Shown piece after piece: positions 1 through 35,267 of a stretch of DNA of 35,267 nt. This DNA comes from Bacteroidetes bacterium SW_4_67_19. GTDB lineage: Bacteria; Bacteroidota; Rhodothermia; Rhodothermales; Salinibacteraceae. A model generated the notes under the pieces. It was given only the letters and a program-made list of their open reading frames with translations, did not search any database and was not told where the DNA came from. Position 1 is the stretch's first letter, and each line of letters starts with the position of its first letter. The stretch lies in contig PXTX01000006.1 in NCBI GenBank assembly GCA_003023275.1, positions 1 to 35,267 on the forward strand, given 5' to 3'. A program made the position numbers and the translations under genes.

Positions 1-2035
1 CCCAGGTGACGCGCCCGGAGATATCGGTCCAGGTGGCGCTGGTCGGGTCGCCCTCCCCGTCGTAGTCGGTGGAGTACTTGAGCCGCAGGTCGGTGTCTTC
101 GCTGCCGTAGCGCTTGACGTTGGCGAAGGTGAGCACCTCGTTCTCGAAGTCGTCCAGCGCCAGCACCTCGTCGGTGATGAGCCAGTCGTTGGCCGCCTCA
201 TCGGCGTCGAACTGATTGATATACGCATAGCCGTTCTCTTCGAAGCTCCGGTGCACCCAGTTCGAGTCGCTGCTCACGCTGTACTGCGAGAAGGCCCCGA
301 GGTCCGCCCCGTCTTGGAAGTCCTCTGCCAGAATGACCTGCGCGTCGCCGCCCCCGCCGTCGGTCTCTTCGAGATCGCCCTCGTCGAGGCCCGTGAGCTG
401 GTAGCCCTGGTCGACGCTCGGATCGTCGGAACCGCTGAACTGGCCGAGCACGCCCTGAAAGATAACTTCGCCGTCGGGGATGGGCTGGTCGATGTAGTAG
501 GACCCCTCGGGGACGCGAAACGGAACGCCCTCCTCGCCTCCGCCGCCGCTGCCGTCGGTGATCGTGTAGTTGCCGAAGCCGTCGCCCCCGTCGGAGGCAA
601 AGGTGCCGTCGCTGTTGGCGAACGTGAATCCTTCGACGCGCACCACTTCGGCCTCGTACTCCTCGCCGCCGTCGGCGATTTCGGAGAGCGTCAGCGTCGG
701 CGGGCTTTCCGGGAGCGGGTGGCCGCTGGAGAGCACCTCGTAGCTCGCCAGATCGTCCTGGTCGAACTGCGCCAGGCCGTTGAAGAACGTCACCGTGCCG
801 GTGGCGCGGAGGCTGTCGCCCTTCGTGACGGCGCCGGTAAAGTCGCTGCCCTGCCGGCTGATCTTCACGCCGGCCGTTTCGTCCTGGAGATAGGCGCCCG
901 CCTCCGCCACGCGCGTGACCAGCCCCTCCACGGTCACCTCGGTGCCGTTCATCTCACGCGCCTCGGCGATGGAGACGACGTTCGGGCCGTTGCCCCCTCC
1001 GTCGCCGGCCTCGCCGATGTCCCCGGCGCGCAGGCCGAGAAACTGGAAGCTGCCCCCGAACACGTCCACCACGCCGGTGTAGGTGGTCTCGCCGTCGGGG
1101 ATCGTCTGGCCGACCAGCCCCGACCCGTCCGGCACGAACATCGTGATGCTCTCGCCGGAGGCGTTGCTGAGGGTGTATCCGGTGCCGGCCTGGAAGCTGC
1201 CGCTGGCGTCGATGGTGAGACCCGCGACGCTGACCAGCTCCGCCTCATACTCCTCGCCCACGTCGGCCAGCGCGATTTCCTGCGGCGCCGGCAGCTCGGC
1301 CTCCTGCGCCAGCACCGTGTAGCTGCCGCCCACGTCCTGCAGCTGGTAGAGGCCCTCGTACTCGCCGGTGCTGCCGGTGAGGCGCAGCTGCGTGCCCACG
1401 CCGAGGTCCCCGCTCGTCACCGCGCTACCGAGCGGGCCTTCACCGAAGTGAACCACGTAGAGCGCAGCCCCCGAGCCGTCCTGAAAGTAAAAGCCGATGT
1501 CGTCGGAGCGCGTGATCGTGCCTTCGATGGTGACGGTCGTCCCGGTCGGCTTCTGGCGCGCCTCGGCGATGGGCGTCGCGCCGATGTTGATCGCAAACTC
1601 GTCGGTCTCCCCGATCTCCACGGGCGCTTCCGACTGCGCATTCTGCAACGCAAAGTAGGCGTCGAGCGGGCCGCCGGAGAGGTCCGCCTTCGAGACGTCG
1701 AACGTGACCGACTGCGTGGCGCCGCTCTCAGCGGAAGACGGAAAGGTGACGCTCTTCGTCTCTCCCCCGCCGATGGCCGAGTCCGGCGCGCTGCTGGCCT
1801 GCGCGGCGAAGAGCACCTCCACGCTCACCTCGCTGCCCTGCGGGTTTTGCAGCGTGATCGGCACCGACACGAGGCTGTCGGAAGGGGTGGCGGACTTGCC
1901 GGCAGAAGCGAACTGCACGGTCGCGCTGCTTGCTTCGAGGTCATCCCCGCCGCCGCTGTCGCAGCCGACGAGGCCGCCCCCCAGCACGGCGGTGACCAAA
2001 AACAGAAGGAGGAAGCGTGACGAAAGACGAGGCAT
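1..2035 (-). CDS. Exported lipoprotein with repeated OB-like domains and a choice-of-anchor J-like end (partial)
   Basis: The gene starts at 2035 and runs off the left edge; 678 codons are visible without a stop. The start MPRLSSRF is followed by a hydrophobic stretch and the lipobox LVGC (Cys25), so it should be a lipoprotein. After a spacer of about 120 residues, two similar blocks follow (about residues 150-345 and 355-550). Each opens with a SIAEAR/PIAEAR-type strand and a TVTIEGTITR or EVTVEGLVTR motif and ends with a VxQFxGL-type strand. These resemble the OB-like DUF5689/YhcR-type domains of Bacteroidota exported proteins, so this is an internal duplication. From about residue 563 the sequence AEDFQDG...SVSSDSNWVHRSF...DWLITDEVLAL looks like a choice-of-anchor J domain. 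It lies 93 bases downstream of the TonB receptor on the same strand, probably one operon. Substrate unknown. Confidence 0.85.
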   Translation of the reverse strand, partial: MPRLSSRFLLLFLVTAVLGGGLVGCDSGGGDDLEASSATVQFASAGKSATPSDSLVSVPITLQNPQGSEVSVEVLFAAQASSAPDSAIGGGETKSVTFPSSAESGATQSVTFDVSKADLSGGPLDAYFALQNAQSEAPVEIGETDEFAINIGATPIAEARQKPTGTTVTIEGTITRSDDIGFYFQDGSGAALYVVHFGEGPLGSAVTSGDLGVGTQLRLTGSTGEYEGLYQLQDVGGSYTVLAQEAELPAPQEIALADVGEEYEAELVSVAGLTIDASGSFQAGTGYTLSNASGESITMFVPDGSGLVGQTIPDGETTYTGVVDVFGGSFQFLGLRAGDIGEAGDGGGNGPNVVSIAEAREMNGTEVTVEGLVTRVAEAGAYLQDETAGVKISRQGSDFTGAVTKGDSLRATGTVTFFNGLAQFDQDDLASYEVLSSGHPLPESPPTLTLSEIADGGEEYEAEVVRVEGFTFANSDGTFASDGGDGFGNYTITDGSGGGGEEGVPFRVPEGSYYIDQPIPDGEVIFQGVLGQFSGSDDPSVDQGYQLTGLDEGDLEETDGGGGDAQVILAEDFQDGADLGAFSQYSVSSDSNWVHRSFEENGYAYINQFDADEAANDWLITDEVLALDDFENEVLTFANVKRYGSEDTDLRLKYSTDYDGEGDPTSATWTDISGRVTW

Positions 2036-2128
2036 GAGGCAGAAGGGGGGAAGGTTGAAAGTGGAAGGGGAGGAAAAGGCGCGCGCCTCTCCTGAACGCT
2101 TCGCCAGACCGCCTCGCAGGCCTTCAAC

Positions 2129-5100
2129 TCAGAACGTGTACTTCACGCCGAACTGGAGGCGCCAGCGCGAGAGGAAGGACGTGCCGAACTCCTCGTCGGC
2201 CAGCGCCGGCTCCAGGTCGAACTCGTCGCTGACGCTGATGACGGGCTTGCCCACGTCGTCTTCGGTAACGATGCGCCCGCTCACGCGGCTGCCCACGTCG
2301 CTTTCGGTGATGTAGCGGTTGAACGTCCAGGCGCTTTTCTCGCCAAAGCTGCTTTCGCGAATGCGGCCCCACTCGCTGTCGAGCAGGTTGAGTGCGTTTT
2401 CGAGATTGGCCGTCAGCTTGATGTCCTGTCCCTCGAAGGTGGCGATCTGCTGCGACAGTTGCAGGTCGATCAGGTGCGTCCAGGGGTCGCGGGCGGTGTT
2501 GCGATCAATGATGCTGCCGCGCGCTTCATTGAGCGCTTCGTGCCCCTCGATGAAGGCGTCCAGCAGATTCCAGTTGTCAGGATTGCTCATAAAGACGTCG
2601 TCTTCCTCGGCCGGGACGTAGACCAGGTCGTTGCTGGTGGCGTCGGCATTGGGGTCGCCGAAGTACGTCCAGCTGAAAGGCGAGCCGGAAGTGCCCTCGT
2701 AGACGAGGCCGAGCGTCGTGGTAAAGCGGTCGCCCCCGTCGAAGAGCGTGCCCCAGTCGAAGCGGTAGGTCAGTTGGCCGAGGAAGCGGTGGGGCGTCTG
2801 GTAGGCCGAGGTGGCCAACTGCGGGTTGTTGGGATCGACCGACGGCAAGTAGCGCCACTGCGAAACCGCCTGGTCGGAGGTGCCGGGATTGATGTTCTTC
2901 GCCTGGGTGTACGTGTAGGACACCGACCCGCTCAAGCCCCGCGCCTGGCGGCGCTGGAGCCGGACGGTCCCGCTGTATTCGTAGCCCTGGTCGGTGTTTT
3001 CCAGCAAGAGCACGTTCGTGAAGCCCTCGTTCTGGTAGGCCGTGCTTCTGCCGAAGGACGTGAACGTGCCCGGGTCGCCGTAGATGGGCCGCCCGTACTT
3101 GGAGACGCCCGTCTGCTCGAGGTTGATATTGCGGTACTGGATGCCGTTGAGCGTGCTCGAATAGATCCCCTCCAGCGTCAGTGCGAAGCCGGCGGGCAGC
3201 TCGTGATCGAGGGCCAGGTTCGTGCGTAGCGTCTGCGGGTACTCGAATTCCTCGGACGTGAGGTTGACCTCCGTAGCTCCCTGGGCGCTCAGGCGCGGGT
3301 CCTCGCCGGGCCGCGGCTGTTCGCCGGGGGCCGGGGAGAAAAACTGCTCGTCCGAGTCGAAGTCGTCGGCGGGGTTAAAGCTGGCGCTCACCCGGCTGAT
3401 GTTGGCGCCGGTGGTGGTGTACTGGTTGGAGATCCAGACGTAGGGCGGCGGGCCGGAGAATATCCCCACGCCGCCGCGCACCTGCGTAATCTCGTCTTCG
3501 CCGAAGTTGAAGTTGAAGCCCAGGCGCGGCTGCCACAGCAGGTTGCCGCTGGCCACGTCGGTGGTGCTGCGCCCGAAGGCGTCCTCGACGGCCGGGTTTT
3601 CCAGCGGCTCCTGTGGCAGAAACGGCGCATCCACGCGCAGCCCGCCGGTCAGCGTCAGGCGCTCGGTGGCCTCCCACTCGTCCTGCGCGTAGAGGCCCAG
3701 CTGGTAGGCCGTGAACTCCGCCGCCGGGCGCTCGCTGTCGGCCTGGTCGGTCGCGTAGCTGAGGTTGTACTCCGAAGGCTGGCCCAGCCGAAAGGCTTCG
3801 ATCCCGCTGACGGTGCTGTCCCCGCGCGTGAAGGGGCGGAAGGTGTACGTCCCGAAGAAGTCGCGGATAAACAGGTTGTTGAAGTGAAAGATGCGGTTGC
3901 TCGTGCCAAACGTGAAGGTGTGCGCTCCGCGCGTGTAGGTCAGGTTGTCGGTGATCTCGAAGATGTCCTGATTGAGCCGGTTGGCCTGGCTGTAACGCTC
4001 CACGCCGAGGGTCACGTCCTCATTGCAGTTAGCATCGAGGCAAATGGTGGAGGCGGGAAAGGCGTCGCCCTGCGGGTTGCGATTGTTGCGGACGCGCGTG
4101 TAGACGAGCCGCGCCTCGTTGTAGAGGCTCGGGCCGAGAGTGCTTTTGAGCCGCGCGACCGTCGAGTTCTGCGTGCTCTCGTTGACGAAGCGCCGGCCGG
4201 AAAGGGAAAACCCGCCGCTGCTGCGCGAAATGCCGTCGCCGCTCTCGGCGTAAACGTAGTTGTGGCGCAGCGAGAGGCGGTGACGGTCGTTGATGTTCCA
4301 GCTGAGCTTTCCGAACAGCTTGCGGTTGTCGATGCGCAGCGTGAGCGGAGAAAATGAGCCGGGGTCGTACTGGTACTGGTTCTGCGCGACCCCCCGGATG
4401 TCTTCCAGCTGGGCGGGGTCCACCTCGAAGGCGTCGTCCTGCGCGAGGTCCAGCCCCACCTGCGTGGTCTGCGGCCGGCCCTCGCGCTTTAGCTCGCCGC
4501 CGACGAAGAAAAAGACGTTATCTTCGATGATGGGCCCGCCGAGCGTGCCGGTGTAGAAGTATTCCCCGAAGTTGCCCGTGTACGGGTCGTTCGGCAGATC
4601 GCCGACCAGCCCGTCGCCGCGCCCCAGGAAGTTCAGCGACCCTTCCCAGTTGTTCGTGCCGCTTTTGGTGATGGCGTTGATGGTGCCCCCCGTAAAGCCG
4701 GCGGAGCGCACGTCGTAGGGCGCCACCTCGATGTTGAACTCCTTGATGACCGACAGCGAGATCGGTTGCGAGCCGGCCTGCCCGCCCGGCGCGCCCGTGT
4801 CCGAGAGACCGAACACGTCGTTGAGCGTGGCCCCGTCGACCTGAATGGAGTTGTAGCGGTTGCTGCGCCCGGCCAGCGCGCCGTTGCCGTTCGAGAACGG
4901 CGAGAGGCGCAGGAAGTCCTGGACGCTGCGGCTGATGGTGGGAAGCGCTTCGATCTCGGCCTGCGAGACGTTGGTGGCCGTTCCCATCTGGTTCTGGTCG
5001 ATCAGGCGGTCGGTCTCGCCGATGACCTCCACAGCCTCCAGCTCCTCGGTGGCCTGCTGCAGCTCGAAGCTGATGGTGCGCGTCTGGTCGAGCTGGAGGT

Positions 5101-5407
5101 TGACCCCGGTTTCGCGCACGCTCTGGTAGCCCACAAACGACGCTTCGATGGTGTAGGGGCCGCCCACGCGCAGGCCCTGCAGGTAGTAGCGCCCCTCTTC
5201 GTTGGTGGTGGCGCCGTAGCGCGTACCCGTCGGCTGGTGAATGGCCAGAATGTTGGCGCCGGGCAGCGGGTCCCCCTCGGGACTGTTCACGGCGCCCTCG
5301 ATGGCGGCGGTGGTGTTTTGCGCGCGGGCGTCGCCGGGCGCCCCCAGCGCGACCAGTGAAAGGAGCAAGCCAACAAGAACGGCCGACTTGAGAAGCAAGG
5401 ACTTCAT
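2129..5407 (-). CDS. TonB-dependent outer-membrane receptor, Oar-like
   Basis: The 1092-residue product begins with a signal peptide (MKSLLLKS..., cleavage probably near residue 29 after DARA). A carboxypeptidase-regulatory-like beta-sandwich follows (about 33-115; GDPLPGANILAI, NEEGRYYLQGL, VGYQS), then a plug domain (about 130-245; IQVDGATLNDVFGLSD, FTGGTINAITKSGTN) and a long beta-barrel ending in the aromatic terminus VKYTF expected for BamA-dependent insertion. This architecture is that of Oar/OmpA-like TonB receptors of Bacteroidota, which import large ligands using TonB/ExbBD energy. A Cys pair (ICLDANC) lies in an extracellular-type loop region. No SusD partner is adjacent, so a SusCD glycan role is not supported. 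The start at 5407 is fixed by the signal peptide; its leader has no Shine-Dalgarno. The ligand cannot be read from the sequence. Confidence 0.95.
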   Translation of the reverse strand: MKSLLLKSAVLVGLLLSLVALGAPGDARAQNTTAAIEGAVNSPEGDPLPGANILAIHQPTGTRYGATTNEEGRYYLQGLRVGGPYTIEASFVGYQSVRETGVNLQLDQTRTISFELQQATEELEAVEVIGETDRLIDQNQMGTATNVSQAEIEALPTISRSVQDFLRLSPFSNGNGALAGRSNRYNSIQVDGATLNDVFGLSDTGAPGGQAGSQPISLSVIKEFNIEVAPYDVRSAGFTGGTINAITKSGTNNWEGSLNFLGRGDGLVGDLPNDPYTGNFGEYFYTGTLGGPIIEDNVFFFVGGELKREGRPQTTQVGLDLAQDDAFEVDPAQLEDIRGVAQNQYQYDPGSFSPLTLRIDNRKLFGKLSWNINDRHRLSLRHNYVYAESGDGISRSSGGFSLSGRRFVNESTQNSTVARLKSTLGPSLYNEARLVYTRVRNNRNPQGDAFPASTICLDANCNEDVTLGVERYSQANRLNQDIFEITDNLTYTRGAHTFTFGTSNRIFHFNNLFIRDFFGTYTFRPFTRGDSTVSGIEAFRLGQPSEYNLSYATDQADSERPAAEFTAYQLGLYAQDEWEATERLTLTGGLRVDAPFLPQEPLENPAVEDAFGRSTTDVASGNLLWQPRLGFNFNFGEDEITQVRGGVGIFSGPPPYVWISNQYTTTGANISRVSASFNPADDFDSDEQFFSPAPGEQPRPGEDPRLSAQGATEVNLTSEEFEYPQTLRTNLALDHELPAGFALTLEGIYSSTLNGIQYRNINLEQTGVSKYGRPIYGDPGTFTSFGRSTAYQNEGFTNVLLLENTDQGYEYSGTVRLQRRQARGLSGSVSYTYTQAKNINPGTSDQAVSQWRYLPSVDPNNPQLATSAYQTPHRFLGQLTYRFDWGTLFDGGDRFTTTLGLVYEGTSGSPFSWTYFGDPNADATSNDLVYVPAEEDDVFMSNPDNWNLLDAFIEGHEALNEARGSIIDRNTARDPWTHLIDLQLSQQIATFEGQDIKLTANLENALNLLDSEWGRIRESSFGEKSAWTFNRYITESDVGSRVSGRIVTEDDVGKPVISVSDEFDLEPALADEEFGTSFLSRWRLQFGVKYTF

Positions 5408-5612
5408 AGGAGAGAGAAGCGTCGGTTACGATAAAAGAGCAGAGGCGGCGCGCCGCGCCGGGCCTGAAAGGTGCTACCATCGTAAAAAACGCAGCCCAGT
5501 GATGCACCCCTCAGTCGCAAAGATTTGGTGCAATAATTTTTTCATAATCGGGCCATTGCGTCGCGGCTTTGCGCGTGTTGCGTAGAATGTGACACGTGCA
5601 ACGCGACCCGCC

Positions 5613-6884
5613 CTACCGCACGCGCGCCATGCTGTCGCCGGAAGCCGCCTCCTCGGCCTCCTCCAGCACACGCAGGGCGTTGCCACCGAGCAGGTTGTAG
5701 ATTTCTTCTTTCGAATACCCACGCCTCAGAAGACCGTGCGCGAGCCACGGCAGGCGTGTGGCGTCGCCGAGGCCCTGCGGCAGGCGCGGCACGCCGTCGA
5801 AGTCCGACCCGAGGCCCACGTGTTCCACGCCGGCCACCTGCGCGGCGTGGTCGATGTGGTCGAGCACGTCGTCGAGCGCGGCCGGGCCGCCGCCGGCCTG
5901 TTGCACGTAGCGGTCGTAGAAGTTAATCATCACCAGCCCGCCGTTCTCGGCCAGCGCGCGCAGCATGGCGTCGGTCGCGTTTCGCTCGTTAGGCGTGAGC
6001 GCGCGCACAGAAGAATGGGACAAAATCACCGGCGCGCGGCTCACCCGTAGCACGTCGTAAAAGGTCGAATCGCTCACGTGCGAGAGGTCCGCCAGCACGC
6101 CCGCGTCGTTCATCGCGCGCACGAGCTGCTCGCCTTTTTCCGAGAGGCCGCCGTGGCGCGGCCCATCGCCGGCGGCGTCGGCCCAGGAGTGCGTGCCGAT
6201 GTGCGTGAGCGTGACGTAGCGCACGCCCCGCCGGGCGTAGGCGCGCAGCGTGTCGCGGCTGGCGGCGAGGGCGTGCCCCCCTTCCAGCCCCAGCAGGACG
6301 GCCCGCTTGCCGTCGCGCGCGAGATGGCGCACCTCCTCGGCGGTGGTGGCGAGCGCGGCGCGGTCGGAATACGTCTCGATCTGGCGCTTCGTCACGCGGA
6401 TGAGGCGACGCGCGCGGACGCCGGCGCGACGGCCCTCGCCGAGGTACGAAGGCACGTAGATCGAGAAAAAGACCGCGTCGAGGCCGCCTTCTTTCATGCG
6501 CGGCAGGTCGAGATGCGCCTCGGCGGGCGTGTGCCGTCGGCCGATGTCGTAGCCCTCCTCGGCCATGAGGGTGGGCGTGTCGGCGTGCCCGTCGAAGACG
6601 ATGGCGCGGTAGTGCACGCGCAGGGCCTTCTGCCAGAGCGAGTCCTGCTGCACGAGCGCGCGCCGCTTCTCGGGGGGAAGCGCCACGGCCCCGCTGTCGA
6701 GCATGGCCGCCGCGGGCGGGGGCGCGCGGTGCGCCGTGTCGGGCGTGTCGACTGGGGCGGTCGCCGTCGCGCCGGAGGCGGTCGGGGGCCCGCTGGCCCC
6801 GTCCCGGCAGCCGGCCAGCACCAGCAGCGCAAGGCCGGCGAAGGCGAGGCCCGCAAGCGTAGCAGAGACCGAGCGAGCGAGCAA
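5613..6884 (-). CDS. Membrane dipeptidase (peptidase family M19), lipoprotein
   Basis: The 423-residue protein has a lipoprotein signal (hydrophobic 8-24, lipobox LAGC with Cys26), a Ala/Pro/Thr-rich linker to about residue 60, then a complete M19 renal-dipeptidase TIM barrel. Visible zinc-site motifs are FDGHADTP (His100, Asp102), LGLEGGHAL (bridging Glu201), ADLSHVSD and ILSHSSVRAL (the two distal His), followed by HVGLGSDFDG and the C-terminal NLLGGNALRVLEE helix. M19 enzymes hydrolyse dipeptides, including those with a C-terminal D-residue. A lipoprotein form would work in the periplasm or at the outer membrane, possibly on scavenged or peptidoglycan-derived dipeptides (inference). All metal ligands are present, so it should be active. 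It lies downstream of rpoN on the same strand with a 141-base gap that includes a short C/A-rich repeat. Confidence 0.93.
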   Translation of the reverse strand: MLARSVSATLAGLAFAGLALLVLAGCRDGASGPPTASGATATAPVDTPDTAHRAPPPAAAMLDSGAVALPPEKRRALVQQDSLWQKALRVHYRAIVFDGHADTPTLMAEEGYDIGRRHTPAEAHLDLPRMKEGGLDAVFFSIYVPSYLGEGRRAGVRARRLIRVTKRQIETYSDRAALATTAEEVRHLARDGKRAVLLGLEGGHALAASRDTLRAYARRGVRYVTLTHIGTHSWADAAGDGPRHGGLSEKGEQLVRAMNDAGVLADLSHVSDSTFYDVLRVSRAPVILSHSSVRALTPNERNATDAMLRALAENGGLVMINFYDRYVQQAGGGPAALDDVLDHIDHAAQVAGVEHVGLGSDFDGVPRLPQGLGDATRLPWLAHGLLRRGYSKEEIYNLLGGNALRVLEEAEEAASGDSMARVR

Positions 6885-7025
6885 GCGTGAACGAACGACA
6901 AGCAGGGGGGCGGAAGCGCGAGGGGAACGAACACTCGCTCAACGCACGCTCCGGGCGCGCCGGTTCCGTGTACTGAAGCGTGGGGGGAACCTTCACCGTT
7001 CAACCTGCCCCCCCCCTCGCGACCT

Positions 7026-8654
7026 TCACTCCTCCTCTTCCACCACGATCTGCTTGCGCAGCCGCGCGACGGGAATCGAAAGCTGCTTGCGGTACTTCGA
7101 GACGGTGCGCCGCGCAATCTTGAAACCGCGCTCCGACAGCGCGTCGGCCAGCTTCGAGTCACTGAGCGGGTTGGTCTTGTCTTCCTCGTCGACGACCTGC
7201 TGGAGGATGGCTTTGACTTCTTTATTGGAAACCTCTTCGCCGCTTTCCGTCTCCAACCCTTCGCTGAAAAAGTACTTCAACTCGTAGACGCCCCACTCGG
7301 TCTGCACGTACTTGCCGTTGACCACCCGGCTGACCGTGGAGATGTCCATCTCGATGATCTCGGCGATGTCTTTGAGAATCATCGGTTTGAGGTGGCCCGG
7401 CCCGTGGCGAAAAAAGTCTTCCTGCTCCTGCACGATGGCGTCCATGACCATCGTCATGGTGTGGCGGCGCTGGTTGATGGAATTGATAAACCAGCGCGCC
7501 GAATCGAACTTGTCCTTGAGGAAGTCGCGCGTCTCCTCGTCGACGCCGTCGTCTCCGCCGGGAGGCCGGCCGGGCTTCTGCTGGTCGTCCGCACCGCCGG
7601 CTGAAGATTCGCCGTTTTGCTGCCCGGCGGCCTGCTTTTGCTTTTTCTGCTCCGCCGAAAGCTCTTCGAGCATCTTGCGGTACTGCTTGGAAATGTGCAG
7701 CTTCGGCGCGTTGCGCCCGTTGAGCAAAATGACGAACTCCCCGTCCACGTAGCGCACCGTGAAGTCGGGCGTGATGTAGTTTTCCTGCGCGCTAAAGGAG
7801 CCTTCGCCGGGCTTGGGGTCGAGGCGCTCTTTGATGAGGTCGAACGCCGCTTTGAGCTCGGTGTCGTCGACGTCGAGACGCTTTTTGAGCTTGCCGAAGT
7901 GCTTCATCGTGAACGCCTCGTAGTGCTCGCGCAGCATCTCGGCGGCGACCGCGCGCCCGGTGGTGTCGTCGGGCAGCTGCTCCAGTTGCAACAGCAGGCA
8001 CTCCCGCAAGTCGCGCGCGGCAATGCCGGTGGGGTCGAGCTGCTGGATCTCCTTCAGCACGGCCTCGACGTCGCTCTCCTCCAGCTCGATGCCCTCGTTG
8101 AAGAGCACGTCGTCGACGATGGACTCGAGCGGGCGGCGCAGGTAGCCGTCCTTGTCGATGGAGCCGATGATCTGGTCGGCGATTAGCTCGTCTTCTTCGC
8201 TGAGCCCCGAAAAGGTGAGCTGGTCGCGCAGGTCTTCGGCGATGGTGGATTCCGCACGCATCGGCCGCTCGCGCTCGTCGTCTTCCGAGCTGCCGCCGCC
8301 CTCGACGTTGGCCTTGTAGCCGTGCAGGTCGTCGCTGGCGTTCAAGAGGTCATCCCAGTCGAACTCGTCCTCGTCGTCGATCTCGACTTCGCTCTCGGCT
8401 TCGGCGTCAAGCTCGCGTTCGCGCTCGTCTTCGAGGCGCTCTTCATCGTCGAGGTCTTCTTCGGTGTCGCTCAGGCTTTCCTCTTCCGCGCGTTCCTCCT
8501 CGCTGAGGCCCTCCTCCAGCAGCGGATTGGACTCCATCTCGTCCTTGATGCGCTGCTCGAGGTCCAGGGTGTTGAGTTGCAGCAGCTTGATGTACTGGAT
8601 CTGCTGCGGGCTGAGCTTCTGCTGAAGCTTTTGCTCTTGTTTGAGGTTGAGCAT
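7026..8654 (-). CDS. rpoN: RNA polymerase sigma-54 factor RpoN
   Basis: Region I (residues 1-50) is the typical Gln/Leu-rich activator-interacting segment, LKQEQKLQQKLSPQQ followed by IQYIKLLQLNTLDLEQRI. A strongly acidic region II (about 50-115) follows. The core-binding region is recognisable (DQLTFSGLSEEDELIADQIIGSIDKDGYL; LDPTGIAARDLRECLLLQL). The DNA-binding part contains MTMVMDAIVQEQEDFF and DISTVSRVVNGKYVQT, and the C-terminal RpoN box reads ARRTVSKYRKQL (about 514-525). It directs transcription from -24/-12 promoters and needs an AAA+ enhancer-binding protein; none is encoded here. At 542 residues it is longer than the E. coli protein (477) because of the acidic region and a Gln/Gly/Pro-rich insert near residues 330-375. 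It is divergent from ruvB. Confidence 0.97.
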   Translation of the reverse strand: MLNLKQEQKLQQKLSPQQIQYIKLLQLNTLDLEQRIKDEMESNPLLEEGLSEEERAEEESLSDTEEDLDDEERLEDERERELDAEAESEVEIDDEDEFDWDDLLNASDDLHGYKANVEGGGSSEDDERERPMRAESTIAEDLRDQLTFSGLSEEDELIADQIIGSIDKDGYLRRPLESIVDDVLFNEGIELEESDVEAVLKEIQQLDPTGIAARDLRECLLLQLEQLPDDTTGRAVAAEMLREHYEAFTMKHFGKLKKRLDVDDTELKAAFDLIKERLDPKPGEGSFSAQENYITPDFTVRYVDGEFVILLNGRNAPKLHISKQYRKMLEELSAEQKKQKQAAGQQNGESSAGGADDQQKPGRPPGGDDGVDEETRDFLKDKFDSARWFINSINQRRHTMTMVMDAIVQEQEDFFRHGPGHLKPMILKDIAEIIEMDISTVSRVVNGKYVQTEWGVYELKYFFSEGLETESGEEVSNKEVKAILQQVVDEEDKTNPLSDSKLADALSERGFKIARRTVSKYRKQLSIPVARLRKQIVVEEEE

Positions 8655-8795
8655 GGGATACGCGGGCGAAAGGGCGAAAGGCTACGGGAACAACGGCGCT
8701 CGCGGGGCGCGCGCTCCGGAAGGCGGGAGGGAAAAACCGCCCGTCGGCCTTTTTGAACCCGTCGCCGGCCCGCTTGTTTATTAAAAATCACTGTT

Positions 8796-8810
8796 TGGCA
8801 GGCATCTTGC
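8796..8810 (+). promoter_or_regulatory. Candidate sigma-54 (-24/-12) promoter upstream of ruvB
   Basis: TGGCA at 8796-8800 and TTGC at 8807-8810 are separated by exactly six bases, the spacing of the sigma-54 consensus TGGCACG-N4-TTGCW. The invariant GG and GC are present. Mismatches are G for C at the sixth position and G for W after TTGC. Predicted transcription would start near 8822, giving ruvB a leader of about 95 bases. An A/T-rich stretch (8773-8790) lies just upstream. The gap also drives rpoN in the other direction. The match could be chance, and no enhancer-binding site was identified. Confidence 0.4.
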
Positions 8811-8917
8811 GTACAGCGTCGCAATGCGTTTTGCCCGGCGTGTAGCGGGCACAATGCCCCGCCGTCGCCGTACGCTCTGCGGCAACCCACGAACCCCTCC
8901 CCCCACCCCGCATCCGC

Positions 8918-11335
8918 ATGGCCTCCGGCGATCCGTCGCCTTCCGATACGCCCCGCCCCGACGCCTCGCGCGCCGACGCGCTTTCTTCAGACGCGCAGCC
9001 GGCAGAGGCGGACCTCGAAACCGCCCTGCGCCCCGCGCGCCTCGACGACTTCGTCGGCCAGGAGAAGATCAAGGAGAACCTGCGCATCTTCATGACGGCA
9101 GCGCTCAAGCGCGGCGACGCGCTCGACCATACGCTGCTCTTCGGGCCGCCGGGGCTGGGAAAATGCATCACGTCCGACAGCATCGTGCTTACGGGGCAAG
9201 GCCTCCTGCCCTTTTGCGAACTGCTCCCCGAAGGGCTGGAGCCGGGCACGAGCCAAGCCGTCGACCTCGACGTGTGCGGCCTCGACGGGCTGGAGCCGGC
9301 CGCGCGCGTCTACGCCAGCGGGCGCACCCCGACGCGGCGCGTGACCACACGCTCCGGCTTCGTCCTCGAAGGCACTCCACAACACCCCGTGCGGGTGGCC
9401 ACCCCCGACGGGCCGCAATGGAAACGCCTCGACCAGCTTTCCCCCGGCACCCCCGTTGCTATCGCGCGGGGAACGGACGTGTGGGGCTCGGAGCGGCACA
9501 GGACAACCTGGACCCCAGACGCTAACGCAGACCGCCGCCGCCGCATGGAAGCGCGCGTCGGGCGCCTGCACACAGCGCTGGCGGGCGCGCTGGGACGTCC
9601 ACCGGCCGCCGTGGAACTGCGCACGGCCTACTGCTCGATGCCGAAGATCACCGCTTCGCCCACGCCGGAGCAAACCGTGCAGCGCCTCGGCCTGCCGCTC
9701 GCCGACGGCCGGGTCGTGGAGGGGGCCGAGCAGCCGTGGAGCCGCATTCCTCCCACAGAGCAACCGCGCAGCACGGTCGGGCAGCGCGAACTGACGCTGG
9801 ACCCCGATCTGGCGTACCTGCTCGGCGCACTGGTCGGCGACGGGCGCTTCGAGGGAGGCGCCCGCTCTCCGGCCTTCGTCATCACCTGTGACGAACCGGC
9901 CATGCAGACGACGCTTCGGCGCATCGGCCGGCGCGCCTTCGGGCGGACCCCGACGGTGCAAACGAGCCGTTCGAAAGCGCCCCGGCTCTGCTTCAGTCAG
10001 AACGTCGGAAAGGCGTGTCGGGCGTTCGGTATGAAAGAAGCCGGCGCCCGGGAAAAAGAAATTCCCTCCACTGTGCTAACGAGCCCCCGCGATGTCGCTG
10101 TCGGTTTTTTGCAGGGCCTCTTCGACGCGGACGGCCACGCGCGCTCCTCGGGGGGCGTGGAACTGGGCACGCGCTCGCGGGAACTGGCCCGGCAGGTGCA
10201 ACTCGCCCTGGCGAACCTGGGGATCGTCGCCCACCGCACCACGAAGGAATGCGCCGGCGCGCCATTTCAGAAGCTCTACGTAGGCGGACGCGACGCGCTC
10301 CGGTTCTACGACGAGGTCGGCTTTCGCCTCCAGCACAAGCAGGCCCAGCGCGCCGCGCTCGAAGAAAAAGAGCATGACACGCTCCGCTCTCCGAGCGATC
10401 CGCGCATCTTCTGGGACCGGGTGGGCACCGTAGAGGAAGACGAGGCCGAAACGTTCGATTTCGTGGTGCCGGGCACGCACTCCTTCGTGGGAAACGGCTT
10501 CTACAACCACAACACCACGCTGGCGCACATCGTCGCCGAGGAGATGGGCGCCAAGATCGTCACCACCAGCGGCCCCGTGCTCGAAAAGCCCGCCGCCCTC
10601 TCCGGCGTCCTTACCAATCTCGAAGCGGGCGACGTGCTCTTCATCGACGAGATCCACCGCCTCGCCTCGGTCGTCGAGGAGTACCTCTACTCCGCAATGG
10701 AAGACTACCGCATCGACATCGTGATCGACAGCGGGCCCAACTCGCGCACCGTGCAGGTCAAGCTCAAGCCGTTTACGCTCGTCGGCGCGACGACGCGCAA
10801 GGGGCTCTTGACCGCGCCGCTCCGCGCGCGCTTCGGCATCGACCTGCGCTTCGACTACTACCCCGCGAAGGTGCTCCAGCAGATCGTCGAGCGCTCCGCT
10901 GGCATCCTGGACGTGGACGTCACCGACGAGGGGGCCTTCGAAATCGCGCGCCGCTCGCGCGGGACGCCGCGCGTGGCCAACCGCCTCCTGCGCCGCACGC
11001 GCGACTTTGCGGAGGTGGAGGGCGAAGGCACCATCACCGAGACCATCGCCGACCACGCCCTCGGCGCTCTGGACGTGGACGAGGAAGGCCTCGACGACAT
11101 GGACGCGCGCATCCTGCTCACCCTCATCGAGAACTTCGGCGGCGGCCCCACGGGGCTGAACAACCTCGCCGTGTCGGTCGGCGAGGAGTCCGGCACCATC
11201 GAGGAGGTCTACGAGCCGTACCTCATTCAGGAAGGCTTCCTGGAGCGCACCCCGCGCGGTCGCGTCGCCGCCCCGCGCGCCTACCGGCACTTCGACATCA
11301 CGCCGCCGGAGGAGCAGGATTTGTTTGGGGGATAG
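8918..11335 (+). CDS. ruvB: Holliday junction branch-migration ATPase RuvB, intein-containing precursor
   Basis: The 805-residue reading frame is RuvB split by an intein at residues 83-532. The N-extein (1-82) has an extra acidic/Ala-rich start and the RuvB signatures [15 protein letters not shown] and [11 protein letters not shown] (Walker A). The C-extein resumes with [11 protein letters not shown], then [10 protein letters not shown] (Walker B), [19 protein letters not shown] (sensor 1 and arginine finger), [14 protein letters not shown] (sensor 2) and the winged-helix end ([27 protein letters not shown]). Spliced length would be 355 residues, normal for RuvB. RuvB is the hexameric motor that drives branch migration with RuvA before RuvC cleavage. 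Because the intein divides the P-loop between Lys and Thr, the unspliced protein cannot bind ATP properly, so activity requires splicing. No Shine-Dalgarno is seen. It converges with clpP. Confidence 0.97.
9164..10513 (+). mobile_element. RuvB intein with LAGLIDADG (DOD) homing endonuclease
   Basis: The intein is 450 residues. It opens with Cys (block [14 protein letters not shown]), has block B as GTPQHPVRV (the TxxH motif in the form T-P-Q-H), and ends with block [22 protein letters not shown], giving the terminal His-Asn. The +1 extein residue is Thr, a valid splicing nucleophile. The central part carries two dodecapeptides, [12 protein letters not shown] (precursor residue 298 on) and [12 protein letters not shown] (about 396 on), both with the catalytic Asp, so the endonuclease looks intact. 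All splicing residues are present, so splicing is expected (inference). The insertion point lies between K82 and T of GPPGLGK/TTLAHI, the most conserved DNA of the gene. Such P-loop GK/T insertion sites are known for inteins in other ATPases. Confidence 0.96.
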
Positions 11336-11377
11336 GTTCGGGGCAGCCTGGAAAACCCGAAACCTCGAACCCGAAAC
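11336..11377. repeat. Degenerate direct repeat between convergent ruvB and clpP
   Basis: The 42-base gap holds two copies of a CCCGAAAC/CTCGAACC-type unit (11356-11378). Read with the GGTTCGGG at 11335-11343 they can fold into an imperfect stem. It may act as a shared terminator of the two convergent genes, but there is no clear U-tract. It is one of several simple repeats of this style in the window. Confidence 0.3.
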
Positions 11378-12145
11378 TCACCCCGCGTCGCTGCCGGCCG
11401 TGCTGGGTCCTTCGTCGTTGCCGCTTCCGGCGCTGCCGGGGGCCTGCCCATTGGACGAGGGCGCACCGGGACGCTGCGTGAGCACGGTGTCGACGAGACC
11501 GTAGTCTTTGGCCTCCTGCGCGCTGAGCCAGTAGTTGCGGTCGGCGTCCTCGCGAACCTGGTCGGGATTCTTGTCGGAGTGTTCACCGATAATCTCGAAG
11601 AGGCGCTCTTTGAGCCACATGACTTCCTGCGCCTGAATCTCGATGTCGGAGGCCTGGCCCTCGGCGCTGCCCATCGGCTGGTGCATCATCACGCGCGAGT
11701 TGGGGAGCGCCGCGCGGCGGCCTTCCTCGCCGGCCGCCAGCAGCACCGACCCCATCGAGGCAGCCAGCCCCACGCAGATCGTAGCGACCGGCGCCTGGAT
11801 GTACTGCATCGTGTCGTAGACGGCCAGCCCGCTGTAGATGACCCCGCCGGGCGAGTTGATGTAGAGGTTGATGTCGCGCTCCGAGTCCTCGCTGCTGAGG
11901 TAGAGCAGCTGCGCCACCGTTAGGTTGGCAATCTGGTCGTTGATCGGCGTACCGATGAAGACGATGCGCTCCTTCAAGAGGCGGCTGAAGATGTCGTAGG
12001 AGCGCTCCCCGCGCGTGGTCTGCTCGACGACCATCGGCACCAGGCCCGCCATGGACTGCTCCTGGGTCGTGCCGCTGTAGATGCCCTCGGGCATCGAGGT
12101 GAGCCCTTTACTGAAATTGACGAAGTCGTCGACGCTTTCGCTCAT
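11378..12145 (-). CDS. clpP: ATP-dependent Clp protease proteolytic subunit ClpP
   Basis: The 255-residue protein contains the full ClpP fold. The catalytic Ser is in GLAASMGS, the His in RVMMHQP, and the Asp in [22 protein letters not shown]. The signature [24 protein letters not shown] and the oligomer-interface segment [23 protein letters not shown] are also present. ClpP forms a double heptamer that degrades proteins fed by ClpX or ClpA/C. It is longer than the E. coli enzyme (207) because of about 25 extra N-terminal residues and a Gly/Ser/Pro-rich tail (last 28 residues), which is probably disordered. It lies 144 bases downstream of tig on the same strand, the common tig-clpP order, but clpX does not follow; convergent ruvB does. 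Confidence 0.97.
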
Positions 12146-12289
12146 GGGTGACTGCTGGGTTCGGCGTGGGGGGCTGGTTGGCGGGGCGGAATGCTACCCG
12201 ACCGGGGCGCTGCTGTTCCCTTTTTGGGAAGGGGGGAAGGTACGAGGGGGAGGAAGGAAAGGGCTCGTTTCCGACACGATCCTTCTCCC

Positions 12290-13717
12290 TCAAGTCACGA
12301 TCAGCGGTTCGTCGTCGCTGGCGTCGTCCGCTTCGGCAGAGGCGGCGCCCTCGGCGGGGGCAGCGGCGGGCTGGCGCGCCTTCATCTCCTGCTCAAAGGT
12401 CTCGCGGTCTTTCTCGTTGATCTGAAACTGCTCTTCGAGCGTGTCGAACACCTTCTCGGAAAGCACCTGCTGGCGCACCTGGTTCATCGCCTCGTCCTGC
12501 GACTCGTAGAAGCGCTTGAGCTGGTCGGCCTCGAGCTCGGGCGTGCGCGCAGCCTGCTTTTCGAAAAAGGCCTCGAGGTCCTCGTCGGTGGCCTTCAGGT
12601 CGTAGGTGTCCACCACCTTGTCGCGCAGGAGCATCCAGTGGGCCTGCTCCCGGGCCTCGCTCCGGTTTTTTTCGCGAAAGACGTTCTCGTCGAAGTCGTC
12701 CGGCAGCTCGTCGTCGTTGCGACGCTTGACGTCTTCGATAAACGAATCCAGGAACTTCTCCACCACGTCCGGCGGGACGGGCGCGGGGTGCAGCTCGCGC
12801 ATGCGCTGCACGATCTCGCGCTGAAGCGCCTCGTCGGCGCGCTGCTGCGCGGCCTCCCCCAGGCGCTCGCGAATCTGGGTGCGAAAGTTCTCGACGCTGT
12901 CGAACTCGCCGTCGGAAGCCTCGCGGACGAACTCGTCGGTCAGCTCCGGCAGCTCGCGTTTTTTGACGTCTTTGAGCTGCGCCTCGAAGCGGTGCGCGTG
13001 CGCCTCGCCGCCCTCATGCCCGCCGTGCGCCTGGCCCGGGTGCGAGACGCTGAACTGCACCGATTCGCCGGCGCGCGCACCGATGAGCGCGTCCCTGAGC
13101 TTTTCGAGCAGCGGGTTGCCCTCCACCTGGGGGCTGTCCAGAAAAAGCTCCTGCTCCTCGTCTTTTTTACCCACGATGGGCGTGCCGGTGTCCGCGTCGA
13201 TCTCCTGAAGGTCGAAGACGACGTAGTCGGTTTCGCCGACGGGATCGTCGGTGGGGATGAGCGTGGCCTCGCTTTTGCGCAGCGACAGGGCCTCGCGCTC
13301 GAGGTCCTCCTCGGTCACGTCGTAGACGAGCTTCGGCAGTTCCTCATCGGAGAGTTCTTTCAGTTCGATCTCGGGGCGCACCCCGAAGCGCACCACCGCG
13401 CGCAGGTCCGACTCCGGCTCGTAGTCGAGCTCGGTGATCTCGGGCCGGCCCAGCACGTCGGGGACGTCCTCGTTGTCCTCGACCTCTTGCTCGAAGGCCT
13501 CCTGCACGACGCGTTGCGCCACCTGCAGGCCCAACTGCTTCCCGTACATCTTTTTGATGAGCGAGAGGGGGACTTTGCCCTTGCGAAAGCCCTTCATGTC
13601 GGCCTGCTTGCGCTGGGCCTGAAGGGCCTCGTCGAGATCGTCTTCGAGTTCTTCAGCGGGGGCTTCGATTTCGAGTTCGCGCTCGGCTGCTCCGGCGTCG
13701 TGAAGCGTGGTTTTCAT
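12290..13717 (-). CDS. tig: Trigger factor, ribosome-associated peptidyl-prolyl isomerase chaperone
   Basis: Trigger factor binds the ribosomal exit tunnel and shields nascent chains. The start at 13717 (MKTTLHDAGAAERELEIEAP) is chosen because it gives the standard N-terminus; the frame stays open 28 codons further upstream without homology. The ribosome-binding part includes GFRKGKVPLSLIKKMYGKQL, the equivalent of the family's GFRxGKxP signature. The FKBP-like domain spans about 150-245 (DPVGETDYVVFDLQEID ... KRELPELTDEFVREA), and a long helical C-terminal chaperone region ends in an acidic tail (SDDEPLIVT). At 475 residues it is slightly longer than the E. coli protein (432). Oddity: the FKBP domain carries a His/Gly-rich insert (HPGQAHGGHEGGEAHAHRF). 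The promoter probably lies in the 80 bases upstream, where nothing clear was seen. Confidence 0.96.
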   Translation of the reverse strand: MKTTLHDAGAAERELEIEAPAEELEDDLDEALQAQRKQADMKGFRKGKVPLSLIKKMYGKQLGLQVAQRVVQEAFEQEVEDNEDVPDVLGRPEITELDYEPESDLRAVVRFGVRPEIELKELSDEELPKLVYDVTEEDLEREALSLRKSEATLIPTDDPVGETDYVVFDLQEIDADTGTPIVGKKDEEQELFLDSPQVEGNPLLEKLRDALIGARAGESVQFSVSHPGQAHGGHEGGEAHAHRFEAQLKDVKKRELPELTDEFVREASDGEFDSVENFRTQIRERLGEAAQQRADEALQREIVQRMRELHPAPVPPDVVEKFLDSFIEDVKRRNDDELPDDFDENVFREKNRSEAREQAHWMLLRDKVVDTYDLKATDEDLEAFFEKQAARTPELEADQLKRFYESQDEAMNQVRQQVLSEKVFDTLEEQFQINEKDRETFEQEMKARQPAAAPAEGAASAEADDASDDEPLIVT

Positions 13718-13797
13718 TGAAGGAGAAGCGGGTGAAAACAAAAAGAGCGGTTTCGAGAACGCGTGGCGCGTGTAACGTCGAAACGTGAGGCAGCTGC

Positions 13798-14196
13798 TCA
13801 CGCTGCCCGTGCGCGTTTGCCGTTAGACGAGGAGGGAGAAGAATCCGACGACGACTTCTGTTTGGGCAAGTCAGGCCCATCCGCGACGAGGTTTTGCGCG
13901 CGCGCCGCCACCTCGTGCTTCCACAGGCCGGCGGCGTCGACGTGTAAGTAAATGCGCTCGTCCTCTCCGTCATCGCCCCCGTCCAGAAGCAACGCGAAGT
14001 TGATGTCGCCGCTGCCGGTCCACCAGCGAAGGTTTTTCACACGCGCGAGCGGCAGAGTGCGCCGGTGCAGGCCCGTCCACCTCAGCCCGACGAACTCGAT
14101 GCGGTCCTCGAAGAGGCGCAGGCGCGACCACAGAAAGGACTGATGGGGATAGCGAAACGGGGACGAAAGAACGGGGTCAGAAGACGAGAAGTACAT
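13798..14196 (-). CDS. Small PH-like domain protein (paralogue of the next gene's N-terminus)
   Basis: The 132-residue protein starts at 14196 (MYFSSSDPVLSS). Its first 110 residues align with the start of the neighbouring 623-residue protein: WSRLRLFEDRIEFVG against WSKMALLEDRLELSG, RTLPLARVKNLRWWTGSG against RVLPLEDIVGVQWWTGKG, and VDAAGLWKHEVAARA against VEAAGLWKHRIQARA. The alternating beta-strand pattern followed by one amphipathic helix is that of bacterial PH-like (bPH) domains; this fold call is an inference from pattern. It ends in a basic, Ser-rich tail (SSDSSPSSSNGKRARAA). No enzyme motif, membrane segment or signal peptide is seen. The frame extends upstream to 14352 but without similarity, so the shorter start is preferred. 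Function unknown; the role is likely protein-protein interaction. Confidence 0.75.
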   Translation of the reverse strand: MYFSSSDPVLSSPFRYPHQSFLWSRLRLFEDRIEFVGLRWTGLHRRTLPLARVKNLRWWTGSGDINFALLLDGGDDGEDERIYLHVDAAGLWKHEVAARAQNLVADGPDLPKQKSSSDSSPSSSNGKRARAA

Positions 14197-14476
14197 GAAA
14201 GGAAAGAATGGCAAGACCAAGAGGTGAACAGTTCGGCATCCGCCCCCCCGTTTGCAAATGCCCTGTCGAGAAGAACGTTGAAGAGATAAAGCGTCCGAGC
14301 ACACGCTCGGCGCGACGTAACCCCCACGGTGCTGCTGCCACTGCTCTTGCAAACGCTACGCCATGTGGAAGATATAGCCGCTCAACCCACATATTAATCA
14401 CTAACACAACTGATCGTTGGTAGCATGGGCCGCGATCACAACAGGGCCCAGCGTTTGTAGGACCAGCACTTGAGCG
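14197..14476. other. A/T-richer gap between the two PH-like genes
   Basis: This 280-base gap is visibly more A/T-rich than the surrounding genes. It contains a short perfect hairpin, CCGAGC-ACAC-GCTCGG (14295-14310), which could end transcription of the upstream 623-residue gene, although only a weak T-run follows on the minus strand. No convincing gene was found in it. Confidence 0.35.
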
Positions 14477-16348
14477 TCAAAGCACGTTTCTCAGATTTCG
14501 AATGTGGCCGCCGTTGTCTTGCTGTCCCCCCGCCTGCGACTCCTGCTCGACGGGTTCATCCGTCTCGGCGGCGTCCGTCTCGGAAGCAGGCGTTTCCAGC
14601 GGATGCTCGAGGACTGACAGCAGGTACCCTTCGTCCCAACCGGCCTGCTGGCGCCGCTGATGAAGCGAGGCGGAGGCCCCGGACTCGCGTTCGATCAACG
14701 TCGTCGCCGCTTCGCGCAGGTGGTTGAAATTTTCGGTACAATACCCGTCTCCGCTCTCCTCGAGCGGTGCCACGCTCATCATCCAGCTCAACTCCTGGGG
14801 GTCAGCTTCACGTGCTTGCCCCATCGGGAAGCAACGAGTCTGGCGAAGAATCGCCGTCGCGTCGGCCGCTCCGTTCCCCAGGTAGCTCTGCCGGCACACG
14901 CGGTCGTCGCCCACCGCCTCTTCGACGACGGCCCCCACCGAAGCGGCCGGCCACCCGCCGGTGCGGTTCAGCGTGCTCTCGCGCACGCCGGCGGCCCAGC
15001 AGCACCGCTTCTTCTGCGTTTGAGCGGCCGCTTCAGCAATCGCCTCGGCATTGGCGGGCGCAGCCCAGTCCGCCACCTCTTCTTCCAGGGCGTCTCCTTC
15101 ATTGAGCGCGACGAGGAAGCGCGCTCCGCGCTCTGACAGGGCGTTCGCGAGACGATGCGGGCGGGCGTAGCGCGGAAGTCGTCCCGTAGCGCACTGCACC
15201 GGCGGCCTCAGAACAGCCGCCACGTCTCGCCCGTCCACCTCGAAGGCGGCGAGCGCCTCGATCACGTTGCGCGCCGCGCGAGACGGGCCGTCGGCGCGGA
15301 TCATCAGATAGTCGTCGCTGGCATTTACCTCGACCCCGTCGAGCGCGACGCTTTCCCCGTTGCGATCTGCGCTGCCGGGGTCTGCGCTGCCGTCCACGGC
15401 CAGGGAGGACGCAGAACGACGCGGCGGCGCGCCGTCGCCGGTGGCGCTCACGTGAACAGCAAGGCGTTGCTGCCAGCATGCCAGGTGCTGCCGGAACGCA
15501 ACGGGGCGAATGCTTTCGAGAAAATGAGACAGGAGCTGCGGGGCCAGCGGGCGACGTCTCCGGTCGGTGGAGGAGGACCCCCTCCCGGACAGACGCAGCA
15601 ACTCCCTCACACGCGAGGAGCGCGAGCGAGCAAAGACCTCGAGCGCCTCGAGATCGTCGGCCCCGCAGAGGACTCCACAAAGCGCCAGCAGGGCCACCTC
15701 CTCGGCGTGCCACGTCGGCGTCGCCAGCAACGGCGCCCCGCTGGACGCCGCATAGCTCTGGGTGAGGGCCTGTCGGTGCTGCGGGTCTTCCGCACCGGTT
15801 GCCGCCGCGGCGCCCGTGGAGGCGTCTGCGCTCTGCGGTGCGACGGCCGCACGCGGCGACTCGGTGCCCTCCTCGACCGGCGGCTTCTGCGCAACGTGAA
15901 GCTGCGGCGACGGAGGTCCCAGCGCCCCTCCCTTCTCGTTCGAAGCAGCGGACAGCTCTTCCTTCTTCTTTTGCGCCTCCGCCTCGGTCTGGCGTTCGGC
16001 TCTTTCGGAAGCTGCCGGCGTTTCTTCATTCTCGTGCAACAACGGCGCGTTGAGGCGCGGAGCCCGTGCCTGAATGCGATGCTTCCAGAGCCCCGCCGCC
16101 TCCACGAACAGCTTCACGTGCGCGCGCTCCTTCAGGCGGATCCTCAAGTTGGCGGATCCTTTCCCCGTCCACCACTGCACTCCTACAATGTCTTCAAGCG
16201 GCAACACGCGGTGGTGGCGCCCTCTCCACCCCCAGCCGCTCAGCTCGAGGCGGTCCTCCAAGAGGGCCATCTTCGACCACACGAGCGTGCGATCGGGATA
16301 GCAGAAGGACGAAGTAAAAAGGACCCCATGATCGGATGAAGAAGACAT
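14477..16348 (-). CDS. PH-like domain fused to a degenerate ISAs1-family transposase (probably domesticated)
   Basis: The 623-residue protein has three parts. Residues 8-100 are a PH-like domain paralogous to the adjacent small gene. Residues 101-208 are a low-complexity, Ala/Glu/Pro-rich linker. Residues 212-580 follow ISAs1-family (H-repeat) transposases from end to end: HAEEVALLALCGVLCGAD for the LSDILLLTICAVISGAE helix; ESIRPVAFRQHLACWQQRL; LAVDGS for AIDGKT; LANALSERGARFLVALNEGD for AEKIQKQGGDYLFAVKGNQ; ENFNHLREAATTLI; and GYLLSVL for NYLASVL. Of the DDE triad, only the first Asp (Asp319) is kept. The second (TDAMG in the family) is AVLRPP here, and the HWxxEN glutamate motif is replaced by READPQ. 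The frame is uninterrupted, so the protein is probably maintained as a non-transposing, possibly DNA-binding protein. Start 16348 matches the paralogue; 16369 is possible. No terminal inverted repeats were seen. Confidence 0.8.
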   Translation of the reverse strand: MSSSSDHGVLFTSSFCYPDRTLVWSKMALLEDRLELSGWGWRGRHHRVLPLEDIVGVQWWTGKGSANLRIRLKERAHVKLFVEAAGLWKHRIQARAPRLNAPLLHENEETPAASERAERQTEAEAQKKKEELSAASNEKGGALGPPSPQLHVAQKPPVEEGTESPRAAVAPQSADASTGAAAATGAEDPQHRQALTQSYAASSGAPLLATPTWHAEEVALLALCGVLCGADDLEALEVFARSRSSRVRELLRLSGRGSSSTDRRRRPLAPQLLSHFLESIRPVAFRQHLACWQQRLAVHVSATGDGAPPRRSASSLAVDGSADPGSADRNGESVALDGVEVNASDDYLMIRADGPSRAARNVIEALAAFEVDGRDVAAVLRPPVQCATGRLPRYARPHRLANALSERGARFLVALNEGDALEEEVADWAAPANAEAIAEAAAQTQKKRCCWAAGVRESTLNRTGGWPAASVGAVVEEAVGDDRVCRQSYLGNGAADATAILRQTRCFPMGQAREADPQELSWMMSVAPLEESGDGYCTENFNHLREAATTLIERESGASASLHQRRQQAGWDEGYLLSVLEHPLETPASETDAAETDEPVEQESQAGGQQDNGGHIRNLRNVL

Positions 16349-16520
16349 CGTAGACGAGTTGTGTGACAAGCTGCAGAAGGATCAAAAAACCCAACACGCT
16401 CACGTGCGAGGCCCTGCCTTCTACGTAAAGAAACGCTGGGGAAAGGAGGCCAAATAATAGGAAACAGATGTTCAGGATGCAAAGCCCTCTACATACCATT
16501 CGCTTTTTTGAGGCAAACAA
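16194..16520 (-). CDS. Possible small two-helix membrane protein or remnant overlapping the PH gene start
   Basis: The frame of 108 codons begins MFASKKRMVCRG. It encodes two strongly hydrophobic stretches (residues 12-32, GLCILNICFLLFGLLSPAFL, and 40-73, including VLGFLILLQLVTQLV) before continuing out of frame into the PH-like coding region. Two membrane helices preceding a PH-like domain is a known bacterial arrangement, so this may be the former N-terminus of the downstream protein, lost by a frameshift. It may equally be a short gene or chance. The upstream half lies in otherwise non-coding A/T-richer DNA. The last 50 residues are a shadow of the PH frame. Confidence 0.25.
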   Translation of the reverse strand: MFASKKRMVCRGLCILNICFLLFGLLSPAFLYVEGRASHVSVLGFLILLQLVTQLVYDVFFIRSWGPFYFVLLLSRSHARVVEDGPLGGPPRAERLGVERAPPPRVAA

Positions 16521-16580
16521 GACATCAAAAGTTCACTCGCGTTAATGAGAGGGCTTCCTCGTTATGAGGGGCTTCTTTCA

Positions 16581-16865
16581 TCATAAGTCTTCGGCGATGT
16601 TCGGGGGGATGCGTGCCAGGTACTGCACCTCCAACAGTTCCTCGTGCACACCGAACGTGCCGGTGCCGCGAAAGTCTACGGCCACGAGCGCCCCCACTAC
16701 GCGCTTGACCTCGCCGACGCCGTAGTACATAGGCGTCGGTCCGTAGTAGACCAACTGGCCTTCCTCGAGCGCGGGCTTGCGTCGCGCGCGCCGGGTGAAG
16801 GCGGGCACGCGCTCGAGAATCTCCAGCCGGTAGGCGCTTTCTTTGCGTCCCTGTTGGCGTTTCAT
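16581..16865 (-). CDS. Small hypothetical protein with a beta-barrel (SH3/KOW-like) pattern
   Basis: The 94-residue protein starts at 16865 (MKRQQGRKES) and has a basic N-terminus. The rest alternates short beta-strands and turns: LEEGQLVYYGPTPMYYGVGE, KRVVGALVAVDFRGT, GTFGVHEELLEVQYLARIP. The spacing resembles small SH3/KOW/Tudor-like barrels that bind nucleic acid or ribosomal components, but no family was recognised, so this is a fold guess only. An alternative start at 16901 adds 12 residues. It is upstream of the PH/ISAs1 gene on the same strand, separated by about 230 bases. Codon use is ordinary for the window. Confidence 0.6.
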   Translation of the reverse strand: MKRQQGRKESAYRLEILERVPAFTRRARRKPALEEGQLVYYGPTPMYYGVGEVKRVVGALVAVDFRGTGTFGVHEELLEVQYLARIPPNIAEDL

Positions 16866-17002
16866 GACAAACGGACGGCTGTCGAGAAGCGCCCCCTGCA
16901 ACGAGATACCGAAGCCGATAGTTCAGTCGGCTCCGCCAGGGTGTAGGCTTGTGCCCCCCTTCTCTTTTTTTAAAAGCCCCACTTTCATTGAAAAGCCACG
17001 GT

Positions 17003-17011
17003 TGTTATAAT
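17003..17011 (+). promoter_or_regulatory. Extended -10 promoter element
   Basis: TGTTATAAT is a perfect extended -10 (TGn plus TATAAT) in an A/T-rich island between divergent genes. The region 17 bases upstream (TTTCAT, 16983-16988) is only a poor -35. It points to the 88-residue gene at 17096 and predicts a leader of about 78 bases. Confidence 0.5.
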
Positions 17012-17095
17012 GGCGCTGTGCGGCCCGCTTCGGCGGGCGCGTTTCCCTTTTCCTCCCCGCTTCCACTGCCATAGACGCACTGCTACTTCCTTCTC

Positions 17096-17362
17096 ATGTC
17101 GTATTCTCGCCGAATCCTCGACCGCAAGGTCGGGCGTAACGCGCAACTTTTCGCCCGTGCTATCGCTCAGCTCGACACGCCGCGCGCACGATTTCCGTAC
17201 CTGCGCATCCTCGTCAGCCTCATCGAAAACGCTCACCCCGAGTGGGAGCGCTCCGCGAAAAAGCATCGCCGGGTGGCTCAACTCGCCGGCCGCATGTCCG
17301 GCGGCGCGCTCTGCCCCGACGAAGTTACTGACGTGATCGAGGCGCGCGACCGCGCAAGTTGA
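17096..17362 (+). CDS. Small basic helical protein of unknown function
   Basis: The 88-residue product (MSYSRRILDRKVGRNAQL...) is Arg/Lys-rich and predicted to be mostly alpha-helical, with FPYLRILVSLIENAHPEWER in the middle and a polar end (CPDEVTDVIEARDRAS). It has no signal peptide or membrane segment. The extended -10 at 17003-17011 lies on the same strand upstream, and the gene stands alone on the plus strand between minus-strand genes, supporting an independent transcription unit. It converges with ruvC. An overlapping frame from 17010 is less protein-like. No family was recognised. Confidence 0.6.
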   Translation: MSYSRRILDRKVGRNAQLFARAIAQLDTPRARFPYLRILVSLIENAHPEWERSAKKHRRVAQLAGRMSGGALCPDEVTDVIEARDRAS

Positions 17363-17364
17363 AC

Positions 17365-17414
17365 GTTGAAGGGGTAAGGGTGAAAATCGCTTCTCCCCGA
17401 GAAGAACCTTCAAC
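17365..17414. repeat. Nested inverted repeat between convergent genes
   Basis: GTTGAAGG (17365-17372) pairs perfectly with CCTTCAAC (17407-17414). Inside lies a second perfect hairpin, CTTCTC-CCC-GAGAAG (17390-17404). The structure spans the gap between the 88-residue gene and ruvC and covers the ruvC stop codon. It could act as a bidirectional terminator, but there is no U-tract. Confidence 0.4.
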
Positions 17415-17952
17415 CGATCCGATCTGGGTTGGCCTCGGCGAAGGCGGCCCAGTCCTCGTGTTGCTCGGCGCCTGCGTGCGTGGAGCCGCGGTGCGCGTGA
17501 CAGAGCGCCACGGCCAGTGCGTCGGAAGCGTCGTAGCTCAGCTCCGAGGCTTCGAGGCCGAGCATCGAGCAGACCATGTACTGCACCTGCTGCTTGGTGG
17601 CGTTGCCGCCGCCGGTGACGGACTTTTTGACCTCCTTGGGGGTGTACTCGTTGACGGGCACGTCCCGGTTGAGAAGCACCAGCATGGTGGCCGCCTGCGC
17701 GCGCCCGAGCTTGAGCATGGACTGCGGGTTTTTGCCGTAGACGGGCATCTCGACGGCCCCTTCGTCCGGGGGGCACTCCTCGACGATCTCCCCCAGGCGG
17801 CGGTAGATTTCGCGCAGGCGCAGCGCGTGCGGCGTCGAGCCGTCGAAGCGAAGCGTGCCGGCGTCGAGCACGCGCTCCCGGTCGCGCCCCTCCACCTCCA
17901 ACAGCGCGTAGCCTGCCGCGCGTGAACCGGGATCGACGCCGAGAACAACCAT
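17410..17952 (-). CDS. ruvC: Crossover junction endodeoxyribonuclease RuvC
   Basis: RuvC is the dimeric RNase H-fold resolvase that nicks Holliday junctions delivered by RuvAB. The 180-residue protein starts at 17952 with MVVLGVDPGSRAAGYALLE. The four acidic catalytic residues are in place: Asp7 (GVDPGS), Glu68 (AVEMPVYGKNPQS), and Asp141 and Asp144 (YDASDALAVALCHAH). The segment VPVNEYTPKEVKKSVTGGGNATKQQVQ is the usual DNA-binding region. A longer reading frame from 18048 would translate the repeat-filled gap and is rejected. It follows yebC by 92 bases, the widespread yebC-ruvC pairing. Its resolvasome partner ruvB is about 6 kb away on the other strand; ruvA is not in the window. Confidence 0.96.
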   Translation of the reverse strand: MVVLGVDPGSRAAGYALLEVEGRDRERVLDAGTLRFDGSTPHALRLREIYRRLGEIVEECPPDEGAVEMPVYGKNPQSMLKLGRAQAATMLVLLNRDVPVNEYTPKEVKKSVTGGGNATKQQVQYMVCSMLGLEASELSYDASDALAVALCHAHRGSTHAGAEQHEDWAAFAEANPDRIG

Positions 17953-18044
17953 GGGCGATCGTCGATTTGCGAATGGCGATTTGTTCTCTGGCGACTTGTT
18001 CTCGTCGAACCTCCAATCGCCCATCGACAACCGTCCATCGACCC
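17953..18044. repeat. Repeat-filled yebC-ruvC gap with a 15-base tandem duplication
   Basis: TGGCGATTTGTTCTC (17974-17988) is followed directly by TGGCGACTTGTTCTC (17989-18003), one mismatch. GGCGATCG/GCGATTTG variants fill the left part, and inverted forms (CAATCGCCCATCGAC, CCGTCCATCGACC) fill the right part. No gene was seen. Confidence 0.7.
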
Positions 18045-18776
18045 TCACGAGAGCGTGGTGTATACGTCGTCCACGTCGTCGTTTTTTTCGAGTTCCTCGA
18101 CGAGGTTCGATACGGTCTGGGCGTCGCTCTCCTCCAGCGAGACGGTGGTGGTGGGAATGCGCGCGATGCCGGCCTCGTCGGGCTCGATGCCGTTTTCGTC
18201 GAGCGCGTCCTCCACGTCGTCGAAGCGCTCGACGGGCGTGGTGATGACGTAGACCTCATCGCCCTCCTCGTTCGTCTCGGTGCGCAAGTCCTCGGCGCCG
18301 GCCTCGACGACGATCTCGAAGAGCATCAGCTCCTCGATGCGGCGGGTGGGCACGGTAAAGCGCCCTTTGCGCTCGAAGAGGTAGCTCACCGAGCCGTCTT
18401 TGCCGAGGTTGCCGCCGTAGGTGTCAAAAATGTGGCGCAGGTCGGCGACGGTGCGGTTGTTGTTGTCGGTGGTGGCCTGCACGAAGACGGCCACCCCGTG
18501 CGGGGCGTAGCCTTCGTAGGTGGCCGGCTCGAAGCTCTGGCCCTCCAGTTCCCCGTTGCCGCGCTTGACGGCGCGCTCGATGGTGTCGCCGGGCATGTTC
18601 TCGGCCTCGGCGCGCTCGATGGCGGCGGCGAGGTCGGCGTTCATCTCGGGGTCGTCGTGGCCTTCCCGCGCCGCAACGGTAATCTCGCGGGCGAGCTTGG
18701 CCCACTTCTGGGACTTTTCTTTGTCCTCGCGGGCCTTCTGGCGCTTGATCTTCGACCATTTGTTGTGACCTGCCAT
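18045..18776 (-). CDS. yebC: YebC/TACO1 family protein
   Basis: The 243-residue product starts with the invariant MAGHNKWSKIKRQKAREDKE and continues with IERAEAENMPGDTIERAVKRG, YEGYAPHGVAVFVQATTDN and NRTVADLRHIF, all hallmarks of YebC. The C-terminal acidic half (TTPVERFDDVEDALDENG; VEELEKNDDVDDVYTTL) forms the other two domains. Members have been described both as transcriptional regulators and, more recently, as ribosome-associated factors that relieve stalling at proline stretches; which applies here is not visible. Length is normal. It is the upstream gene of the yebC-ruvC pair. Confidence 0.96.
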   Translation of the reverse strand: MAGHNKWSKIKRQKAREDKEKSQKWAKLAREITVAAREGHDDPEMNADLAAAIERAEAENMPGDTIERAVKRGNGELEGQSFEPATYEGYAPHGVAVFVQATTDNNNRTVADLRHIFDTYGGNLGKDGSVSYLFERKGRFTVPTRRIEELMLFEIVVEAGAEDLRTETNEEGDEVYVITTPVERFDDVEDALDENGIEPDEAGIARIPTTTVSLEESDAQTVSNLVEELEKNDDVDDVYTTLS

Positions 18777-18934
18777 AAGGGGGTGGGGGCTGGTGAAAAT
18801 GCTCGCCGGGCAACCTGCAAAAAGGTACGGCGGACGATGGCGGGAGAGTTCCGTTTCGGAAGCGGTCTGCTTTCAGCGGTCCGTTTTCAGCTTTTCGGTT
18901 GGAAAGGCTGACGGCTCATCGCTGACAGCTGCTC

Positions 18935-18975
18935 TACGAAAAGAGCGTGCGGCGTTACGAAAAGAGCGTGCGGCG
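18935..18975 (-). repeat. 21-base tandem duplication covering the 3' end of the monooxygenase gene
   Basis: TACGAAAAGAGCGTGCGGCG occurs at 18935-18954 and again at 18956-18975 (period 21). The second copy carries the stop codon and last residues (RTLFS) of the monooxygenase gene; the first is a non-coding echo that also ends in a stop (TAG). Simple repeats of the type GGTCTGCTTTCAGC/GGTCCGTTTTCAGC fill the rest of the gap toward yebC. Confidence 0.85.
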
Positions 18976-20100
18976 AAGCGCGGCGGCGGGCGCCAGACGG
19001 AGCGCGGTGTCGCGCAGGCGGTGCGCCCAGGCGCTTTTCGCGTGCCCCCAGTCGCCGAGCTGCCGCGAGCGGCGCTGCACGCGGCGAGCCTTGTTCATGC
19101 GCCGGTTTTCGTATTCGGCAAAGACGGCCTCCGGGGCGTCGTGCTCGTCGAATGCCAGCGCCAGGGCGTAGGCGTCCGCGACGGCCTGCGCCGGCCCCAG
19201 TCCGAGAGCGGGAGACGCGGCGTGCGCGGCGTCGCCCAGCAGCCCCACGCGCCCGCGATGCCACTGGTCGAGCGGGGCAAGGTCCTGGAGTTCGACGCGC
19301 GTAATGGCCTCCGCCGGCGTGGCGTCGATCAGGGCGCCGGTAGGCCCGGGAAACTCCGCGTAGTCGTCAGCGAGGGAGGCTTTCGCGTCGTCCGGATTCG
19401 GGCGCGGGCGCGGCGCTCGAGAGGCGCGCTGCGCGGCGCACCAGAACACCCGGTCGCGCTCGACGGGCAGCAGGACGAAGCGTGCGCTTTTCCCCCAGAG
19501 GTCGCGCAGCACGCGGTCCTGCTCGGACGGGTCGTCCGTCGGCGCCGGGGCAACCCCCCAGTGGCTCACTCGTCCCGTCTCGCGCGGGGCGGCGCTGGGA
19601 AAGAGCCGCCGCCGCACGCCCGAGTCCGCTCCGTCGGCCCCGACGAGCACTTCACCGCCCACTTCCGTGCCCTCCGCAAGGCGCGCGGTGACCTGCTCCT
19701 CCGTTTCGGAAAAGCCCTCGCAGGTCGCCTCTCGGTTCAGCACATGCGCGGGCAGGCGCCCGGCCAGCAGCGACGTGAGCGCGCCGCGCGAAAGGGCCAC
19801 GCTGGGCGCCTCGAACGAAGCGCCGGTGGCCAGATTGACGGACCACAACTCCTCGCCGCCGGCCGTCTGGACGACGGCGCGCTCCAGCACGGTCCCGGCG
19901 CCCTGGACGGCCCCGGCCAGCCCCCACCGCTCGAAGAGCTGCATCGCGCCCGGCGGCAGCCAGAGGCCCGGTCCGACGCGAGCGGGCGGCTCGGACGCCG
20001 GCCCTGCTGCGTCGTAGACGGCCACCGGCAGCTGGCGCCGGCGCAGCGCCAACGCGGCAGCGAGCCCCCCGACGCCGCCGCCGATGATGAGCACACGCAT
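18955..20100 (-). CDS. FAD-dependent aromatic-type monooxygenase
   Basis: The 381-residue protein belongs to the PHBH-type class A flavoprotein monooxygenases. It starts MRVLIIGGGVGGLAAALAL (FAD GxGxxG, residues 7-12), has the middle motif LVGADGADSGVRRRL (DG motif) and the second FAD motif GRVGLLGDAAHAASPALGLG (GD motif), followed by QAVADAYALA. These enzymes use NAD(P)H and oxygen to hydroxylate or epoxidise substrates; similarity in pattern is to salicylate hydroxylase/zeaxanthin epoxidase-like members. The substrate cannot be inferred. The usual NxxDA/LADAxxLA helix is intact, so it should be active. It lies downstream of anmK and an SDR remnant, and its 3' end is tandemly duplicated. Confidence 0.92.
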   Translation of the reverse strand: MRVLIIGGGVGGLAAALALRRRQLPVAVYDAAGPASEPPARVGPGLWLPPGAMQLFERWGLAGAVQGAGTVLERAVVQTAGGEELWSVNLATGASFEAPSVALSRGALTSLLAGRLPAHVLNREATCEGFSETEEQVTARLAEGTEVGGEVLVGADGADSGVRRRLFPSAAPRETGRVSHWGVAPAPTDDPSEQDRVLRDLWGKSARFVLLPVERDRVFWCAAQRASRAPRPRPNPDDAKASLADDYAEFPGPTGALIDATPAEAITRVELQDLAPLDQWHRGRVGLLGDAAHAASPALGLGPAQAVADAYALALAFDEHDAPEAVFAEYENRRMNKARRVQRRSRQLGDWGHAKSAWAHRLRDTALRLAPAAALRRTLFS

Positions 20101-20157
20101 GGCGACCCGCGGGGTGAATGCAGAGGCAGCGAAGCGAGACCTTTCCCCAACCCCGCG

Positions 20158-20238
20158 CTACTCCGCCGCGACTGAGCCGCCGTCGACGCGGTAGTTGGCA
20201 CCGTTGATGAAGGACGCTTTTTCCGAAGCCAGTGGCGA
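20158..20238 (-). pseudogene. C-terminal remnant of a short-chain dehydrogenase (SDR)
   Basis: The last 25 codons before the stop at 20158 read LASEKASFINGANYRVDGG followed by SVAAE. This is the standard C-terminus of classical SDR oxidoreductases (FLASxxASFITGxxxxVDGG). Nothing of the Rossmann fold, the catalytic YxxxK or a start is left; upstream the frame immediately meets anmK. It is a decayed or recombined gene tail between anmK and the monooxygenase. Confidence 0.8.
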
Positions 20239-20257
20239 ATGAGGTGCGCAAGCAAGC

Positions 20258-21382
20258 TCAATCGCCCTTCGGCAATCGGCACTCATGCGCGAAGACGGCC
20301 GAGCAGAGCGCCTCCTTGGCGTCCGAGTCGATGCCGTAGTGCGAGGAGGTGCGCACCTCGACGCCGGCAAACAGGTCCTGGAGCATGTGCATGAGCGCGC
20401 GGTTCCACACCCCCCCGCCGCTGACGATGAGCGTGTCGAGGGAATGGCGTTCCTCGACGAACTGTTCGTAGGCCAGATGGACCGAGCGGGCCGTCAGCGC
20501 GGTGGCGGTGGCCACGAGGTCGCGCGCGGAGAGGTCGTCGGCGCGCTCGAGGAAGGCCTCGGCGTAGTCGACGCCGTAACGCTCGCGGCCGGTGGACTTG
20601 GGCGGCGGGCGGTCGAAGTAGTCGTCCTCGGCGATCAGCGCGTCGAGCAGGTCGTTGTGCACCCGGCCCTCGGAGGCGAGCGCGCCGTCTTCGTCGTAGG
20701 GCGTGTCGAAGAGCCGCTCCATGAGCGCGTCGATAACCATGTCGGCGGGGCCGGTGTCGAAGGCGTAGACGTCCTCGGCGGACGCGCCGGAAGGCAGCAC
20801 CGTGAGATTGGCGATGCCGCCGAGGTTGAGCATGCCGCGCGTCTCGTCAGGGTCGGCGAAGAGGGTGTAGTCGAAGTAGGGCACCAGCGGAGCGCCCTGG
20901 CCGCCGCAGGCCATGTCGGCGGGGCGGAAATCCCCCACGACGGACGTGCGCAACAGGTTGGCCAGCACCGAGGGGTCGCCGATCTGGAGCGTGGAATGCA
21001 CCTCTTCGCCGGCGAAGGGTTCGGGGTCGGGCACGTGGTGGACGGTCTGCCCGTGCGAGCCGACGAGGTCGAGATCGTCCATGTCGAGGCCGGCTTCGCC
21101 GACCGCCTCGCGCACCGCGTCGGCGTAGCTGTGGGCCACGCGCACGTCCAGCTGCGAGAGCGCGCGCACCGAGGAGGTTTCGTCGGTGGAGTTTTTCAGC
21201 AGGTACTTGCGCAGGACCGTCCCGTACGACGCTTCGACGTAGGCAAGCGTTTCGCACTCCAGCGCGCGCCCGCTGCCGGAGAGGCGCGCCACAGCGGCAT
21301 CCACGCCGTCGAGCGACGTGCCGCTCATCAGCCCGCACACGATGCGGGGATTCTCTTCGAAAAGCTGCTGGAGGCGTTGCAT
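20258..21382 (-). CDS. anmK: Anhydro-N-acetylmuramic acid kinase
   Basis: AnmK hydrolyses and phosphorylates 1,6-anhydro-MurNAc to MurNAc-6-phosphate in peptidoglycan recycling. The 374-residue protein carries the diagnostic phosphate loop GLMSGTSLDGVDAAVARL near the start, then DLVGSHGQTVHHVPD, LQIGDPSVLANLLRTSVVGD, GGQGAPLVPYFD, MLNLGGIANLTVLP, FDTGPADMVIDALM and LIVSGGGVWNRALMHML, all in family order. Length is typical (about 370). The reaction is cytosolic. The M19 dipeptidase elsewhere in the window might supply related material, but no murQ or ampG is nearby. The start codon is directly preceded by a simple repeat leader. Confidence 0.97.
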   Translation of the reverse strand: MQRLQQLFEENPRIVCGLMSGTSLDGVDAAVARLSGSGRALECETLAYVEASYGTVLRKYLLKNSTDETSSVRALSQLDVRVAHSYADAVREAVGEAGLDMDDLDLVGSHGQTVHHVPDPEPFAGEEVHSTLQIGDPSVLANLLRTSVVGDFRPADMACGGQGAPLVPYFDYTLFADPDETRGMLNLGGIANLTVLPSGASAEDVYAFDTGPADMVIDALMERLFDTPYDEDGALASEGRVHNDLLDALIAEDDYFDRPPPKSTGRERYGVDYAEAFLERADDLSARDLVATATALTARSVHLAYEQFVEERHSLDTLIVSGGGVWNRALMHMLQDLFAGVEVRTSSHYGIDSDAKEALCSAVFAHECRLPKGD

Positions 21383-21385
21383 TTA

Positions 21386-21425
21386 TGGGGTGTGGGAGTG
21401 CGGGGATGTGGATGGGAGTGCGGGC
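21386..21425. repeat. G-rich simple repeat upstream of anmK
   Basis: GGGAGTGCGGGG and GGGAGTGCGGGCG units with five G-runs lie within 25 bases of the anmK start. On the plus strand they meet the loose G-quadruplex pattern. On the anmK mRNA the same bases are C/A-rich (CGCACTCCC units) and would be unstructured. Confidence 0.6.
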
Positions 21426-21480
21426 GTTTTTGTCCCGCACGTTGCCCACCGGCGAGCCTCCATTCCCTCCTCATCGACGG

Positions 21481-22227
21481 TTACTCGTCTTGCTGCGCTT
21501 GCGCTTCCATCGTTTCGGCCTGGCGGCGGTACTCCTCGGCCTTCGCCGGGTGCTCTTCGGCCAGGCGGTGGTAGACGCGCGCGGCTTCGGCGTGCTGGCC
21601 CTGCGCCTTGTAGATGCGCGCCAGCGTAGGCGAGACCATGTCGTCCGTGTCCGCCTCGTCGAGGTCCGGGGTGGGCGCGTCGTCCGGGTCGGGGACGGGG
21701 TCGATGCGCGCATCCTGCAAGTCTTCGATCAGGCCGTCAAGGTCGTGGGCTTCCGACTCTTCCTCCTCCGGCGTCGCCGCTTCGAGTTCTTGCAGCACCG
21801 TGCGCTCCGACACGCGGCGCTGCTGTTGCTCCCGGGGAGAGAGTTCCGAAACCGCTTCGGCAGAAGGCTCTTCGGGAGACGTTTCGGTTTCGGAACCCGT
21901 TTCCGACTCCGTTTCGGAAGAACGTTCCGGCGCCAGCACGTCGGCGGGAAGCGTCAGGGAGGCGGCCTCGGCCTCCGGGCGGCGGGCGGTGCGCCGAAGC
22001 CCGGCACGCACGGCGGGGCTGCCCGGCTGGAGCAGGGCGGCGCACCGCCAGTGCCGGCGGGCCTGGTCGGGGCGTTCGTGCAACTCGCAGGCGCGCGCCA
22101 GCGCGAGGTGCGCCGTCACGTGCCCCGGCGCCGCCTCGACCCACTGCTCCAGCGCCGACACGTCCGAGGCGGTAGCGGCGCCTTGCTCGACGCGGTCGAG
22201 AAGCGTGGGAAAATCGGCGCGAGGCAT
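21481..22227 (-). CDS. Tetratricopeptide-repeat protein of unknown function
   Basis: The 248-residue protein has a TPR-like helical start (LEQWVEAAPGHVTAHLALARACEL; HERPDQARRHWRCAALLQPG, about 25-75). A highly acidic Ser/Thr/Glu-rich linker follows (about 95-190; ETESETGSETETSPEEPS). A final TPR unit (VSPTLARIYKAQGQHAEAARVYHRLAEEHP, about 198-230) precedes a Gln/Glu-rich end. No signal peptide or membrane segment is visible, so it is probably a cytosolic scaffold. It precedes anmK on the same strand with a 98-base gap. No partner can be named. The acidic linker fits the acidic proteome of this organism. Confidence 0.75.
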   Translation of the reverse strand: MPRADFPTLLDRVEQGAATASDVSALEQWVEAAPGHVTAHLALARACELHERPDQARRHWRCAALLQPGSPAVRAGLRRTARRPEAEAASLTLPADVLAPERSSETESETGSETETSPEEPSAEAVSELSPREQQQRRVSERTVLQELEAATPEEEESEAHDLDGLIEDLQDARIDPVPDPDDAPTPDLDEADTDDMVSPTLARIYKAQGQHAEAARVYHRLAEEHPAKAEEYRRQAETMEAQAQQDE

Positions 22228-22455
22228 GGGAAGCGTGTTGCGTATTGCGGAATGTCAGCAGCCCGAATCGCCTGCGCTCTGGCGCTACTGGCAAAGCCGT
22301 TCGGCAAGCATGGACGCTCGCCCCCTTTTTTCAGCGTCCGCAGAGGGGGGCCTTTGCGTTTCACGTTTTACGTGCTTCCTTCCCGCGAGCCCATCAGAGC
22401 GCGGCGGCGATGATGCGTAAACAGCATTTCGGGCTGATTTTGTTCCCCTCTCGGG
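22228..22455. repeat. Repeat-rich gap with hairpin between glycosyltransferase and TPR genes
   Basis: Next to the TPR start lie GCGTGTT-GCGTATT-GCGGAAT units (22233 on). Near the other side lie GCGTTTC-ACGTTTT-ACGTGC units (22356-22374). In between, GGACGCT (22312-22318) pairs perfectly with AGCGTCC (22333-22339), and CCCCC/GGGGG form an alternative pairing. It may terminate the glycosyltransferase transcript; no U-tract. No gene was seen. Confidence 0.55.
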
Positions 22456-23979
22456 CTATCCGGCGGCCGCTGGCACGCGGCGCGCCTGGGCGACGGCGGC
22501 CCCCGCCACGAGCGCAAAGCCCGCCGCGAAGAGCGCCTGAAAGGGGAGCGCCGCCCATTCGCCGGCGGCGGCAACCACGACGAGACCGGCAGCGCTGTAG
22601 ACGGCAAGCGCCCGTTCGCCCCACGCGAGCAGGCGCGGGCCGCGCAGGGCGTCGGCGGCATAGCGCGTGCGCCACCACGGCGCGCGCTGCCCCTCGCCTG
22701 CCCCGGCGGCGCCCGTCTCGCCGGCGCCCGTCTTGGGCGTGCGCGCAAACGGCGTGCGCCGTCCCAGCAGGGCGCGCGCCACAGCCCGCGTGTTGCTGAG
22801 GGCCAGCCCGACGGTGCCGGCCAGAAAGAGCGGGAAGCGCGTCGCAAAGCGCCTCGGCCAGTCGGGGTGGAGGGCGCGCTGCGCGAAGAGTTGCGCGAGG
22901 ACGACGCCCCCAAATCCGACCATGCCGACGCTCAGGGCCGCGAAGTAGAACGCGCCCGGGCCGGCGCCGGTGTGTTTGAGCCAGACGAGCGCCGGGTGCG
23001 TCAGCGCGGCCAGCAGCACGAGCGGGTAGGCCAGGTGCGCGGTGAGGTGAACGGTGCCGGCGGCCTTCACGCGGAGCGGCTGCGTGGAGCGCCAGAGCGG
23101 GCCGAGCAGTTTGCGCGCCGTTTCGATGGCGCCTTTGGCCCAGCGCGCCTGCTGGGCGCGGAGGGCGCCGAGTCCGGCGGGCAGTTCGGCGGGCACTTCC
23201 AGGTCCGGCAGGTAGCGCAGGCGCCAGCCGCCGAGCTGGGCGCGGTAGCTGAGGTCGAGATCCTCGGTGAGCGTGTCGGTGTGCCAGCCGCCGGCGTCCT
23301 CGATGCAGGCGCGGCGCCACAGGCCGGCGGTGCCGTTGAAGTTGAGGAAGCACCCGGCTGCCTGGCGCGCGCCCTGTTCGAGGGCAAAGTGCGCGTCGAG
23401 GCCCACGCCCTGCGCTTTCGTCAACAGGGAATGCTCGGCGTTGAGGTGACCCCAGCGCGCCTGCACCATGCCGATGTCGCCCGAGGACAGGAGCGCAGGC
23501 ACGGCGCGCCGCAGGAAGTCCGGCGGCGGCACGAAGTCGGCGTCGAAGACGGCCACGAGCGTGCCGCGCGCCAGGCGGAGGCCGTTTTTGAGCGCGCCGG
23601 CCTTGTAGCCGGTGCGGTCGTCGCGGTGAACGACGCGCACCTCGCGCCCGCGCCGGCGCCAGTGTTCGGCGCGGCGCTCCGCCAGCGCCGTCGTCTCGTC
23701 GGTCGAGTCGTCGAGGATCTGAATGTCGAGCCGGCCTTCGGGGTAGTCCAGCCGCGCGCAGGCGTCGATGAGGCGCTCGGCGACCCTCGCTTCGTTGTAG
23801 AGCGGAAGCTGCACCGTCACGACGGGCCACTCGTCGGGCGCAGGCGGCGTTTCCTCTGGCTCCGGCACGGGTCCGTCGCGCAGGCGCTCGGTGCGCAGGT
23901 GCACGAGCGCCAGCCAGCCCCAGTGCCCCCCGTAGAGGAGCAACCCGGCAATGGCAAGCGCGTAGAGCGCGGCGACCAT
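22456..23979 (-). CDS. Membrane family 2 glycosyltransferase (cellulose-synthase-like)
   Basis: The 507-residue protein starts at 23979 with a membrane helix (MVAALYALAIAGLLL). The frame is open further upstream, but that stretch only translates simple repeats. The GT2 catalytic domain (about 55-290) shows VVTVQLPLYNE, IQILDDSTDET (UDP binding), AGALKNGL, VAVFDADFVPPPDFL (DxD), TLTEDLDLSYRAQLGGW (TED base) and QQARWAKG (QxxRW-like). The conserved acceptor-side order is that of processive glucan/mannan synthases. Several hydrophobic C-terminal segments (about 305-340, 350-380, 395-415, 455-500) form the membrane channel region. No PilZ domain or partner BcsB was seen, so the product (polysaccharide or glycolipid) is unknown. 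Confidence 0.92.
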   Translation of the reverse strand: MVAALYALAIAGLLLYGGHWGWLALVHLRTERLRDGPVPEPEETPPAPDEWPVVTVQLPLYNEARVAERLIDACARLDYPEGRLDIQILDDSTDETTALAERRAEHWRRRGREVRVVHRDDRTGYKAGALKNGLRLARGTLVAVFDADFVPPPDFLRRAVPALLSSGDIGMVQARWGHLNAEHSLLTKAQGVGLDAHFALEQGARQAAGCFLNFNGTAGLWRRACIEDAGGWHTDTLTEDLDLSYRAQLGGWRLRYLPDLEVPAELPAGLGALRAQQARWAKGAIETARKLLGPLWRSTQPLRVKAAGTVHLTAHLAYPLVLLAALTHPALVWLKHTGAGPGAFYFAALSVGMVGFGGVVLAQLFAQRALHPDWPRRFATRFPLFLAGTVGLALSNTRAVARALLGRRTPFARTPKTGAGETGAAGAGEGQRAPWWRTRYAADALRGPRLLAWGERALAVYSAAGLVVVAAAGEWAALPFQALFAAGFALVAGAAVAQARRVPAAAG

Positions 23980-23983
23980 GGAA

Positions 23984-24196
23984 GCGTGATGCGTGTTGCG
24001 TGATGCGTGAAGCTGCCCGTCTACGAACGCTGAAGGAGCATTCGAGCGTCGACGCTTTCGGACGGTCGTTTTCACCTGTAGATATCTGATCGCAAGCGCG
24101 TCGGTCTGCTGTCATCACGCGCCCCGACTAATGGGAGGAAGTGCTTGGGGCGGAAGTGCTTGGGGTACATCACGCATCACGAATCACGCATCACGC
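23984..24196. repeat. Two opposed 7-base repeat arrays forming a long inverted repeat
   Basis: Left array: GCGTGAT, GCGTGTT, GCGTGAT, GCGTGAA (23984-24011). Right array: CATCACG, CATCACG, AATCACG, CATCACG (24168-24195). The left 27 bases match the reverse complement of 24170-24196 at 25 of 27 positions. Between them, GGAAGTGCTTGGGGC is repeated in tandem (24137-24165). The left array directly precedes the glycosyltransferase start. No gene was found in this 271-base gap (23980-24250). Confidence 0.9.
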
Positions 24197-24250
24197 CTTT
24201 CCCAACGGGCAACGCGAACGAAAGCAGGCAGTCCCGCCCGTCCGAAACCG

Positions 24251-26302
24251 TCACCGCTTGTCTTCAAAGAACATCAGCCCGCCGCGTGCTGCGCCGATGA
24301 AGAGATCCGCGTCGCCGTCGCCGTCGATGTCGGCGAAGTCCGGGGCGGCCAGTTCCGGCGCGTCCTCGACGAGCGCGAAGGGACCGGCCTTCTCGGCGCG
24401 CACGAACCGCGGGTCCCGCGCGGAGCCTTCGTTGCGAAAGAGCGCGATCCCCGCCCCCTCGCTGCCGACGACGAGGTCCTGGTCGCCGTCGCCGTCCACG
24501 TCATGGAAGACGGGGGCGCTGCGCCGGTCTACGCTCGCGCCTTTCAGCAGGCCGTTCTCGCGCTGGAACTGCGGCTGCTGGGGCGTGCCCGTGTTGCGGA
24601 AGAAGGTCAACGACCCGGCCGTCTCGCCGAGGACGAGGTCGAGGTCGCCGTCGCCGTCGAGGTCGGCGAAGGCGGGGGCCGGGTGGCTGCCGCGCCCCAG
24701 CTCGGCGAGGACCGTGCCCGTTTCGGCAAATTGCGGGTCGCTCGCCGTGCCGGTGTTCTCGTGGTAGCGGAGGGAGTTGTTCCACGTGCCCATCACCAGA
24801 TCCGGGTCGCCGTCGTCGTCGAGGTCGGCCAGCGCGGGGGCGCGATTGTACGCCTCGGGCGCGAGGGCGAGCGTGTCGGCGAGGCGAAAGCGCGGGTCGG
24901 CAGGGCCGCCGGTGTTTTCGTAGCGGAGGACGGGGCCTTCGGTGCTGCCCTTCGCGGTCCCGATTTTGCTTCCGACCAGGAGGTCCTGGTCGCCGTCGTC
25001 ATCGAGGTCGGCCAGCGCGGGGACGCTTTCCAGCCCCACGTCGATCATCGAGAGGTACTGGCGCGCGCGCAGGGCGTACGAGCCGCCGGCGGTGGTGCGC
25101 TCGTAGAAGTAGAGGTTGTTCGCAGCGGTGCGATCGGGGTTGTAGGCCCCCCCGATGACGCCGATGAGGAGGTCTTGAAGCCCGTCGCCGGTGAGGTCGC
25201 CGATGGCGGGAGCGTTGTAGCCGGTCGTGGAAAGCGGATTGCCTCTCGGGAAGGGCACCGGGTCGTTCGAGAAGTCGAGGGTTTCGCAGCCGCCCCGGTT
25301 TTCCAGCAAGAGCAAGCCCGGCTCGAAGTAGTCGCCCCAGAGCAGGTCTTGGTCGCCGTCGCCGTCGGCGTCGGCGAAGGCCATCGTGTTGGCGCCGTGC
25401 TTGGCGCTGGGGTTTCCAGTTGCGGGTTTCGCGTTGCGGGTTCGGGGGCCGCCGCCGGGGGGTCCGTCGTCGTTCGAGCCGCCCAGCGGATCGCCGCTGC
25501 CGCTGCGGCCGGGCACGGGGCGCTGCTGCGTGGGCTGGCCGCCGGGCCCAAACTGCTGGACGATCTCGATGCCGGCGAAGTTCTCGTTCACCAGCCGAAA
25601 CTGCGGCACGTCTTCCGGGCCGACTTCGCCGGTGGCTTCGTAGCGCGTGACCGTCCCATCGAGGCGGCCGACGAAGAGATCCGGCTTGCCGTCGCAGTCC
25701 ACGTCGGCGACGTTGGGGATGTTCTGGCGGTCCGAAAAGAGCGGCTCGCCGCCGACGGTGCGCAGCGTGTCCTTCGCCAGCTCGAACCGCGGGTCGCCGT
25801 CCGAACCCGTGTTGTGATAGTAGCGCAGGTAGCTGTACGGCTGCTCGGCCAGCAGGTCCAGCAGGCCGTCGCCGTCGAGATCGACGAAGCGGTACCACTC
25901 GCCGACGGCGAGGTCGCGGTAGTCGCTGGAGCGCCACGCGAAGCGGGCGGGGGCGCCCGCGGAGGCGGTGTTTTCGAAAAACATGACCTGTCCGCTCTCT
26001 TCCTGAATGAAGAGGTCCCGCGCGCCGTCGCCGTTGATGTCGATGATCTGCGGGCGCGGCACGTTGAAACCGCCCAGGAAGGGCACGTCGTAGGCGTCGC
26101 CGCCGGCGCTCTGCACCGGGAAGGGCGTCACACGCCGCGCGTAGCGCTGGTTTTCGGCGCTGGCGCCGTCGTTGCTATCGGCCGGCGCAGTTGCGCGCTC
26201 GCTGCCGGCGCAACCAGCGGCCAGGAGGATGAGGATAAGGAGTGCGGGAGTGCGGGGGTACGGGGGGGCGGGAGGGTGTCGCTCTGCGGGCGGAGTGCTC
26301 AT
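24251..26302 (-). CDS. Lipoprotein with about ten FG-GAP/VCBS calcium-binding repeats
   Basis: The 683-residue protein, started at 26302, has a Pro-rich leader, hydrophobic ALLILILLAAG and a lipobox Cys31. The rest is a beta-propeller array of FG-GAP/VCBS type, each blade with a calcium-binding DxDxDG loop: DINGDGARDLF, DLDGDGLLDLL, DVDCDGKPDLF, DADGDGDQDLL, DLTGDGLQDLL, DLDDDGDQDLL, DLDDDGDPDLV, DLDGDGDLDLV, DVDGDGDQDLV and DIDGDGDADLF. Blades alternate with N-T-G-T or ENTG strands. Such proteins are surface adhesins or binding scaffolds; no catalytic domain was seen. It follows the YVTN-propeller gene by 63 bases, probably co-transcribed. A simple repeat sits in the signal-peptide codons and another in a linker (residues near 285-298). 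Confidence 0.92.
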   Translation of the reverse strand: MSTPPAERHPPAPPYPRTPALLILILLAAGCAGSERATAPADSNDGASAENQRYARRVTPFPVQSAGGDAYDVPFLGGFNVPRPQIIDINGDGARDLFIQEESGQVMFFENTASAGAPARFAWRSSDYRDLAVGEWYRFVDLDGDGLLDLLAEQPYSYLRYYHNTGSDGDPRFELAKDTLRTVGGEPLFSDRQNIPNVADVDCDGKPDLFVGRLDGTVTRYEATGEVGPEDVPQFRLVNENFAGIEIVQQFGPGGQPTQQRPVPGRSGSGDPLGGSNDDGPPGGGPRTRNAKPATGNPSAKHGANTMAFADADGDGDQDLLWGDYFEPGLLLLENRGGCETLDFSNDPVPFPRGNPLSTTGYNAPAIGDLTGDGLQDLLIGVIGGAYNPDRTAANNLYFYERTTAGGSYALRARQYLSMIDVGLESVPALADLDDDGDQDLLVGSKIGTAKGSTEGPVLRYENTGGPADPRFRLADTLALAPEAYNRAPALADLDDDGDPDLVMGTWNNSLRYHENTGTASDPQFAETGTVLAELGRGSHPAPAFADLDGDGDLDLVLGETAGSLTFFRNTGTPQQPQFQRENGLLKGASVDRRSAPVFHDVDGDGDQDLVVGSEGAGIALFRNEGSARDPRFVRAEKAGPFALVEDAPELAAPDFADIDGDGDADLFIGAARGGLMFFEDKR
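25411..25446 (-). repeat. Simple repeat inside the FG-GAP lipoprotein gene
   Basis: GTTTCCAGTTGCGG, GTTTCGCGTTGCGG and GTTCG units lie in frame in a low-complexity linker (encoding RTRNAKPATGNPS). They are of the same kind as the repeats in the intergenic gaps, suggesting that the repeat can enter coding sequence without breaking it. Confidence 0.7.
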
Positions 26303-26365
26303 GCCGTTTCGTCGCTGCTCTTTTTTCAGAATGCCAACTCCACCTTCAAACCGTCCCACCAACGT

Positions 26366-27775
26366 TCACGGGCGCACGCTCAAGCCCGAGGGATCCTGGT
26401 CGGCCCGGAGCACCTTGACGACCTCGTTGGTCTGCGTGTCGATGACGGCGACGACGCCCCGGGTTTCGTCGCCAAAGACGCCCGGATAGCGCGGCGCATA
26501 GGTGCCTTCGACGTTGCTGCCAGTGACGTAGACGTAGCGCCCGTCGGAGCGGACGGCGCTGCCGTGCGGCTGCGCGAGCGCGTCGTGGCGGATCGTCGCC
26601 GTGACTTCGTGGCTCTGCGCGTCGATGACGCTGACGGTGCCGGCGGTCTTCTGGGGCACGTAGAGGCGGTCGCCGCCCGGCGTGTAGCTGGGGTGCCAGG
26701 GCTGCCCGCCGAGCTGGAGGCTGTCGGTGACGGTCGGCGCGAGGGGCGTCTCGGCGGCGATGTCGAAAAAGAAGAAGGTGCCCGAGGTCTGTCCGCCGGC
26801 GGCCATCGCCTGCCCGTCGGGGCGGACGGCGAAGTGGACGAGCGTGTTGACGGGGCCGCCCATCGAGGTGAGCTTCGTCTCGCCGGTGGCGGCGTTGACG
26901 CCGGCGACCTGGTTGCGCGCCAGGCTGGCGACGTAGACCTGCTTGCCCCGCGGGTCCACCTCCAGCGCGTGCGGGCGCGGAAAAAAGACGTCCACCTGCC
27001 GCAGGCTCAGGTCGCTCCCGTCGATGATGCCGATCCGCTTCGGCGGGTCGACCGCGCTCATCGAGCGCCCCACGAAGAGGCGGCCGGAATTTGCGTCGTA
27101 CTCCATCAGGCCCGGCACTTCCATGTTCACCCGCCCGACGATCTCGTTGTCGCGGTTGAACTTGAGCACGCGGTTGGCCCCGATGAGCGAGACGTACCAG
27201 TATGTGCCGTCCGGCGTCACAGCGGTGTCGTGGGGCTTGGCCTTCGGCCCGAAGCCGCGCTCGGTCAGGTCGACGGTGCCGATGACGCGGTTTTCCTCGG
27301 CGTCGATGATGGTGACGAGCGCGCCGGCTTCGTTGGCGACGTAGAGGCGGTTCTGCACGTCGGCGTAGGGCGCCGTACCCGCGCCGCTTTTGGCGCCGGC
27401 CTCGATCCACTGGCGCACACGTTCGAGCTGGGCCTCGGTGGGCGCGCCGGTGCGGCCCTCGGCGCGGGCGTGCTCGGCCACTTCCACCAGCAGGCTGTGC
27501 TCGGCGTCGCCGGGAATGACGACCGTGCCGTGCTCGGAGCCTTCGATGAAGCGTTGCCACGACGAGGCGTCCACTTCCTCGTCTTCAGTGAGAAGGGGAA
27601 CGAAGGTGTCTTCGAGCAACGGCTGCACGTCGCCGAACGAGGGCGCGCCGCTGTTTTCGACGTCGCTCGTCTCGTCTGTCGCGGCGGGACCGCCGGTGGT
27701 TTGCGCGCTGCCGGCGCACCCGGCGGCGACGGTGAGCAGGAGCGCGGCGGCGAGGAAGAGGAAACGGCGTTTCAC
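26366..27775 (-). CDS. YVTN-type beta-propeller lipoprotein with a heme-less cytochrome-like N-domain
   Basis: Start at GTG 27775 gives a lipoprotein signal MKRRFLFLAAALLLTVAAGC (Cys20), total 469 residues; an ATG at 27832 would place 19 odd residues in front. Residues about 45-130 (SFGDVQPLLEDTF...VVIPGDAEHSLLVEV...LERVRQWIEAGA) match the layout of planctomycete-type cytochrome c domains, but the CxxCH heme motif is absent. From about residue 135 a seven-bladed-type propeller follows with YVTN-like strands: NRLYVANEAGALVTIIDAEE, GTYWYVSLIGANRVLKF, GKQVYVASLARNQVAGV, DRLYVPQKTAGTVSVIDAQ, GRYVYVTGSNVEG and VVAVIDTQTNEVVKVL. Role unknown; such proteins are typically exported binding or redox-associated proteins. 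The promoter region contains a 26-base palindrome. Confidence 0.88.
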   Translation of the reverse strand: MKRRFLFLAAALLLTVAAGCAGSAQTTGGPAATDETSDVENSGAPSFGDVQPLLEDTFVPLLTEDEEVDASSWQRFIEGSEHGTVVIPGDAEHSLLVEVAEHARAEGRTGAPTEAQLERVRQWIEAGAKSGAGTAPYADVQNRLYVANEAGALVTIIDAEENRVIGTVDLTERGFGPKAKPHDTAVTPDGTYWYVSLIGANRVLKFNRDNEIVGRVNMEVPGLMEYDANSGRLFVGRSMSAVDPPKRIGIIDGSDLSLRQVDVFFPRPHALEVDPRGKQVYVASLARNQVAGVNAATGETKLTSMGGPVNTLVHFAVRPDGQAMAAGGQTSGTFFFFDIAAETPLAPTVTDSLQLGGQPWHPSYTPGGDRLYVPQKTAGTVSVIDAQSHEVTATIRHDALAQPHGSAVRSDGRYVYVTGSNVEGTYAPRYPGVFGDETRGVVAVIDTQTNEVVKVLRADQDPSGLSVRP

Positions 27776-27823
27776 TGTGTGGTGCGTACTTCGCGGAAGG
27801 GGGAGACGGTATTTTACATCGCG

Positions 27824-27849
27824 TAGGGGCACGATATATCGCGCCCCTA
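27824..27849. promoter_or_regulatory. 26-base palindrome upstream of the YVTN gene, candidate operator
   Basis: Arms TAGGGGC (27824-27830) and GCCCCTA (27843-27849) flank a second perfect palindrome, CGATATATCG (27832-27841); only positions 27831/27842 do not pair (A/C). It lies 49 bases upstream of the GTG start. The minus strand just downstream holds TGTAAAAT, an extended -10-like sequence (27811-27818). It fits a dimeric regulator's operator. Confidence 0.55.
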
Positions 27850-27871
27850 TGGGTCGTTAAAAATGTTTTTG

Positions 27872-27922
27872 TAAAACCAAAACGAGCGACGGGCGGGGCG
27901 CAAAGGCCACACCCGCCGCTCG
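27872..27922 (-). terminator. Rho-independent terminator of the choice-of-anchor-B gene
   Basis: On the minus strand a G/C-rich stem, CGAGCGGCGGG pairing with CCCGTCGCTCG (one mismatch; 27883-27922), is followed by TTTTGGTTTTA (27872-27882). The position, about 100 bases after the stop at 28021 and before the next gene's palindrome, suits a terminator separating the two units. Confidence 0.7.
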
Positions 27923-28020
27923 ATTCATCCGGCGCGATTTTTATTAAACGACACGAGCAACAGGCAGGACGCGTGCGGCCCGACGCCGTCCACGGTCCGC
28001 CGTCCCGAATCCGAACGGAT

Positions 28021-30480
28021 TCACAGGCTCTCGCGCTCCTCGAGCTGGGGCTTGAGCAGGAAGAGCCCTTCCCCGATGCTGCTAACGGCCACGACGCCGT
28101 TCTCGAAGTAGGGGTAGTTGCTCCAGGTGCCCGTGAAGCCGGGCGGGTCTGTGTCGCCGACGGGCGAGGTGTCGAAGTGCGCGATTTCCTTCGGGTTCTC
28201 CGGGTCGCTGATGTCGTGGACGCGCAGGCCGCTGGCGTAGTTGCTCATGTACATGCGGTTCCCCTCGACGTAGAGGTTGTGGTCGGAGGACGTCGTGCCG
28301 TAGGTGTACTGCTTGACGAGCTGCGGGTCCTCCAGGTCGCTGACGTCCCAGATCAGCGTCCGCGTGGAGTCGACCTTGCCCTGAAGCTCATCCAGCTCGT
28401 CGTTGAGGTAGAAGTAGCGGTGATTTTCGTCGATCCAGCCCTGGTGGGTATACGCGGATTTCGGGTACTCCGCCGCCGCGAGGGCCTTCGGATTCTCTTT
28501 GTCGGTCACGTCGGCGATGGAGAGGGCCGTTTCGTTGGCGCCGAAGCAGATTTCGTCGCCCTTGTGCTCTTCGTCGGGGCCGTCGTAGACGAGGCACTGC
28601 GCGTCGTGGGAGTAGCCAGTGCCCTTGCGCCCGGTGCGCTCATCCGCGAAGCAGCCGGCAAAGGTCGGCCGGTTGGGCTGCTGCACGTTGACCATGTGCA
28701 GGCCGCCGCCGCAGGTTTTGCCGCCCCCGCCGGCGCCGACGATGTAGGCGTAGCCGGTCTTCTTGTTCATCACGATGTTGTGCGCGCTATTGACGCGGTC
28801 GTAGACCATGTCGGCCTCGTAGGTGATCGGGTCGTCGCCCGCTTCGTGCTCGCGCAGGCGGGTGAGGTCGAAGACCTGCATCCCGTGGTCGCCGGCGTTG
28901 TCAGCCACGACGAAGACGTGGTCTTCGTAGACCTTCGCGTCGCGCCACGAGTTGGGGTTGGCGCCCTCGGTGAGCGGGAGCTCGCCGACGTAGACGGGGT
29001 TCTGCGGGTTCGAAATGTCGACGAAGGCCATCCCGTCGGTGCGGCCGACGAGAGCGTAGGGCGTGCCCGTCTGCGGGTCGTTCCAGCCCCAGACGTCGTT
29101 GAGGTTGACGCCCTGCTCGCCGCCGAGCCGGTCGATGGGCAGGAAGCTGAGGAGCTGCACGTCGTTGCAGTTGTAACGCCCGGCAGCCCGACCGTCTTCG
29201 CAGTTTTTCGTGTCGCCGGTGACGGCCGGCAGGCCGCCCGGATCGCCTTTCAGGTCTTTCGCCCGCGCGATCCACTCGGAGCCGGCCCCGGGACCCGAGC
29301 GCCCGAAGATGGTGACGCGCCCGCCGTCGCTCTGCGCACTGACGGCCGCCACGTCGCCGTCGGCAGCGATGGCGCGCCCCAGCAGGTCCTGCGCTTGCTC
29401 GCCGGTGACGACCTCGCGGGAGGAGGTCCATTCCCCTTCGGGGTCTTCGCTCTCGGAAAAGGCGTAGACGCGCCCGGAGAGCCGCTTGGCGCCGAGGGCG
29501 CTGACCCACGTCTCGCCGGCGGTGTGCGCGAGGTCGATGCCGAAGAAGTGGCGCTGGCCGCCGTCGAAGGGGTGCAGCTCGCCGGCCGGCTGCCAGCCGC
29601 TGCCGTCCTCGCTGATCGCGTAGACGCCGACCATGCCGGTGTTGCCGCCGGCCAGCGGCGCGCCGACGAAGGCGCGTCCGCCATGCAAGCTCGCCGACGC
29701 ACCGAAGCCGGTCGGGCCGCTCTCACTGCCCGGGCCTTCGGCCATTCCGGCCTCCGTCCACTCGCCATTCTGGCGGGCGAAGAGGTACGCGGTGCCCGGC
29801 GGCCCTTCGGGGTCGCGCGGGCCGGCGCCGGGCGCGCCGACGAGCAGACGGCCTTTCTCGTAGTCGAGCGCTGCTCCGAAGCCGGAAGAAGAGTCTGCCG
29901 CGCTGCCGGTGAGGCGGTCGGTCTGCGTCCAGGAATCGTCGCTCCGGCGGAAGAGGTACGCCGCGCCGGCGCCGCCGAGGTCGCCGTTGGACGCCCCGGG
30001 CGCGCCGACGGCCGCCCAGCCCGATCCGATGGCTACCCCCCCGCCGCCGAAGCCTTCACCCGCTTCCCCATCGGGCGCGAGGCGTGCGACCTGTTCGTAG
30101 CCGTCCGGGGTGTTTTGGAAGACGTAGGCTGCGCCGCTCTGCTTCGAAGCGCCCACCAGGAGGTAGTCGCCGCGGGCGGCCAGCGCGCTGCCGAAGCCGT
30201 CGTTGGGGCTGGCGTCCTCGGCGGTGAGCTTGCCGGTGCGCGTCCACTCGCCCCCCTCTCGCTGGTAGAGGTAGACGGCGCCGGGATTGTACTTGTTGTT
30301 CGGCTCCCCGACGAAGACGGTGCCGCCGGAAACGGCCACCGCGTTGCCGTAGCCGGGCATCGCGTCTTCCGCGTCGTGGCGTTGCTGCCGGTCTTCGGGC
30401 GCGAAGGTCTGCGCGCTCGCGGGGGCGACGCCCAGCAGCGCAATTAGCGTGGCAGTGATGCAGGAAAGGAAGCTTCGCAT
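28021..30480 (-). CDS. Exported choice-of-anchor B (LVIVD) protein with N-terminal FG-GAP-like propeller
   Basis: The 819-residue protein starts at 30480 with a signal peptide (MRSFLSCITATLIALLGVAPASAQ, cleavage after Ala23). Residues about 40-400 are FG-GAP/integrin-alpha-like repeats: YGNAVAVSGGTVFVGEPN, FGSALAARGDYLLVGASK, GGGVAIGSGWAAVGAPG, FGAALDYEKGRLLVGAPG, FGASASLHGGRAFVGAPL and LGRAIAADGDVAAVSAQ. Residues about 440-819 match choice-of-anchor B proteins with LVIVD-like blades: NLNDVWGWNDPQTGTPYALV, GMAFVDISNPQNPVYVGELP, HMVNVQQPNRPTF, SIADVTDKENPKAL, GLRVHDISDPENPKEIA. No C-terminal sorting domain was seen, so how it is held at the cell is unclear. Function unknown. Confidence 0.93.
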   Translation of the reverse strand: MRSFLSCITATLIALLGVAPASAQTFAPEDRQQRHDAEDAMPGYGNAVAVSGGTVFVGEPNNKYNPGAVYLYQREGGEWTRTGKLTAEDASPNDGFGSALAARGDYLLVGASKQSGAAYVFQNTPDGYEQVARLAPDGEAGEGFGGGGVAIGSGWAAVGAPGASNGDLGGAGAAYLFRRSDDSWTQTDRLTGSAADSSSGFGAALDYEKGRLLVGAPGAGPRDPEGPPGTAYLFARQNGEWTEAGMAEGPGSESGPTGFGASASLHGGRAFVGAPLAGGNTGMVGVYAISEDGSGWQPAGELHPFDGGQRHFFGIDLAHTAGETWVSALGAKRLSGRVYAFSESEDPEGEWTSSREVVTGEQAQDLLGRAIAADGDVAAVSAQSDGGRVTIFGRSGPGAGSEWIARAKDLKGDPGGLPAVTGDTKNCEDGRAAGRYNCNDVQLLSFLPIDRLGGEQGVNLNDVWGWNDPQTGTPYALVGRTDGMAFVDISNPQNPVYVGELPLTEGANPNSWRDAKVYEDHVFVVADNAGDHGMQVFDLTRLREHEAGDDPITYEADMVYDRVNSAHNIVMNKKTGYAYIVGAGGGGKTCGGGLHMVNVQQPNRPTFAGCFADERTGRKGTGYSHDAQCLVYDGPDEEHKGDEICFGANETALSIADVTDKENPKALAAAEYPKSAYTHQGWIDENHRYFYLNDELDELQGKVDSTRTLIWDVSDLEDPQLVKQYTYGTTSSDHNLYVEGNRMYMSNYASGLRVHDISDPENPKEIAHFDTSPVGDTDPPGFTGTWSNYPYFENGVVAVSSIGEGLFLLKPQLEERESL

Positions 30481-30589
30481 AACGTCGAGGCGCAGGGGAG
30501 GCAATGAAAAAAGAAGTGCCGGTTCGGGAAAGGAACGGATGGGAAAAAGTTTCTCGTGAGGCGCTGGGGAGCACGCTGCGCCGAGAAGG

Positions 30590-30646
30590 CTTCGTCGAGA
30601 GCGGCCCCCTTCGTCGGGAGCGGCTCCCTTCGTCAGGAGCGGCACT
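30590..30646 (-). repeat. Triple 19-base tandem repeat at the 3' end of the DUF971 gene
   Basis: CTTCGTCGAGAGCGGCCCC (30590-30608), CTTCGTCGGGAGCGGCTCC (30609-30627) and CTTCGTCAGGAGCGGCACT (30628-30646) are direct copies with two or three changes each. The third contains the DUF971 stop codon (30633-30635) and its last residues. The other two are non-coding echoes downstream of the gene. Confidence 0.9.
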
Positions 30647-30965
30647 CGGGGCACGGGCACAGCGCGCGCAGGTAGGTCCATCGGTAGAGGCCCGTGTCGT
30701 GGCCGTCGTCCCAGCGCAGCCGGAGCGCGTAGCCGCCGACCGTCTCGGCGCGCACGTCCGTCCACTCACGCTCGGGCGGGGCGTCGAAGACCTCGGGGCC
30801 GGGCGCGTCGCCGCCGTGCCCCTGGCAATGCGCACACGGGCAGGCGCGCCGCAGGCCGTCGAGGGAATACGTCGAGGTGTGCCCGTCCGCCCAGTGCACC
30901 GACAGCGTCTGCGCCGAGGCATCGAGGGCGACTTGCTCCGGCGCGGCGTTCGATGAGCGACTCAT
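30633..30965 (-). CDS. DUF971 domain protein
   Basis: The 110-residue protein starts at 30965 (MSRSSNAAPEQVALDASAQT). It shows the DUF971 pattern (the N-terminal domain also found in gamma-butyrobetaine hydroxylases): LSVHWADGHTSTYSLDGLRRACPC, TVGGYALRLRWDDGHDTGLYRWTYLR. Two Cys clusters, CPCAHC and CPCPEC, are suited to zinc binding. Small stand-alone DUF971 proteins are often linked to iron-sulfur metabolism, but the role is unsettled. The frame extends upstream to 31031, but that part translates an 8-base repeat leader, so the shorter start is chosen. Its 3' end lies in a tandem repeat. Confidence 0.92.
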   Translation of the reverse strand: MSRSSNAAPEQVALDASAQTLSVHWADGHTSTYSLDGLRRACPCAHCQGHGGDAPGPEVFDAPPEREWTDVRAETVGGYALRLRWDDGHDTGLYRWTYLRALCPCPECRS

Positions 30966-31000
30966 GCGGAAGTGCGGGAGTGCGGAAGCGCGGGGGAAAG
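30965..31000. repeat. 8-base repeat array abutting the DUF971 start codon
   Basis: TGCGGAAG, TGCGGGAG, TGCGGAAG and CGCGGGGG follow one another from the start codon outward. On the mRNA strand this is a C-rich leader (CTTCCGCA units) without a ribosome binding site. Confidence 0.7.
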
Positions 31001-31064
31001 AGGGGGATGAGCCCGACCGTGCAAAAGTCAAGCCACCGGCCCGTTTTTCAAAAACTACCAGACA

Positions 31065-32468
31065 CTAATTGCCGACCGCTGCCTCCACCGCCTCCGGCTG
31101 CTTCGGGATCGGCTCACCGAGGATGCGGCCTCCGTCGGACGTGACCAGCACGTCGTCCTCGATGCGGATGCCGCCGAAGCCCTCGTAGTCCGCAACGGCG
31201 TCGTAGTCGATGAAGCGCGCGTGGCGCCCCTCGCTGCGCCATTGTTCGATAAGCGGCTCGATGAAGTAGACGCCCGGCTCGACCGTCAGCACGAAGCCCT
31301 CCTTCAGCTCGCGGCCCAGGCGAAGCGCGTTGAGGCCGAACTGCTCGGAGCGCGTCGTCTCGTCGTCGTAGCCGACGACGTCTTCGCCGAGGGCTTCCAT
31401 GTCGTGCGCGTCGAGGCCCAGCATGTGGCCCAGGCCGTGCGGGAAAAAGAGCGCGTGCGCCCCCTCGCGGACGGCTTCTTCTGGATCTCCCTTCATCATC
31501 CCGACGCCCTTGAGTCCATCTGCCAGGTGGCGCGCAGCGAGGCGATGCACGTCCTTGTATTTCACCCCCGGCTCGATGGCCGAGAGCGCCGCCTCCTGCG
31601 CGTCGAGGACGATCTCGTAGACGGCGCGCTGCTTTTGCGAAAACGCCCCTCCGACGGGGGCAGTGCGCGTGATGTCGCCGGCGTAGCGGGAAGGCGCGGT
31701 GCCGCCCGCGTCGCAGAGCGCAAGGGCGCCGCCCGTGAGTCGTTGCGCACTGGGCGTGTTGTGAAAGACCTCCCCGCGCTCGGAGAAGATGGTCGGGAAC
31801 GCCGTCTCGCCCCCGGCAGCGCGGGCCATCCCCTCCATGCGGCCCGCCACCTCGCGCTCCACCGCACCGGAGCGCGCCTCCTGCATCGCCAGCAGGTGCA
31901 TTCGCCGCGTAACGTCGAGCGCCTTCTCGACCTCGGCCACCTCCGCGTCGGTTTTGGATTCGCGCTGCGCCACGACGGCGCGGATGAACACGTCCGAGGC
32001 GTGGTCGTCGGTGGCCTCCGGCTTGCAGCCGAGCAACGCCCCCAGCCGCCGCCGGTGCGCCTCGCGGTAGGGCGGCAGCGTGTGCACCATGCGCCCGGCG
32101 TCGCGCGCTCGCTGCACCGTCTCGGTCAGCGCGCCGGGCGGGGCCGTGTCGTCGAGGCCGGCCTGCTGCGCCAGCGCGTCGATGGACGGCTGCGGTCCCT
32201 CCCAGATCACCGCCTCGAGGCCGGGGTCTTCGCCGAAAAGCGTGGTGCGCCCGGCGTCGGCGTCGACCACCGCATCGAGGCCGGGGCAGTCCAGGCCCAG
32301 AAAGTACAGGAACGTGCTGTCCTGGCGGAAGGGGTAATGGTTGGCGGCGTAATTGGACGCGCTCTCGCCGTTGCCCAGCAGCAGCGCGACCCCCGAGCCG
32401 AGCTGCTCCATGAGGCGCCGGCGGCGCGCGGCGTAGGTGTCGGCGTCGAAAGGCGGCGGGGCAGGCAT
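31065..32468 (-). CDS. pepP: Xaa-Pro aminopeptidase (M24B metallopeptidase)
   Basis: The 467-residue protein removes N-terminal residues that precede proline. It starts at 32468 (MPAPPPFDADTYAARRRRLM), the usual N-terminal creatinase-like domain (LLLGNGESASNYAANHYPFRQDSTFLYFLG). The pita-bread catalytic domain has the two-metal ligands in order: Asp in LCDAGGTAPSRYAGDITRT (both Asp), His in HGLGHMLGLDAHD, Glu in LTVEPGVYF and Glu in GGIRIEDDVLVT. Length agrees with E. coli PepP (441) and relatives. Cytosolic; no signal peptide. The gene symbol is by family resemblance. Confidence 0.94.
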   Translation of the reverse strand: MPAPPPFDADTYAARRRRLMEQLGSGVALLLGNGESASNYAANHYPFRQDSTFLYFLGLDCPGLDAVVDADAGRTTLFGEDPGLEAVIWEGPQPSIDALAQQAGLDDTAPPGALTETVQRARDAGRMVHTLPPYREAHRRRLGALLGCKPEATDDHASDVFIRAVVAQRESKTDAEVAEVEKALDVTRRMHLLAMQEARSGAVEREVAGRMEGMARAAGGETAFPTIFSERGEVFHNTPSAQRLTGGALALCDAGGTAPSRYAGDITRTAPVGGAFSQKQRAVYEIVLDAQEAALSAIEPGVKYKDVHRLAARHLADGLKGVGMMKGDPEEAVREGAHALFFPHGLGHMLGLDAHDMEALGEDVVGYDDETTRSEQFGLNALRLGRELKEGFVLTVEPGVYFIEPLIEQWRSEGRHARFIDYDAVADYEGFGGIRIEDDVLVTSDGGRILGEPIPKQPEAVEAAVGN

Positions 32469-32664
32469 GGAGGGGAAGCGACCTGGAAGCAAAGAAAAAC
32501 GCGGCCCCAGCGTACAGGTGGAGCGGGATGACGTACCGCCGTGCGCCGTCTCCGGTCCGCCGCGTCTGACACCACGGTGTCACCGGCGGGGTGCATCTTG
32601 CGAGTGCATCTTGTGCCCGACCGAGCCGTTACCATTGCCCCGTGCTCCTGCACCCCACGCGCTC

Positions 32665-33456
32665 ATGCCTGCTCCGACCGTCCCCGAGATCGAAGATGCG
32701 CTCCTGCAGCGCGTCGTGGATCGCCTCGTCGAAGCGGTCGATCCCGCGGCCATTCTTCTGTTCGGCTCGCGCGCGAAAGGAACGGTCCGCAGCGACAGCG
32801 ACGTGGACCTCTGTGTCATCGCCGACCTCGACGGGCCGCGCCGCGACCGCCGCGCGCATCTGCGTCAGTTGCTGCGCCCCCTCATCCGCAAGGTGGACGC
32901 GCCCGTGGACGTGCTCACCTACACGCCCGCCGAGTTCGCCCGCGAGAAGCACCTGCTCAACAGCGTCACCTACTTCATCGAAAAACACGGCCGCACGCTC
33001 TACCGCCGCGACGACGCGCCCCCCAACTCAAACGGTTTCATAGAAGAACCCTCCGAACAAGAACACGAAGACTGGGTGCGCAGCTGGTTCGACAAAGCCG
33101 ACCGCGACCGGGAAACGATGCGTCTGACGCAGAATGCGGACGACCCCCTGCCGGACGTGACGTGCTACCACGCCCAGCAGGCCGCCGAGAAATGCCTGAA
33201 GGGGTTCCTGACGGCACGCGGCCGCGAGGTCGAAAAGACGCACGACCTCACCGCGCTGATCGACGAATGCACGCCTTTCGACGAGGCGTTCGAGCAGTTG
33301 CGCGACGCCTGCGAGCGCCTGAACCGCTACGCCGTCGACGTGCGTTACCCCGGCGACCCCGGCTACGACCCGAGCGCCGACGAAGCGCGCGACGCCCGCG
33401 ACCCCGCCGAGCGCGTCTGCGCGTTCGTCCGCGAGGCGCTGGAGCTGGACGTGTAA
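32665..33456 (+). CDS. Single-chain MNT nucleotidyltransferase-HEPN protein
   Basis: The 263-residue protein begins with a minimal nucleotidyltransferase domain (1-115): LFGSRAKGTVRSDSDVDL carries the GS motif (34-35) and catalytic Asp46 and Asp48, and VDVLTYTP holds the third Asp (Asp82). It continues with a HEPN domain (about 130-260): DWVRSWFDKADRDRETMRL, CYHAQQAAEKCLKGFLTARG, EKTHDLTALIDEC and VDVRYPGDPG, the pattern of Pfam HEPN (PF05168). In MntA/HepT-type toxin-antitoxin pairs, these two domains are separate genes, the MNT protein modifying and silencing the HEPN RNase; here they are fused. The start at 32665 is preferred over an open stretch from 32437. The gap upstream is divergent to pepP. 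The RNase motif (Rx4-6H) was not clearly found. Confidence 0.9.
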   Translation: MPAPTVPEIEDALLQRVVDRLVEAVDPAAILLFGSRAKGTVRSDSDVDLCVIADLDGPRRDRRAHLRQLLRPLIRKVDAPVDVLTYTPAEFAREKHLLNSVTYFIEKHGRTLYRRDDAPPNSNGFIEEPSEQEHEDWVRSWFDKADRDRETMRLTQNADDPLPDVTCYHAQQAAEKCLKGFLTARGREVEKTHDLTALIDECTPFDEAFEQLRDACERLNRYAVDVRYPGDPGYDPSADEARDARDPAERVCAFVREALELDV

Positions 33457-33539
33457 CTCGAAAACACAGGCTCTTTCATGAGTGGCAAAATCTACGTGAT
33501 CGACGAAGACGAAACGCTGCGCCAAAAAAGCGCGCCGAG

Positions 33540-35267
33540 GTGCTCGCCTCCGCCGCGGGGGTGCGCACCGTGCGCGACCTGCTGCGCTACTACCCGCGCC
33601 GCTACCTCGACCGGCAGACCGTCACCCCCATCCGCCGCCTTACCGAAGACGGCGAGGCGGTGACCGTCGTCGGCGAAGTGCAGGCGACCGGCATCATCGA
33701 CGGGCGCAAGTCGAAGCGCCTCGAAGTGCGCCTCAAAGACGGCAGCGGGCCCTCGATGACATGCGTCTGGTTTCGCGGCATCTGGGGCCTGAAGAAGGTC
33801 TTCTCGAAGGGCGACCGCGTGGCCTTCCACGGCAAGCCCAGCAAGTACGGCTCCACGTTTTCGATGACGCACCCCGACTTCGACAAGCTCGAAGGGGACA
33901 GCGCCGCGCTCGACACCAACCGCATCGTCGCGCTCTACTCCGGCGGCGAGGCGCTCGACAACGTGGGCCTCACCAGCCGCGCCTTCCGCCGCATCATCTA
34001 CCGGCTCTTCGCCGAGCACGGCCTCAAGCTAAGCGAACTCTTTCCCGACTGGCTCACCTCGGAGCACGACCTGATGGAAGGGCGCGTGGCGCTGCGAGCC
34101 ATCCACTTCCCCGAAGACCACGACGAGCTGGCCCGCGCCCGAAGGCGGCTCAAGTTCGAGGAGCTGTTTTTCATCCAGCTGCTTCTGGCGCGCTCGCGGC
34201 AGACGCTGCGCGAGGCGCCGGGGCACCGCTTCGGCAAGCCCGGCGGCACGGTCAGCCAGTTCCTCGGCGAGGTCCTGCCCTTCGAGCTGACCGGCGCGCA
34301 GGAGCGGGCGCTCCGCGACGTCGTCGACGACACGCAGAGCGGGCATCAGATGAACCGCCTCCTCCAGGGCGACGTGGGCAGCGGCAAAACGGTCGTGGCC
34401 GTCGCCGCGATGCTGCACGCGCTCGACAACGGCTTCCAGAGCGCCTTCATGGCGCCGACGGAAATCCTCGCCGAGCAGCACTTCGCCAACTTGCAGAACT
34501 ACCTCGCGCCGCTGGACGTGGAGCCGCGCCTGCTGGTCGGCTCGCAGAACAAGACCGAGCGCGAAGCAGCGCTGGAGGCGCTCGCCGAGGGCGACGCGGC
34601 GGTGGCGGTGGGCACGCACGCGGTCATCCAGGACGAGGTCGCCTTCGACCAGCTGGGGCTGGCCGTGGTCGACGAGCAGCACCGCTTCGGCGTGGCGCAG
34701 CGGGCGGAGATGTTCTCGAAGGGCGAGCGGCCGCACATGCTTTTGATGACGGCCACGCCCATCCCGCGCTCGCTGGCGATGACGCTCTACGGCGACCTCG
34801 ACGTGAGTAAGATGGACGAGATGCCCGCCGGGCGCAAACCCGTCAAGACGGCGCAGCGCTCGGAGAAGCGGCGCGGCGAAGTGTACGCCTTCGTGCGCGA
34901 CCGCCTCGAAGCGGGCGAGCAGGCGTTTGTCGTCTACCCGCTCGTGGAGGAAAGCGAAAAGATGGACCTCAAGGACGCGATCAACGGCTACGAGAAGCTG
35001 AAAAAGGCGTTTGCGCCTTTCGAGGTCGGCCTCGTGCACGGCCAGATGCCCGCCTCCGAAAAAGAAGAGACGATGCAGCGCTTCAAAGACGGGAACGTGC
35101 AGCTGCTCGTCTCCACGACGGTGATCGAGGTGGGCGTGGACGTGCCCGAGGCCACCGTCATGCTGATCGAGCACGCCGAGCGCTTCGGCCTCAGCCAGCT
35201 CCACCAGCTCCGCGGCCGCGTGGGGCGCTCCGACCGCCAGAGCTGGTGCATCCTGATGGCCGCATAC
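33540..35267 (+). CDS. recG: ATP-dependent DNA helicase RecG (partial; 5' end apparently frameshifted)
   Basis: RecG reverses stalled replication forks. The window shows about 576 codons with no stop; the end lies outside. Family features are: wedge/OB start VRTVRDLLRYYPRRYLDR, Walker A GDVGSGKTVVAV, PTEILAEQHF, Walker B DEQHRFGVAQR, MTATPIPRSLAMTLYG, VHGQMPASEKEETM and TTVIEVGVDVPEATVM, ending in LHQLRGRVGRSDR. In the correct frame the only usable start is GTG 33540, which would remove the usual N-terminal GxGPKRA segment. An ATG at 33478 in another frame encodes MSGKIYVIDEDETLR, which looks like the real N-terminus; the frames meet near 33522-33530, where a small deletion could have occurred. 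It follows the MNT-HEPN gene. Confidence 0.9.
   Translation, partial: MLASAAGVRTVRDLLRYYPRRYLDRQTVTPIRRLTEDGEAVTVVGEVQATGIIDGRKSKRLEVRLKDGSGPSMTCVWFRGIWGLKKVFSKGDRVAFHGKPSKYGSTFSMTHPDFDKLEGDSAALDTNRIVALYSGGEALDNVGLTSRAFRRIIYRLFAEHGLKLSELFPDWLTSEHDLMEGRVALRAIHFPEDHDELARARRRLKFEELFFIQLLLARSRQTLREAPGHRFGKPGGTVSQFLGEVLPFELTGAQERALRDVVDDTQSGHQMNRLLQGDVGSGKTVVAVAAMLHALDNGFQSAFMAPTEILAEQHFANLQNYLAPLDVEPRLLVGSQNKTEREAALEALAEGDAAVAVGTHAVIQDEVAFDQLGLAVVDEQHRFGVAQRAEMFSKGERPHMLLMTATPIPRSLAMTLYGDLDVSKMDEMPAGRKPVKTAQRSEKRRGEVYAFVRDRLEAGEQAFVVYPLVEESEKMDLKDAINGYEKLKKAFAPFEVGLVHGQMPASEKEETMQRFKDGNVQLLVSTTVIEVGVDVPEATVMLIEHAERFGLSQLHQLRGRVGRSDRQSWCILMAAY

Follow-up and report, generated by a model that had tools for sequence, protein, structure and literature searches.

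The window analyzed in this study is a stretch of 35,267 nucleotides (contig PXTX01000006.1, positions 1 to 35,267) from Bacteroidetes bacterium SW_4_67_19, whose genome bin is called G000 below. Two genes on the minus strand, one for a GT2-like glycosyltransferase (22456-23979; its NCBIfam matches all lie below the curated cut-offs) and one for an FG-GAP repeat protein (24251-26302, assigned with Pfam), are separated by an inverted repeat, in which positions 23984-24010 pair with 24170-24196 at 25 of 27 bases, as the preliminary description had reported. About 4e-5 arm pairs of this type are expected in the window from its base composition. Tandem Repeats Finder resolves the left arm into a heptad array of 3.9 units of GCGTGAT (23984-24010, plus strand) and the right arm into 4.1 units of CATCACG (24168-24196, minus strand). 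The arrays oppose each other across a loop as described, which measures 159 rather than 156 bases. A three-unit pattern with up to three mismatches occurs four times in the window, compared to a mean of 0.00 in 100 shuffles. The called start codon of the glycosyltransferase gene ends at 23979 and abuts the left array at a distance of 4 bases; the FG-GAP gene, which lies 54 bases from the right array, keeps its own end (EDKR*, with EDRR* in the congener). Neither flanking gene stops on an array TGA.

The DNA between the two arrays is composite. Next to the left array lies the conserved core of a dispersed family (24011-24112, plus strand). The family profile R1 matches 23998-24120 with an E-value of 1.1e-23 in its own genome; the profile takes in two left heptads, and the window copy is among its 26 source copies. 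Directly at the core edge follows the first right-arm unit CATCACGC (24113-24120, minus strand), and nested within the right arm is what appears to be another repeat in decayed form, module 2 (24121-24167, plus strand), a likeness judged by eye from aligned copies. It contains the 15-base tandem duplication noticed earlier between the arrays, which Tandem Repeats Finder places at 24133-24165. Module 2 (GCCCCGACYGGAGGG...GTCATCCCCTCGCGGGGG...GGGGTGC) is a short dispersed repeat found mostly between core and right arm. It is present at 21 sites in the fetched stretches, 18 of them within 101 bases of a core; besides the window, L023, L027, L052, L061, and other loci carry instances, and it also occurs apart from any core (C31:20065, C9:14035, C130:8955). 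The 15-base duplication looks like a remnant of module 2, which many copies carry between their core and their right arm. A second family copy in the window has degenerate arms, GCGTGTTGCGTATTGCGG ... TTTCACGTTTTACG, and occupies 22233-22372 on the minus strand (outer limits approximate; core match 22248-22365, E 1e-15). The called gene 21481-22227 has its start codon 5 bases from this copy.

Some further features of these genes and their surroundings were recorded. An ORF of 1231 aa at 24131-27826 (plus strand), taken for a gene by a simple ORF list and by our first gene call, lies opposite the FG-GAP gene and its neighbor and looks like a shadow frame. At the start of the orthologous glycosyltransferase gene, the congener G002 (L133, C85) and G008 from another genus (L135, C8) carry, in their intergenic DNA, other opposed purine/pyrimidine-rich repeats of the GGCAAAAGGGAAGGGGG...CCCTTTTGCC type, judged by eye to have the purine strand inward as well. 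Elsewhere in the window, a RuvB-like gene of 805 aa (8918-11335, plus strand) has its best RuvB stretch in the C-terminal part (532-796), and the middle of the protein (about 290-530) matches intein-bearing proteins; therefore, it is likely an intein-interrupted ruvB.

To follow the preliminary proposal that the repeat is a miniature element with further copies in the genome, we searched G000, a bin of 1.86 Mb that is 62% complete, with a 286-base query around the site. This returned 129 matches at E<=10, many of them short and array-only, and about twenty spanning much of the inter-array part. The aligned copies have in common a core of about 95 bases, which is bounded by a left array that ends in GCGTGAGGYTGC and a right arm that begins with TCATCACGC, and these core/arm junctions (GCGTGAGGYTGC..., ...TCATCACGC) recur across 26 aligned copies. 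The 26-core alignment was drawn from 35 aligned copies, leaving out five that were truncated or poor, three that were over-long, and C39, which is without the left array; R1 is a sequence-only profile built from these cores. With R1, G000 yields 110 copies at an E-value cut-off of 1 and 97 at a cut-off of 0.01. The proposal is supported: the repeat belongs to a dispersed, lineage-specific family, and sites without the core exist in congeners. Many short, non-coding, dispersed copies (97 at E<=0.01 in 1.86 Mb) and terminal inverted repeats, here opposed heptad arms that match at 25 of 27 bases in the window, are the attributes of a MITE. At E<=0.01 the same-genus bins G002 and G001 (G000, G001, and G002 are 56-62% complete) have 15 and 5 matches and G008, from another genus of the same family, has 7, while G021 gave one weak match (27 genomes of the family searched). 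Across the class, 4 of 244 genomes had an R1 match at E<=1e-4 under stricter filters. The G000 contigs C9, C139, and C48 end inside element matches; therefore, the element probably breaks assemblies and the copy number would be a lower bound.

Genes around the copies were called with our own script, trained on the fetched stretches (76 stretches, 370 kb, 346 genes), with no outside annotation. The analysis covered 90 of 91 profile rows down to an E-value of 7.4e-6, with C101:3997-4080 left out. No copy among the 90 falls within a called gene; in 10 cases there is an overlap of 2-67 bases with the edge of one. Element-bearing gaps are tandem in 66, convergent in 10, and divergent in 9 cases (for 5 copies, a called gene is missing on one side), compared to 136, 25, and 24 element-free gaps in the same stretches; the median tandem gap is 254.5 bases with and 142 bases without an element. 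Enrichment between convergent genes was not seen (10 of 85 element gaps versus 25 of 185 element-free gaps). Since the gap-class counts are alike with and without the element, gap class does not point to a role as terminator or promoter.

Empty sites in relatives were the second check proposed at the outset. The core is absent from the congener at all six collinear sites, where the sequences were read directly, with the flanks too diverged to place the junctions. Collinear G001/G002 stretches were available for two contigs and the window, and absence means no R1 match at E<=0.01 on the congener contig there. At five sites, the stretch between the flanks measures 315, 335, 249, 339, and 339 bases in G000 and 98, 174, 115, 108, and 244 bases, respectively, in the congener, which is thus shorter by 95-231 bases; the sixth congener gap is longer (G000 262, congener 531 bases). 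The window copy itself is uninformative in this respect, because G002 has the two neighboring genes on separate contigs. At single sites, loss in the congener could also explain the difference.

A tree was calculated from 26 G000 copies, 7 of 15 from G002, 2 of 5 from G001, and 6 of 7 from G008. The six G008 copies cluster in a single clade (support 0.905), with a likeness of 63% among themselves and 45-49% to others; most deeper nodes are weakly supported. G000 copies are 62% alike among themselves and 55% to congener copies; G002 copies reach 52% among themselves, which does not exceed their likeness to G000 copies (55%), and a separate burst in G002 was not seen with the 7 of its 15 copies in the tree. 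These results fit amplification in G000 and in G008.

The suggestion that the second array arose by inversion of the first was not supported, since the two arms of a copy resemble each other no more than arms taken from different copies do. Unit similarity within a copy is 0.349 versus 0.314 shuffled (p 0.23; the 17 of 90 copies with at least three units on both arms), and left and right unit numbers are uncorrelated (rho -0.02, 90 copies), many copies having fewer than two recognizable units on one side. This lack of within-copy resemblance also led us to reject the idea that arms are kept alike by pairing, and a further candidate, unit types changing together on both arms, did not hold inside G000. 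With neither arm resemblance nor correlated unit numbers, the arrays therefore appear to vary independently, as expected from slippage.

Paired arrays have a fixed polarity. The preliminary description had considered that arrays might elsewhere always be single and randomly oriented; single arrays do occur beside paired ones, but the paired arrays nearly always have one orientation. Among 244 genomes of the class, a CGTGA array precedes a TCACG array in 182 matches and the reversed order gave 0, using a pattern that requires two units per side, separated by a loop of 4-34 bases, and that counts overlapping matches within one array multiply. The 182 matches are spread over 20 genomes; a single genus of the same family contributes 159 and a single genome 50. 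We also examined 80 of at least 118 stretches from named genomes, counting unique adjacent array pairs within 400 bases. Among the matches listed there, 28 pairs are CGTGA-first, 1 is TCACG-first, and 13 are same-strand. Again among the matches listed, the 28 CGTGA-first pairs represent 26 loci, mostly Chloroflexota according to the record titles but also bins of Desulfococcaceae, Verrucomicrobiaceae, and Pimelobacter. Both loops and cores vary from lineage to lineage. G029 and G197, which belong to other families of the order, carry opposed heptads around short cores of their own that are partly palindromic (e.g., CGTGAGGGTGCTTGCC...GCACCCTCACG), and these arrangements occur repeatedly in either genome. 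Very long arrays of the CGT unit type occur at L142, L157, and L167 (Desulfococcaceae HSG8) and L216 (Oscillochloris bin, up to 37 units), and L201, L207, and L216 have a short core in common, CGTGATCGGTCAG...CCCGGTCACG.

The array unit consists of CGT plus 4 bases, mostly CGTGATG. Read inward, an ideal CGTGATG array shows TGA in all three frames; read outward, it has no stop and no ATG, GTG, or TTG. In the window copy, the right arm shuts all three inward frames and the left arm two, leaving one open. Many genes end in these stops. Array-edge-to-stop distances fall into the one phase of seven that places an array TGA on the stop in 36 of 52 cases (p 4e-19; 52 of 60 stop-side distances, with eight beyond 26 bases excluded), and 34 of 70 genes with their stop side up to 60 bases from a core end on a TGA that has an in-register CGT unit on one or both sides. 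Ten genes could be compared with a congener orthologue, a set that leaves out C42:4396-4533 (spurious-looking match) and C20:12133-13518 (orthologue not found). Four of them end on an array TGA (G000/congener tails ALFRDS*/ALFGRI*, AAVRDA*/VLRAAR*, DWRRV*/DWRHGA*, and EEWGDA*/TWTEQ*), another four retain their native end (LLREV*/LLREV*, PVAA*/PVAA*, EDKR*/EDRR*, and PAAAG*/RGAAG*), and two differ without an array TGA. Stop-bearing units make up 185 of 246 units in arms facing 3' gene ends versus 130 of 201 facing 5' ends (Fisher p 0.017; units are not independent, and 17 units cut by a stretch end were scored stop-free).

Gene contexts in the named genomes were judged with a longest-ORF caller, which is crude and biased by stops and starts inside arrays, so that the following counts carry no weight. 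Among the matches listed, 35 of 115 arrays lie inside longest-ORF calls; on the stop side, 37 arrays among those listed point inward (28 of the 37 in TGA phase) and 8 outward; on the start side, 22 of the listed arrays point outward versus 10 inward, against a stop-cap rule.

An all-frame stop cap as the sole cause of the polarity is weakened by two observations. The 25 inverted repeats examined in relatives include one arm pair without stops, CGTATTGCGTATTTCGT, which is CGT-first and keeps the polarity, and GGGNATC heptads follow a strand rule although stop-free, as far as described in PMC4692102. None of the 25 inverted repeats has reversed polarity.

On balance, we consider the inverted repeat to be probably a copy of a non-autonomous element with heptad-array ends that is lineage-specific, non-coding, and dispersed through intergenic DNA. 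A core of about 95 bases with opposed arrays of 7-base units would have reached its highest copy number in this species, with at least some of the increase following the split of the species in this genus. Spread most likely proceeded by copying or transposition in trans, for which neither enzyme nor target-site duplication was found, and variable, uncorrelated unit numbers suggest that the arrays lengthen and shorten independently by slippage. The element would persist where it is least harmful, in intergenic gaps and often up to gene edges. Its fixed polarity may help there, because an inward TGA unit (7 = 1 mod 3) would shut every frame within about 20 bases and, outward, an ideal array would bring no stop or ATG/GTG/TTG to disturb the next gene; this stop property may be one reason why the polarity is kept.

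The element is MITE-like and is not filed as a proven MITE or REPIN because target-site duplications and a Y1 transposase in the genus were not found. The longest shared flank word averaged 2.69 versus 2.82 in shuffled flanks (p 0.81; 29 copies with at least two units on both arms), giving no signal of target-site duplication; such duplications wane with age, according to the part of PMC10969869 concerned with them. Like RUP, Correia/Neisseria, CIR, and MITEAba12 elements, it has about 100-160 bases, is non-coding, mostly intergenic and present in many copies, and has inverted ends; all-frame stop codons have been noted for RUP, the 155-base Neisseria form, and MITEAba12 (in passages of PMC2229807 and PMC6382973). 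In contrast to the fixed terminal inverted repeat of bacterial MITEs, its ends are tandem heptad arrays of variable length, and it further differs from them in that target-site duplication and a parent Y1 transposase were not found and the copies have diverged (62% alike).

Heptad arrays in themselves are known. TAACTGA repeats of Beggiatoaceae, cyanobacteria, and some Bacteroidetes, with 2-6 copies per set in the type genome, are mostly intergenic and lie few bases from start codons; they have three-frame stops on one strand and overlap gene ends (as described in PMC4679880). Our arrays share with them the 7-base unit, intergenic position near starts, all-frame stops, and overlaps with gene ends. 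The account in PMC4679880 gives 169 direct sets versus one indirect, with stops on the strand running towards the next start; unlike these, the arrays described here are opposed, have their stops directed into the gap, have a common core, and consist of CGT + 4 units. The TAACTGA unit in direct arrays was not found here. GGGNATC heptads of Xanthomonas and Nostoc are also intergenic, and their strand likewise depends on the neighboring genes, being antisense upstream of ORFs and sense after stops (abstract of PMC4692102). They differ in being a G-quadruplex unit without a stop codon, and that abstract mentions no opposed pairs or core. An opposed arrangement with a core and an orientation rule is not found in the related literature compared, as far as these sources describe their repeats, and a search of the open literature for written-out forms of the repeat gave no paper; with most subscription papers outside the scope of this search, this is weak evidence of novelty.

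The alternative that survives best assumes that heptads arise by slippage at each gene edge, with the core being a separate old repeat between them. If units are sense after stops and antisense before starts, two arrays per gap would yield an inverted repeat automatically. The independence of the arms of one copy in unit type and number agrees with such boundary arrays, as do the named genomes, mostly Chloroflexota, whose opposed arrays (among the matches listed) enclose short, differing loops, and the stop-free GGGNATC heptads follow the very same strand rule in the account of PMC4692102. However, the core/arm junctions recur over 26 copies; therefore, arms and core appear to travel together, and we regard this alternative as unlikely, if worth keeping in mind. 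A broader proposal, which we advance as speculation, is that opposed CGT heptads are a recurrent, convergent, or horizontally spread feature of several phyla, i.e., strictly oriented polar gene-boundary caps built and kept by a strand-specific process tied to transcription or translation, and that elements ride on them.

A structured RNA or leader/attenuator, in which the hairpin controls downstream translation or ends the upstream transcript, is improbable. Folding of the 231-base strand, carried out as had been proposed, did give a strong stem (-95.3 kcal/mol versus -73.0 +/- 4.7 in 200 shuffles, z -4.8, each of which it beats). Proximity to starts would suit a leader, 11 of 45 start-facing arrays ending 1-6 bases from the start codon, and the core is opposite to the genes in 17 versus 5 of the 22 tandem cases among the 30 best copies. 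But over all 66 tandem copies the orientation is 38 opposite and 28 same (p 0.27), gap classes show no clear bias, and RNAalifold of the 26 cores found no core helix in the consensus, which has 5 arm pairs only (-1.25 kcal/mol, one with a double change). No match in 20000-28000 reached an Rfam gathering score, and with both RNAalifold and Rfam negative we rejected the candidate. The earlier suggestion of a large hairpin stopping the FG-GAP transcript was not supported either: intrinsic terminators (GC-rich hairpin, then T run) were predicted at three sites in 23700-24500 (0.7 expected) but at none in 23984-24196, the terminator-like site on the FG-GAP strand lying outside the element at 24240-24225, and convergent gaps are not enriched.

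Movement as a REPIN-like element by a RAYT (Y1 HUH) transposase that binds the opposed arms is very improbable: as in REP/REPIN systems, small opposed palindromic ends are present in about 100 intergenic copies, and G008, G029, and G197 have one Y1_Tnp match each (3 of 9 genomes), but a search limited to the Y1 type (PF01797) gave 0 matches in the 56-62% complete bins G000, G001, and G002, where the core is commonest, and none in G013, G021, and G023, and the ends are tandem heptads rather than the GTAG/CGTC-tagged hairpins that PMC3733652 describes for REPs, so that RAYT/REPIN was rejected with no Y1 transposase found in the genus.

With the repeat read as one copy of a non-autonomous intergenic element, what seemed to be a local hairpin becomes part of a family of about 100 copies open to comparative study. 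The orientation rule for paired heptad arrays is sharp in the class (182 versus 0 matches), and named genomes of several phyla point in the same direction (28 versus 1 pairs among the matches listed). If the arrays are indeed caps, they would stop any entering frame and offer the next gene no false start or stop. The frequency of heptad arrays in bacterial intergenic DNA is an old question, and the orientation rule, together with the array TGA stops, makes selection for stop caps versus strand-specific slippage directly testable.
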